Shown: piece after piece, positions 1 to 64,000 of the stretch
Layout of the letters: every line of letters begins with the position of its first letter
How positions within the stretch are numbered: position 1 is the first letter of the stretch
Program-made: the position numbers and the translations under genes
Notes under the pieces: model-generated
Told to the model about the DNA's origin: nothing
What the model saw: only the letters and a program-made list of their open reading frames with translations
The model's database searches: none
DNA from: Umbilicaria muhlenbergii
Lineage: Eukaryota > Ascomycota > Lecanoromycetes > Umbilicariales > Umbilicariaceae
Assembly: GCA_000611775.1 (NCBI GenBank)
Contig: KK106984.1
Coordinates: forward strand, 1,894,580-1,958,579
DNA length: 64,000 nt
Direction of reading: 5' to 3'

Positions 1-3
1 GTC

Positions 4-1068
4 TTATTGCAGTCCCACCTCCCCCCCCAACTCCCCCCTCCTCTCATCCAGAAACCTCCTCGTGCGCCCTTCAACATACCTCCTCCTCACCTCCCGTCCG
101 CTATCCCAGTCCACATTCTCCAACGCCCCCGGCAGCGACTGAAGTTTCGGCCGCAGCGTAGCCAGCAGAGCGCGGAGGGCTGGGAGTTGCGAGAGCGTGA
201 ACTGAGTCGATGTAGTAAGCGGTTGCTTGTTGGCCGAATGGATGGGGTGGGTGGTAGTGAGGAAGGCGAAAGGAGCAACGACGGCGGCGGTGGCGGTTGA
301 GGAAGCCGGCTCCTGGGTTTCGGATTTCGCAACGGGAGAAGGGGAGACGAGAGAGTGGAGCTGTGCGAGGAGGGCTGCGTTACGAGCGTGTTGGTGGTGG
401 AGGGCGAGGTTGAGTTTGGTTGTTTCTTGGAGGGAGCGGCGGAGGTGGAGGATGGATTCGGGGGTGGGGGCGTTGGGGGGTGGGGGGATGGTGATGTTCT
501 GTTCATGGAGAGAGTCGTCAATGTCAGTGGCGCGACTTTGATTGTTGGTAATAGAGGTTCTGGTGCTGTTGTGGTTCCCGGGGATATTTTATAAGGTCCG
601 GTCAGAAGGGGTCAGACGCACCTCGTAGTGACTCAACCGTATCCACGGCTCCAACTCCTCCGGCACTGTCAAGATATTTCTCAACGTGTAGATCTCAAAT
701 CTATCGAACGTCTTGTCGACCGTAGCTTCTAATAGCGTCTCCAACTGATGCACGCCCTCCTCAATCTCCTGTCTCGCTTCCGGGTAATCGATGTTTCCGT
801 CACCGTCTGTATCCCGTATTGTTGAATCGGAAGCTGCTGCAGCGGCGAATCCTAGTGCGGCAGGGGGCGTTGAGAGGAGACCGTTTTCGATTGCTTCGAT
901 CGCGCGGTAGATGATCGTATTGACGGCGTTGATGATGTCGTCGATGAGGGACTGGGAGAGGTAGTTAGTAGTGTGTTCTAGCGGGTGGGTTGGGGAGAGA
1001 AGGACAAGAGGAGTGTAGCGGAAGTGTTCTGTGAGAAGCGCATCTGCCGGTCGGGATGATGCTGCCAT
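4..1068 (-). CDS. mis12: Kinetochore protein Mis12/Mtw1
   Basis: Two exons, complement(4..498, 622..1068), 313 aa. The 123-nt intron is phase 0. The MIND/Mis12 complex links the inner centromere to the Ndc80 complex in the outer kinetochore. Seen: the family N-terminus LLTEHFRYTP (about residues 11-20), the helix IDDIINAVN (42-50), and FDRFEIYTLRNIL (121-133). The family signature PWIRLSHYE is followed directly across the splice by NITIPPPPNAPTPESIL and then a predicted coiled coil. The C-terminus is basic and ends one codon inside the window edge. The start is the only in-frame ATG before the conserved block. Length is normal for fungal Mtw1. Confidence is high because both halves of the family signature meet at the splice. 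Confidence 0.93.
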
Positions 1069-1357
1069 TTCCTGTAGATTGGAAATATATTAAAGCAATA
1101 TTGCGGTTTGCGACAACGAGAATTTAAGATGCGACTGTGGAGGACGTGACCATTGTTTACATCGAGGTTAGCGCGTCGCATTATGCGTAGGGCTGACAGG
1201 AATACTCGATTATTCCCAAGTCCACATACAGAACACAAAGTATATAGCGCGCCATTCGATCTATTATACAATTGACGCTAGACTATGACTCCGCATCATA
1301 CAACTATCTACAGTCCCATCCGTGAACGCCCACCAATAGCCAACCTCCACCTGCGTT

Positions 1358-2366
1358 TTAAACCAACAAAGCAACAGCTCCTACAACACAACTACCCAAA
1401 CCAACTGCCATAAGCTTGTCATTACTCCTAGCATACATACCCCCTGATGCTGCGTTCGCAGTCACTTGAGCCGGGCCGCTGGAGCTCGTAGTGGTGCTGG
1501 TGCCACTGGGAGTCGCAGCTATGATAGTTGCGATCATCGTTGGCGTTCCCATAGTCTGTGTAGATAATCCGAGGCCAGATGATCCGGAGCCAGAGGCTCC
1601 ACTTATTTCACCGGGGGAGAGATTGGCAGGTGCTGATTTGGCGAGGGCGGCAAAGGTTTCGACGGTGCGGGATTGGTTTGCTGCAGGTCTGTTGGACAAA
1701 ATGTCAGCTTCATTCGAATATCGGGTTCACTCCGGGAGGGCGCGCTCGGCTGATGGAAAAGGTCGACGGAGAGAGTAGACTCACGCGTTAATGACTCCAA
1801 CCATACCAGCTTGACAGTGCTTGCCCTGCGAGCAATAGAACCAAAGAGGCTTCGTATTATTGATCATGATAGTGTACGTCGGCATCTCTCCACCCGCGGC
1901 CACGGGCATGAAGCCAGAAAAGAAGCCTGTGACATTAGATTGGATGTTGTTGATAGGTTGGCACGGTTGGTCGAAGGTCGATTGCACCACGGAGTGGTTC
2001 TGCGAAGATGTCAGTACTTCGATACGCATCGAGCGAGAGAAAGCAATATACCTTGGGATAGAACTGAAATTGCACCATCGACCCAGCCTCCGCTTTGATG
2101 TTGTTGGGCTCGAATTTCAAGCTTCCATTCTTGTTGGAGACTTTGACCACCTGCACGTTGACCATACCCGAGGATGCGGGTGATATGCTGGTTGCAGAAG
2201 ATGTCACCACTGCAGCGACGGCCGAGCTTGCCGAAGTTGTGCTGTCAGATCCATAGCCATAGCCCATAGCGCCATATCCGTTGTCGCTTCCGGAGCTTGA
2301 TGCATACTGCGCCAACGTCCCGCCAGCGAGAAGGAGAACAGAGGTGAGGTATCTTATTAGTGACAT
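1358..2366 (-). CDS. Secreted GPI-anchored serine-rich cupredoxin
   Basis: Three exons, complement(1358..1688, 1785..1999, 2052..2366), 286 aa; introns of 52 and 96 nt. An N-terminal signal peptide (residues 1-19) ends near GGTLAQ. A Ser/Gly/Tyr-rich linker follows, then a cupredoxin fold at about 68-180. Plausible type-1 copper ligands are His107, Cys161, His166 and Met171, in the pattern C-x4-H-x4-M. A Ser/Thr/Gly-rich stalk and a hydrophobic C-terminal tail ending VVGAVALLV look like a GPI-attachment signal. Fungal extracellular serine-rich cupredoxins of this type are cell-wall or surface proteins; the redox or copper role is inferred from the ligands only. It lies between two kinetochore genes without an obvious functional link. 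Confidence 0.9.
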
Positions 2367-3351
2367 GTTGATGCTGAGAGCAAAAGTTGAATTAGTTGGG
2401 CGTCTCGCGCTTTTCTTTTGGTAGAATGTAAGTGAAGATAATCTAAAGAATGGACAGTGGGAAACTTGAACGATGGAAGACTAAATGCGATTGGAATAGC
2501 AAATGGTCGAAGAGGGAACGAGATCGGAGAATATATACATTCTTTGTCGATGACCGTAACTCATGGCAGGGGTGTTGATATACGCCATGAACAGAATAAG
2601 CCGCGACAGCAGAAAGGACTGAGGACTGGCCAGACGGATCGAACAGTAACGGTTTCGAGCATTGGAGCGAAAAGTCTTACTCTCACTGTAGATAGCATTG
2701 CAACAGCACAGCCATAGCATAAGACATGAGGCTCCAAAGAGGGTCCAGACAGCTTGTGTTACAGGAGGCATAGTGCAACAATGCGGACCACAGACGACAT
2801 GGGTAACGATGAGGTTAAATCGGAACCCGGTGAGCAGACTCCTGTTATTGTTGGCATCATGCGAACAGTAATTAGGACCTATTTTATTCGAAAGCCCATT
2901 TGGTAACTCTTTCAATCATTTCCGTAATGGATCAGCAGAATAGTACGAGGCGAAGTTCGCGTATTATCGTGATGTTGCATTGATGTGGTGGAGCTCGGCT
3001 GTCCTTGGTGTTTGAGATTTGTCGCAGAACCCAACTCGAAGTTGTAGTTGGGTACCAAGATACCCTCGAGCTTTATGCTTGTCGAAGCTATGCCACCTGG
3101 TGCTGCAGAAAATGTAGCACGCCGTGTAGAAGCTTGACGGCGATTTACTGCTCAATCACGGTTTGCCTAAAGCTGTTACCTTGGAGGCCCTTTCAGCTGG
3201 CTTTACCATTGAACAACGTTTCCCACAGAACTTACCCTTTTATCCAGGCTTGAACTCTCGTGTCCCAGCATATCTGTCCGAACCAACCGCATGACCCGCT
3301 CATGCCCTACATATCTCATATTGTCCACACAAGTGTCCCAGCCCTTAGAAA
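2367..3351. other. Intergenic, no gene seen
   Basis: This lies upstream of the cupredoxin gene and downstream of the CENP-X gene. A TATATA-like element sits near 2530, about 160 bp upstream of the cupredoxin ATG. Short open frames on both strands show no recognisable protein. I see nothing else. Confidence 0.5.
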
Positions 3352-3914
3352 TCAGAAATCCAGTATCAACTGCGGCGCCAGCTTCTCCAAATCCTCCACC
3401 TACCCCAATCTCTTCGTCAGCACAACAGTCCCTGTAAAAACCCCACACCACCCACCACCAGACTCACCTCCAAGAAATCCCCCCTCCTCTTCCCCCCTTC
3501 CCCCCCCACCTCCGCTCTCTCAAACGCCGCCCTCGCCAACGCCTCCCTCACAAAAGTCTCGACATACTTCTCGACCACCCGATTGGCATCCTTGCCGATC
3601 CTGATATCCTCACTCGAGAAATGGTGATGTAGAAGCCTCGTCAGCAATTTCGGGGGTATAGTGGGCGGCGGATCTTGAGTTGACAGTGGGAGTTGGGATG
3701 CCGAAGTCGCTGTCGGATCAGTGGTATCAGGGATGTCGCGCTCGTTGTCGGAGCTGCTGGAGGAGAATGAGGGAGGGGGCCGGGCGGGGGCGGATTTGCG
3801 ACGCGTGGGGGCGGAGGTGGAGGTAGAGGCGGAGGGTTTGGGCTTTGATGCTGGCCGGGGGGGCTTGAAGGCCGGGGGGGCGCGCTTTTTGGGGACGGTG
3901 GGTTGAGGAGGCAT
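3352..3914 (-). CDS. mhf2: CENP-X / MHF2 histone-fold protein
   Basis: Two exons, complement(3352..3399, 3468..3914), 164 aa; 68-nt intron, phase 0. CENP-X pairs with CENP-S (MHF1) to form the MHF histone-fold complex. That complex acts at centromeres (CENP-T-W-S-X) and with FANCM-type helicases at stalled forks. Seen: a disordered Pro/Ser/Lys-rich N-terminus (1-84), then a histone fold from PPKLLTRLLHHHF through IRIGKDANRVVEKYVETF. The short last exon supplies VEDLEKLAPQLILDF, the conserved C-terminal helix and end of the family. The long basic N-terminal extension is usual in filamentous fungi. The gene is divergent from swc5. Confidence 0.92.
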
Positions 3915-4146
3915 GGTTTTGCGAGTGGTAACAGTAGGCGGTGATGTGGAGTGTAGTAGTCAATATCCCATGCGAAGTCGATGGTGAGGAGGCGCGTTGT
4001 AAATGGGATCGTTCACGCGTTGATTGATGAAGCGGAAGGAGGCCCGAGGCTCAGCCCTACGCGGACAGTACCTGGGTTTCTTTAGCTACGCTATAACAAT
4101 TATCACAACTCATTCGGACTACACCACCAATTGCAGAACCTCCATC
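3915..4146. promoter_or_regulatory. Divergent promoter between mhf2 and swc5
   Basis: Only 232 bp separate the two ATGs, so the two chromatin genes must share or abut promoters. A conserved element could not be identified by eye. Confidence 0.6.
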
Positions 4147-5219
4147 ATGGCCTCTTCGACAGCACATCCCGACCCCGACCCCGAAGACGCAGACTACAAA
4201 TCCTCTGAAGACTCGGATTTCGATCCCAGTCACACTGCAGACGATGATGCCGCCTCCAGTGTCTCCGAGGCCGAAGACGCCGACCCAGCCTCGAAACTTA
4301 CATCTGGCAAAAAGGGCAAGAAGCGAAAAGGAGAGACAGAAGCCGAAGATCTAGGATTCGAGAACTCGGGGGATGAGGCTACGATAAGGCGAGGGAAGAA
4401 GAAAAAAAGGCGGAAGGGAGAGGAAGAGGAGGACGAGGAAGGGGGTGAGGGCGGGGTGGTGAAGACGCGGAGTATGAAGGCTGTGGAGTGAGTGACTTGT
4501 TATGGCGATCTTGGGTTTACGAAGGGTTGGAGCTGATGCTGGAGTTGTACTGTAGGGAGAAAGAGAAGAAACCGCTCGCAAGCGCCGTAGGAGCTACAGT
4601 TGATGTGGATGCGCTGTGGAAGAGTCTGAGTAGCGGGACCACGAAGAGCGGGACCACGGATCCTCACACGATGAAAGATTCTGCACCGTCCGGAAAGGTG
4701 GACACGCCGGCTGAAGATCGACACGTACCCACTGCGGATCCAAGTGTACAACCCACAAGCAGCTCGACAGAAGCCCCTCCAACATCCGCAAAAGCAGACT
4801 CAGAAGACACGATCACCATAAAGCGAACCTACATCTTCGCCGGTGAAACAATAACAGAAGAAAAGCTTGTCCCCAAAATGTCCGCCGAAGCGCGCCTATA
4901 CCTCCAATCCCAACAAGCCCCTCCTTCCCCCTCCCCCCAAAATACCACCAATAAACCGCTCCGCCGTCCCAAAAAGCGCGTTTCGCAATTCGAGCCCAAC
5001 CCGAATGGAATAGTAAAAGGACTCGCACCTCCAGGCCCCAAGCTAAACACGATTGAGAAATCGAAGCTAGACTGGGCCGGGTACGTGGATAAAGAAGGGA
5101 TCAAAGAGGAGTTGGACGTGGCGGAAAAGGCGAAAGAAGGGTACTTGAGCCGGATGGATTTCCTGGGGAGGGTAGAAGCGAAGAGGGAGGATGAGAGGAA
5201 GAATGCGAAGATGAAATAG
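4147..5219 (+). CDS. swc5: SWR1-complex protein Swc5 (BCNT domain)
   Basis: Two exons, 4147..4487 and 4556..5219, 334 aa; 68-nt phase-2 intron. Swc5 is a subunit of the SWR1 remodeller, which exchanges H2A for H2A.Z. Seen: an acidic N-terminus (PDPDPEDADYKSSEDSDFDP) typical of histone-chaperone-like Swc5; Lys-rich and Glu-rich runs; a central segment with TYIFAGETITEEKLVP; and a C-terminal BCNT domain with KLDWAGYVDKEGI, KEGYLSRMDFLGRVE and a basic tail. The ATG at 4147 is chosen because it opens the acidic family N-terminus; an in-frame ATG lies upstream at 4024. The gene converges on the F-box/LRR gene, with 170 bp between stops. Confidence 0.92.
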
Positions 5220-5389
5220 ACAAGACATTAGCGGGTACCCAATTCCCACAAGAAAAATAAGGTAGACTCCTATTATTCGAGGCGTGGCGTGACAAGTAGT
5301 ATCGTGGTATCATAAGATCGTGGTAAGATCGTGGTTTCATAAGAACATAGCATCGTAAAAAGCCAGTGATAATGACACAGAACCCACAG

Positions 5390-7417
5390 CTATTTATAAA
5401 TAGCGAAGACATCCCCACTCCAGACATGCTTCGCGAGCGCCTTACGGGCTCGAAGGACTGGTATCAGATCTCCGCGCCAAGGGTTCTCCTCAAGCTGCTC
5501 GTCGGAGACTGTTTGGTCTTGAAGGGCCTTGTCGGTGTCAAAGAAGGAGAAGTCATCTCTAGAAGCTTCGTGCATGTCGAAAGATTCAAGGTCTTCGGGC
5601 GGCGGTCTGTCAATTTCGAGGTAGAGCGAACGAAGCGTGGTGCGAGTAGATGGGAGAACCGGTGCGGGATTTGAATCAGCTAAGTGAGGTGGATGTGGTG
5701 GGTTTTGGGGCTCTGCTGCGGGTTCTGGACCTCCTAAGCTTGCTGGATCAGCTTGACTTGGAGGTTCTGTTAAATACTCCGGAGCGTCTGGGATAGATGA
5801 ATAAGCCGGGCATCCAGCTTCTGCTGTGCTTTGCTGATTCGGTGAGATTTGAACCCCTGATAAGTTTGGTGAGGACCCTGGATCCGTTCCAGTACTGGAC
5901 TCTGCTCCGTTCTGTAAATTCGGTGTGTTCTGAGCATTTGGTTCGTCCCGCTGTTTTGCTGCGTCTTCATCAGCACTCGCCTCCAAGCCAGCGCAATGAT
6001 TCGTAAATGCTAGGAGCCCCTTTGCTATCCAACCCGTGTTGCTAGCATATGGTAACCCTGTAAGTACTAGGGTTCGCAGTCCCATCATGGGAAGAGCGGT
6101 TTCAGTGACCGTTTCCTCAGAATCGCTCCTCACCCAGCGCGGCCAGCGGTTTCCAGCTAGCCGGAAGATGGCAGCTATATCCTTGTCAAGAGTGTCTAGA
6201 AATGCGCAATCGCCAGTCACGAGCTCGTGGTTGATTCTCAGGTACCTCAGCGATCCGGCACTGGAAAATCTGTCCTCGGCCAACTGTCTAAGAACACTGA
6301 TGACCCGATGTGCATCGCGGGCCGATTCGCCTTTATAATACCCGTACACTCCGAGGCCTTTCTGTCTACTGCAGTCCAGAACAAGCAGACGAGAGGCTTT
6401 GACAAGATCGATTATTGCGCCAGCGCTAACATCATTGTCGGAGATGCGTAAGTGCGTCAGACCAGAATTCCGCTGGCAGTTGTGGATTTGACGCAGTACT
6501 GCCGCTTCCTGATCATCTCCGGCGCAATCCGACGTACTCTCGCAAGTTTGTTTAGGACAGCTTGGAGGAAATGCATAATCCGGCGGTAGTACACAGTGAT
6601 CCAGGAGTGATCGGATTGAAACGTCTGTGAGATTGTTCTTCCCAACGTCGAGACTCCACAGACCGGTACCGATGGACATAGCAATGGATGCTGCGCTTCG
6701 GTCACCTAGACCAACGCCTCGAAGCTTCAGAATTTTGAGGGTGAGTATCAAACGAGCATTGCATAGCTGCTGTATGAATCGGTGCTTGCCGGCTGCGTTC
6801 GAGTACGATAAGTCAAGATACACGAGCTGGGGGAAGCACGACAACGCTGCAGCAAGACAGTCGGGCGACACGTTGACCAATCCAGTCATACTAAGCAGAT
6901 TGAGATACCAATTGTTCTGTGTTGGCGCTGCGTTCGGGGGAATAGTGGGCCCGGAGAAAATGTGCTGGACGACCGCCTGGCTGACTATAGCACTGTTATG
7001 CACAAGGAGTGATTGAAGGTTGGGCAGATTGTCGAGCAAATTGCGAAGCCATTCTACCCGTTCAGAGTTCCAAGAAACAAGAGTCGGCGCAACGTTCGTG
7101 ATATTGAGAGTTTGAACCAGGTGACAAGCCGCTGGAGACGCAATTTCGAGACATTCTGTGAATTGGTAGAGGGCCCCTTATCCACCATCAGTACACTGTA
7201 GGCATTTTAACGATGTATTATACATACTGTAGATATCTCCTAGGTCCTCACCGAAATGCTGGTTGGGACAACTCCACAAAGCTGGTAAGGCCGCTTTACG
7301 CATATTTCGAGAAACGAGGCAAATTGATATGAGTTCAGTTCGGGGTAAGTAGGTGGCTATAAGCCTCCACGGATCTCTGGACACAGCCTCGGCGTACGTC
7401 GGAGGAAGCTCTTCCAT
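5390..7417 (-). CDS. F-box / leucine-rich-repeat protein
   Basis: Two exons, complement(5390..7155, 7228..7417), 651 aa; 72-nt intron, phase 1. The F-box (about residues 15-48) has DPWRLIATYLP, ICLVSRNM and AALPALW. A solenoid of LRR-like units follows, with pieces such as LPNLQSLLVHNSAI, FPQLVYLDLSYSN, LKILKLRGVGL and LWSLDVGKNNLTD. The C-terminal third is Pro/Gln/Asn-rich and looks disordered. By family knowledge such proteins are substrate adaptors of SCF ubiquitin ligases; the substrate is unknown. The splice is supported because exon 2 continues LRR-type sequence without a gap (LVQTLNITNVAP). It is not a close relative of the two F-box-like genes at 16-21 kb. Confidence 0.85.
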
Positions 7418-9027
7418 CCTGGCTTGAGAGAGTTACTCCGTTCGCTTTCGATAGTGCTTGAAGATTATTAAACTGTGATATGTGGAGCTGCAAGCAGGTT
7501 CCTGGCGAACTGAAAGGGGGGCTATTTAAGTATTAGAGTCTTCGTAATAAGATCCAAGACCGGCTTGGGAGAAAACAAGCTTAAGGAGCGATAAATGCCA
7601 TCGAGGGCCTCGGTGAAGCTGAGCAGCAGAGATCAAAGCAATGTAACTCTGAAGCTCGATCCAGATGTTTATGGTTCATGTCGCGGCTGTTTATCGATAA
7701 CAACCAACACCTTTCCAGGTGGATCATAGTATCTCCGTTCACCGGCAACATCCACCTTATCCGAACGACCTCCCTGAACCATTCTCCCCACCAGACCCCA
7801 GAGAGAGACAGTGACATGAGCCACGGGAATCATTATACCCTCTGGGAGCACATGCGCAGCTTGCCAACTTGCAGGAAGAGAAACAAGTCTCTGTGCGGAT
7901 AGCTCCGCGCGCAATAAGCCCGCATTCGGCTTTGAGAAGAGCTACCATGAGATGGACGGCAAGCCCAGCAGTGTTGGACAGTTGGACAGGGAAATAACAA
8001 TGAAGAAACTGATCTTTGGGCAAAATATGAGGCTGTCGGGCTGTTGTGGAGAACCCGGTCACACCAACCTAGCCTGGCTCTTGCAGCACGTCTTGCATTG
8101 CCGTCGCTCCTCATGGGTGTAGGCTTCCACTAAACTGCAAAAATGGCCTCCCGTTTCTCTCTCGCCATTTCCTATAACAGGGGTTTTTGGGGTTGCTCGG
8201 ATGGTTCGATGGACGGTTGACTGGCGTATCTTACTGCTTTCGGCGGCAAAAGCCTGCTCTACTGTCTCCCAGTCGAGGGAGTATGGTGCTCTTGCTCTCT
8301 GTTATTATACGCTTGGGGGTTTCCTACTGTTTAAAGCTGTAGTTTACGTTAGGTCTGTTCTTCTCCCCTGCCGGTTTCGGCAGGCGCTGCGGGAGCAGTC
8401 ACGTACCTTCCACATTTATTCCCCTTGCTATTTCTTTCGCTTGCAGCTCGACTTTGTATAAATGCCAGCGTTGTCTGTGACATTATTTGACAGCATTCTT
8501 ACAACCTGTCCGGTATTCGATAGATATCCTTATACACTATTCGCACTCCGCTGCAGCCGTTATTGCGTTCTTCACCTATTTTCTGATCTGCCATACTATC
8601 GATTGTCATCGGCTATCCTTGGAGAGGCCTGCTGCAGCTTTCCAGAGCCGCCCAGTTTTTGTGATCTTTTGACGCCGCTCGAAGGCAACCTCTCCACTGC
8701 GTTAGGAGTCAGCTGCATTCGCAAAGCCGAAAGATCGAAGACATCCCTTGCTCTAGCTATCGGTATATAACAGCATACCACGGGTCTGTGTCGATTGGGC
8801 CTCGCCGAAGTCCTCGCGGTCGCTGCTATCAGGGTAGGTGGGACATTATATCCGCAAGCTCTCAACCCAGATATTCCAGCCACGGTGTAAGCAGACTCTC
8901 CGGGCACTAGGAAGGCTTTGAAGACGTTTCACACGTCGTTGCACCGTGCGATAGACGTAGTTGTGGGAGGATTAGCTTGACCTGTGTGGTGCCGAGAGAA
9001 ATCCGGGCAACGACCGATAGGGGTAAA
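7418..9027. other. Intergenic, no convincing gene
   Basis: This 1.6-kb stretch lies between the divergent F-box/LRR gene and the exon-array gene. A pyrimidine-rich plus-strand stretch (8201-8770) reads open except for one stop, but its translation resembles no protein and composition alone could explain it. It may hold the promoter and leader of the gene at 9028. Confidence 0.4.
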
Positions 9028-10655
9028 ATGGCTAGTCAACATGAAAACAAATCCGCAACTTCACCCCCCTCGACTCCCTTACCATCACCCACCTCCACTT
9101 TCGTATCATCACACACAACCGCGGACGGACCTTTGTCAGATACAGCTGAGCATAGCCAAAGTATCCCTTCTGGCGCTCCTTTCCAACAGGTATTACAAAG
9201 CTCTCCAGAAACCATGATTTCGGTCAGAGCCAGAGGAACACACCCGCTACAAACAAGCAGTTCAGCCGAGCTCGCAGAATCCACAACCAAATCTCCATCT
9301 TCCCTTCGAAGACCTAAGGCGCCATCAGTTGCTAAGGAAGATCAAGGTCCTCCAGCAAGATCTCAAGTTGCTCTTGACAGGGTACGAGATCTCCCGCCAA
9401 GAGACGACATACCAGATCTCTAACTGATTTTCCACAGCCACCACATCAAGATACGCAAGCGTCACCTACTCGGAGATCTACAACTGTATCCCCTGGAAAA
9501 CATGTATGATATCTCTGTCGAACAAGAGAAAGCCGGACCACTAACTACTCTGTAATAGATCCTACCCCATGACGCAGGTGACTCGCTTCCTGAGACGTAT
9601 CCAGCTGTTACTCCGAACACTAAGGTATACATCCTCTGCATCAAATCAACCAGCTGGACCTTGCATTAATATAACATAGAGTCTACCCCAAGAAACACGT
9701 GCACCAAGTGATTCAGGATCTCCCTCTGTAGTTTCGAATACCAAGGTAGGTTAGATCTAAAGAGAATCACTCAGCACGATCTCTAACGAGTCTATTGTAG
9801 CCTGACCCTCGAGCGAGCAGTGTGCTACGTAGCCAGTCACTAAGATCTTTACACTCCGTAAGCTCCCTTCGAGTCCCGACACGACTCAGTAGTCTCAGAA
9901 GCGATACTTCTGTTTCACCCGATTCTTTCAATACCGATCTTCGACCGCAAGCCTCCGTGCCAGCTTTCCTAGGAAGACATCGTACTTCACCAAACACGAA
10001 AGGCGTACAACGCACCGTCTCTTTAGGAAGTATTGCAGAACTTCACAGCACCGCGCAACAGTCGTACCGGAACCGAACCTTCAGCCTTCCGATCGCCAAG
10101 CAGCGTCGTTTGAGTTCACCAGCAGTGCGCCGACGCTTCGAATCAGACTCCGATTTAATTGCGCGCCGAAACGCCTCTATTACGAGCGTAGAGGAGTTGA
10201 AAGAGCTACTTTCAACCAACGAAGAAGTCCTGTTCGTGGATATCGCCCAGAAACCCGACCTCGATATACTCTTTCCAGCCCGCCGCCTCCCAATACCTCT
10301 AATCTACCGGCAAAGTAGTCCGGCGGCCCCCACGACCGCTTCTAAACAGGCGGTATTCGTCCCTCTCTTCGTCAACAAGCAACTCCGCCCACGGAGTACT
10401 TCAAGTATGCGGCCAAGCGCCGATTACTGGCCGAGGGACGAGGAGGGGTTCCCGCAGCCAAGCGGCCACTCCGAGTCGATGGAGGACCTCCTCGGAAGGG
10501 AGGAGGAGGAGGAGGAGGAGGAGGAAGAGGAGCAGGAGCGTGCTGTTGTGGCTGTGGGGCCCGCCCAGGGCGCGCCGCAACCCCGGGGGTTGCGTAGGTG
10601 GTTGCGCAAGGTCAAGGACCTGGCGAGGCGTGCTCTGGGCATGCGCAGGGAGTAA
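9028..10655 (+). CDS. Unrecognised protein encoded by a periodic exon array
   Basis: Five exons, 9028..9381, 9438..9503, 9559..9624, 9680..9745 and 9801..10655, 468 aa. All four introns are phase 0. Exons 2, 3 and 4 are each exactly 66 nt (22 codons) and introns 2, 3 and 4 are each exactly 55 nt, so exon starts repeat every 121 bp. Exons 3 and 4 share LP near their start and NTK at their end. The protein is Ser/Thr/Pro-rich at the N-terminus and Arg/Ser-rich in the middle (SLRSLHSVSSLRVP). It has an acidic Glu run encoded by a GAG repeat near 10499-10533 and a basic, possibly amphipathic tail (LRRWLRKVKDLARRALGM). No signal peptide or domain is recognised. Because the small exons are symmetric, any could be skipped without a frameshift. 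Function unknown; the splice model is strong. Confidence 0.75.
9316..9800 (+). repeat. Tandem exon-intron units, 121-bp period
   Basis: Diverged units start at 9438, 9559 and 9680, and a fourth boundary falls at 9801. The 3' end of exon 1 plus intron 1 (9316-9437) looks like a further unit, one base longer. The introns still share sequence: intron 1 and intron 4 both carry GATCTCTAAC shortly before the acceptor. This supports tandem duplication of an exon together with its intron. Confidence 0.7.
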
Positions 10656-11002
10656 GGGGGGGAGGTGGTGGTGGTAGCAAGGGGCTTGGGGGGCTGGGCG
10701 TTCCTCTGCGGTGTTTTCGGGTGGGGTGGGGTGGCTGTTGCTGTGTGGAGGTGTGTCTGCGTTCTTTTCGTGCCTTCCTGCGTGTATTTGTAGTAGTAAC
10801 AAGGAAAGCCCCCGCCGTTGACGAACTCGTCTCCCAATGCTGTTTTGTGACTGATGTAGACTGTAAGAACGCCTTGTAGTACGACATAGCAGGCTTGGCC
10901 ATGAATATACAACTATTTGGAGCGCTTCAGTCATCTAAGCTATGGGCGAGCCCTCTAACTATTGCTGGCTCTTTTAGGCCTGCGTGGTATTCTAAGGGTC
11001 AC

Positions 11003-11640
11003 TGAGGGCCTTCATAGTATACACCGTGCATGATGACTTGGTTTTGAATAGTACTTCATTTGTGGCTTGAGCAATTCAAGGAAGCCCTCGATAGTCGAAA
11101 TAGAGTATAAACCATCTACAATTACTTGAGTACTGGGATATGTCAAGTAAGCTTGAGGAACCCCTTGATATTATATGATCAGTCATTGACTAATATCAAG
11201 CCCTTACTAAAAAGCCCTAGAATCAAGGTAGCCTACTAGCCCTGATGAAATCTAGGCGCCCCTCCACATGATACAGCAGTAAAAGTGTCAATTGAATGTC
11301 AAGGGCTTGAGTGAATAGAAATACTTACTAATGAATTAAGTAGTGCAATATGGCTGCAAGGAGCCCCTCAATAATATAAACCAGGTATAAGATGAGTAGA
11401 AAATCATATAAAAGTCATATTATATCACTAGCCCTCCTCAAGCTCTCTGATGCATCAATATAGGACCGAGGAACCTCTTCATATCAGATGAGCAGTCACT
11501 GACCGTCATTACCCTTCGCCGAGAAACCCTAGAACCCTGATAGCATACCATCCCTGGCGAATACCAGGCGCCCCTCAGTGCAGTCCAGTAGTACAACCTA
11601 TTCATTGACTTCTCAATGCTCTGAGCCCATTACTCACCTG
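11003..11640. repeat. Degenerate repeat patch, RIP-like
   Basis: A segment starting at 11155 (GAGGAACCCCTTGATAT) recurs at 11468 (GAGGAACCTCTTCATAT), 313 bp later. Similarity runs for roughly 190 bp through landmarks such as CCCTAGAA and AGGCGCCCCTC. The first copy is richer in A and T, mostly at positions where the other has C or G. Shorter related motifs occur near 11003, 11077 and 11360. This fits an old repeat decayed by C-to-T change, as in repeat-induced point mutation. No coding remnant was found. Confidence 0.5.
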
Positions 11641-11932
11641 CATTACAAACAACCAAGGCGACATTCGCTACAAAATCATACTACGTCATGTTTCATATAC
11701 TCCCTATACAAAAGAGCTCTGTCTCTATCAGAGATTGATGAAAGCTACAGACAGGCCCACACAACGACATCTCAACCCCCAAAGAACCACCGCGGATCGA
11801 GGGTCCCCTTCATCAACTTACAAAGACCGCGACCACCTATCAAAGACATATGACCAGAGAGCCTCAAAACCAAGAGTGTGGATACCACAAGACACGAAGC
11901 TACTGGAAGTCTCAAGTCCCCTCATACACCCA

Positions 11933-11966
11933 CACATCCACATCCACATCCACATCCACATCCACC
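11933..11966. repeat. CCACAT hexanucleotide repeat
   Basis: About five tandem copies of a CCACAT unit in non-coding DNA. Confidence 0.85.
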
Positions 11967-12263
11967 TCCGCTCACACTCTACTCCTCACTCAGTCCACTC
12001 AAGAACACCATAGAAGTTCCAGCTAAGGTCGATTCATAGCTATATGAGATAAAGGCTGCCCGAAAAAGCCCACACCACCTAGCCAACAAAGCGCGTGAAA
12101 AGAATACCGCAGCCACAGAGCCATGTCCAGCCAAAAGCTCTCCCGTGACAAATCCGAGACAGACGGATATAGAAATAAGCAAACGCCAGCAGCAGTATGC
12201 CCGCCCCGCCATCCAAGCCAAAGCGCCATTGCCGTTGCCGATGCCGTTGCCATTACCCTCCCT

Positions 12264-12316
12264 TCCCATCCCTTTCCATCCCATCCCTTTCCATCCCATC
12301 CCTTTCCATCCCATCC
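12264..12316. repeat. 15-bp minisatellite
   Basis: Three near-identical copies of CCCTTTCCATCCCAT, with partial copies at the edges, about 180 bp beyond the 3' end of spt20. Confidence 0.85.
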
Positions 12317-12488
12317 ATATCCACATCCCTCCCCTCCTCCATCCGACCCCTCCACTCCAACCAAACCCTAACCCTTCCATTTACACATCACTCCCCACCC
12401 CCCCCCAATCCACAGCTTGTCTCTTCAAACATCCAAACCCCAATCCCCAGGCCCGCCGCCCCGCTCCCCTATTACTATCCCAACCACC

Positions 12489-12544
12489 CTACTGCGCCGC
12501 CGCCCCACCCCACCCACCATTCGCCGCCATCTGCGCCATCATCG

Positions 12545-12576
<32 letters not shown>

Positions 12577-15477
12577 AACTGCAACTGCGTCCTATGCGCC
12601 TGCGCCTGCCTCTGCTGCTGCAACATCCAATCACTCGTCATGCGGAAGCTCTTCTGCTTGAGTTCCTGAATAACATGCGGGGGCACCTGGGTGCCAAACT
12701 GCTGCTGGGCGGGGCCGATGAGTGTTCGGAAGTAGAAGTTTTGGCGCTGGTGGAGGATCTGTTGTTGTTGGGGGTTGAATTGGGGGCGGGAGGGGCCGTT
12801 GGGGTTGGGGGAGTGTTGTTGTTGTTGTTGTTGTTGTTGTTGGAGATGTTGTTGTTGCGGGGTTTGGGACTGGGATTGGGGGTGGCTGTTTGTGACGCCT
12901 TGCGGGTTGGCGCCGGCTTGCATTTGCTGCTGCATTTGGTGCTGCAGTTGTTGCTGGTATGTGTGGCGTTGTTGGATTTGTTGCTGCCGCTGGGCTTCGG
13001 CGGAGTGGTGGGCTTGCTGGGCCGCGAGTTGTTGCAAGTTCGCTGGGGACATCTGGTTGGTGGGTGGTGAGCTGTGCATTTGCTGCTGCTGTTGGAGATG
13101 CAGGGCTTGTTGTTGCCGATGATGTATGAGCATTTGCTGCTGCTGTGGAGTCGGGTTTGCACCGTTCATCTGATTTGTGGACATCGTTTTGTGCATCATG
13201 ACAGGGGTTTGGGCTATCGCCGAATTTGCTGGGCTGGCACGACTCATCATCGGAGTAGGTGTGACATGTCGCATCACTGGGGTGGCCTGTGCTAGACTAG
13301 GGGTGCCGTTTGGCATCTGGGGTGTCCCGTTCCGACTCGAACCCTGTTGGCTGCGCTGGTGGGGCATTGGCACTGCCACCCCAGGATGAGCATGCTGGAG
13401 GGCAGAACCAGGACGCGGTGGGCTTCCTGCACCCTGTCCTGATAATGTTGGGTTCATCGATACGCTTTGCCCAGGATGTCCCATCATAACCGGCGAAGAT
13501 TGGCTGTGGGGCGTCATGTTGCGGACTATCGGGGACGATTGATGAGCTTGAGAGGCCTGTATCATGTTGTGCTGCTGAGTACCAATTCCACTGGTCGGCG
13601 GATGCGCATGTTGACTTTGACTGGCGGCGAGTTGTTGCTGCTGTTGCATGGCAATAATCTTTGCCTGCTGCTGTGCATGTTGTTGCGCTTGCTGCTGTAT
13701 TTGGTTCTGACTTTGGTATTGACGCAGTTGCGCTTCTCTCCTAGCATTCTCACGGTCAAGCATCTGTTTGCGTTCCCGCTCAGCTTGCTCATGTTGAGCT
13801 TGTTGAGCTCTATTAGCAGCAGCTTGGGCTTGGTGCTGGAGCTTGGCCTCGTGGTCGCGGCGCGCCTTCTCCTGATGGGCGATTTTTATGCCTTCAAGAG
13901 TCTTGAAACGTTCGAAGCGTGGCTCAAAGGACGCCGCCCCGGACTCTCCATCAGCAGTGGTCGCGGCAGCATTCGTTGAGGTAGGAGCGAGACGCTCGTC
14001 CATGATGAGCATAAATCGTTGTTCCTCGGCTGCGAAGGCTTCGTCGGCAGCTAGCTCTGCGACTGTTCTCTTGCGTGTTTTCGGAGGCGGTGGTTTAGCT
14101 TCATGAAGCGGGTGTTTGAGCATTCGGATGACCTCCAGTGCATCTTGTAGACTGTCCACAGGCTCCAAGTAGAGTGGAGGTGCGGTCGTCTGAATTAATC
14201 TACTCTCAAGGACTGGTAGATCGTTTCCGCTGACCATCATCTTCTGCTTCTTCGCAGGAGGACCGATAGAGGCTGTTGGAGTTTGTGGGACTGCAGACAA
14301 TGGGGTTGGCGGGTGAGGCATTGTGGCAGAGGCGGGTGTTCGGCTAGGCATGTTCGCTTGAGAGTGCTTTCGGTTGGCCGCTTTAGGATCGGGGGTGTTG
14401 GCATACAGCATCACCTCCTCCTGAAGTGACATGGGGGTAGAGAACAAGACGGTGGTGAAGATCTTTGGGCCTTTCGAAGGCTTCTTTTGCTGAGCTCGTT
14501 CACTGGGACCTGGCAGGTTTTCCTTTTCGGATTCCGCAGTGTCCGTCATGGGCAGGTTTTCAGCTGGGCCAGGCTCGGTCTTCTTCTTTCCATTGTCGAT
14601 GCCGGAGTTAGTAGCCTGGGGATAAGACACAAAGGGCGAAGGGGTAAGATGTTCGTTGTAATTGTGTACGGAGAATGGTATGTTCTTGTCATTAGTCGAC
14701 GCATTCAATGAGGATGCCTCCGAGTCTGCTGGTGCGACCCTATGGTCCTGTATTTGCACAATAAGGCAGCCTAGATGATCCGGATTAGCGAAGATGTAGA
14801 GTATGCCTTTAAATAGAGCCTCCTACCCTCATAGAACTTGACGTGGGAGGCGAAAAGCTCCTCGAGCATGTCATGAGGTACAGTTTGGTTCCTGATGTGT
14901 TCAAGGATGACTTTCATTGGTGAATTGTACGAAAAGCTGCCGTCTTGTTGATCGAAGCGGAAATGTGTGGGGTGGAGGTGTAGAATTAGGGAGGGTGGAG
15001 CTTTCCTGAATTTCTGTAGGACGTAGGACGTGGTTCTCACTGGTTTGTCAAGATCATTAGTACATCTTATATCTAGAGACCTCCCCGGCGGACGCCAGCC
15101 AATTAACAATTCCACGTACCATAAGGCTCCGGCAGCCGCTTCGCAGATCTCCGATCAAGAGACGAGCCGGCGCCTTGTGCCACCTTGTTACCTCTAATCG
15201 CATATGGGCGACCTTGAATATCTCCTGGCTTTTGCGATTCTCTCCGTCGATTGCTGATCCGTGGACCGGAGCCGTTAGCACCGCCATTGGGCGCATCCAT
15301 GACTGTCGAACTCGGTGGGTGTTTCGCACCGGACGGCGGTGGTTTTGCGCTCAGGGATGGTGAAGGTGAAGACTGAGAAGATTTTACACCGTTGACTCCG
15401 GTCTGCATAGAGGGTGGGGGTGGTCGCTTCATCTTCTGCTGCATTGGAGCAGGTTTGGTTGCGACAGCGGTCGCCAT
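12489..15477 (-). CDS. spt20: SAGA complex subunit Spt20
   Basis: Three exons, complement(12489..14770, 14827..15039, 15120..15477), 950 aa; introns of 80 and 56 nt. Spt20 is a scaffold subunit of the SAGA coactivator. The conserved Spt20 domain spans about residues 118-205. It is assembled across both splices: EPY joins VRTTSYVLQKF, then LHLHPTHFRFDQQDGSF, then FYEG joins CLIVQIQDHR. The N-terminus is Pro/Ser-rich. The C-terminal two thirds is very Gln-rich, with several polyglutamine tracts encoded by CAG and CAA runs (for example near 12548-12577 and 12813-12843 on the plus strand), as is typical of fungal Spt20. The long open frames opposite the Gln tracts are artefacts of composition. 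Confidence 0.93.
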
Positions 15478-16368
15478 GACTCCGCTCGATAGGCCGAGCC
15501 TGAATTGAGGGGGGAATGACTGCCGTGGTAACGCGACAAGACGCCGGTCTTGAGTCTTATTGACGATGTAGGGTGGTTGCGACTCTCGGGGCTAGCCCAA
15601 CAAGCGTCCCCTCGGTCGGACAATGCCACTCCAGCATACGGGGCGCAAACAGCAGATCGGTTCAGAGTGCTATAAATTGCATGTCCCGAGTTTGACGCAG
15701 ACGCGACCGGTGTGCTATAGATAGAAGCAGAGGGGATGATAGCTGGCTTCTTGGGCGAATGGCAACCTGAATGGAGGCTGTGACAAGGCGGATTCGTTCA
15801 ATGGAGAGGGACGACGTTGATGGGTTCGCAGTTAAGCTTCCGCACTAAAGTCAGCCTCACCAGATCCTGCTTAGTCATCACGCTCGAAGCCTCAATCGGA
15901 AAGCCAACCTCTACCACTCTCCACGGTGGAATTCGGGGGGCAATGTTGGATGTTGGAAAGTGATACTCTAGAGTCCGTCGAGACCACGGAGCTGAATGAG
16001 ATGTCCCACTATCCCATACAAGGCCTTCGCTCCTTAACCTATCTTTCGACCAAATGACCGCTATCATTGACCTTCAGACTGTATACTAAGGGGATCGTCA
16101 TCTGGCATGCCCTTGCTGTAGGTCAAACTCCGGGCAGGCCCCAGTACATACTATATACATGCGATGGGCCCTCTACTAGTGTTCTTAGTTTATATTTTCT
16201 TGCTGCGCAACTGAGAACACAAGCTGACAATAAAGTACCAGGCATTGACGGCTCACGTAATTGAACGTCTCTACAAGCAAGCAAAACCCCCGCCCCCAAA
16301 CTCCTACATATCCAGTCCACTATTTGTCCCCACAGAAACATACAAAGAAGCGCCTACCCTCCATCCCC
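15478..16368. other. Intergenic, spt20 promoter side
   Basis: This lies upstream of spt20 and downstream of the F-box-like gene. I see no gene and no distinctive element. Confidence 0.45.
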
Positions 16369-18385
16369 TCATTGACACCACCATTCCCTCCCCAACACCT
16401 CCCTATCCACCCGGTCATCCACCCTCTCCATCAATACATCGACCTCCTGCCCCTCCATCTCTAGCAACCGCAACGCAACCATCTCCATACCCTTTCTGAC
16501 CCCCTTCCTCCACCCCCAAAGATCCAACCGCGTGAAATACGCTGGCCTCAAGTCCTTGATGCTTTTAAGCGCCGAGCGTACATGCCCTCTTTCAGCGATG
16601 CCGAACACCACCGTGCGAAGTGGAGACTGTCGATGGTAATGATCGTCGTGGTAGATGAGACCATTTGTGTGGACCACGTTGGCGAGGCAGGCGAGGAGCG
16701 CGTCGTGGGCTTCAGGATGCACAGAGTCGGGACTGGCGAAGTTGTCGTTGGGATCGGTGGGGGTACCGATGGGGAAGGGGTAGGTAGTGATGTTGAGAGT
16801 GATAAGTGAGGGTAAGCAGTGGATACCGTCCTGTGTTTGATGATCAGGATCCGAGCGGCTTTTTGTGGGCAGGATTACTCACAAGCTGAGCGCTAAAATC
16901 ATCGTCTGCACTCTCCCGATTGCTCCCATCGGCGATGACTTTCGGAAACGCCATGGCGAGCTGTGTCAAGCGTGGTAGATTCGAGAAGAAGATTCGAAGC
17001 TCGGAGTGCGGGTAGAGAACGGCGCAGTCGTGGTCGTCAAAGATTCGGTCAGTGTAGGTACGGACGTCAAGGAAGAGATGTTCAAGTGTTGAGCCATGGT
17101 AGACGATACTGCTGACTTTAGGTTGGACAGTGTAACCGCGAAGGACTATCGTTAGGGTAAGGAGGCAGGATGGCGTGCAGATGAGGTAGTCCTCGATGGC
17201 GGTCACCATGGTATCCGGGGTCTCGCGCTTGAGATGATTGATTCGAAGCGTACGCAGTCGTGGCGTGTGCTTTGATCGGGAAAGGCTTGTGAGGAAGACG
17301 TCAGCCCCTTCGCATCTGTGAAGACCTAGATCTTTTAAAGTGGCTAAGCTTAGCGCTGAGATGATGGCGTGAGTGCTCTTATGAAGATTGACGGTGCGGA
17401 GCTCCAGCTTAGTTAGAGAGAGCGGTGTGGCTGCGAAATCGGCGAAGAATTTCTCCGTTTCAAGACTATAAGAATTGACAGCAGCATCGAAGTCTTCACT
17501 GAATTCCGCCGCTCGCTCCTTATCCCACAAGTCAAGAACCATGCTGTCGATATATTTGCTGGAGCTTAGGACCATAGCCCCTGTCTCCCAGTGGGAAGTA
17601 CGATCGGGAACCAGGCGCAACTGCTTCAGGGACTTCAACGATGTCAAGATAGCGTGCGTATTGAGAAATGTATCTTCAAGGTTGGCTCGTGGCAAGAGTT
17701 CAATGTTGAGAAGCTTGCGTTGACGTTCCCATAGGTTGATACAAGTGCTTTCCAGGATGCTCGTTTCCCCATTCCAGCTGCGAACCTCATCAACCCAGGA
17801 TCCCTAAGTCGCTGTAACATCACTCACAAGAAATATCGCAGTACATCCCTCGGAAGCAAGCTAACAAACATGCTGACCATCAAGTCCGAGGCCATACTCG
17901 GCCCTTTCCTATTTGGAGTCAGGGACAGTTCCCGAATGTACGGCAAACCCGGATTATCGACGTCGAAAAGTCCCTGTATAAGATACGGTGTTGGGAAGTC
18001 AAGGTGGAAGCTAATGCGCTTGTATAGTCTCGGTAGCACGAGCTTGTGGAAGCGTTTTGAGAGCTGCAGGACTCTGTATAGCCACGGAGGGGAGGGAATC
18101 TGAGCAGTGTTAGTCACGTAGCGGTATATTCTGTGTCCAGGAAGGTTATACGTTGTCCAGGATGCAATTCCACAGATCATCAGACATGTCCCCAAGACAT
18201 TGCTTGCCTTTATTTGTCAGTGATTGTGGACGAAGTATAAGCTCTGTGGCAAGGGAGGCTTCTCCCGATGGGAACCCTTCGGAAGAGATGTCTTGGTCGG
18301 AATACTCCCTTACGAAGGAGGCCGGTGACAATACACTCGAGGCAGAATTGTCAGCAACATCCTCGGGGAGGTCTGGCACGGTCAT
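16369..18385 (-). CDS. F-box-like protein, tandem paralogue A
   Basis: Four exons, complement(16369..16830, 16883..17777, 17828..18099, 18152..18385), 620 aa; introns of 52, 50 and 52 nt. Residues about 66-100 look like an F-box: SDDLWNCILDN, then across the splice LQLSKRFHKLVLPRLYK. The rest is an LRR-like solenoid (LKSLKQLRLVPD, LTKLELRTVNL, LATLKDLGLHRCEGADVF, PRLTQLAMAFP). The ATG at 18385 precedes TVPDLPEDVADN; a hydrophobic in-frame extension upstream is less likely. It is a tandem paralogue of the gene at 18792-20681, with the same order of exons, the same intron phases and collinear motifs. Role as an SCF-type adaptor is inferred. Confidence 0.8.
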
Positions 18386-18791
18386 CGCAGGTAGTGTTGT
18401 TGGTATGCCGAATCTGCAGCACGTATTGATAGCAATCGATACAAGTAAGAGAAGCGGATCTAGCTTTTGAAGCAGAAGAAACGAAGCACGCGAAAAGTAG
18501 AGAACAAAGAAGGACGCGGTGAGCATTAACACAACGTATGCCTCACATCGAAGGGTGAATGGGAAATCTGAGTCCTCTTTAGCTCAATTCACCAACACTC
18601 TGTCATAATGAATAACAGCGAATTCTCTGCAAACACAGTCATCTTCATTCATGCTAGCTATCTTCTTACTAGCAACAATGATGCTTCACGACCAAAATTG
18701 CGCACGACTACATCTTCCTTTCCGGTTGTTTTACCATCACTGGGTCTTACACGCTCTCAGCACCCAGACTGGCTAACCTACACAAGCCCCA
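18386..18791. other. Intergenic between F-box-like paralogues
   Basis: A 406-bp spacer in a head-to-tail pair, likely holding the promoter of paralogue A. Nothing else is recognised. Confidence 0.5.
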
Positions 18792-20681
18792 TCAGACTGT
18801 CTCCCACACCTCATCCCGAACCTTCTCGTCAAGAACCTCCTCCAGCATTCCCACCGCCAGGTTATTAACCTTCAGCGTCCGAAAGCGTACCTTCACCATA
18901 GCAATCCGCGAAGCCTCATCGGTGAAAAGCCCCTGGAACACTTGCCGCACTTTACTGAAATACATCGGTCGTACTAATGGGTCCGAGAAATGAAATTGTC
19001 GCTGTGTTCCGTACTCGCGGAGGCCGAAGGCGATGACCTCGAGTCGTTCGGGGTGGTAGCTTGGCACCCAGGTCGAGCAGGCAGTGAGAATTTGGGTAGC
19101 CAGAAACGTCACCAGCTGAGTGTGAGCGGCGAGGCTCAGACGCCTATCCGTGGAGCAGGGGTAGGGGTTGGTTGTGATGTTTAGAGTCTCGAGGCGGGGG
19201 AGTCGCAGGATGTGTGCCTATAATGGTTGACGATCACTTAACATGGCAATCATTTATGAGATTGCGGGTGAGACTTACTAACTGCGTTTCAAAGTCGCTC
19301 TCAATAACGTCGTTAACGTATAACAGCTGTCCGTTGGCGACGATCTTTGCAAAAGGTACCGCGAGCTCGGCCACCTTAGCCAAGCCTTGCGTAAGAGAAA
19401 ACCAGTCGTCCAGTGAGTAGAGATGAGCATAATCTGAATCTTCGAGAGCTTGATCCTCATCATCCCTAACGTCGACAAAAAGCTGCTTCAGTGTGGACCC
19501 ATGGCGCAAGATGCCAGAAACTTTAGGCTGGGCTGTACAGCCACGAAGACATATCCAAAGTTTGACTAGGGAGTTCTCAGAATTCTCCAAGTAGTCATTG
19601 ATAGCGTACACAATAGGTTCTGGATTCGCCGACTTCTCATACTTGATGTGTAGCGTCTCCAGCTGTGGAGTCCTTGAGCTGGTTTGTGATAGTGCTGAGA
19701 TGAAAAGGTCCGCTCTGGCACAGTGGCGGATTTTCAGGTCTTTCAAAGTCCCAAATTCAAGCGCCGGGCCCAATGTCTGCGGGCTCGAATGCAGGTCCAC
19801 CGAGGTCAACTCCAAACGGCGTAAGGTGATTGGCGCGCCACGCCCCGGTAGGAATGGGCGCAACAGCTTCTGGGCTGGATCACCATCCTCCAAGTCCCCT
19901 GGTGGTAGTCGTTGTCCCATCCAGCCCAAGGACGAGTGATCAAGTATGAGCGTATCGATTTTGCAGCCCGATTCAAGGACCAGAGACCCTGCCACCCCAA
20001 AGGAACCACGATCAGGCGAAATTCGCAAGCTCTTAAGGCATTTGAGGGCCTTCAAGATATGCGGCTTCTTGACGAATTCTTTCTCCACGTCAAAGCCGCG
20101 TACCAATTCAATGTTCGTAAGAAGATGCTGACGGGCCCATAAGCTAACAAGGACGTTCTCCGGGATATCGTTGTTTGAATCCCAGCTACGAGCGTGTCAG
20201 CATGGTAACTAAAAAGAACGAAGATTCTCCACGAACACAAATCTTTGAAGGACATGCCTAGGTAGATGCTCTACGAACAGGCTCGCCATTACTTTAGTGT
20301 ACTCAGATGTTTCTTGAAATCCGTCACCCGAGGTCAATATAAGCTCTTTGACGTGCGCAAGACCACGGTTGTCGTTGCTTAGTAGGCGCACTAAGCGATA
20401 ATCGAATTCAGATCCAATGATGAAGTGCAGACTCTTGTAGAGCCTTGGTAGCACCATGCTATAGAAGTGCTTCGATACAACTAAGAGGCGACGCAACCAC
20501 AGCTTCGCATCAAGCTATTGAACGTCAGCCAACAATTCCAAAACTTCAGGCAAAGAAGCCAGCTTACGTAGTCTAAAACGCATTCCCAGATATCGTGGGG
20601 CAGTTCCACTGGTACCTTCGGGGCGTCAGATGAGACCACAGGTGTTGTCCCGCGACTGAGAAGAGCAACAAGAACGTCCAT
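18792..20681 (-). CDS. F-box-like protein, tandem paralogue B
   Basis: Four exons, complement(18792..19217, 19279..20185, 20237..20514, 20568..20681), 574 aa. F-box-like start: VPVELPHDIWECVLDY, then VSKHFYSMVLPRLYK. The LRR-like body is collinear with paralogue A: LKCLKSLRISPDRGSF, LRRLELTSVDLHS, FGTLKDLKIRHCARADLF, LRGCTAQPKVSGI, and LPRLETLNITTNP at the start of the last exon. All three introns fall at the same places and phases as in A. The donor of intron 2 reads GTTCGT, a weak site, but it is the only one that keeps phase and gives the aligned residues QRFVWDS. The N-terminus is shorter than in A. Confidence 0.8.
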
Positions 20682-23600
20682 CAATTGGAGAATGATTGAG
20701 AGAAATAATATGGGTAATACTTATTGTTTGTACCTTTGCGGTGGTAAGACGTGATAGTAACCAACAATGGAGTATGAAGATGTATGTTGGAAGGGAAAAG
20801 ATGTATGTTGGAAGGAAAAGGTGTATGTTGGAAGGAAAAGGTGTACAAAACAGGATGCAAGTGCGAGTATAAGTTCTTGCGGATGATATGTGTGTTAGCA
20901 AAGCCATAAAGTGAATGGTGTCAATACTCCTTGAATAATTTCATCCGTTAAATCATCGACATCAGTGAATCATAATAAGCGCTTGCAAGGCCAAGCAAGA
21001 CCATGCAGGCGGAGTATAATAGCGACGACAAGTAAATGTTGTACATAAGTATACGTGAAGTACAGACAGGAAATTTTACGGTGATGAAGTGCTCCCCACC
21101 TCAACTTATATAGGATGCTCTGCAGCGGCCATTCACAAGCACGCAAGCAAATAGCAAACATGAGCTTACATCACCAGCCCAATGTGTAGTCGTCTATCAC
21201 AACACAGAAATAGCAAGCAGAGATGATATATATCAAAGGGCTACAGCCCTTCCCGCATCCCACATAAAGTTCAAAGAGCCTTCCCGTACGCGAGAGCGCA
21301 ACCATGGAACAAGAAGCGGTCCAGGCAAGCTCATGCATCCCGAGAAACAAGTGGGACAGCCCCGGTATAAGCAAGAATCCCCAGTGCGGGCAAAGGACAA
21401 AGCCATCCGCAGCAGCACAGGAAGGCAAATTCCAAGAACGGACACAATGCTATTGTCCAATCCAAACTCTAATGCTCTATTCACCCCCCTTTCAGCATCG
21501 GCGACAAGTCCCTGTGGGCGCGGGTCTAGCTAGGCAAAGACACAAGAAGCCGAGATGGAGACGAGACAAAAAGCTCGAGTGGTCCAGGCTTAGCGAAGAA
21601 AGGGACAAGGCCCAGGGCGCGTGGAGACATATCAACCATGTCGATACGCGATCGGGATCTGACAGTGACAGGTCGCAAGTGAGATCCTCAACTAAGCGGA
21701 GTATGGATTCCTGCCGAGGAGAATGCCAAAGTCTCTGCACGGAGAGTTTCCCTTCTGGGCTGTCCTCCCGTGAATGGTGCATGCGAAAGGAGGGTGGGCT
21801 AAGGCCTGTGGCTTGGGCGGGTGGCACGGACCTGGCCTTGATCAAGGTAAGGTAGGCCGAAGGGGGTGTAGTGGAAGTGGACATGGCTGGCCGTAGCCGA
21901 GGTTCGATCGGATTGATTATCCCACACTAAGAAGACTTCGAAGAACAAATTCTACTCTCAGTAATCCTAGTGTTGTTATTTGCTGGCTTTACAGTTCCTT
22001 GTGGATCCTTACCTTTGGGATAGTCCTCTGCCCCCCAGAAGTATAAATCCCCACTAAATTATCACCTTGTACATCTCCTGTCGGCTAAAAGCTCCGAGGG
22101 TCAATTGCTCGTTTGACATGGGATGAGGGTCCTCTTCTCGTGGGGGATAACCTCTCCGTGAGGGGTCCCGTTGTTGGCCCTATTGCAGGGTAGACGATTT
22201 GGCTGGTAATGTGCTCGTTTTGTTATGTAGGATGCTAAGTTCTAAATTACAAGAGATGCCTGCTATGTAGGCTTGCTGACGTAATCGGCTCACACCGTTC
22301 GGCTTTCTAGTTGTCCTCATTATTGCTGTGGAGAACACACAGGCTCGCTCAGCACCTCGTTGTTGGGGGGCCTCCGATCTGGGCGGCCGACGAGCTCTTC
22401 TAATTCAGCCGCCCTTCAATTGCCTACGCAGTCAATCTTTTATTGGCGGAAACCTCTGCCTGCCTATACTCGCAGCACACAATGTGCCACGTTAAGATAA
22501 GCCAAGATTCGTTCCTTGATCAGGATAAAAATATGTCCATGGTTCGAGATGTCGGTTAACGTCCCACTCGATGGAACTTTGCTGGGCTTCAAAGTCAATT
22601 TCTTGACTTACCCCTGCCGTATTCCCGTGCGGGAATTACCAGTCCTAGAAAGAAAATGTGCGTATCTTGGTCATAACCTTTCAGTGTGAATACTCCCCTT
22701 CGCAGACATTCGTAAAGCACGCCGCTGTTTGGAATTCTCCCTGTGAATCCCCAGCCACAAGCACCCAAGGTTGGGTCGTAACGCGGCTTAGACAACCCTG
22801 ACGGTCCTAAGTGCACGAGCAGAACGCCACCAACGCTAAGGCTATTTGGATGTCGTGATATGCTTACGTGCTATTGGAGCCAGCAAGTCGGAGAAATGGA
22901 ATGAGGCCGGCGTTGCAAGCGATCAGATAGCAGAGCACTAACGTGTGCTTTACTATCCGAGATTGGGCAAAAGAGTGCGATGCGGATGCGACGAACGGCA
23001 ACGTGTAATCAACGGCCAAGTTGAAGCCGAAGAGCGTTTCTGATTGTGAGAGTTCCCTAGCATTGGCGAAGATCGAGCTCGTAGAGGTTGTGTCTTGAAA
23101 ATGCTAGTCTTGTGAGGACTCGACTGGTGAATATCGCGTGCACTAGCCGAGGTGTTTCAATCCTCATTTCACCAGAGTAGGAAGGCGCCTGTCAAATCCC
23201 ATGCTGCGGTCGGAGAAAATCTAAATGCCATCTTAGCACAGGCAACCGGGGCGGGTGTGGACGTCCGCCCGCAGTCGATACCAGGTACCGGAGCTGTCAA
23301 AGTCTGACTTGCCGCAAGCACTCCCGGTAATACTCGTATACCATATGCAGTTCGACTAATACTGACCGATTCGCAAGGCTGGTACCTGGCAGCAATGGAT
23401 GATCATCGACAAAGTACCCGTCCTAGGCGTCCAGTGGGCTTACACGGGGCCAATGACGGGGCAGTTGGCGCAATGTCTCTCAGTAATGACAGCCCGGTTG
23501 TGCGACAGCTATAGTTATGATGTGCATTCTCGATGATTTGGATGCACGCTGCATTCCTCGTAGGATGTCTTAGAAGGGCCAGGGTTGGTGGGTGCAAGAA

Positions 23601-25256
23601 CTGGTTGACGTTCGTGTCGCGCATTTCACCTGCATTAGTCGCTGCAATGTAGATCAGAGGCGGACTCGCAGGCGCCCACCGCAACTCCACTAAATTCTCC
23701 GCCATTGGTCCATTCTTCAAAGTCTCCGATTCTGCTTGACTCTGACGGGCACAGCTCCGAAGCATACAAAAACTCTACCAAAAAGACAGCCGTCAGCCTT
23801 CAGCCCTTCCAAACGACAGTTCATATTTGTAAAGACAACGACCACCAGGGTTTGTGACGTGTGAACATTCATTACTGTGTACATTCCATGCTCTTTTTGG
23901 CTTTAGAGCAGATGTCGAAAGAATGGTGTATCTGTTGTACGTAGATTCGACTCTGAATGCAGCGATCATCACCTCCATTACCCCTGCATGTTCTTGCCTT
24001 CCTTTCACTTCGCAGCAATTCAACAGACTTGTGCAGATGATGCAGAAAGCTTTGGGCATCGAACTGTTGCTGCTGCTGCTGTCCATTATCAGCAGACCAA
24101 ACTCCAGATAGCTTTCTCCATGTGATCGACCTGTTTTGAAAGCTCTAAAACAAACGTACTTGCAGCAGTGTTGCAGCTCGGGAACCACATGTGATGCGAT
24201 TCATGAAGTGTGCCCCAGTTTTCGCCCAGTCGCTTAATGCACGATGAATCAATCGGACTGCCCACCTAAGCAGAACATTGCATAACGGCGATTGTGCATT
24301 CGCGGGAATGATGTTCTGCCCGGTGTGATCTCGTGGGGTCTCGGGCGGAAATATCCAGGTTGTGTTCGGGACGACTTACTCACTTTCTGCCTGCAGGGAA
24401 TTGATGCTTGCGGTCTCTGTGAGACTTGGCGGTTATAGTTTCATTTATCTTTGCAGGCCTTCGGCTTCGGGTGGGGCCAACGGGCCAGCCCTTTCCCCAC
24501 AATGTTTGTCCCTCGTTCCAGCGCTGATATCCAGAGGCTTAGAGATGCGAGGGGTCCAGTGCGCCTTGTAGTATTCAGACTGGTGCCTTCGACTCTCCCC
24601 ACCCAAGTTGGCGACGTCGTACGGCCGCTGCTGCTGGGGGCCCTTTCGCTTGAAAAGATGATCTCTGAATTTTCATCAGACTACTGAATCTTGCTGCCAT
24701 TTTGATGCCCTTGCAGAACTTCTTTCGAATACCGAAGATCGTGCTAAGAAACACGGGAATTCTATTTGGACCCTAAGCTCTGTCAAGAAATGCCATTATC
24801 GACTTACTGCGAGTTCCCTTCCTGCCACCAGTTCTAGTTCGCTGAAACATTTCCAACCACGGAAAGGTTGGACGATAAGTTTCCGGGGCCTCCACCACGC
24901 TGGCATTCAATCCACATTCCAGTCACCTTGCTTGAATCCTCGTGGCAGGACGCGATTGTCAAGGGTACTTAGTCCACTAGCCAGGTACGCTTCAATAGAC
25001 TTGTTCTCCTCCCTCCCCAGCTTCTTACTTCTGTTAGCACCATCGACGCCATATCGCTCCATCTAGCCCTGGTCCATATCTTGGGCTCCTTGTTTATTAC
25101 TCCTCGTTATCCCCCGTGAGCGATCTCAAGGAATCCACATTGTCCCTCCAGTCTTGTATGTCCATTTCACCATGGCTCTCTAATGCTGTTGGATCGTCAA
25201 CTCAAGGGATAGGAGGCTGACCACCTGGTGCAGTTTCGTTGCATCGATCCAAAATT
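20682..25256. other. 4.6-kb gene-free region upstream of a transcription factor
   Basis: No convincing gene on either strand. Open frames at 21304-21884 (both strands) and 23403-23765 (minus) have no recognisable content. The last few hundred bases (about 24980-25150) are pyrimidine-rich, as in long leaders of regulated fungal genes. A short tandem repeat lies at 20780. Confidence 0.5.
20780..20845. repeat. 20-bp tandem repeat
   Basis: Three copies of a unit like GTGTATGTTGGAAGGAAAAG, the first with one extra G, just upstream of paralogue B. Confidence 0.85.
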
Positions 25257-26594
25257 ATGAACGCCATGACACTTACGATCCAGCTGCCTGACGACATCGA
25301 CTCGCGGTACGACTGTCCTTCGTCATCCTCAACTTTCTCCAGCGGAGGCCCGTTGACTCCGTCACATAGCTACTCGGAATTCTCCCGTCGTCCGTCAACA
25401 GGCTCGTCCAGCTCTTGGGCCCAATGCCTGTTGACACACTCCAATTCCTTTTCGTCACAGCAGTCAACAGCTCCCTCCACGCCACCGAATGGAAAGGCCT
25501 ATTATTCCATGGATCCCTTCGTCCCTCATACACCATACGATTTTGCGACTCCCGGCGAGAACACGTCATTTTTCACTGAAGAACCGAACGATCATCTGGG
25601 TGTCGGAAATTTCATGATGGGGGCTGAGTCGATGAATTTCCCAAACAAGAACCTGGCGAATTGGGAGCTTGCAGCGTTCGGCGAGGGTTCGTTGGGGCCT
25701 CCTTTCGTGGAAGCGCCACGAGAATCATCCATGGATATCCAGGACCCGGCAGCCTTCGCTCCAGCAACCGGTCTTGACGCCTTCTTTTCAAGACCTATGT
25801 TCGAAAGAACACAGACAAGTCCAGACTTCAGTTCAATTCCCAACACGAGACGAGATGTCGAGTTATGCAGTAGCGTATCACCACAGACCATTGTGCCATC
25901 ACAGACATTCGCTCGCCCCTCGACTCCTGTGCCAGCGCTCCCTGATGGCTTCCACACACCAGTCCACACTCCTGGTTTCCATACTCCGATCCATACACCT
26001 GTTCGGACACCGATGTATACATCAGTCAAGTCAGAAGCGTCAGTGTCGCCGAATGAGCCGTTTCCCATGTATAGCCCATACGCGACACGTTCAGTTGAGA
26101 GCAGTCCAGCGGATTACTTTTTCCAAACACCTCGAGTTTGGGAGCGACGTTTCACGCCCAATGTCCTGGACTACGGCTGCAAGACACCGAGCCCGACCCG
26201 CGTGACCAAGAAAGGATCCCGACATGCTGGCCAAAGCCTCATGGACCGATCTCCCTTTATCGTCTCAAAAGGCGACAAAGTCCACAAATGCCACTACCCC
26301 GGCTGCGAGGGCGCGTTCAAGCGTCAGGAACACCTTAAGCGCCACCAAAAGAAGCACGCACCGGATGAAACTCCATTTAAATGCGTAATCAAGGAGTGTA
26401 AGAGGAAGTTCAACCGAACCGACAACTTGACCGCGCACTTCCGCACGCATCTCAGACAAGAAGACGGAGGCAGTGGTGGCAAGGGTGGGAGAAACCACCG
26501 GCTTACACGCGACGAGGCGAGAAAGTATGGAAGAAAATACGGCATCAAGATATTTCAGATACCGCTTACTGAAAAAGAACAAAGACAACGATAA
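25257..26594 (+). CDS. C2H2 zinc-finger transcription factor
   Basis: Single exon, 445 aa. Two classical C2H2 fingers lie near the C-terminus. Finger 1 has Cys345, Cys350, His363 and His367 (FKRQEHLKRH); finger 2 has Cys376, Cys381, His394 and His398 (FNRTDNLTAHFRTH). A basic tail follows. The N-terminal 300 residues are Ser/Pro/Thr-rich with a repeated HTP motif (VHTPGFHTPIHTPVRTP). Two adjacent fingers with QEHLKRH and RTDNL helices resemble the BrlA/conidiation group, but I cannot prove orthology. The start is the first in-frame ATG after a pyrimidine-rich leader. It probably acts in the nucleus as a DNA-binding regulator; the target is unknown. Confidence 0.85.
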   Translation: MNAMTLTIQLPDDIDSRYDCPSSSSTFSSGGPLTPSHSYSEFSRRPSTGSSSSWAQCLLTHSNSFSSQQSTAPSTPPNGKAYYSMDPFVPHTPYDFATPGENTSFFTEEPNDHLGVGNFMMGAESMNFPNKNLANWELAAFGEGSLGPPFVEAPRESSMDIQDPAAFAPATGLDAFFSRPMFERTQTSPDFSSIPNTRRDVELCSSVSPQTIVPSQTFARPSTPVPALPDGFHTPVHTPGFHTPIHTPVRTPMYTSVKSEASVSPNEPFPMYSPYATRSVESSPADYFFQTPRVWERRFTPNVLDYGCKTPSPTRVTKKGSRHAGQSLMDRSPFIVSKGDKVHKCHYPGCEGAFKRQEHLKRHQKKHAPDETPFKCVIKECKRKFNRTDNLTAHFRTHLRQEDGGSGGKGGRNHRLTRDEARKYGRKYGIKIFQIPLTEKEQRQR

Positions 26595-27267
26595 CGACGA
26601 CAGACTGGCAAGATGGCAACGATATTCTTTTGTGGTAACGGTAATGGGTTAACGGTGACGAGAGTTACGAAGAAGCAGCGATGAAAATTTACAGAGCTTC
26701 TTGAGCATTTATAAAAGTCTTTCTCATGATGTATCTAATGTTTCATGTTCGGTGCTCGACGTTCCGATGAAGATGGAGATGTTGTGAGAGAAGTGTTATG
26801 TGGAGGAGGAGATCTGCGTCACAGCAGTGGCGAAAGGCTGTTCCATTGTATTGAACTCTTGTACAAGGGTATTCCGGCATTAGTGTTATGACCTTGCCTT
26901 TCTCCAGCCCGTGCTGCAACAAGATGATGTAGAGTAATTACCGTAGTACAAGACGTCCTGGCCCACCCTCCACTGCTTGTGTGATCGAGACGGTCCGACG
27001 TGGTTGCGAGTGAAGTTGGAGATCACGTAAAGACTCGTTCTGATGGTCAGGGGAATGCGCCTTTAAGCACAATGACTGAGCGGAGAGGCGAGAGCGGGGA
27101 GGAAACGCGCTTGCCGACGGCTGAAACGACCGTCGCACCGCGCCTATCCGCATCGGGAGCCAGCAAATGAGAGGCACGCCTTAATTACGGCATCACGGCG
27201 CTGGCATCTCCGGACACGCGGCGTCGGGATTACATCTACTCGGAGGAAGCCATCAAGACTTCACCCT
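26595..27267. other. Convergent intergenic region
   Basis: This holds the 3' sides of the zinc-finger gene and of the eIF2B-gamma gene. I see no gene. Confidence 0.5.
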
Positions 27268-29227
27268 CTACGTACTCGCATACCCCGCTTCCTTTCCCTC
27301 CGCCTCCCCCGCTCCCTCATCCCCCTCCTCATCCTCCAAGCCCTCAAAAACCATGAATTTCTCCCCCTTCGCATCCGTCTCCTCCACCACCCCATACCCC
27401 TCCTGCACCTCACACTCCTTCAACACACACGCCGGGCCCACCTGACTCCTCCTCCCCAAGATACACCCCGTAAGCTGACACCTCTCCCCCACCACCACTC
27501 CGTCCATAAGCACACACCGTGTCAATCTCGCGCCAGTCGTGATGGTGCAGTTGGCGCCGATGACGCACTCTTTGATCACGCATTTCTCTTCAACGGAAAC
27601 GTTTTCCGCGAGAAGACAGTCGCTCTTGCTCACGGTGCACCGTTGCGCGATGCCGGAGGGGTGGGCGATTTTGTGGGCGTGGGCGAAGGGGGAGGAGGCG
27701 GGCTTGCCGACTTCGTCTATGGATTCCAGCTTCGCAAGGCGGAGCGACACCGAAAGTAGAAGAGCAGCCGTATCGACGCGGCGGATCAAGGGGGCCGTGG
27801 GGTCAGAGGGGTGGATGTAGGCGAGCATGGGCGGGACGGTGAGTTTGGAGTTCGATGAGGGCTGCTGCATTATTGAGTTGCCGACTCTCGTGGCAAAGCC
27901 GGTGATGGAGGTATCAGTTGGGGCGCATCCACTCTTTAAATCACTGGTTCCGGTTGTAGTCATGCTGCCGAGGTCGAGGTCATCCTCCACTAATCCGCTG
28001 CTGTGGCTACCATTCTCGCCCTCCTTCTCTTCGGCGACGGAGAAGATCTCGCGCAGACCGAGCTTGTCTCCAAGCCCGTCCTGCCAGCCGGCTTTGGCCC
28101 ACATACCCACAACGTCTTCGCTGATGCTGTCCATTCTTTCGTTGCGTGATATCATGCCCAGCACCCAGTGTGGGAAAATGTAGATATGTGCATCGCGATA
28201 TGTGGTTAGCATTCTTATCCGTCCGTGCTTGCGGATGAGACCATGGCGGATGGGGAAGCTCTTTTTATCTTCTGTTATGTCGTTTAATGTGTCTGTCGGA
28301 GTGGCGTAGACGAGGTTGGAGATATGAGAACGCAGTGATCCCTCGGGCGGGGGAAGTGAAGGCTTTATATGTGACGGTAGTACTGCTGTGGCAACAAAAT
28401 CGGTCTCTTCGCCCTTGACACTGCCTTCGCCTTTGGTCTGAAACCATACCCCCATGCCACCCCTTCGACCTCCCCTTTCACCGCCCAGACCCATCTTAGG
28501 ACCAGAGTAGTCTATAGTACCCACTGCGGCACCACCAAGTCCGGCTTCTTGGATCATCCATGCTTCGAGGAGCGACTCTCCGGCTACTTCGCAGATGAGA
28601 TCGCATGGTAGGACGAGAAAGTCGCCGGTGATGGCTGCTTGAACTTGTGGGAGCCTAAGGATGCCTGCTGTGGGAGTGTTTTGGGAGAGCCCTTCCGGGG
28701 CGAGAATATCTGCTGTGGGTGATGGCAACGACGTAAGATGTGGATTCTGAGATAGTGCAGCTTCTATTGCCTTGGCCGACGACGGTGGAGTGATGAGAAT
28801 TATATCTTTCGTGGCCAGTCAGCATTTAGGCGAAAACAGCGGTAAAATGATCTAAGTATCTCCATCTCTGCACATCTGAGGCTGCTATGCCTTGCATAGT
28901 CTTGTGTAGCAAGCATATAATGGGCAAGCTGTCAACCAACGAGTCCAACCTCCAAATAAAGCAGTGGATGCATACAGCGCATCCAAGAGGACTAAAAACA
29001 ATGAAGAAGACAAGGTGTGTGACAGTAGAACAGAAATACCACGTACTGGTAATGCCCATTCGATAGCACCAATCTAAAGGATACCATATCATAGGCCGGT
29101 TCGCAATGGGTATTAAGGCTTTAGGAAATTCTTCAGGTGTGGCCGTGAACGTGTTTAATGAAAGTCCAGGCCCGCAGAGGATTAGGGCCTGAAAGCCAGT
29201 CGGCGGCATTGCCAGGGCGTGAGGCAT
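27268..29227 (-). CDS. gcd1: Translation initiation factor eIF2B subunit gamma
   Basis: Two exons, complement(27268..28805, 29047..29227), 572 aa; the intron is 241 nt, long for this window. eIF2B is the guanine-nucleotide exchange factor of eIF2. The gamma and epsilon subunits share a nucleotidyltransferase-like domain followed by left-handed beta-helix repeats. Seen: the N-terminus FQALILCGPGLSLNTFT, EEFPKALIPIANRPMIWYPL and DWCYRMGIT joined across the splice to NIILITPP, then GDFLVLPCDLI. The C-terminal hexapeptide-type repeats include CVIKECVIGANCTI, TRCVLMDGVVVGERC and LTGCILGRRSQVG, and the end is acidic. The start could also be the second Met at 29209. Divergent from the Pex22-like gene. 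Confidence 0.92.
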
Positions 29228-29731
29228 CGTCGGCCTTGCTATGTTAAATTGGCGCAAAGCCTAGACGGAAGGGTTTTTATAAAACCCTAGGGTTCTCAAA
29301 GCATGTGGTTCGCTGGATTTTGTATGGTTGCAAATAGATGCGGGAGCCCAGATGACGGATTGGAAAATTTCCAACGAGTTTCAGCGGCCCGATGTGACCT
29401 CAACAATGAGCCTCCCAGGGAGAATAGCAGAGTAGATGGTCTGACAATATGCAGATATAATTCTTGGAGGTTTTCGTTGTACCAGTCACCATTATGATAT
29501 GCCGTAAATTACGCCCAGCCTAAAACCGTGTCCCCGTATCAATCGCCAGCCTTACCCGCGCCCAAAGTCCCAGACATCTCTCCCAGCCTCATCAACAGAC
29601 AACCCCTCGAGGACCTGCGGCACGGTATTATACGACCTTACGATTGCCCCTGACCTGATTGCGCCCGACCATCTACATCCACTCGTTCACACGACCCATT
29701 GACCTTTTTTCCTGATCTCCTCACCGTCCCA
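29228..29731. promoter_or_regulatory. Divergent promoter, eIF2B-gamma and Pex22-like
   Basis: 504 bp between two ATGs on opposite strands. No specific element is identified. Confidence 0.55.
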
Positions 29732-31079
29732 ATGTCCTATTCCTACGACCGCTACGAGTCCCAACGCCGCCGCCAAACCTACGGCGCGTCCTCCCGCCGC
29801 AGCACCTTCGGCTACTGGGTCCCCCTAGCCCTGACCGTAACGGCCGCGACCGTTGGCCTCGTCGCCTGGATCTGGAGTGAGCGGCGCGACAACGACGATG
29901 ACGACGACGACCGAGGCGGCCCACCCCGCGGACCCGGCCATCGCGATTCTCAGCCTGACCGGGCAGAATATGCGCGCCGGGAAGAAACAACGCACGTGGA
30001 TGACGAAAGTATGATGGCTCGGATGTCGGGTGCATTGCGCCGCACGCCGAGTCCGCAGCAATTGTTCGACGGCGCGAGGGAACGCGTCGTAGCGGGGGTG
30101 ACGGCTGCAGGGGCGGTAGTAGGCGGAGCCTTATCGTCGATCCGGGAGGAGGACAAAGGCGATTTTGAAGACCATTCGCGCTGGTCTGAGGAAGCGGAGA
30201 CGTCGAGAGCGGAGAAGGAATCGAAGGGTGTGCGATCGACGCAGACGATTGCGGGGGCAGCATCGACAGCAGGTGCGGTGACGCGGCAGGCTCGGCCTGC
30301 GGGTGGGAGACGGAAAGCGGTGGCGATAGTGGTGTCGGCCGAAGTTGACCATCACAGTCAAGCTGATGAAGATGTCTCTTATCTGCAAGAACATGCCGTG
30401 GGTCTTCACAGCAACCAAACCCCCCTAGTCACGTTGATGCTAAAACGCCAAAACGCAGTCCATCCTCTCCCACCTCCCCCAACACATCAACGAAGACACC
30501 CGCGTCTTCGTCCTAATCTACGCCCCCGACCTAAACCACCACCCCCTCGCCAAACGCTCTCCCTCCGTTCGACCCGCCGCCTCCCTCACCTCCTCGTACT
30601 CGAACATCGGCCCCGAAGACCTGCACACCCCCGGCGAAGAAGCCGACAAAACCCTATCAACCCTCGATCCCGACCCCATATCCTCAAACCCCATGTTCTC
30701 CGCCCTCTACACACAAGCCCAAGCCCTCGTCGAAACCCCCACAATGATAATCCCCTTCACGACCCCCCATGGCCACGTGCACCTACTACGACACCTGGCG
30801 CCGGAGATTGTCTACATCCAAGACTCGTTATCCGGGACGGCGGGGGACGTGGTGACGCATATATCCGGGTGGGTGGGGCAAGTGGTGTTGGTGGTAGGGG
30901 ACGAAGGGGGGCATGGGGGGTTGGTGGATAGTGAGGATGAGCGAGGGGGGTCGGGGGAGGAGAAGCGAGAGAGGTGGTGGGAGAGTGATGAGAGGATTGG
31001 GTTGGGGAAAGGGATTGAGGTTGTGGAGGGGTTGAGGGTGGGGGAGGATTGGAAGAGGAGGGTTGGGGGCCATGATTAA
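29732..31079 (+). CDS. Peroxin 22-like protein
   Basis: Two exons, 29732..30397 and 30459..31079, 428 aa; 61-nt intron, phase 0. In the peroxisomal import machinery Pex22 anchors the ubiquitin-conjugating enzyme Pex4 at the membrane for Pex5 recycling. Seen: a short Arg/Tyr-rich N-terminus, one transmembrane segment (FGYWVPLALTVTAATVGLV, about 27-46), an acidic Asp run, a linker, then the fungal Pex22-type domain. That domain begins with KAVAIVVSAEVDHH and QEHA|SILSHLPQHI across the splice. It continues with VFVLIYAPDL, GEEADKTL, MIIPFTTPHGHVHLLRHL and ISGWVGQVVLVVGDEGGHG. The topology fits a single-pass membrane anchor. The call rests on remembered family pattern, hence moderate confidence. 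Confidence 0.75.
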
Positions 31080-31429
31080 GGTGGGAGGGCATGATTAAGG
31101 TAGGTGGGCATTGATCAAGGTGGGAGGGGTTTCAGTGCTTTGGATTTTGATGAAGGGAAGCGCGTGGCGGGGATATTTGGGCATTTTCTACCTATAGCTA
31201 GTTTGGGAAGGGCTCCTGTGCGACCTGATCGAGTTTATGGGATTGAACCGCGACATGGAATGATTTTCTCTCATCCATTCGGAATCCGGCCTGCAAATGA
31301 CGTTGCCAGTTTTATGGGCACATGTCTGCCCCACGCCGAGCTCAATTTAACACCGAAAACCTGAAATGAAGTATTTTCATGTGATGCTAGATGGGTATCA
31401 TTCCAAGTATATATAGCATCTCCTACTTC
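31080..31429. other. Convergent intergenic region
   Basis: 350 bp between two 3' ends. Short near-repeats of GGTGGGAGGG flanking GCATGATTAAGG occur at about 31065-31130; nothing else is seen. Confidence 0.45.
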
Positions 31430-34219
31430 TTAATCTACCTCCACTACCGGCAACTCAATGCCATTCCGTCTCACATCATCCACCAGATCCCAGAAATCCC
31501 TCCTCCCCCACGAAAACCTCGAAGTATTGCGAAAGATGCCATCTTTACCGCCCACATCCTGAACCAGATCCTGCACCATATCCCACTCCTGTGCCTTGAC
31601 CAGCGACAGCAAAACCGCATGCAGGGCGACCCACCCGGGACTCTTCCCTTCCTGCGGCATCCGCCTAAGAAAAGCCAGCATCTTTTCCACAGCCCCCACG
31701 CGTGCATAGCCCTCGATCATGCGATCGTAGAAGATATGATCTCTCGTGCCACCCTCAAGCTGCATGCGGTTCCAAAGCCCATCGATACTAGCCAGGTCCG
31801 GGGGATCGAGGTTGAAGTAGTGCGATATGAGTATCGTATAAATATGTGGTGAGGGCTTTATACCTTCGCCGGCCATATGTTCTAGCACCGCACGCGCCGC
31901 CGCAATATTCATTTTTTTCCGCTCCTGCCAAGTCCTGGCGCCGAGCAAGCCATCTAACATGGAGGTATAAGTGTAGGTGGAAGGCTCGATGCCGGTGTCT
32001 TTCATTTGGCGGAATATGTCAGCAACAGCTGTTACTTGCGCCTCCGAATCTTCGAACTTGAAAGCGCTCTCAGAATTGCGGAAGAGGCCATCAATGATGA
32101 TGGTGAAAGTGTGGACATCCGGCTGGCATTGAGAAGACTCCATCTGGCGCAGAATGTTCCGGGCATACTGTGGTCTACCGCTACGAATAGCTGGTCGGAG
32201 CAGGATGTTGAATGTCGCGGTATCGGGTGGTGTTTTGTGCAATTCCGCCCACTCGAGAAACGTCCCAATAACATCATGTCTTCTGATGATTAGTAGGCTG
32301 GAAATAGCCGCATTGATTGGTACTATAGATGGAACCAAGAGATCCTTCTTCTCGCCCTCAAGTTGTGACAAGTGATCATCTGCGCCATCTTCGGGAATGC
32401 TCTGAGCACCTGTAACCGGCAATGCTGATGAGTCCCAGACCTTGCTCAACTCGTCGAGAGCCTTTAAGCCCTGTTGCCACTGTCCAGACAAAATCAGGCC
32501 TTGTATCCAGATCGTCCAGCAGCGGAGGCCGGGCCGTACTCCGGAAGCATTCATTCTCTGCCAAATGTCTCGCATGGCGTCGTAGTCTTTTGCCTGGAGG
32601 CAACCGCGAAGCAATGCCAGCCAGTGGTTTTGGGAGGGATTTCGCCCTAGCTCTACCATCCTGCTCCAGACATGAGATGCTTGAACGGGACGACGCATAC
32701 ACATGTGAGCCCAAAGAAACTGGCCAAAGAGATAATCATTGATTATACCACGACTAATACATGCCTCCATTTTTTGCCAGAGACCGTCAATTGCATTGCC
32801 ATCGCCTGATTTCACGGCATTGATCAGATCTGAGCCTACGAATGCTCTATCTGTCTGCGCTCTTCTTTCTTTGTGTATAACGCGAGGTTCGGAAGCGGCG
32901 CTGGCGTACGAACCTTCAGTCAAAGAATTCAGAGCCATTGCTCTCTGAGGAAGCTTCTCCCAGCTTATCCTAACATGGTGAATGGTTCCCGGAGCGACCT
33001 TCTCTTTTGCCAGGCATCGTTCAGCCTCATCAAATGACAAAATTTTCATGTTAACGACGCTTGCCATGATTTGAATGAACTCCTTTTCGTATGCTGATTT
33101 AGGGCCATGTGTTTCCGATTGAGAGGCAGGACAGAGTAGGTCCAAGGTCATAACCGCAGCTGCAAATACACCATGTATGCGTTCACTTTGTCGAAAACGC
33201 GGTATGAATGACAGAAACCGATCTGGAAGATTTGTCTGCAAACTAAGCTTAGGTACTTCAAGCTCCAGAGTAGTGGGTATGTTTTTCCCTTCCACACCAT
33301 CGCTGAGTGATGTGTGCGATTCACTCAAAGAGTTGGCATGGGCGCTGACAGTATCGAATGCCACGCTTTGGGATATTGCGTCAGGGGATCTCAAAGACTT
33401 AGCCGCGGGAGTCTCTGCGGAAAGTTTCCAGACCTCAAGAATATCATTGAGCAGCTTCCTGGAAAGACGAGAGATACTAAGAGACCCTTTTCCCAACACT
33501 CCCGACGACCTATCCCTCAACTTCACGACAGCACCTAGCAAGATCCAGAGGACCGTTTCCCAAAGATAATGCGTCATGATATTGGCTTGAACATATATTC
33601 GGACTGCCTCTGCCGGCGTTGGCAGTTTCTCTGTTCGATTGTTAAGCCTTCCAGCGTAAAACCGTGTGAGCCGCAACAGAAGGTTTCGCAGCCTGCCCTC
33701 CTCATCCAGGCGAAGCCGGCCGGATTCAGAGCTCAAGTGACCCCTATTTGAATCCTTCGAACCGTACATTTGCATGAAAGCTGCCCATTGTTCTTCGAGT
33801 GGGGTCTCTTTCGCTGGCAATCTGTCTACCCAGGTTGTGAGAAGCTCGTGCCTCGAGTGCGGCGATGAGGCATCCTTGGAGATTTCAGAACCTTCTATCC
33901 GAGAATACCGCGACTTTATCGGTGGCATTGGGCTCTGGTGTCGAGCCGATGAAAAGAGGTCCTCCAGAAAATCCTCCGTAGTTGTGGATTTGACTCGACC
34001 TCCCGCTGTGGAGTTGGGTCCCACTCTCTCAGTCCGCGGGGTCTTTTGTGCTCCATCGCCTTCTGCTGTTGTTCGCTTCGCAGCAATTGTACTATCGGTG
34101 TGCCTATTGCTACTCAGCGAGATGAAGCCTGCTCGTCGTAGGACAACCCGGGCTTCGGGTGGATAAGCTCGGACAGCGAGCCTTCGAAGGCAATAGTGGC
34201 AGAAATATGGACGACTCAT
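31430..34219 (-). CDS. Pentatricopeptide-repeat protein, probably mitochondrial
   Basis: Single exon, 929 aa. The N-terminus (CHYCLRRLAVRAYPPEARVV) is Arg-rich with few acids, fitting a mitochondrial presequence. The C-terminal half holds degenerate PPR units: NHWLALLRGCLQAKDYDAMR, PGLRCWTIWIQGLILSGQW, DTATFNILLRPAIRSGRPQY, DVHTFTIIIDGLFRN, STYTYTSMLDGLL and SPHIYTILISHYF. Fungal PPR proteins of this size act on mitochondrial transcripts (stability or translation); the target is unknown. The N-terminal half is poorly structured. It shares a 356-bp divergent promoter with the acid phosphatase gene. Confidence 0.88.
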   Translation of the reverse strand: MSRPYFCHYCLRRLAVRAYPPEARVVLRRAGFISLSSNRHTDSTIAAKRTTAEGDGAQKTPRTERVGPNSTAGGRVKSTTTEDFLEDLFSSARHQSPMPPIKSRYSRIEGSEISKDASSPHSRHELLTTWVDRLPAKETPLEEQWAAFMQMYGSKDSNRGHLSSESGRLRLDEEGRLRNLLLRLTRFYAGRLNNRTEKLPTPAEAVRIYVQANIMTHYLWETVLWILLGAVVKLRDRSSGVLGKGSLSISRLSRKLLNDILEVWKLSAETPAAKSLRSPDAISQSVAFDTVSAHANSLSESHTSLSDGVEGKNIPTTLELEVPKLSLQTNLPDRFLSFIPRFRQSERIHGVFAAAVMTLDLLCPASQSETHGPKSAYEKEFIQIMASVVNMKILSFDEAERCLAKEKVAPGTIHHVRISWEKLPQRAMALNSLTEGSYASAASEPRVIHKERRAQTDRAFVGSDLINAVKSGDGNAIDGLWQKMEACISRGIINDYLFGQFLWAHMCMRRPVQASHVWSRMVELGRNPSQNHWLALLRGCLQAKDYDAMRDIWQRMNASGVRPGLRCWTIWIQGLILSGQWQQGLKALDELSKVWDSSALPVTGAQSIPEDGADDHLSQLEGEKKDLLVPSIVPINAAISSLLIIRRHDVIGTFLEWAELHKTPPDTATFNILLRPAIRSGRPQYARNILRQMESSQCQPDVHTFTIIIDGLFRNSESAFKFEDSEAQVTAVADIFRQMKDTGIEPSTYTYTSMLDGLLGARTWQERKKMNIAAARAVLEHMAGEGIKPSPHIYTILISHYFNLDPPDLASIDGLWNRMQLEGGTRDHIFYDRMIEGYARVGAVEKMLAFLRRMPQEGKSPGWVALHAVLLSLVKAQEWDMVQDLVQDVGGKDGIFRNTSRFSWGRRDFWDLVDDVRRNGIELPVVEVD

Positions 34220-34575
34220 GGAACCGGGGCTTCACAGCTTGCTTCGCCAGATCAAAGCATGCACCGGGGTGCACGGTAAGGCGGCCACAATGGTTGTGAG
34301 GTAAGGACGAGGTGTTTTTGATGGTCACAGTATCGTACTGGAACAGTACCGCTGTAATATAATTTCAGCCTTTCTGTTTTATATACCGGTGATACGTCGG
34401 CTCTTGACTCTTCGTACCGCCCCAGCAGATCGCCGAGGTCGCGTCAACTGCGATATCCTACGAGTAACAACGTCCAAAAACGTCATCTGGGCTGCTCAAA
34501 GTAAAATCTTCTACTCAACAAGCTGCGATAGGATGGGTCCTTGAAATGCAGCGCTGAGATAGTTCAATCGGCACC
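34220..34575. promoter_or_regulatory. Divergent promoter, PPR gene and acid phosphatase
   Basis: 356 bp between opposite ATGs. It includes a TATATACC-like stretch near 34381. No other element is identified. Confidence 0.5.
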
Positions 34576-36616
34576 ATGACGACCCTTGTTCCCCGCAGCC
34601 CTTACTCCAAAGAGGAACTCGAGAAGCTTTATCCTAAGGGCTTGCAGCTCCAATTGGTGCAGATAGTACGTTCACTGATCCGTGCTAGGAAGGCTTTCAA
34701 TTCATAGCTGGCACTCTGCGTTCTCTGAGCTAGGGATGCCCATTCACTCACTGATCATGAAACACGTCTCAGCTACTTCGCCACGGTAAATCCTCTGCGG
34801 TTGAGATAGCTTCGACCCACATCTCAGGACACTCTCTAAAGCTGTGATGTAGGCGAGAGAAGTCCTGTCTCTGCCCGATTTCAAAATGTAAGCTGCAGAT
34901 CGGCTTTATTCCCATCATAAATTTATTGCTAACGCCTAATTAGGCCGGCCTTCCACCATGTACAACGACATCTTAATACTGCCGTGTCCTATAGCTGATC
35001 GTAGCACAGACTGGCCATACTGCAGTGCGGCAAGACGGATGTCGAGCGTCCTAATGACAAAGACGGATGGGTCCTCGTGGAACGAGCTGCAGTGGCGGCG
35101 GCGTATTGAGACGTTTGGCATCGATGATGGACCGGTCATTGCGTCGGGATCGCATGGAGAAGTTGATGCAGTCTGGTAAGACATATCATAGACCTCAGAC
35201 CGTGCTGCCTCTAACAATATTCCTAGTCAGTTCGGGGAGCTCACCGACGCGGGTCGTGACACCACGCTAGCGCTTGGCCAACGCCTTCGCCATCTATACG
35301 TTGATCAACTGGGATTCATGCCGAAACTCATCGCTGATGCCGATATGATCTACTTACGAGCCACGCCTATTCCTCGAGCCTTGGAGTCGGTACAACAGAG
35401 TTTCTGGGGCATGTATCCCCCTACGGCTCGCACAGAATCATTCCCTCCACCAACAATCGTCACCCGTACGCTCGCGGATGAGACGCTTTTTCCGAACGAT
35501 AGCAGTTGCCGAAGGTTCAACCAACTGAGCAGAGCATTTGCGCAAAGAACCGCAGATCGATGTACGTGCGAAGATGACCTCCAGCTGCGTCTTGGATGTG
35601 AATCGAACTCATGTCGCTAATCAACCGCAGGGAATGAGACAGAGGAAATGGATTACTTGAACAAACTCATATCAAAATGGATGCCTCCCTCATCAAAACG
35701 AGTTGCGGTGGACTCTCATCCTCGGCTTTCTGGAATAATGGACACCCTGAACGCGACCCTAGCACATGGCCCGAAAACTCGGCTACCGTCGGAATTTTAC
35801 GACAAGAGAGGTCGGGAGATTATTGACAAAATTGCGGTTGAAGAATGGTACTCGGGTTATCAAGAGAGTAATGAATACCGAACGGTGGGCATTGGCGGGT
35901 TGGTTGGCGACCTTGTTGAACGCATGACTGGTAGCGTTGGGAAGAACGGGCTTGACGGGCTATCTGAAATAGGTGGCGACGACAACCATATAGGCAAGGG
36001 CAGGGGTGGGGAAAGAGACATCAAGTTTGCGCTGAGCGGTTGCCATGATACCACACTGGCAGCTGTGTTGGCCAGTCTAGGCGCCTTTGAGGGAGAGAAT
36101 TGGCCGGGTTTTACAAGTCATATCGCCTTGGAACTCTTCAGAAGAACATCAACCACTGGAGCCACCGCGGCGATCACCCAGAATGTTGGTAAGGGCACAG
36201 AATCTAAGCTTATGGACGGCGAGAAACAAAGTCTGTGGAGCATGATATTCGGAGCTAGTAAAGAGAAGAGCGCCCGGGATTCTCAATCCCCACGCGGTAT
36301 TGCGAGAAAACCAATCGCGGAACTCAGTGAAAAGGAGAAGAGGGAGCTTGACGGATATTATGTAAGGATGCGATACAATGATCGCCCGATGGTTATTCCA
36401 GGATGCAAACAGCAGGGCAACCATCTGGAAGGGGATGAAAGCTTTTGCACACTGGTATGTATACGGTCTCGAATTATGAACGCTCAAGCTCACCGGTTCC
36501 AGGCGGCATTCAAGGCCATCACCGACAAATTCACCCCTAAGGACTGGAAGGAGGCCTGCAACTCGAATCTTGACGAGCCGGCTATCCCTGTGGTGAAGGA
36601 AGATGCAGGCTTTTAA
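34576..36616 (+). CDS. Histidine acid phosphatase family protein, microexon-rich
   Basis: Eight exons: 34576..34665, 34773..34785, 34853..34887, 34944..34959, 35010..35175, 35227..35561, 35631..36454 and 36503..36616; 530 aa. Exons 2, 3 and 4 are only 13, 35 and 16 nt. Together they encode the catalytic block LLRHG|ERSPVSARFQN|AGLPPY, with the nucleophilic His34 in the RHGERSP motif. Further family features are YWPYCSAARRM, LQWRRRIETFG, the conserved QFGELTDAGRDTTLALGQRL after splicing, FWGMYPP, and the acid/base HD pair in SGCHDTTLAAV (His357, Asp358). It resembles the fungal branch related to lysophosphatidic-acid or phosphoglycerate-mutase-like phosphatases; the substrate is unknown. Intron 7 (36455-36502) is 48 nt, in frame and stop-free, and it is removed because LAAFKAITDKFTPKDWK then matches the family end. 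Confidence 0.87.
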
Positions 36617-36914
36617 TACAGGAGAGCTGAATCTCACAGATAGACATCGATAGAAGTAGTTGTAGACGTGTTTACTCATGCATAGAAGCCATTTCGAACT
36701 GCTCATGACTTATACAACGAAAAGCATCTTACAATGGTTCGAGTACTATCTCCATTGTATGTTAACCTGCGTTACCTGCGAGAAGGGTTCACGGATTTAG
36801 CGGCCTCGCATGACGAGCCAATCACAGCTTCTGTTTACACCTTTCAACGTCCGCCTTCAAAGTGCAGTCTGAATATGCTCATGCTTTACTATCCCAGGCG
36901 CATAATAGATCGTT

Positions 36915-38629
36915 ATGGCGGGATCCCAATGCTTTGCTTGTAAGCCGCAGGCCCAGTTTAAGCTCGCAGTTACTGACATCCCGCCAGCTACACAGCATTC
37001 GAAACCATCTCCAAATGGCCAAATCGTCGCAACGCTCCTCCAATCCCGCCTTCTCCTGCGCTCGTCGAGCAACGGTGAAATACTGTGCACTGTAACACTC
37101 GATAGCGACTTCACAACGCGCTGTAGGTATCTTCGTTGGTCGCGCGGCCATGAGACAACAGAAGAGGCACAGGAAAACCTAGACTCGGACACCCAAGCGC
37201 GTTGTCGTATACTGCTGGCAGACGACGACACCGTGCGCGTATTTGACGCCTACGATCCCCAATGGAGCGCCACGATCACCGGCGCATCCAGCAACATCGG
37301 AAAGATAGCGAATGTGAAGTTCGGGCACACAATAGACGAGATCCTCATCTTCTCTGACTTCAGCGTCAAAGTCACCCTCTGGTCGTTGATCAGCAGCCGC
37401 GGAGTGGAAATAAGAGATCCCAAGTTTGCGACCAGAGGGTACAGCTACAGGCCGGAAACGGGGCATTTGGCGATCTTGACAAGGCCAACGGCGCATGATG
37501 TCGTTATGCTGCTTGCACCGGGTACGAGGGAGCTGTTAGGTAGCTTTATGCTGGCTACGGTTGATGCGCAGGGCTTGGTGTGGAGTCCAGATGGGAAATG
37601 GCTGGTGACTTGGGATGCTGCTAGTAGTGGGTACAAGGTGTTGGTCTACACGGCAGATGGACATCTATATCGGACTATGACAGGAGGACAGGATGCCAAT
37701 AAGATAGGCTTGGGTGTTAAGACTGTTGCATGGAGTGCCGGAGGTGCCTACCTGGCGGTCGGAGGGTATGATGGTCGGGTTACTTTGCTCAACACAGCTA
37801 CTGTACGTAGTTCAGTTCCCTCTCCGCTTCCGTGCTTATCATATTACAGTTCTCACCCAGGGTTATCTTCGAACACACCGCCACGATCAATCTGCCCCGG
37901 GCAGCAATATGGCAAGAGCAAATAGACGCATCGAAAGAACGGTCGTATGTGACAGCCGTCCCACCAATATGCCCACCTACATCTACAACCCCATCATCAT
38001 CCACCGACCCTACTCTAAAGACCGGCATCTCCGCAATATGCTTCAGCAGCGACGGGCTGTACCTAGCAACCAAGTGCGACTCAACTCCGACAACGACATG
38101 GATCTGGTCCATGGAGACCTTCACGCCCATCGCCATCTTCATCCACCACTCCCCCATAAAGCACGTCCAATGGCATCCCACATTATACGGCCTCCTCATG
38201 ATCCACTGCTCGACCGACGAGTCCGTCCTCCACATCTGGCAACCGGACTGGGAAACTCCTCGGATTCTCAACCTGCCGCTGGACAAGCCCGGCGGACGAC
38301 TAGAAGCGACATGGCTGCATACGACCGCGCAGGAAAGGCCTAAGGTAATGCTTGGGAACGCCCATAACTATACTATAGGGTATGTGTACGATAGCGAGGG
38401 AGATGAGATGGCCATACTCGATTCTGAGGATATGATCCCGGCGGGCCCGGAGGACATGTTCGATGAAGGCAATTCGATGGATCTTTCACCCATAAAGCTG
38501 TTCGGCGGACTTGGTGCCGCGGAGGCTGAGGACGATAGTATGGGGAGTGGATTGTCAGGGGAGTGGAACGTTGGGGGGGATGTGGATGATACGTTCCATT
38601 TTCGGCGACAGGCTACTACGGTCACTTGA
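36915..38629 (+). CDS. wdr8: WD40 protein of the WRAP73/Wdr8 family
   Basis: Two exons, 36915..37802 and 37850..38629, 555 aa; 47-nt intron, phase 0. In fission yeast and animals Wdr8/WRAP73 works at the spindle pole body or centrosome with a microtubule-anchoring partner. Seen: the N-terminal QFKL and SPNGQIVATLLQSRLLLRSS, matching the family start; blades such as DAQGLVWSPDGKWLVTWD, VLVYTADGHLYRTM and GVKTVAWSAGGAYLAVGGYDG; TLLNTAT|FSPRVIFEHTATI across the splice; then HVQWHPTLYGLL. The C-terminus is acidic and low-complexity. The ATG is preceded in frame by a stop. A 48-nt segment (36940-36987) looks like an in-frame intron, but removing it deletes the family FKL residues, so I keep it. 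Confidence 0.85.
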
Positions 38630-40129
38630 TGGCATGGTGGAGAAGAAGCATGGTTGGGCATATGTGTGTGGTTTGTTCGACTGGAGCACTGGCGCGGTGG
38701 GCGTGGTTTGTGATAGTGATACCCTGGGAAGTTCGGCGTTGATTTGTAGGTAAAGTATAGAAGACCTTTTCCTCCTCTGCCGGCGGAACTATTCGTGTCT
38801 GCTTCATACGTCTTCAAAGCGTACACCCTGTCCTGGTGAGGCTTGCTACGAAGCAAGGTTGGCGCCAATCCGTAGGTCCTTGCGTTGTGTGGTGCTTGGG
38901 CGCCCCCCCTCCATATTCATTACCATTTTTCTTTGTCCACTAGCTGCGTTTCCTTTGTGAAGAGCCCTTCACTTGTCGGAACATACATCCGATACAAATA
39001 TTGATTCATTGATCTACGTGAATGTGTTTTGTGTTATCCTCCGCTTCTATATAAGCCAGCGTCATACTGTCAACACTTCCTTCCTTCCTACAACGCTGCT
39101 TCCTTCAGCAACGCCGTTGACCGACGTTAGTTTCGTGTTGATTATGTGCTTCAACACCGATTCACATGACACAAATCCAGTACACTGATTATCCATTACA
39201 TCGTGCAGTCTGTTGCACCAGGTTCTGCACTTCCCTAAATCTACCCTCTTTTGCTCTATTGAGAACGGACGTTACTGAAGAGGAACCCCTTGTGTCAATG
39301 GGCAGCGATGAACTGACTCCATGTCAAATCCCATTAACAGACTCAGTGGTTGTTGATTTCCCACAACTTGTAACGATACAGCGCACAACCCGCGACGCCA
39401 GACAGATGTTGCAAGCGAATACACAAGGTACAATAATCCCGTAACGGGGCAAGAAAAGGGGAACGGAAGCTTTCGCGTTCCGCTTGGCTTCTAGCGATCC
39501 AAGCACAAGGTTGGGTAATACTCAAATCCCGCGGGAGAATCGCTCTCTTGCATTCTTATACAAGCACAATCACTCACACTTGCTTTGGAAACTTCCATCC
39601 CCCCGCTGTGCATGCTCGACTTGAATTCTTAACACGTCAGACATCAAACTTTACGTATCAGACCAGAAACAATCAACCTCCGTGCTATCGCTCTTCAACA
39701 TTTGCATTCCAAATCATTGCGTTACCCCCTCAGCGACGCTTCCAACTAACAACCAATTCAGCATCAACAAACCAGAGAAAGAACTCTTATAGTTCTGTGC
39801 ACAATTAGTCAGACAGCGTGGGTAAAGGCCATACCCTGCATCAACAGTCACTCACGGACTCTACCATAGAATTGCTCATAGCAAAATCTACCTTCTCATC
39901 AGCGGAGCTTACTCCTTACCTCTACATAAGGGATACCTTTATTGTGTGTTATCAAAATTAACCGCAATAGTGACAGAGTCAAAGTGGACTAAACACCGTA
40001 CTTTGTCACCCATTCGAGGATTCGCCGCTCCCCAGCGGTTCAGGCAAACACAAGTCGCTTTGCGAGCCACTCCACGTGCTCATACATATTGCTATCAGTC
40101 AAGGCAGGCACCAAAGTCTGAACATCAAG
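38630..40129. other. 1.5-kb intergenic region
   Basis: No convincing gene is seen. The composition is more AT-rich than the flanking genes, and the small open frames look random. Confidence 0.45.
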
Positions 40130-40942
40130 ATGCCGTTTCGATTCCTCCGCCTCCCAAGCGAGATACGCAACCAAATCTACAGCCTGGCCCTCGTCCAACC
40201 GCATCCTATCGAACTCTGGCCAACAAACGAAGTTGCATTCGCCGAAGGCTTCGACATCATCCCTGAAGACGATGCCACCCCAAAACACAGCGCGGACCTT
40301 GTCAAAGCGTCATTCGCGGACCTTCGACAGAACTCCGTCGTGGCCATTCTACGCGTCAGTATGGTTATTCACCAAGAAGCAGCGCCCATTTTCTACGGCA
40401 AGAACGAGTTTCGCTTTAGTATGGATCTAGGATGGATGCCTATGTTTCACTTCCTCTTTACGATAGGAGAGAGGAATAGCGGGATGCTTAAGAAGCTGGC
40501 TGTGTTCGCCCCGGTCATGGAAACGGGTATAAGGGATCGGTTTATATCTCCCCCTCCACCGCTCAGTGTCTTCGAACATACGAGATTTAACATCCCATCA
40601 GAACATCTAACCCTAGATTACGGGGAAGTTATAGCCAAGTGCACCGCACTTCTCATGGAAGCACAATCATTGCAAGCGTTTTACCTTTTTCTCCCACCAG
40701 GGCTAATACTCGAGAACGACGTCCTCGAAACCGGTCTCTATCCTGGGTTCCAGAGCTTCGTGGACCACATTGCTGCAAGTGCTAACTCCGGACCCGACAT
40801 CGTACTAGTTCTCGCGCACGAGACTTACCGCGAGAACCGAGATATCGCTTTATATGCGGAGGCAAATTTGCTCTGGGAGACGAGAGTAAAGTCGGCGCAT
40901 GATCGGCAGTACGCACAGGCGGTTATGGTGGATGAAGACTAG
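40130..40942 (+). CDS. 2EXR/F-box-like fungal protein
   Basis: Single exon, 270 aa. It starts FRFLRLPSEIRNQIYSLAL, the pattern of the fungal 2EXR (F-box-like) domain, then ILRVSMVIHQEAAPIFYGKN, where the conserved IYG/FYG element of the family is recognisable. The remainder is an alpha/beta region without a named domain. Such proteins are expanded in Pezizomycotina and have no assigned biochemical function. The ATG at 40130 directly precedes the domain. Confidence 0.8.
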   Translation: MPFRFLRLPSEIRNQIYSLALVQPHPIELWPTNEVAFAEGFDIIPEDDATPKHSADLVKASFADLRQNSVVAILRVSMVIHQEAAPIFYGKNEFRFSMDLGWMPMFHFLFTIGERNSGMLKKLAVFAPVMETGIRDRFISPPPPLSVFEHTRFNIPSEHLTLDYGEVIAKCTALLMEAQSLQAFYLFLPPGLILENDVLETGLYPGFQSFVDHIAASANSGPDIVLVLAHETYRENRDIALYAEANLLWETRVKSAHDRQYAQAVMVDED

Positions 40943-41655
40943 GATCTTCTCCATGTGGAGGTCTGAGAGCATAATCAAGCTGCTCTCGATGATCATCATG
41001 GTATGATGTTCATCATATGACCTCATGGACGATGAGGCGGATGGGCCTCGAGGCGTGGACAATGTGAGATAAGGATGCCGATTAAAGATAGGCTTGAAAG
41101 GGAAGGCGAATGTGAGAAGACGTTCAGTTGTCTCCACTCTAGATTAAGTCTATCAAGAGATTACGGACGTACATTAACGGCAATTTGTGGCGCCGTTGCA
41201 GCCCAAAGTCAGATTGGCGTATTTCAAGATACGGCAAAGGTTTGACAGCCATCAAGAAGCGGATGTAGTCGTGGATCTTGCGATGCATACGCGGCATCAA
41301 GAGTATCTGGCCGCTCTTTTTGTGGGGAATTCGATTCTTTGTGCATATTGGAAATGGCAGAAGAATCTGAAGAAGATGAGGGATCAACGTATTACAGTAA
41401 CAAAATAAAGAGCATCTCAAACCCCCGGGCACCTCACCCGCCAATTAAGGTGGCAGTTTGTAGTACCGGTTGTCACCCTAATACTGTTACAGATATATCT
41501 AATCCTGTGTATTCTTCTGCTCTTTAATCTTCCTAAACCTTTGATAACTTCTTCCAACCTTGTCAGCTACCAGCACATCAAGTTCTAATAGCTAGGTCCT
41601 ACCTCAAAAGATACCAAAACAGAATCCAGCACATCGCCTCGTTCAGCGCAAAGAT
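40943..41655. other. Intergenic
   Basis: Short open frames on both strands, none recognisable. The tandem-like words ATGATCATCATGGTATGATG near 40990 are simple sequence. Confidence 0.4.
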
Positions 41656-42889
41656 ATGGCCGACAATGGCACTAGTAAGGCGTTATGGCGCTTACTTCTC
41701 CCGAAAACTCCTTCGCGGTCGCCTTTCCATATCTCTCTCGCGCCTCAACAATCCATACCTTTTTGGGACGTTGGCTTTAGGCTATCATATTGATTAGTCT
41801 GCACACTCTGCATCGCTTCCCATAAGCCAAACCCTAGAGACTGCGAGCAAAGCAGACGGTGGAGGTATTGATGCAGAGGAAGAGGAAAGAACCGCGTTAT
41901 TACCGCTCAACACAACAAATGTAGCAGCTTCAGTAATTGAGCACGACCGCTACAACTTTTTCTCGCGAAAATAACCTGTTGAAGCATTGGTGAGGATATG
42001 ATGACGATAAGCACGTAGAAAGAGAGGAGGTGGAGGTGGGAATCATGAAGCCGGTGAAGAAGGAGGAACAACAAGGAGTCGCAAAAGTCCGCTGAGCTGT
42101 ACAAGGTTGAAAAACGTGTTAGTGGCTGCTGAAGTACCTCCGGCGCACATGGCTGAGCTGGCACACAGGCTCATAAGCAGGTTTCGTACTGTACGTCGGT
42201 CTGGACCCTTATTTAAGGACTATTTGGAGATTTCAATTGCCAATGAATCGCACTATATATCACACTGTTTCTGCTTTCGACGGTCACATTATGTTTCGTT
42301 TATTTAGCTTGAGCTTGAGCTCTCGATTGCAGACTTCGATCCTCGTCCAATACATGAAACGAGGTTATCGCCAGCATTGCTCTTCTGGCGACTCGGACGG
42401 GACATGGAGACTGATGAGGACCAGGAATGCATGACTAGTCAGGAGGACACCAGAGAGGATATGGAGCTTAGGGACAAGGTTATTCACCGGGGATTCTTCT
42501 CCTTAGATTCTTCCTTCTAGTGGTCACGGCTGAAACGTTGTCTCGACACTGTGGGCAGCTGATATGTTGAACATATGCAGCAAGACCCAGGACTCTGTTC
42601 GCAAGAAGGAGAAGACGAGACCACTCGAGGAAGTAAGCAATGTGGAGCACGTTCAGCAGGCTATGGAAGACAAGTTGGAGGTCAGTACACACATTGCTAC
42701 AACTATCACAAAATTTGGCCAAACATCAAGTCAATTAGGTCAAATCCTTCTTGTTTGCGCTGCTCGAAAGTTTTCTTCGACGAGCCGGACGATGTTTGCG
42801 ACGTGAAGCCCAATGTCCGTTGTTCGCGGTGTTCTAGACTCCGCAGGTATTATGAACCCGTAAATCGTGATCTTGGAAACGCCGGGTAG
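41656..42889 (+). other. Possible multi-exon gene, structure unresolved
   Basis: Coding-like pieces lie in order on the plus strand, but I could not join all of them. ATG 41656 opens MADNGT. A good donor follows, and an acceptor near 41840 gives ASKADGGGIDAEEEERTALL. Later pieces read VPPAHMAELAHRLISRF (about 42128-42190) and LELSIADFDPRPIHETRL (about 42309-42370). The last, ending at 42889, is a Cys-rich segment with CLRC and CSRCSRLRR. That end looks like a small zinc-binding motif (C-x2-C ... C ... C-x2-C) whose final Cys position reads Tyr. Either the introns are unusual or the gene is decayed. Family unknown. Confidence 0.3.
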
Positions 42890-43843
42890 ACGCTGACGAT
42901 ATGAGATCCCCCGGCTTTTTACAGCGAGATTGGCTCCTTGCGCGAAAAGAGTGAAGAGTATAGGAACATGATAGGAGTTAAGCGACGAGGCCTAAACTTC
43001 AACTCGATTCTGGGTAAATGCAATTTAAGCAGTTCGCTATCAATAGATTGCTAAGGCCATAGACATAATCAAGAGTACCAAGAGCGAAACAGGAATCAGG
43101 TGGCTTATTTAAGTGTTTCACATACTCGGTCAGAACTAGGGCTAATCTTCAAATTGGCAAAGCTCAAAATGACCGCGTTGCAATCTGCTCATTACTACTC
43201 GTGGAGACCAGGATTCCTAGAGAGATTGTTGAACATGATGCCTTTCCTGCAAGGTGAAGAAAATCCGGTTCTTTACCCTTGCTTTCATTTAATCGAGTTT
43301 TGCAGTGCACCCTGCAAAAACATCTTTCAAAGGTTTCAAATTTATAATCTTGAGGCGCGTGTTTTAATGGCATATCTTGGGGGTCTTAACCTTGTAATGC
43401 TAACAACGATCTTCCGATGGGACGGTCTCCTCAACCCCTCAGCGTACACATATCCCACTCCGCTCTGGCGCACGCTTCGGTGTAACAACAGCGCTTTGAG
43501 AAAAGTTGGGATCTACTGCATGGTTGTGCTTTGGACGAATGACCATGTATACATTGTGAGTTGTGTCCGGATCTTGCTGTATGTCTATGTCACTCTAAGT
43601 ATAAAGAAACATGAAGTACCAAGCTAAACAGTTCGACGCTCCTCTCTATCATTCCTGTTTGTGTGCAATTCCCCAACTCGTCGAAGCTCATAAATACGAG
43701 CATAGTAGCAAAAGAGAGCTATACTGGACAAACTTGGAGAATTGGGACAAATCTTCTCGAAGTGAGCCAATCCGTGAGACCCAAATTCGTAGGCATGCTT
43801 CGCTCGCTGTAGTTGAAGCGCGGCCCGCCTCCCAGGTCAAGAA
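42890..43843. other. Unassigned accessory sequence
   Basis: A 175-codon plus-strand frame (43100-43627) and a following one (43611-43886) contain coding-like stretches, such as LLNPSAYTYPTPLWRTL, but no family is recognised and no joined model is convincing. It lies opposite the 3' end of the membrane-protein locus. Confidence 0.3.
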
Positions 43844-45541
43844 CTACTGGGGAAGCTTCATAGATATTGAATCGCCCGTGATGTAGCTCCGGAGCTCATA
43901 TCTGCCGTAAATCTTATCCCTTTTCAATAAGATGCCCGCTTCATGCCAGGGGATGAACATTAGACTCATAGCGCAAAGCGTGCTGAGGGTTCCCGCCGTG
44001 CTCGTAAGGTAAAGGGGGATTGTCCCTTCTTGCTGAATGTAGTGAAGGACGAACGCCGCCAGTATTACACAGAAAAGAAGGGGAGAGAGGACTTTCCAAG
44101 AGATGGCGACTCTCTGTGCAGCATGAGTTGCTCGCTCTGACTTGTCCATTGAATGCGAGTGACGTAGGAGCGCTTACCGAGGGTGAAGTGTGTAGGAAAA
44201 GCTCTTGATCTTCGCCACAGAAGACCGGATGGTCCGTGTATATAGCGCGAATAGAACCAACGCGGTAGTATAGATATCGAGCCTTGTACGATGGTCTAAC
44301 ATCGAGATGCTGGCAAGCCTCAGCAAAGGCCTCCTCGACGGGCATGCCTATTTTGCGTCAGCCTTCTCATTCCAATCTCCTCCAAAGGCATGGCAAGTAC
44401 CAAGGGGTATGTCAATTCGAGAGCCGTAGCGAGCACGAAGAAAAGGCATGATCTGGTGCCTGTTGCGTTTCCTCACTGGGTATCTTGCACGTCAAGCTCA
44501 TCGATAGCTGCAGACACTTATATATCACATATCTCCAACGGATGTAAACATAGGAGTGTAGCACAATAATCCTTGAAACGGAAAGTCACAAGCTCCGATC
44601 TTCCGCTCCAAAACCCTGACATCGTGATAGCTGACGTACACGAGGGAACCATCTGGGTGCAAGGATGAAGATCGTGGGTAGGATGCAAGTAAAGGGCCTT
44701 CTGGTGAAAAGGTATGATGTGATCCATTCGGGTCATTCAGCATAGGGCAACTTTTGGCAAGATCCGCATTCTTGCCGAGATTGCTAAAGCGCCTCAAGAA
44801 TGAGTCTGCTTGACCTTTTGAGATAATTGGTCCGTTCGGGTTTCACGAGAATCGTGGGTGACCGGGCATGGCACGACCGAAGGCCGGGTCTGTAGAGGCC
44901 CTGAAGATCAACCCGATAGGGATCTCTATTAACTGCCCCTTGATGTTGTGAATCATGTACCATCCATGGCACGCCAGAAAATATGGCACAGAAGCAAGTG
45001 CGGATACTGTAGCGGTGAGAAAATGTGGAAACTAGAGAAGGAAGGCACAGACTCCGCATATACACACGGATCGTAAGATGGTCATGGATGGCATCAGTCG
45101 GTCGAAAGATAGGCGTTCGGCTAAGACATCATCCAAGACCATTGTCATTCGGAGTTGGGGCATGAATTCCAAGTCATGTGTTTGTAGAATAGATAGATGA
45201 TTCGCGGCCCATAATGCCGGTACCTGGACGAGATCTGTCAGCACCTTGTACGTCGTCGTAAGTGGCAGGCTCCCTTCCAAGAGGCATCTTCGCTTGGCCC
45301 AAGACTGATCGGTCATCAAGGAAGATTTGCATTGATGGGAAGCAATGTTGTGATTTGTAACCTTAGATACCTGATCACGATCTTTCAATGTTGTGCTTGT
45401 AAGATTTAACAAGAGAATTGCCATGTATTTGTACCCGTCCATGCATAAAGACCATTTCTGTACAAATGGACTGCATATCTTTATGAACCGACGAGCTAGT
45501 CCTAATGCGTCACGATATTCATGAGTAGATTGTTCAATCAC
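43844..45541 (-). CDS. Unrecognised multi-exon membrane protein, 5' end not found
   Basis: Likely exons, complement(43844..44113, 44178..44347, 44401..44459, 44529..44814, about 44863..45006, 45064..45304, 45371..45541 or beyond). Nearly all junctions have good GT...AG sites and matching phase, for example RYGSRIDIPLG|G|MPVEEAF and HTSPS|RVAISWKV. The 44814/44863 junction needs a weak donor. The last exon has two hydrophobic segments (LSPLLFCVILAAFVLHYI and LTSTAGTLSTLCAMSLMFI), so an integral membrane protein is inferred. An upstream hydrophobic piece reads SALASVPYFLACHGWYM. No start codon was found: the frame runs open to about 45590 and stops, so the N-terminus is missing or lies in an unseen exon. 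It could be a 5'-truncated gene. Function unknown. Confidence 0.5.
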
Positions 45542-46056
45542 AAAGCAACCAGTTCCTTCATAATGTGACTGTCGCTGCTTTACTAATGCTATTGAACAGA
45601 GAAGACAGGAAGTTTCCTGTCACTGCACCTGCACCTGTGTATTTTTAATGAAGCCTGCAGCGGCTGCTTCCGACCCCTCATTGATAGCAAACAACGCTTG
45701 ATTTTCAGGGACTCTGAGTCTCCCACTTCATTTTTAAGGTTTACATGGGGGCGTTAATAGCGGCAGTCGTCAATTTCAAAAGAGACTAGGCGATTTACGA
45801 AGACTCAGTCGATCTATAAAGCGTCAGTCAATTCATAAGGTGACTGCCTTCTTTATAAACAGACGTGGTTGGTTTACGAAGAAAATAAACTTTATGCCTC
45901 GACGGGTACAAATTTTGATAGCGAGCGTGAGGGTCGAAGCCCGCTTGCCGAAACAGCTTAGCTCGGCTTAGTCATGCCCCACACTCGCAAACTCATCGAC
46001 GACTTCATCAAATTTGAGATATCCCTATCCATCCATCACCGTCGACATCAGCAAAT
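45542..46056. other. Intergenic, rps25 promoter side
   Basis: This contains an imperfect repeat array (listed next) and a pyrimidine-containing leader just before the rps25 ATG. No gene. Confidence 0.5.
45761..45882. repeat. Imperfect ~20-bp repeat array upstream of rps25
   Basis: Six diverged units of 18-22 bp with a loose consensus GACTCAGTCGATTTATAAA. Examples are GACTCAGTCGATCTATAAA at 45802 and GCGTCAGTCAATTCATAAG at 45821. The array ends about 175 bp before the rps25 start codon. Confidence 0.55.
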
Positions 46057-46591
46057 ATGGTACGTCCAGTTCCACCCTACTTCATGGCTTGTGAGGACAC
46101 GCTGATCGTATTCTCAGGCTCCCGCAGCAACCGGTGGCAAGAAGCAAAAGAAGAAGTGGTCAAAGGGAAAGGGTACGTCAAATTCTCGTCCCCTCTCGAA
46201 CTTCGAACAAATTCCGTTTTCGTGATATCGGCGCGACTGCGCACATACTGTTTCGAGGTTCAACAAGCGGCGGAGGCTAATGGTTACTGTAAAATACAGT
46301 CAAGGACAAGGCCAACCACGCCGTAATCCTCGACAAAGCCACCTCGGACAAACTCTACAAAGATGTCCAATCGTACCGCCTTATCACCGTCGCCACCCTC
46401 GTCGACAGACTGAAGATCAACGGAAGCTTAGCACGACAAGCTCTGAAGGACCTGGAGGAGAAGGGCCAGATCAAGAAGGTTGTTGGACACCACAACTTGA
46501 GCATCTACAGTAGGTTTCACAGACATTGTTGCCCGGTTGGGAAACGTTTTCTGATAATGTGATAGCTCGTGCGGTCGCCGCTGCTGAGTAG
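46057..46591 (+). CDS. rps25: 40S ribosomal protein S25
   Basis: Four exons, 46057..46059, 46118..46172, 46300..46509 and 46566..46591; 97 aa. Exon 1 is the ATG codon alone, followed immediately by a GTACGT donor. Introns are 58, 127 and 56 nt. The protein is the classical eS25: APAATGGKKQKKKWSKGK, VKDKANHAVILDK, SYRLITVATLVDRLKINGSL, then ARQALKDLEEKGQIKKVVGH and a short Ala-rich end. eS25 sits in the head of the 40S subunit near the E site. Length and sequence are those of normal fungal eS25, and every junction keeps phase. Confidence 0.96.
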
Positions 46592-46962
46592 ATCAGCATG
46601 ACTGTAATCGGAATCTAGGTTTTCGGAGTAGCTCTGGGACAACGGCAACCGATGACGGAACTTAGCTGAAATACGTATCATTGTCAATTTGAGCAAGCTG
46701 CAAACCTTACCTCGTGATGGTTCCGCGGATAGTGACACCTGTGACGCAACGCCCTACCACTGCGGAGCTCGCAAGGCGGATAGCATCAAGTCGGCAACAG
46801 AACAATCGGTGGCAGGTCTTACAACATTGTAGCAACTAGCTCGTTGAGCGAGCCTGCAAGCACTGCTCACTAGCCTCTGTCCGTGCTCTTTATCCATGCT
46901 TTAGAAAGTCTCGACGTTTCTATGTGATCTGTTCCGACACGGCCCCATGCGAAACACGTCCC
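46592..46962. other. Convergent intergenic region
   Basis: 371 bp between the 3' ends of rps25 and the cytochrome b5-like gene. I see nothing specific. Confidence 0.5.
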
Positions 46963-47790
46963 TCAAGCTGTACTTCCCTCCCCCCTCTTCACCCTCCCCT
47001 TCCTCGCCTTCTCGCACAACTCCCTCACCGGTCCTAACCTCTCCTCCCACCCCTCCTCCCTCACCACCTTCCCAACCCGAAAATACGCTCCCCGTTTCCC
47101 ACCATCAAACAGCTTCTCCCACCCGCTCACCGTATCCCTAACCCTCTGCCTCGCAACCCTCCACTCCCTCTCCCTCCTCTTCTTCCTCTCCGCCCGCATC
47201 CCTTTATCCCCTCCGTCCCCCTCCTCCTCTGGCCCATCAAGCGGCACAAACATCTCCTCCACGCCCCTCAAATCCGGCGTCAAATCCTCCTCAAAACACC
47301 CCGTCACAAACGCCCTCGTCGCGTCCCGTCCGCTGAAGAACCCATACATACCACCCGGACCGTAGAACCTCCTCCCCTCGGTGACGTCGTAGATCGTTCC
47401 ATTCAGCGCTAGCAAAACAGGTAAGTGCGGGTCGGTGCCGTTGTAGAGCGCGAGTTGCGAATCTGTGAGAAGGAGGGGACCGCGTAGTGAGGCGCGGATG
47501 CGCGCGGGGCGGGTGAATGCTGGGCGTTGGTTCCAGAAGAGGGAGTCGCTGGTTATGAAGTAGGAGAGGGTGCAGTTTAGAAGGAGGAGGCCGGCTAGGA
47601 TGCGGAGGATGTCGAGGAGGGAGATGTGGATGGAGGCGGGGGAGGGATGGGCCGCTTTTGAGGACGGTGCGTCGTCATCGTCGTCGGTGGAGTCGGCGGG
47701 GGTGTCGGAGTAGGAGGAGCTGGAGTCTTGGAGATTCAGTGTCGATGTAGATGGGGGGATATGGCGGGAGCGGAGGGTTGGTGACGCCAT
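46963..47790 (-). CDS. Membrane cytochrome b5-like heme/steroid-binding protein
   Basis: Single exon, 275 aa. A Ser/Asp-rich N-terminus (DSTDDDDDAPSS) precedes one transmembrane helix (SLLDILRILAGLLLLNCTL, about 57-76). A cytochrome b5-like domain of the MAPR type follows: LLLTDSQLALYNGTD, PVLLALNGTIYDVTEG, RRFYGPGGMYGFFSGRDATR and AFVTGCFEEDLTPDLRG. MAPR-type domains lack the paired axial His residues of true b5 and bind heme through Tyr; the Tyr residues in RFYGPGGMYGF fit this. The C-terminus is Arg/Lys/Glu-rich and may be helical. Related fungal proteins help ER cytochrome P450s; the specific role here is inferred. Confidence 0.87.
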   Translation of the reverse strand: MASPTLRSRHIPPSTSTLNLQDSSSSYSDTPADSTDDDDDAPSSKAAHPSPASIHISLLDILRILAGLLLLNCTLSYFITSDSLFWNQRPAFTRPARIRASLRGPLLLTDSQLALYNGTDPHLPVLLALNGTIYDVTEGRRFYGPGGMYGFFSGRDATRAFVTGCFEEDLTPDLRGVEEMFVPLDGPEEEGDGGDKGMRAERKKRREREWRVARQRVRDTVSGWEKLFDGGKRGAYFRVGKVVREEGWEERLGPVRELCEKARKGRVKRGEGSTA

Positions 47791-48189
47791 GGTTTGGGTA
47801 CTTAAGGTGTGGGCTATGTAGACTAGGCAAATTTACAGGTGGCTAAATGAAAATAGTAAGATCGCCACCTACGGCAGCAAGGCCGCCTGAGCGGTTAAAG
47901 CAGGCAATGCTACATTCTACATATCTTTGCAACGGCGGGAGCTTTATTTCTTGGTGTCTGCCACTGTTTCAAAATAATTTAAAATTTGAAAAATAATGTT
48001 AAAGGGAGAGCGCCGAGGACCTCCCCCCACCTCCTCAAACAACTATACATCATGTCATTAATTTTGCGCACCTATTAGAGGTTCCTCGGGGCCGACGGCG
48101 TTCAATCTCGAGTCGGATTTGGAACAGTGCAGGCGCAACCTCGAGTCGTGTTTCCCATCTGCAGAGAGGATCATCTACGCCCCCCAACT
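47791..48189. other. Intergenic
   Basis: 399 bp upstream of the cytochrome b5-like gene. A stretch near 47878-47905 resembles the D-arm of a Ser or Leu tRNA, but no complete tRNA can be drawn. Confidence 0.45.
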
Positions 48190-49574
48190 TCAGCTCTTTT
48201 TCTCACCCTCTCCAACTTCGTCCTCTGGTTTTTCGGAACGCGGTTCCTCTCCTGAATCCTTATTCTCCGGTCCTTCCACAATGAAGTGAGCATCAGTCGG
48301 CTGACCCCCATTAATAGCCAAAACATCCTGCGGACAAGCACTCATAACGACAATAACATCCCTCTCCGCCCTAAAAGTCACCGAGTCCCCTTTATCCCCC
48401 GCCGGCCCTTCAAACCTCAACTTCCCCTCTCGATTCCACGGGATATTCATAAACAAGTTCAGCGGCGCCGGCACCTTTTCGACAATGATATCCGCGCCCA
48501 CCGCTTGCGCGCCCTTCAGCCCGGCTTTCTCGTTCAACTCTTTTAGCGCCAGGACTAGATTCTCCGAGCACGATCCGTGCTCCTCCCATTTCTCGACCCC
48601 AAGACCTTTGTACCGCTGCGGATCGCATGCTGCGATGAGGGTGTCGTGAATACCGGGCGAGGTGTCTTCAACAAGGGTAAGGAGGGGCTCGCGGAGGTTG
48701 GAAACGAGCGTGTCGTCGATCTTCGGACCAAGACGCTGTATGCGCGCGCGGGTATGCGGCATGGACATGTATTCCATTGGAGCGACTTTCTCGCTTCCTT
48801 GGGCGTCGTAGGCTGCGTAAGCCGCATATAAAGTCCCAGCAGGTCCAGAGCCGGTAACAGCTGCAAAACACGTACTATGAGCATGGAACGACAGGTTCAA
48901 GTATACGAGAGGACTATACCAGAAAGGCTAGCGGCGCCAACGGGGGTTCTGGCAAAGTCGGTCAGCTGCTCCGCGTATGGCTTCTCGGGGTCACGGTAGT
49001 GGGAGGCGGCGAAGGCGGAGAGCATGCCTTTGGAGGGCAGGTAGGAGGTGAAGCCTTGCCCGGAGGGGAAGTAGGATGACCATCCTTTCGGAGGTTTTTC
49101 ACTAGAAGGCGCTGGCTCTGAGGTACTCTTTCCGGAACCTAGTCCGAGTGACGGGATATACGATGACCACCCTTGCGGCTTCGCCTCGTCGGCAGCTTTG
49201 GTATCGGTAGTTTCAGGCTCGGTGGTTTCAGGCTTGGTGGAGTCCTCTTTAGAAGCCGGGGGCTCCTGCTCTTGTGAAGTCTCTTTCCCATTCGAAGGCT
49301 CCTGCTCTTTCGAAGGCTCCTGCTCTTTCGAAGGCGCTTGCTCTTTCGAAGGCTCTTCTTCTCGGGCAGGACTCGCCTTATCTGCTGGCTCTTGACCAGA
49401 GAGCTTATACAGCTTGTCGTTAGTGGCTAGCTTCTTTGGCGGAGAGGGCAGGGCGAAAGCCCATGTGTCGACAACTTGAGTACCAGAAGTATTGATGATC
49501 TTGATGGTGTGGCCTGATGGGACGAATGTTGCAGTGCCGTGGCGGGCGGGGATTGTTTGTAAGGAGTCTGACAT
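48190..49574 (-). CDS. DUF1989 (urea carboxylase-associated type) protein with insertion
   Basis: Two exons, complement(48190..48860, 48920..49574), 441 aa; 59-nt intron, phase 1. DUF1989 proteins lie near urea carboxylase or amidolyase genes in bacteria; the fungal function is not established. Seen: IPARHGTATFVPSGHTIKII and GTQVVDTWAFALP at the start, then much later MSMPHTRARIQRLGPKIDDT, LTLVEDTSPGIHDTLIAACD and a C-terminal LNLFMNIPWN plus SACPQDVLAINGG. Between the two halves (about residues 45-225) is a large insert. It has a KEQEPS repeat and a duplicated motif (WSSYIPSLGLG and WSSYFPSGQG). The C-terminal tail is acidic. Confidence 0.87.
49291..49362. repeat. 18-bp in-frame minisatellite in the DUF1989 gene
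   Basis: Four units of a sequence like TTCGAAGGCTCCTGCTCT, encoding KEQEPS-type hexapeptides on the minus strand. Confidence 0.85.
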
Positions 49575-49964
49575 AGCTTGAGATTGATCTTTTGACCAGA
49601 CGTTTATACAACAGGAGAGGGCTATAAATAAGATAGTTGATTTAACAAGACTTCATAACGAGATAAAGTAAGAGTACGTGGGGATCTAGATCTTTCGCCC
49701 TTCTGAAACAGTCGGATTCGCGATACATCATAGCAGGTGCCACAGCCACAGCGTCATCAAGCGCATCTTGCAGGGTTTATCCCCCACTTTCCCAGCCCCA
49801 ACCACTATCGGCCAATGGAAGCCATTCATTGAAATTCGGCCTTGGTCAAGAATGCGAAGACGTGGCGCTGCACCTTGGTCATTAATAAGAGCGATAGCAA
49901 TATAGTAGATAGCCGCGATAGCTAAGGTGTCAAAGAGTACAGTAGGGAAAGCGCCTGCTTATTT
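49575..49964. other. Intergenic
   Basis: 390 bp holding the DUF1989 promoter side and the CorA-like 3' side. I see nothing specific. Confidence 0.5.
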
Positions 49965-52900
49965 TCAAACATAAGCGTAGCTTCTATTTCCATAGAGATC
50001 GCTCCTTTCCCTCACTCTCGGCCTGACAGGTTCCCATTCACTCAGAACTTCTTCGAATCCAGTCGACGGTGGGGGTGGAGGACGATGTGGAATACGGGCA
50101 TAGCGGGCCCTTCCCTTGTCACCACCCCGGCGCCACAGATTCACGAAGCCCCTCCAAAAGTTATCCAATTCGCCCGCCCAAACAAGACAGAGAGAAATGA
50201 CGATGAAGGCGAGGGGAAGCGCGACGGCCCAGAAGACCCACTGGTCGACGTGCATGTTGCGGACGTCGTTGGTGTTCATGCCCAGGATCCCGGCGACCGT
50301 GCTGAGGGGGAGAAAGACAATGGTAACGATGGTGAATGCATAGACGGCGGATTCTTGACGGTCTTTGTTGGAGTCGATCTTTTGGATATTCTTGCAAGGT
50401 AGATCTGCGTCAGCGGCGGAGAGCAGGAAAGAAAGGTGTGTAGTGGACTTACCCAGGTTTCGAGGTCAATGGCTTTTCCATGCATTCCAGCAAAGTCCCG
50501 CATTCTCTTATCTATTAGTTCGTAACAGTCCTGTATAAGCAAATCTCTATATCCACCTGGGTCCGTGGGAGATAGCTGAGATTGGGGGGTTTGTGCATGG
50601 TCCTCCACATATATAAGCTCTTCAGCAGCGTGAGGTGATGGATTGAAACCACCGTCATATTTTGAATGGTATCCTGGATCGACTCGGGACCTTGAATAAG
50701 AATGCCGCTGTTCCCCTGCTGAGCGAGTATGGTCGTAATTAACAGCATAAGATTGTAGCTTTCTATGGCCATCATTGATTTTGTGAACAGAGTTCCGTGC
50801 TCGACTGAAAGTCATGATGGTAGCAAAGATTTCCCTCTGTTTCTCCACGGTCTCTGTGATCACAGACATCTCCTGTTTGAGAAGAGTGATCTTGTCTTGA
50901 TGCGCTCGGTCCAAAGGGTTTGCTTCGATGTCCGCTTCCTGATCAATGTGTTAACAACAACATCATCGTGGGGCTGCCATTGGGAAAAGCTCACAAGTCC
51001 CTTTAGGTAGACTGAATAAGTCTCACTGATGTCATTTGATTGAGTCCCTGTAAGATCCTGCAGGAGTTGAAAGTTGATCAAAGAGGTAACCTCCAAAGGC
51101 ATGAGCACCGATTTCTCTTGCAAACTCTTCCGGTTGAGACTTTGTACAACCTGTTTCATACCTTCTTCAATGAGGAGGGAGCAAATATTCATCTGGTCCT
51201 CCCAAAGACTCGAGTCTCTTGTATAGTTGATCAGTGACATGATCACGTGTAACCAGGCTTTTAGTAACTCATCCGGAATCTTAATCTCCGACCTGTCTGG
51301 AGCTTGAGCTTGCGATAAGAGATCTTTGAAGGGTTGAGTACGTCGGACTATAGCCTCAAGCTCTCCATTAATCTCTTCAAGTTCCCTTTCAGTTAGATGA
51401 AAGTTCTCCTCTTTTTCGGGTCTTCTTCTTGGATATTTTCGTTTATTTATGGGTCTGTCCGGGGATGCCTATAAGAGTCTTAGTAGACATGCTTGAGTTT
51501 CAGCTTCTTGACTTACCGTTAAGAGTCGATGGATCACGCCCCAGTATTTCAACACTGTAGGCCCCTCAAATAGCGAAGGTAGGAAAAATTGGAAAATAGA
51601 CTCTGCAGCGTTAACAATATCGACTCTGAGCTCGTAGATCCGTGGCTTTTTCTCGTCCTGTTTCTTCTCTTTTGCGGCAGATTTCACTAGATATCTCCCT
51701 TCCTGCTCCAACAGGCTATACACCTTTAAGCGCGAAACCTGAGGACATTCTTTGTATGCAATACGCTCAACAAAAGTAGTCTTATGGCTAAGAAAATGAT
51801 CCATGTCTTTAAGGTCCTCCTTCAATTGTTCGACGTCGATGTTCAAGGTTCCGCTGCTTTTGGTGGTTTGCGCGGCATTGAGCCACGTAAAGACGTGAAA
51901 GCCCTTACCGCCGAGAGTGGTAGTGTGGGATGCTGGTACATACGAAACGCCTTGGTCTTCAGCTCTGCCTTGATCTTGGTCATCGTTCACCTTGTCAAGG
52001 GGATGCAAGATATCCTCGGTAGCACGGTCAGGAATAGGAGCAGTGGCTTGGGAAGTCCCATCCTGATTGCGAGAAGCGGAATCTACATTAGCAGAAGTGC
52101 TGTTGCTAGGAATTGGAAAACGGGGCGAGGAGTTTAATATCCCAGGGGTTGGTGCTTTGTAGTTTGACCTATTTGCGTCAGTTATTCCTTGCTACGAGAC
52201 GAAGCGTAGAGTTCGAACCCCATCTGCAGAGCCAATCGAATACTGTGACTCGTATGCTTGGCAAGATTGAGCAGTCTAGGCCAATCCTGAGCCGTGACAG
52301 CCCTGCCATAGTACAAGATTCGGAATTTTCGTGGCCAGAACTCTAAGAAAGTCGAGATGAAGGACTATATGTTATCAGTCCCTGAGCTATTATCGAACTC
52401 GAAGCTGATCCACTTACAAACCACGTCTGACAGTCATCAACAGGCAGTGACCAGAGTACGGATCCTCCATATGACACTAGAATCCTTTGGGACTTTATCC
52501 TAGACTGCCCTGACATGGGGTCGGAAATGACAGAGATCGCATCTCCCTGTAGAGCAGACATAGGTATTCGAGCGCAGGTAACCAAGAGACCTGGGGGCAT
52601 CAGCAACCTCGTTGACTCGAAGACATGACCGGGGAAGTTTACTATCATCAAGTACGAGACACCAGAGCTGTGCTATATGAAAACAAAACCCTGAGGGAGT
52701 GCCAAGCACGTTGCATACGGCCTGTTGCAAGTCTCGTTCCTTCTGAACCAAAGAAAATCGTGCCTGTAACAGTGTGCGCATTGGATGTGCGCCGGACCTC
52801 GACGCGGAAAGAACACCAGAATACTCCGCCAGGCAGAAATAAGGAAGGCAAATCCAAGTCGCTGTCTTTGTCCCTGACAACTTCTCCTGAGGCCGATCTC

Positions 52901-53959
52901 CCTGAGACAAAGTTTCTTGCATGGATCCAGGTTCCATAAACCGGACTTTCGTCCCTTTTGAGGTTTGTAAAGGCTTGTCGTATTTCTTTCTTACGCGTCT
53001 TAGTAGTTTTATCAACCCTGTTCGCTCGATATCAGTCAATCCAGGGATCTGAGTGACTTTGTTCTATACAACATCAGCATCGACACAGCATGATCACATT
53101 CGAAGAGATACCTGAAAGTCGTCAAAATGCATCGTCGGATCTTCGAAATGGCTGGCATTCAATTAGGCTTGCCTTTGCTCCCTCCGGACAATTATACTTA
53201 CATCCATCGAAACAACGATGATTGACCTTGCTTCTGGTCAGGGATGATGCTTAGTTGTGCAGTCTGTGACCCTCCGACCGAGCCATCTCCGGTATATTTG
53301 GACCGGTAGACATGGAGCGTGGTCCCCAGCTTAGGTCCATCGACGCCAACTTGGACTTCAGAATCGGTCTCGGTCTTGACTGAAGGTATGGTGGACCCCC
53401 TTAGAGTACTATCCTGGCTTCGACTATGCCGGGACAGACTGAAGGCGTAGGCTTCCCGATTAACGTCCCATTCCCCCTCACTTTCGTCGGAGCTGTCAAA
53501 CCGCCCTCCCAGATGATGTCGGCGGGAGAAGCGGTCGTGTTCGTATAGATCTGAGCGATCTGTAGACCAGTTGCTACTTCTATCTTGTGAAGAGCTTTGA
53601 CTTCTGTTTCTTGCCGGACTTCTACTCCTTCTGTGTCTGCGCTTGCGCCGTCGTTCCAGCGATTTGTCTCGACTATAGTGCGGAACGCTCTTCGGCCTCG
53701 TGGCCTCTATGATGGGTACGGTCGGCTCTCTGAAAGAAGAGTCGCGCCGCCGCAGATAGTTCGAATGAGGAAGGTCCTCCTCTGTATTGATCGGGCCTCG
53801 TCCAGGAGCATCATCCCTCGACGACCATCTCTCATCTCTTGGAACAATCCGCTCAACTATTACTTCGGGCTGCCCAGGCCCTGTAAACCGGGCGGGAAAG
53901 GTCGAGACCCTGCGCGGCCGGCGCTGTGGCGCGATGTCCTCCACCTCAGGCCACTCCAT
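49965..53959 (-). CDS. CorA-like divalent-cation transporter, large fungal type
   Basis: Nine exons, complement(49965..50390, 50453..50938, 50995..51468, 51517..52168, 52219..52364, 52418..52590, 52643..53063, 53112..53151, 53202..53959), 1191 aa. All phases agree. The last exon carries two transmembrane helices (VYAFTIVTIVFLPLSTVAGI and WVFWAVALPLAFIVISLCLV). Between them is the CorA GMN signature (residues 1087-1089, ILGMNTND). Before it is a long helical cytosolic domain (ITLLKQEMSVITETVEKQRE). The N-terminal 250 residues are Arg/Ser/Asp-rich. A central globular region includes WICLPYFCLAEYSG, LWCLVLDD|SLLVTCAR, VLWSLPVDDCQTWF|SFISTFLEFWPRKFR and QDWPRLLNLAKHT. Such large CorA-like proteins are common in Pezizomycotina; transport activity is inferred from the GMN motif. 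Confidence 0.88.
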
Positions 53960-54601
53960 TGCGTCGAAGTCATTGCTAGGATGGGGGCAGAGCTGAGGTA
54001 CTTAACCACGCCAGACTCCAGGGTAGTTCAAATCTGCAGTCAGCAGAGCTGAGTCCATAATCTCGAGACTGTCGCCAATCGGAATCCCCCCTCAGCCCCC
54101 GCCTCAGCCCGACCTGCAGCCTCGTAATGTAGTCTACTAGCATCCCGGCGAACCCAACACAGTTCTGACCGCCTTGAGATGTAATTGGCCACCCAATATC
54201 CATGGATCTCTCTTGCGCAATCTGAAGGGGGGGGAGTACCGTAGCTCCTTTGCTGTCGCGTACATATACGGAGTGAACAAGTATTTACCTAACATGTCGA
54301 TTCCTTTTCTTCGCTTTGCTCAAGCTCACTATTAAAGTTTTAACTACTTGCCTCATATCAGTAAGTCACCTGAGGCCTTTCGGAAAAAATCTTCCCGTTT
54401 ATGCCGATGAGATGTTGCACACCTGTCTAAAGTTAATGATCTGAGATCCATAAATTGTCAATGCGACCTCGCAAATAGCGACATACATTATGAATTCACA
54501 AAGACCCTTAAAAGCTGCTAAGAAATATTCTACTCATCACACAGACACATCGTAAGGACAACGTCTTGGACCCTACCATAGGTAAACCATCAACGTCAGC
54601 C
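53960..54601. promoter_or_regulatory. Divergent region, CorA-like and GGCT-like genes
   Basis: 642 bp between opposite start codons. It contains a CCCCCCTCAGCCCCCGCCTC tract near 54090. No specific site is identified. Confidence 0.45.
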
Positions 54602-55618
54602 ATGGATGTCTTCGAAGAGCTGGAGCAGATGGCATTAAACGCTGCCGAGGACTTCCAAGATGAAAACAACATCGAACCATCCCGGACAGACATCTCTAGG
54701 TGGCAAGCCCTGTTCCACTATCCGTATGCAGACGCCGCCGGCCTCATTAAGCAACACCGAAGTAACTACTCAAGGACCCGAGTTTCTGCCGACCATTGGG
54801 AGATGGTCGAAACCGAGAAGGTCGCCCAAGGATATGACCGTGAGGCGTACGAACACGAGCTCGAAATCGGCGGCACACGGAAACCAAAAATAACCTGCAC
54901 AGAAACTAGTGTGATGATCTCCCCGGCACAAGCACATGCCATATATTTGGTGAGGCTCGAAAACGCGCTGGATAGCGCCCAGAAGATACAAGATGCGGCT
55001 GGATTGGAGGAGCTGCCGGCCACCATTCAAGGAACCGCAGAAGATGATGAGGATGCGAGCTTCTGCCGTGTTAACGGGGCGGCCAAGCACGCAATCATGC
55101 TCTGGCTCTTTGCACACAGCATCAACTTCAAACCGACGTTCGTTCGTGTTTTCCAGAAAGCCGAGAAAGACCTATCAAGTTTTTCATTGTATCCAACCCT
55201 CGGCTGTGATGCCACTCTTCCACAACATCGCCCTGCCGATATCAAGAGCGTCTTTGCCCCTACCCAACAACAATATCCCGTGTGGTATTTCTTCTATGGC
55301 ACACTTGCCAATGCTACCATTCTCTCCAGCCAACTGTCGCTCCGGGAGGTTCCTGATCTACGCTTCGCCAAAATCAGGGGTGGTGTGCTCAAGACATGGG
55401 CCGGTAAGTACAAGGCCCTAGTGGATGGACCGGCCGATGCTTGCGTGGAGGGCTCCGCGTATTGTGTTCTCACGAAAGAGCACGAAGACGCTTTACGATC
55501 GTATGAAACAGACAACTATGAGGTGGTAAGGTGCACAATATCATTCAAAGATGGGGAGGTCAAGGGGTGCACCTTCCGTTTCGTGGGCACGACGGACGCG
55601 GCTCCTCTGGGCGATTAG
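54602..55618 (+). CDS. Gamma-glutamylcyclotransferase/AIG2-like protein
   Basis: Single exon, 338 aa. The C-terminal third is an AIG2/GGCT-like domain. It starts WYFFYGTLANATIL (Tyr232-Leu235 is the YGTL substrate-loop motif), continues with AKIRGGVLKTWAGKYKALVD and VEGSAYCVL, then HEDALRSYETDNYEVVRC. Family members act on gamma-glutamyl substrates; the substrate here is unknown. The N-terminal two thirds (a helical region with SRWQALFHYPYADAAGLI) is found in the fungal versions and is not a named domain. The ATG at 54602 is the first in-frame Met; the frame upstream is open, so a short upstream exon is possible. Confidence 0.82.
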   Translation: MDVFEELEQMALNAAEDFQDENNIEPSRTDISRWQALFHYPYADAAGLIKQHRSNYSRTRVSADHWEMVETEKVAQGYDREAYEHELEIGGTRKPKITCTETSVMISPAQAHAIYLVRLENALDSAQKIQDAAGLEELPATIQGTAEDDEDASFCRVNGAAKHAIMLWLFAHSINFKPTFVRVFQKAEKDLSSFSLYPTLGCDATLPQHRPADIKSVFAPTQQQYPVWYFFYGTLANATILSSQLSLREVPDLRFAKIRGGVLKTWAGKYKALVDGPADACVEGSAYCVLTKEHEDALRSYETDNYEVVRCTISFKDGEVKGCTFRFVGTTDAAPLGD

Positions 55619-57877
55619 AATGGATTACGGTAAGTAGACAAGGAGGCCCTCGGTCTCCTTTCCAAATCATAGCAGCTGTACATGCAGACACACCCACACA
55701 CACATTGTCTTCTCTCCGCTGCCAACGCCACACCTTCTGCGGATTCCACGTCCATATCTCGCCGCCACAGCACGATGTCCGCCGTCATCTTAACAAGACC
55801 GGTCCCTTAGCAAGTGCAAAAGCAATGTCAAATTCTCAGTGCCGTTCCTTTCGACTGGCAGCAGTACGAACCACGGAGGGGCCCCCAGAACGTCTTCGAC
55901 AGTTGTAGACGTTAAGAAACCCGAGCAAAGAGGACAACGTCCCCCGATGTGAGAGTCATCCGGACCGCCATAGACTATTGACGAGCTCACCGTTATCGTG
56001 CTGTATGCTAAGCATGATTGAGCTGTCCGGGTTCTGTCGGATCTGCAAACTCGTGATTTGCGTCGGATTAAAATCATTGCGCATTTGTCGATCGTCATGT
56101 CTGTAGCATTGTGACATGAGTGCGGCCAACAGGGTTCGTGTACAAGCCTCCATTGATGATGTTGCCAGAGGGCCGCCGGGTGCATTCGAGGCGGACGGAA
56201 CAGCGGCAGCTTGATGGGTTCCCCCAACGAGCCCTGAAGGATTTGGCGATTATGACAACGAGCAGTGACTGACAAGCGACTTTCCACTCCAGGCTTTACT
56301 CTGACGTGCTCGATTTCCGGGAGAGTTAGCGAAGTAGGAACCTTCACTACTCGATACGCGAAGTCCTCCCTCCTCTTAGATGGACCTTTTTTCGCATAAG
56401 GACGATTTCTGGCTTCGGATTGCTCATCTGACCACATGAGGCTCTTGAATATTTCAATTGAGCCTTGATCGGCACCAAGGGAAGTGCTTATCACATCTTA
56501 AATGATTTATGTAGCTGTGCAGGGCTTGAGGTGAACGGAGGCGATCTATCGCGCTTTGTTGAAGATGCTGGTGCTTTCATGAAAGTTTCTCCGGGGTTTC
56601 TTCAAGCATTTAGACGCTGTTGGCCGTTGTTCCGAGCTGTCTGGCATCGTTTTGAATACCTAGTTTTATGACCTGTCGGAGTGCTTCGCCCTCATTTGGA
56701 GCGTAGTCTAATAACAACATAGGGTTCTATGTTGAGGTTATGTGCAAGGATGATACCTAGTGTAAGCTTCAATTAGGATAGATGACATGATCGGGAATAT
56801 ATAATTAGGACCTGGTCTAGAAAGAATGGCTGAGTTTGAACTCTGCAGCGGGAGGTGAAATGGGGGGGCTCGATTTGCGTGAATTTTCCACTCGTGCCAC
56901 TTCTTTCGTCACTTGGCCTTAGGCATATTAATCATCAGCTTCAAGTGTGCCCTTTCGTGATCATAGATGAGTCACATGAAGTATTTTCCATCATCTGAGA
57001 ACGCCTCTTGTGCATTTCCGGAACCATCACTTGTTTTGGCCCACTTCACTCTGTTATTGAAGCTCCCAATGAATTTGAACAAGATAAATCATAGAATCGC
57101 CATGTTCCTGTTGAATGCTATCTTGGGAAGGGCCAGCTAGATTAGCTATTGTCAAAGGTGTGAATGGAGAGATTGCAATCGCTAGCTGTCCGCGCTGTAA
57201 CATCAGCATCATCCGAAGCCCGGCTTGTCTACGGGCAGTCACACCCCCACAGTCACACCTAAGCCAACTTCAGGTAGTTGGCGTCACATGCCTAGGATGA
57301 TCCAGCCCGTCTTCATGCTAATTTACTAGCTGGAAGCTAGACTTCACTGCGCAGCTGGCGCCGCGACACCGCTGAAAACTCAACTGCATTTGAGGCATTT
57401 GAGAAGGCCTTCAGGAAGGTGAAGTTTCATGCTTTTTTGATATTTAAGCACCTTATATGGGGACCTAGTTGACAGGCTTATAAGAAATAACTCACTGTCA
57501 CTACTGCAGAGCACCCGCCTTCCCCTGCAATCCTGCCTCAGCAGGCCCAGGAGCAGCAAAATGAATCAGAATTTTCAAAAGTTGAATATTAATAAATAGA
57601 TAACTTTACGGAGTACAACAGCCAGAGATATTGTAGAAGTTTCAGCTGTAGTGTTAAAGATCTGAACTAGTTCTGTAGTCCTCAGCTAAATATTGGTGTG
57701 GTGATGATGGCGCTCGTGGCTTGCAACGCTACCCAAATGGGCCTAAATGTGACTGTGAGGCCCAAGCGCAGCTGACTGCCCGTAGACAGACCGTCCGAAG
57801 CCAACCCGTAACCGAACTACAAAGGGTCACTTCTACACGTCTCCAAAGAAGTCACCGAATAGTCGCTCTATGAAACG
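55619..57877. other. 2.3-kb gene-poor region
   Basis: A 234-codon minus-strand frame (55790-56494) is open but its translation is not recognisable. The rest is AT-leaning with no coding signal. It marks the start of the accessory right end. Confidence 0.4.
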
Positions 57878-59481
57878 ATGCTGCCACTATCACACTACCG
57901 ATATGATCTGAAAACCCAGCAGATGACACCGGAACAAAAGCACGCCATCTACATGAGGGCTTTTGCTATAAACATGCAAGACGAAAGTTTACGGTCGCTA
58001 GAGTACTATCGCGATAAATCTCAATGTCTTTCCTTCGGAGACTGCTCTCCAGCAGAGATGGGCATCATCAAAGCAATGAAACTGAAGCGCGGCTATGTCG
58101 AGTCAGATGGATTGATCCGTCGCCTTCGTCAGCTGAAGCCCTCTGACAACTTCGTTCTTCACGACTACATCCATAGGTTAATGCAATGGGACAAGTCACC
58201 AATAGAGGAAGAATCTATCGTGATACAGCCGCCTCCCACGGACTGGTTCTGGGAGCAGAGCGATGACATAGAGGACATGAGGAATCAATTAGGGAACCGC
58301 AGGACAAATATTCTCCGGAAGGAAGTTGAAGATTCTTGGATCAAAAAGCGCAACGTTGCGCTTACTCCCTTACCCAACTTACATCTCTTGAAGAACATGG
58401 GCCACAGTCCCTCTGGAACAATCTTTCCACGCTATCTGGTCAAAGGACTCCACGAACTACGTGAGCTCGCGAATGACAGAGGAGAGCAGTATTACACTGA
58501 GGAATATGAAAGGCTAAAGTCAGAAGAAGAGAGATTGTTCGTCAGTGGCAAGAGGAAAAACCGGATTCAGTCCTAGCAGTTGATCCTGTTTCTATTTACA
58601 GGACCTGGCCGTCAGAACTGATGGACCAGTTAGATGCTGTGGACCACGAGGCAATGCGACGGGGGGGCGAACGATATATGGCTGATCTACGAAAGACGGA
58701 GAAAGACATGCGGACGTTTGTTGGGTTCTGGAGAGACTGTGGACTCATCACTGGGCAGAGGACGCCATTGTCAGATACGGATCCTAGCCCAAAAAAAGAC
58801 GGCTGAGGAGTCGAGAAGCTCTGATTCAACACTGTCCAAATTTTCATCTACTACAAAGGGAGATATCGTAAGCCGGAAGAACCAGGGCTCACTTTCTGTT
58901 TCCACAAACGACGCTAGCCACGAAGTCACGTTGCATAGTGAGAGTTCTACCCCTCCCTCGACCCAACAAAGCGTGACAACAGCAGACATAATCGCTCCGA
59001 ATACAGACTTTACTACGTCTCAGTCCAGTCCAGTCATCACTTCCGGGAAGTCATTGCACCTCCATGAAATCCAGTCGAAGAAGCTGCGCTTGCATTTACA
59101 AAATTTGACGCAGACGTCAGGACTATTGTTGGAAAGTCACTGTGGTGTGGTAGGCTTCGGCCGAGGAAAGAATCACCCTACTCATTCAGCAATTCCGCCG
59201 GAAAGCCCCAAGGGATCATCAAACGAGGCCACAGGAAGGTGCGAGGGAACACCCGGCAGCCAGTTAGCAAGAGATATATGGATAAGTCAAATAGTAACAT
59301 GTCTGCGCCGCCGGTTTTGTCTGGTTTACAACCTTCTTCAGAAACGGTAGGCCCTCAAGCTATGCCAATTTCTGCTGAGGAGGGCAGAAGGAGTAAGAGG
59401 TTGCACAGCAGTCTCTCTGAACCATCTCAACCACTGGGTGTAAATAAGGCCCGCAACCTGAGCAATACGCTTCAATGCTGA
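57878..59481 (+). pseudogene. Unrecognised gene with a disrupted reading frame
   Basis: Exon 1 (57878 to about 58573) encodes a clear, soluble, charged protein: MTPEQKHAIYMRAFAINMQ, LEYYRDKSQCLSFGDCSPAE, PRYLVKGLHELRELA. A 42-nt intron (about 58574-58615, weak GTCCTA donor) joins TWPSELMDQLDAVDHEAMRR and FVGFWRDCGLITG. The frame then reaches an A7 run at about 58792. Continuing frame 1 gives a stop at 58806, whereas the next frame carries over 100 coding-like codons (EESRSSDSTLSKF onward). One base fewer in the run would join them. A second frame change is needed before the final coding-like part (GIIKRGHRKVRGNTRQP), which ends at 59481. Either this is a decaying gene or the assembly has homopolymer errors. 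No family is recognised. Confidence 0.5.
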
Positions 59482-60687
59482 CGCAGTAATCAACGCGTCC
59501 AAGGACTTCTACGCCTCCTCACCCCGCCTCGATCACAATGAAAGCAGTATCTAACTAAGGGACCGCAATTCTCCTGGATCTCCGTATCGGACCGAGAAAT
59601 GATAGTGAGGCTGACACCCTTCCGCTTGCTAACAACCTATGCCAGCGGCAATACTGGTACAGCTTGACTTTCAACGCCGATCAGGGCAGGATGCCTTATT
59701 GGACGGAGGGAAGTTACCGAAAGAAAGAACTGAATGTGGAGGGGACCCTCGGGGGTGCCTATGCTTACTTCTCATCTGTCATACGAACCACGATTAATGT
59801 CCAACTGCCTTGATGGTATACAGTGATCGAGATCTTCGGAAGGGCACCTGACAGAGTGGACATGGATCATGTCAGGTGGCGTTCTTCATGTGTCTTAAAG
59901 ATACCCCGGACCTCAATACCTACAACGCAGACATGAATGCAGAGGGAAGCTGCTTGACATTAATGCTATATATTATGCTTGGTGTCATTCAACAAGTGTC
60001 CCATCTACCAGGCTATAACACGCCAACCCCATACCGGCACATGCAACGCAATCGCCCTTTGAAACTGACAAACCTCCGGCATCATGATGCCCACATTATC
60101 CAACTCGCATACCACTCATTCGCCGCCTCCTCCATCACATGAACAGTTTGCTGATGCTTAGTGGCAGCATTCATCGGCTTATAGTTCAAGCCCGCGAGAT
60201 CCGGACCGAGTGCCGAAGTATAATGCTTGCCCTACCAAGGATAATGCGCACCCCGTCAAAGGCGTGCGCGGACGCTGAATCATAGCCTTGATTCATCTTG
60301 GTCCGAAGTTGGTACCTTGGTGCGTGCGTGGTGTGACTGACGAAGATGTGTTCATCACTCACTTGGCCTGGGAAGAAAGACGGTGCAGGGACGGCGAGGA
60401 GGAGTGGCCCTCGAAGTGTTGAAGCGTTCAATGTAACACTCTCTCCGCTTGTTCATCTACAACTACAATTGACGTTCTCCATCTCTTTTCTATCTGTCAC
60501 AACTCATCTACTAATCACTCTAGCTTGACGCACAAGTTTTGTTGAGCTCACTTTGTCATTGAACGCTCCTGAAGACCAGAAAAGGTGAGCAACCAGTCTC
60601 GCCAAGCTTTACTCCTTCTAACATCTCTCAGCTCAAAGCTCGAACATTGATCGCTCAATCAAGATACAAGCTCATCAATCTACCACG
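59482..60687. other. Intergenic
   Basis: 1.2 kb with no recognisable gene. Possible leader of the first zinc-type F-box copy from about 60550. Confidence 0.4.
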
Positions 60688-61326
60688 ATGTCTAGCTCCC
60701 CAACCCTTATGACGTTGCCTCTCGAACTCCAGAGAGACATCTTGGATCTGTTGCCATTCCCTACTCTACAAGTGATCCACGCAACACATCCATATTTCCG
60801 CGCAACAATCGACCTCAAGGACAAACGTGCGTCTCTTCATCCACCCAAACTACTCGACCAGATGGTTACCGCGTCTCAGAGTGACCCGTTCCGACAAGCC
60901 AATGACCACTCTCCCTGCAGCGACTGTTTCCGTCTCCGTCCGGGCAGCAAATTCCCCGACAAGATGAAGCGCAAACATCGGTTCCGTAGACGACGCTGGT
61001 TCTGCATTGACTGTGGAATCGATCACCGCTACACGCCAGGTGTTATACTCCGATTCAGCAACATTCCGGCTGTGTGGTGCAAGCGTTGTATGTTATTCAA
61101 GGTTGGGTACGACACTGTGGTGCCTCTACCAGGAGTTTGGAAGCCTAACCACCCGCCTTGGGGCTACAAGCGCTGCATGATCTTGAAGCTTTGGTACGAC
61201 ACTGTGGTGCCTACAGGAGGAATGTGCAAGCCTTGTCATCAGCAGCATGAGGTTGTGAAAGAAGAGAAAATGCAAGCTTGGCACCATCAAGATATTGGCA
61301 AAGACGTGCAGACTGACGGCCAGTAG
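60688..61326 (+). CDS. F-box/zinc-motif protein, array copy 1
   Basis: 212 aa to the first stop. The F-box is at the N-terminus: LMTLPLELQRDILDLLPFPT, LQVIHATHPYFRATIDL. Four CxxC-type pairs follow: CSDC (in SPCSDCFRLRP), CIDC (in WFCIDCGIDH), CKRC and CKPC, suggesting zinc binding. Residues near 130-180 are an internal duplication. The TAG at 61324 is followed in frame by 41 coding-like codons up to 61452 (AWLVFENHWNDLLQMKHD, then a basic tail with KKRKVRKAER), so the original protein was probably 254 codons. The family is the fungal F-box type expanded in Dothideomycetes; its role is unknown. Confidence 0.75.
   Translation: MSSSPTLMTLPLELQRDILDLLPFPTLQVIHATHPYFRATIDLKDKRASLHPPKLLDQMVTASQSDPFRQANDHSPCSDCFRLRPGSKFPDKMKRKHRFRRRRWFCIDCGIDHRYTPGVILRFSNIPAVWCKRCMLFKVGYDTVVPLPGVWKPNHPPWGYKRCMILKLWYDTVVPTGGMCKPCHQQHEVVKEEKMQAWHHQDIGKDVQTDGQ
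61075..61230 (+). repeat. Internal 87-bp tandem duplication in copy 1
   Basis: Segments 61075-61143 and 61162-61230 align at an offset of exactly 87 bp (29 codons), sharing TACGACACTGTGGTGCCT at 61108 and 61195. The protein repeats KRCM...YDTVVP. Confidence 0.9.
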
Positions 61327-61452
61327 CTGTATGCTTGGCTGGTCTTCGAGAACCATTGGAATGATTTGTTGCAGATGAAGCATGATGTTGATTGGGAAAA
61401 TGAGAATAATCGAAAGAAGAGGAAGGTCAGGAAGGCGGAGAGGAATACTTAG

Positions 61453-62205
61453 CCAGACTCTGTCAAGTAGACTGTTGTTAAGTTTAGGGGTATTATACCC
61501 GACGACGACTTATTGACCAAGGATGAGAGATTAGAGTCGGTTTTGGAAAGTGTGAGAGGCTTATTTATATGATGCGGCGCAGTGGCAGCATGTTAATGGT
61601 CAGGTGTCTTTAAACGTCGTGATGACGGCACTGTTCCTACTATTTGTCGGTCAGCGAGTGATGGTGTCTTAAGCTCTTCCTCATCCACACCATTCCTTTC
61701 CTGCTCCTTGATCTAGACTAAGGCACGGACGTTAGATGATGGGATTGCCAAATATCACTTGAATGTTTTGCAATTCGGCAAACGATAGAATCGACTGCAT
61801 CTACCAATACACATAACATCAACTCAACTTTTCGTTTTCCCGTCTCTCGTCCAGTAGAAAGGATGGGAATGGTCTATTCATGGCTCCAGTGTTGAGAGAC
61901 AAGCCTTCACTATGCATGTGTTAAACAGTTCAATTCATCCGATTCTTTATATACAGCAAGATTGATAGCTAAGGTTGACTTCCTCCACATACCACATATC
62001 CACGCGAATCTCAGGTCGAGAAGTGCCTCAGCTCATCCCAACCACAACCACTACTTCATATACGACAGGAACAGAAGCCAAAGTTGGCTACCTCCACATA
62101 TCACGCTTCAAGTCGAATCTCTGAAGTACCTCAACCGGTAAGACTTGTACGTGAGTCTTCCTTACATAAGTTGTAACACTTGCTCACTTCCATTAGGTAT
62201 CCAGC
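61453..62205. other. Intergenic between F-box copies 1 and 2
   Basis: The right half carries a short diverged repeat (61972-62033 against 62080-62137) just before copy 2. No gene is seen in it. Confidence 0.45.
61972..62137. repeat. Duplicated ~60-bp leader segment
   Basis: Two copies about 108 bp apart share landmarks such as CTCCACATA, TCGAATCTC or GCGAATCTC, and AAGT.CCTCA. They lie upstream of copy 2. Confidence 0.55.
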
Positions 62206-62604
62206 ATGGCGCCTCCAACACTCTTGACGCTTCCGGTTGAATTACAGAAGGAAATTTTCGAGCTGCTCCCTATACCAACCGTCCAAGTCCTCAAAGCCAC
62301 GCATCCACACTTCTACGCTATCATCGATTTAGAGGCTACCCGTTCCAAAATTGATGCTGCGGAGTTGTTGGACCAGCTCATCGAGGCTAGGGAGACAGAC
62401 CGCTTCTGGATGCGGCAGCTCTTTAGACCATGCCGTGAGTGCTTGCGCCTCTTGCCTCTCCACAAATTTTCGTTCGCGGTGAAACTGACACGTCCACTAT
62501 GTTCGAAATTCGACAAAGAGGTTACACATCAAATGTGGTCCCATCCGTATCAGTGTTCGAGCTGCATCATGTCACGGACGCAAAGGAGATCGCACGACAA
62601 GTAA
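62206..62604 (+). CDS. F-box/zinc-motif protein, array copy 2
   Basis: 132 codons to the stop if unspliced. F-box: LLTLPVELQKEIFELLPIPT and VQVLKATHPHFYAIIDL, closely matching copies 1 and 3. It then has CRECLRLLP (the first CxxC pair) and CSSC, but it lacks the WFCIDCG block of the other copies. The last codons overlap a consensus donor (GTAAGT at about 62601), so the gene may continue through an intron that I could not resolve. It may also be truncated. Confidence 0.6.
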   Translation: MAPPTLLTLPVELQKEIFELLPIPTVQVLKATHPHFYAIIDLEATRSKIDAAELLDQLIEARETDRFWMRQLFRPCRECLRLLPLHKFSFAVKLTRPLCSKFDKEVTHQMWSHPYQCSSCIMSRTQRRSHDK

Positions 62605-63305
62605 GTGATGGATTGACCTAAGTTATTACTGTGGTGAGAATCGCGGACTTGAGGGAGAGGTTGAGGAAGATTTCGGTAGTGTCCATCCTAAGAAAAGGCG
62701 CATCGGAGGCAGGAAAGTGGCAGCCTGAGGGCCTCAGCTGAAGAAATGAGACATGGGATGGATTGAAGAGAGAAATTTCATGTTGCGAATAGAAAGGCAG
62801 AGAAACCCAAGACCTTGCATTAACGGACTGGGACAGAGCGGATTGGGACCGTGTTGCTGGGACGGTCAAACTGCTTGCGCCGCGTTGACAGTTGCTGCCT
62901 AGACTGAGGAGGTAAATCGCGCGCCAAACAATGTGACGTGATCATAATCCAAAACCTACCTTGCAAACATGATGTGCAGGATCAAACAGAACCCTAAAGT
63001 CATAAACTGATTGTCTTAAATCCAAAGCATGTGCTTCCTTACTTCTCAAACTGCATACATCCAATCGCTCTCCTATATAGCCTAATGGCACATATTTCTG
63101 CACCATCGTCCTGTGAAGGATGGCAGAAAGTGTTAACAACCACATTCACTAAGAGATGTTTTCATCCGCCCTTTTATAATACCCTTTGACATGCAGTCTT
63201 CGACTTCTTCCACAATTTCTCGTCCGCAGCCATCTGTCTTACGAACGAACTACAATCAGCCCCAAAACCCAGCAAGTAAAACCTCCGGGCACTCGTCAAG
63301 CAACA
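62605..63305. other. Intergenic between F-box copies 2 and 3
   Basis: About 700 bp with no gene recognised. A possible 3' exon of copy 2 may lie here. Confidence 0.4.
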
Positions 63306-63689
63306 ATGACCGCCCCAAACCTACTAACAATGCCCGTGGAGGTCCAACAAGACATCTTCGCTCTCCTTGACCACCCAACCCTCCAAATCCTCGGCGCAAC
63401 ACATACCCACTTCCAATCCATAGTCGATTTCGAAACAGCGCGCCGCACGACTCCTTCAAGGGAGATTCTTGACCAGCTCGTCCATGCATCCATGTTGGAT
63501 CCGTATTATGTGTTCAGACGCATGCTCGCCTGTAAACTCTGTCTGCGCCTTCGCTACCGATGGGAGTTCTGGAATACCGTGGTTGATCACTGGAATCCGC
63601 GCGAACGCTTCTGCATCGATTGCGGCCTTCAACATGGGAAGTCGCCGCCGGGCGCGGGATCTGGCATTGGCGACATGGCTTTGCCGTGA
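63306..63689 (+). CDS. F-box/zinc-motif protein, array copy 3
   Basis: 127 aa to the first stop. F-box: LLTMPVEVQQDIFALLDHPT and LQILGATHTHFQSIVDFETA. Zinc-type pairs: CKLCLRLRY and FCIDCGLQH, then SPPGAGSG where copy 1 has YTPGVI. After the stop the same frame has a second stop and then reads DLVSEYSPRKYRNGKN with a basic Arg/Glu/Lys end, up to about 63861. The copy therefore looks truncated relative to its relatives, or an intron is missed. Confidence 0.65.
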   Translation: MTAPNLLTMPVEVQQDIFALLDHPTLQILGATHTHFQSIVDFETARRTTPSREILDQLVHASMLDPYYVFRRMLACKLCLRLRYRWEFWNTVVDHWNPRERFCIDCGLQHGKSPPGAGSGIGDMALP

Positions 63690-64000
63690 TGTTTGCGCAA
63701 GGCAGATGACTGAAGCGGAGAGGATATTTCGTCTGAGGGGATATATATTCGCGATCTAGTATCCGAGTATAGCCCCAGGAAATATCGGAATGGGAAAAAC
63801 GGCATGGCAAAAGCAAGAAGCGAGCGAGAAGAGAGGGCGGAAAAGAGAATGCAAGGATGAAATTGCAAAAAGAGGAAAAACTAAAAATTAGGATACGCTC
63901 ATGATGAGCTTAAGATGGACTTACGCAATGATCTGAGACGGCGTAGATGCTTCTTTTCTGGAGCAATGTCGAAAGCAAAGTGTCTAGCCGTTCTACGCGG
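63690..64000. other. Right edge, possible tail of copy 3
   Basis: Coding-like remnants of the copy 3 C-terminus run to about 63861. The last 140 bp hold nothing recognisable, and the window ends here. Confidence 0.4.

What the first reader, a model, noticed from the sequence alone, without database searches (positions are those of the whole stretch)
9316..9800. Exact 121-bp periodic exon-intron array
Exons 2, 3 and 4 are each 66 nt, introns 2-4 are each 55 nt, all phases are 0, and exon starts fall at 9438, 9559, 9680 and 9801. Intron 1 and intron 4 still share GATCTCTAAC before the acceptor. This is tandem duplication of a whole exon plus intron in which length was conserved while sequence diverged strongly. 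Because each exon is symmetric, copy-number change or exon skipping would yield proteins differing in 22-residue steps.
Basis: partly seen in the sequence, partly recalled or inferred. Interest (0 to 1): 0.72.

Follow-up and report, generated by a model that had tools for sequence, protein, structure and literature searches.

The report
Tandemly duplicated exon-intron block in fungus
A predicted fungal gene contains three back-to-back, much-diverged copies of one 121-letter block (a 66-letter exon plus a 55-letter intron) that kept its exact length, a neat example of an already known way in which genes gain exons and introns.

Summary
A predicted five-exon, 468-aa gene (9028-10655, +) in a 34.8-Mb fungal-type genome has internal exons of 66, 66 and 66 nt, each followed by a 55-nt intron, all phase 0. 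A simple gene finder, not given the coordinates, recovers the array. The units are related: 9438-9800 matches itself at lag 121 in 124 of 242 positions (51%; mean over lags 26%; best unrelated lag 36%). Each of the three exons beats 3,202 of 3,202 control windows, each of the four introns 53 of 53 control introns. The three units do not differ in length; intron 1 is one base longer. Differences are transversion-rich, so not RIP. No second copy was found (insensitive to 50%-identical copies). Best reading: old tandem duplication of an intron-bearing coding repeat in a Ser/Pro-rich linker, spliced constitutively. Cryptococcus CNN00420 (PMC2395259) is a direct fungal precedent; Tetrahymena 90-bp exon arrays are a larger one. 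Every exon subset stays in frame, so isoforms in 22-residue steps are possible but untested. No transcripts, strains or orthologues were available.

The parts
9028..9381 (+). Exon 1 (118 codons, Ser/Thr/Pro-rich); its last 66 nt are not shown to be a repeat unit
   Evidence: ATG 9028 in frame after stop 8908, a second in-frame ATG at 9214; 172 of 3,202 control windows match the units as well as 9316-9381 does
9382..9437 (+). Intron 1, 56 nt, phase 0, homologous to introns 2-4
   Evidence: 33/55 with intron 2, 0 of 984 control pairs; 0 of 53 control introns as close to the other three
9438..9503 (+). Exon 2, repeat unit exon, 66 nt, 22 aa
9504..9558 (+). Intron 2, 55 nt
9559..9624 (+). Exon 3, repeat unit exon, 66 nt, 22 aa; closest to exon 4
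   Evidence: 37/66 with exon 4
9625..9679 (+). Intron 3, 55 nt; weakest splice signals of the four (branch TTAAT)
   Evidence: 18th percentile among predicted introns
9680..9745 (+). Exon 4, repeat unit exon, 66 nt, 22 aa
9746..9800 (+). Intron 4, 55 nt
   Evidence: 32/55 with intron 2, 0 of 984 control pairs
9801..10655 (+). Exon 5 with stop codon; its first 66 nt may be a decayed further copy of the unit exon
   Evidence: open frame of 284 codons; 9801-9866 as close to exons 2-4 as the best 41 of 3,202 control windows

Best explanation
An intron-bearing coding repeat that expanded by tandem duplication. A block of about 121 bp holding one phase-0 intron and 66 bp of adjoining coding sequence, in the Ser/Thr/Pro-rich part of the gene, was copied head to tail (by replication slippage or unequal crossing over: inferred) to give four related introns and three related internal exons (relatedness shown). 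Because the intron phase is the same at both ends and the exon is a multiple of three, each extra copy added 22 residues without shifting the frame (shown by translation of the predicted gene). The copies then diverged by point substitution to about 50% identity with no net length change among the three units (shown). The introns are most likely removed constitutively, so that the array supplies 66 residues of probably disordered linker (inferred). Some protein-level constraint is visible, but little of the peptide itself is fixed.
For: Lag-121 identity 124/242 and lag-242 63/121, next best lag 104/291. Each of E2, E3, E4 is closer to the other two than 3,202 of 3,202 control coding windows, each of I1-I4 closer to the other three than 53 of 53 control introns. 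The gene finder, not given the coordinates, recovers introns of 56/55/55/55 nt in phase 0 and exons of 66/66/66 nt. Triplets with two equal bases followed by a different third number 14 of 66 in frame 0 against 6 and 4 of 63 in the other frames. Each intron retained alone puts the first stop after 131, 141, 176 or 186 residues. Genome searches found only this locus. Fungal precedent CNN00420 with intron-containing repeats of about 107 nt (PMC2395259, section 10 read).
Against: No transcript data, no Pfam family at its cut-off, no PDB match, no fungal orthologue could be sought. Codon usage does not mark exons 2 and 4 as coding: frame 0 scores -0.077 and -0.007 per codon, and for exon 2 the other two frames score higher (0.084, 0.053); exon 3 scores 0.17. 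The gene finder also puts a 48-nt intron in exon 1 and a 54-nt intron near the start of exon 5, which I did not adopt. At about 1.17 substitutions per site over the three-unit tree, complete length identity is more than neutral decay predicts under recalled indel:substitution ratios of 0.05-0.15, so some constraint or mode of divergence is unaccounted for.
Confidence: 0.82

Rival explanations
1. The array is a functional isoform ladder: the symmetric exons are skipped in varying numbers to make linkers that differ in 22-residue steps.
For: All eight include/skip combinations are in frame, 402 to 468 aa; intron 3 has weak splice signals, which could leave room for alternative splicing.
Against: Exon skipping is rare in the one filamentous fungus for which I saw numbers (4 genes against 211 with intron retention, PMC3577648, passages). 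The three exons are diverged at the peptide level (16 of 66 pairwise positions identical). No RNA data.
Confidence: 0.07
2. The introns were inserted by an introner-like element at the same place in each copy of an older intronless 66-nt coding repeat, instead of being copied together with the exon.
For: Introns are slightly more alike (28-32 of 55 among introns 2-4) than exons (30-37 of 66); introners occur in Dothideomycetes (PMC4457414, passages).
Against: A 176-nt probe with introns 2 and 3 found only itself in the genome at E up to 10, though it also failed to report the neighbouring units, so it only speaks against near-identical copies; an intron profile run over 264 kb found the four members and one partial match at E 0.17. 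Exon and intron share one register and have diverged about equally.
Confidence: 0.05
3. The gene model is wrong: the stretch is a decayed noncoding or pseudogenic tandem repeat, or is spliced otherwise.
For: Neutral codon usage in exons 1, 2 and 4; no homologue found; the gene finder's model of the rest of the gene differs (434 aa, six introns); diverged tandem repeats are common in this DNA (35 places in 264 kb pass the same threshold, this one included).
Against: Splice signals of introns 1, 2 and 4 at the 84th, 78th and 97th percentile; open frame through all five exons; frame-0 bias of substitutions; a 284-codon open last exon.
Confidence: 0.08
4. Chance: unrelated exons and introns happen to have equal lengths.
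For: 55 nt is an ordinary intron length here (5 of 218).
Against: Exon and intron sequences are related well beyond all controls; lengths alone are a joint coincidence of about 8e-8 under the background lengths (computed after the fact).
Confidence: 0.005

Closest known systems
Cryptococcus neoformans CNN00420, intron-containing repeat expansion (Sharpton et al. 2008, PMC2395259; section 10 and passages read)
   Same: Single-copy fungal gene; repeat of about 107 nt that holds a full intron and exon ends; related introns within one gene
   Different: There introns 3-5 are identical and repeat number varies between strains, with EST support; here the copies are about 50% identical and equal in length, and no strains or transcripts were available
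Tetrahymena LRR genes with arrays of exactly 90-bp exons (PMC6564038; part of the abstract and passages)
   Same: Consecutive exons of one exact length with one intron phase, explained by duplication of an exon unit
   Different: Thousands of genes, phase 2, leucine-rich repeats, introns not of one length as far as the passages tell; here one gene, phase 0, no known domain, introns of one length too
[quoted passage not shown] Drosophila, PMC2891723, passages)
   Same: Exon-intron structure gained by direct duplication within a gene
   Different: Single duplications, or exon-only duplications that make an intron from AGGT or a proto-splice site; here an existing intron appears to have been copied several times
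Introner-like elements of Dothideomycetes (PMC4457414, passages)
   Same: Related introns in a fungal genome
   Different: [quoted passage not shown] no such copies were found here

Membership tests
Tandem exon duplication carrying its intron | Adjacent exons are related in sequence | tested here: met
   E2, E3, E4 each beat 3,202 of 3,202 control windows
Tandem exon duplication carrying its intron | The introns between them are related in sequence | tested here: met
   I1-I4 each beat 53 of 53 control introns
Tandem exon duplication carrying its intron | Symmetric intron phase keeps the frame | tested here: met
   All phase 0; all eight exon subsets in frame
Tandem exon duplication carrying its intron | Copies are transcribed and spliced | not testable with these tools
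   No RNA data
Intron-containing repeat expansion, polymorphic in copy number (as CNN00420) | Copy number differs between strains | not testable with these tools
   One genome only; it has no relatives in the genome search
Introner-like elements | Near-identical introns in unrelated genes of the genome | tested here: not met
   Only itself at E up to 10 with a 176-nt probe; profile over 264 kb: four members plus one partial match at E 0.17. Strongly diverged copies outside the 264 kb are not excluded
RIP-mutated duplicates | Differences mostly C-to-T / G-to-A transitions | tested here: not met
   Transversions exceed transitions in six of six unit-pair comparisons, e.g. introns 2/4: 5 transitions, 18 transversions
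Exact-length exon arrays shared by many genes (Tetrahymena type) | Many genes of the genome share exon length and phase | tested here: inconclusive
   0 of 79 other predicted genes in 264 kb have two equal neighbouring internal exons; the rest of the genome was not scanned for this

The most novel reading that the evidence does not exclude
A length-locked exon-intron array: both the 66-nt exons and the 55-nt introns are held at exact length while sequence drifts to about 50% identity, because the array works as a ruler: either a linker whose length is set in 22-residue steps by exon skipping or copy change, or introns held at a size that the spliceosome needs around very short exons.
Probability: 0.07. 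Interest if true: 0.55.

Novelty: new member of a known kind. Interest (0 to 1): 0.28.

Why it matters
It is a clean record, within one gene, of introns and exons multiplied together by block duplication, in a state old enough that half the sequence has decayed while the lengths have not. If orthologues bear it out, it gives a test of how fast intron length drifts compared with intron sequence, and of whether symmetric exon arrays in fungi yield isoforms. As it stands it is an attractive but ordinary event of gene structure evolution.

Tried and rejected
Mobile introner: no related intron found elsewhere, with the limit that the plain DNA search would miss copies as diverged as the units are from each other. 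RIP divergence: rejected, transversion-rich. A further unit in exon 1: 9291-9367 aligns with the tail of exon 4 plus intron 4 (score 44.5; 1 of 300 plain shuffles; 2 of 734 control tiles, and 2 to 67 of 1,000 dinucleotide shuffles depending on the scoring), but the 121-nt profile gives it E 0.35 and its offset is no multiple of 121; not claimed. The 66 nt before intron 1 as a unit: not supported (172 of 3,202). Repeat units elsewhere in exons 1 and 5 by protein profile: 17.7% of 3,000 shuffles reach the top score. Relatives of the exon 5 protein in viral contigs and genome contigs: none, as expected of collections of viral and prokaryotic DNA. Effector-type repeat genes (SP7 of arbuscular mycorrhizal fungi, PMC11333574, 12 of 16 passages shown): nothing shared beyond an intron next to repeats, and no signal peptide here by eye. 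A first gene finder over-predicted (1,332 introns in 264 kb) and was discarded; one script timed out and was rewritten.

Paper searches on fungal or equal-length exon arrays, exon duplication and intron gain: (one search found 0 papers); on exon skipping. Of these I saw listings only, apart from the seven papers opened with 55 and 61, 54 and 59, all in passages or one section. In those listings I saw no report of this gene; several listings were cut (for example 20 of 37 papers, 10 of 6,495), and the library lacks most subscription papers.

Full report
What is there. The window lies in contig 4 of a genome of 34,788,950 bases in 7 contigs. Short GT-AG introns with CTAAC branch sites and a neighbouring Spt20-like gene (Pfam Spt20_SEP, E 8e-16) suggest a filamentous ascomycete; the species was not identified. 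The reported array sits in a predicted gene, 9028-10655 on the + strand: exon 1 9028-9381, exons 2-4 of 66 nt starting at 9438, 9559 and 9680, exon 5 9801-10655; introns of 56, 55, 55 and 55 nt, all phase 0; 468 aa. The protein is rich in Ser (15%), Pro (11%), Arg (10%) and Thr (7%), matches no Pfam family at its cut-off (best E 0.63) and no PDB chain. Searches of the genome with its DNA and with the exon 5 protein found only itself.

Is the gene model sound. It also puts a 48-nt intron in exon 1 and a 54-nt intron near the start of exon 5, giving 434 aa; I did not adopt those, and transcripts would decide. Each of the four introns contains an in-frame stop, and keeping any one of them ends the protein after 131 to 186 residues. 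Signals of introns 1, 2 and 4 lie at the 84th, 78th and 97th percentile of predicted introns; intron 3 is weak (18th percentile, branch TTAAT). Codon usage marks exon 5 (0.105 per codon in frame 0, negative in the other two) and exon 3 (0.17) as coding, but not exon 1 (0.006), exon 2 (-0.077, with the other two frames higher) or exon 4 (-0.007).

Are the units related. Yes. Within 9438-9800 the sequence matches itself at lag 121 in 124 of 242 positions and at lag 242 in 63 of 121; the mean over lags 20-299 is 0.259 and the next best lag reaches 0.357. Nucleotide identities are E2/E3 30, E2/E4 31 and E3/E4 37 of 66 (codon-shuffle p 0.0012, 0.0033 and 0 of 20,000). At the protein level only E3/E4 stands out (p 0.0003; E2/E3 0.12, E2/E4 0.08). 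Against in-frame windows of other predicted genes those exon pairs are reached 2, 2 and 0 times in 3,246 comparisons. Intron pairs I1/I2 (33/55) and I2/I4 (32/55) are reached by 0 of 984 pairs of background introns of similar length, the other four pairs by 6, 10, 10 and 39 of 984. One against the rest, each exon beats 3,202 of 3,202 windows and each intron 53 of 53 introns. So there are four related introns and three related exons. The head of exon 5 may be a further, decayed copy (41 of 3,202 controls as good); the tail of exon 1 is not distinguishable from background (172 of 3,202).

Background. Among 79 other predicted genes with 218 introns and 150 internal exons, 0 of 102 consecutive internal-exon pairs have equal lengths, 5 introns are 55 nt and 1 exon is 66 nt. 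Diverged tandem periodicity as such is not rare: 35 places in the 264 kb, this one included, pass the same lag threshold, many of them AT-rich or simple by the look of their first bases. What is unusual is a period that falls exactly on an exon plus an intron.

How the copies diverged. There is no length difference among the three units. Transversions exceed transitions in six of six comparisons (exon and intron of each pair), which speaks against RIP. Triplets with the first two bases equal and the third different number 14 of 66 in frame 0 against 6 and 4 of 63 in frames 1 and 2, as expected of translated sequence under some protein constraint; amino-acid identity is 16 of 66 in frame 0 against 12 and 11 of 63, a small excess. 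Exons and introns have diverged about equally. With Jukes-Cantor correction the three-unit tree has about 1.17 substitutions per site, 142 in all; under indel:substitution ratios of 0.05-0.15 (recalled, not measured here) complete length identity would have a probability of 8e-4 or less (for the intron interiors alone 0.18 to 0.006). This is the one feature that simple neutral decay does not explain well. Frame selection covers the exons; a favoured intron size may cover part of the rest, although predicted introns elsewhere vary widely in length.

What it does. Most likely the array is constitutively spliced and supplies 66 residues of a probably disordered Ser/Thr/Pro-rich linker; disorder is inferred from composition and hydropathy, not predicted by a dedicated tool. 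Two of the three units carry near their end a proline-directed site followed by lysine (SPGK, TPNTK), a possible phosphorylation motif by recalled kinase consensus; it is weak, since the protein has 13 SP/TP sites in all. Skipping any subset of exons 2-4 would be frame-neutral, but exon skipping was rare in the one filamentous fungus for which I saw numbers (PMC3577648).

Known relatives of the phenomenon. Sharpton et al. (PMC2395259, section 10 read) described the Cryptococcus gene CNN00420 with repeats of about 107 nt that include a full intron and vary in number between strains. Tetrahymena species carry thousands of LRR genes with arrays of exactly 90-bp exons in one phase (PMC6564038, passages). 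[quoted passage not shown] The present locus is therefore a new member of a known kind, set apart by its age and by the exact retention of length.

Limits. No other fungal genome could be searched and there are no transcripts. The own genome could be searched only with plain protein or DNA, which misses copies that are about 50% identical; the question of other arrays was sampled in 264 kb, less than 1% of the genome.

Noticed in passing
window 60965-61359: Diverged tandem repeat of period 87 nt (29 residues) inside an open frame that starts near 60622 and looks F-box-like by eye; lag identity 0.529. The repeated peptides hold CKRC/YDTVVP-like segments.
   Followed up: no
window 9291-9367: The end of exon 1 resembles the tail of exon 4 plus intron 4, as if an intron copy had become coding; borderline and not supported by the profile.
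   Followed up: partly
window 9061-9116 and 10499-10538: A 24-nt repeat (2.3 copies) in exon 1 and a GGA run coding for poly-Glu in exon 5 of the same gene: the gene holds repeats in more than one place.
   Followed up: no
window 12237-12483: Short TTTCCATCCC-type repeat beside the 3' end of the Spt20-like gene, whose predicted protein is itself rich in glutamine runs.
   Followed up: no
L003 2569-5051 and L010 5211-6141 (same genome, other contigs): Strong tandem repeats with periods of about 111-112 and 157 nt, apparently AT-rich and noncoding by eye.
   Followed up: no
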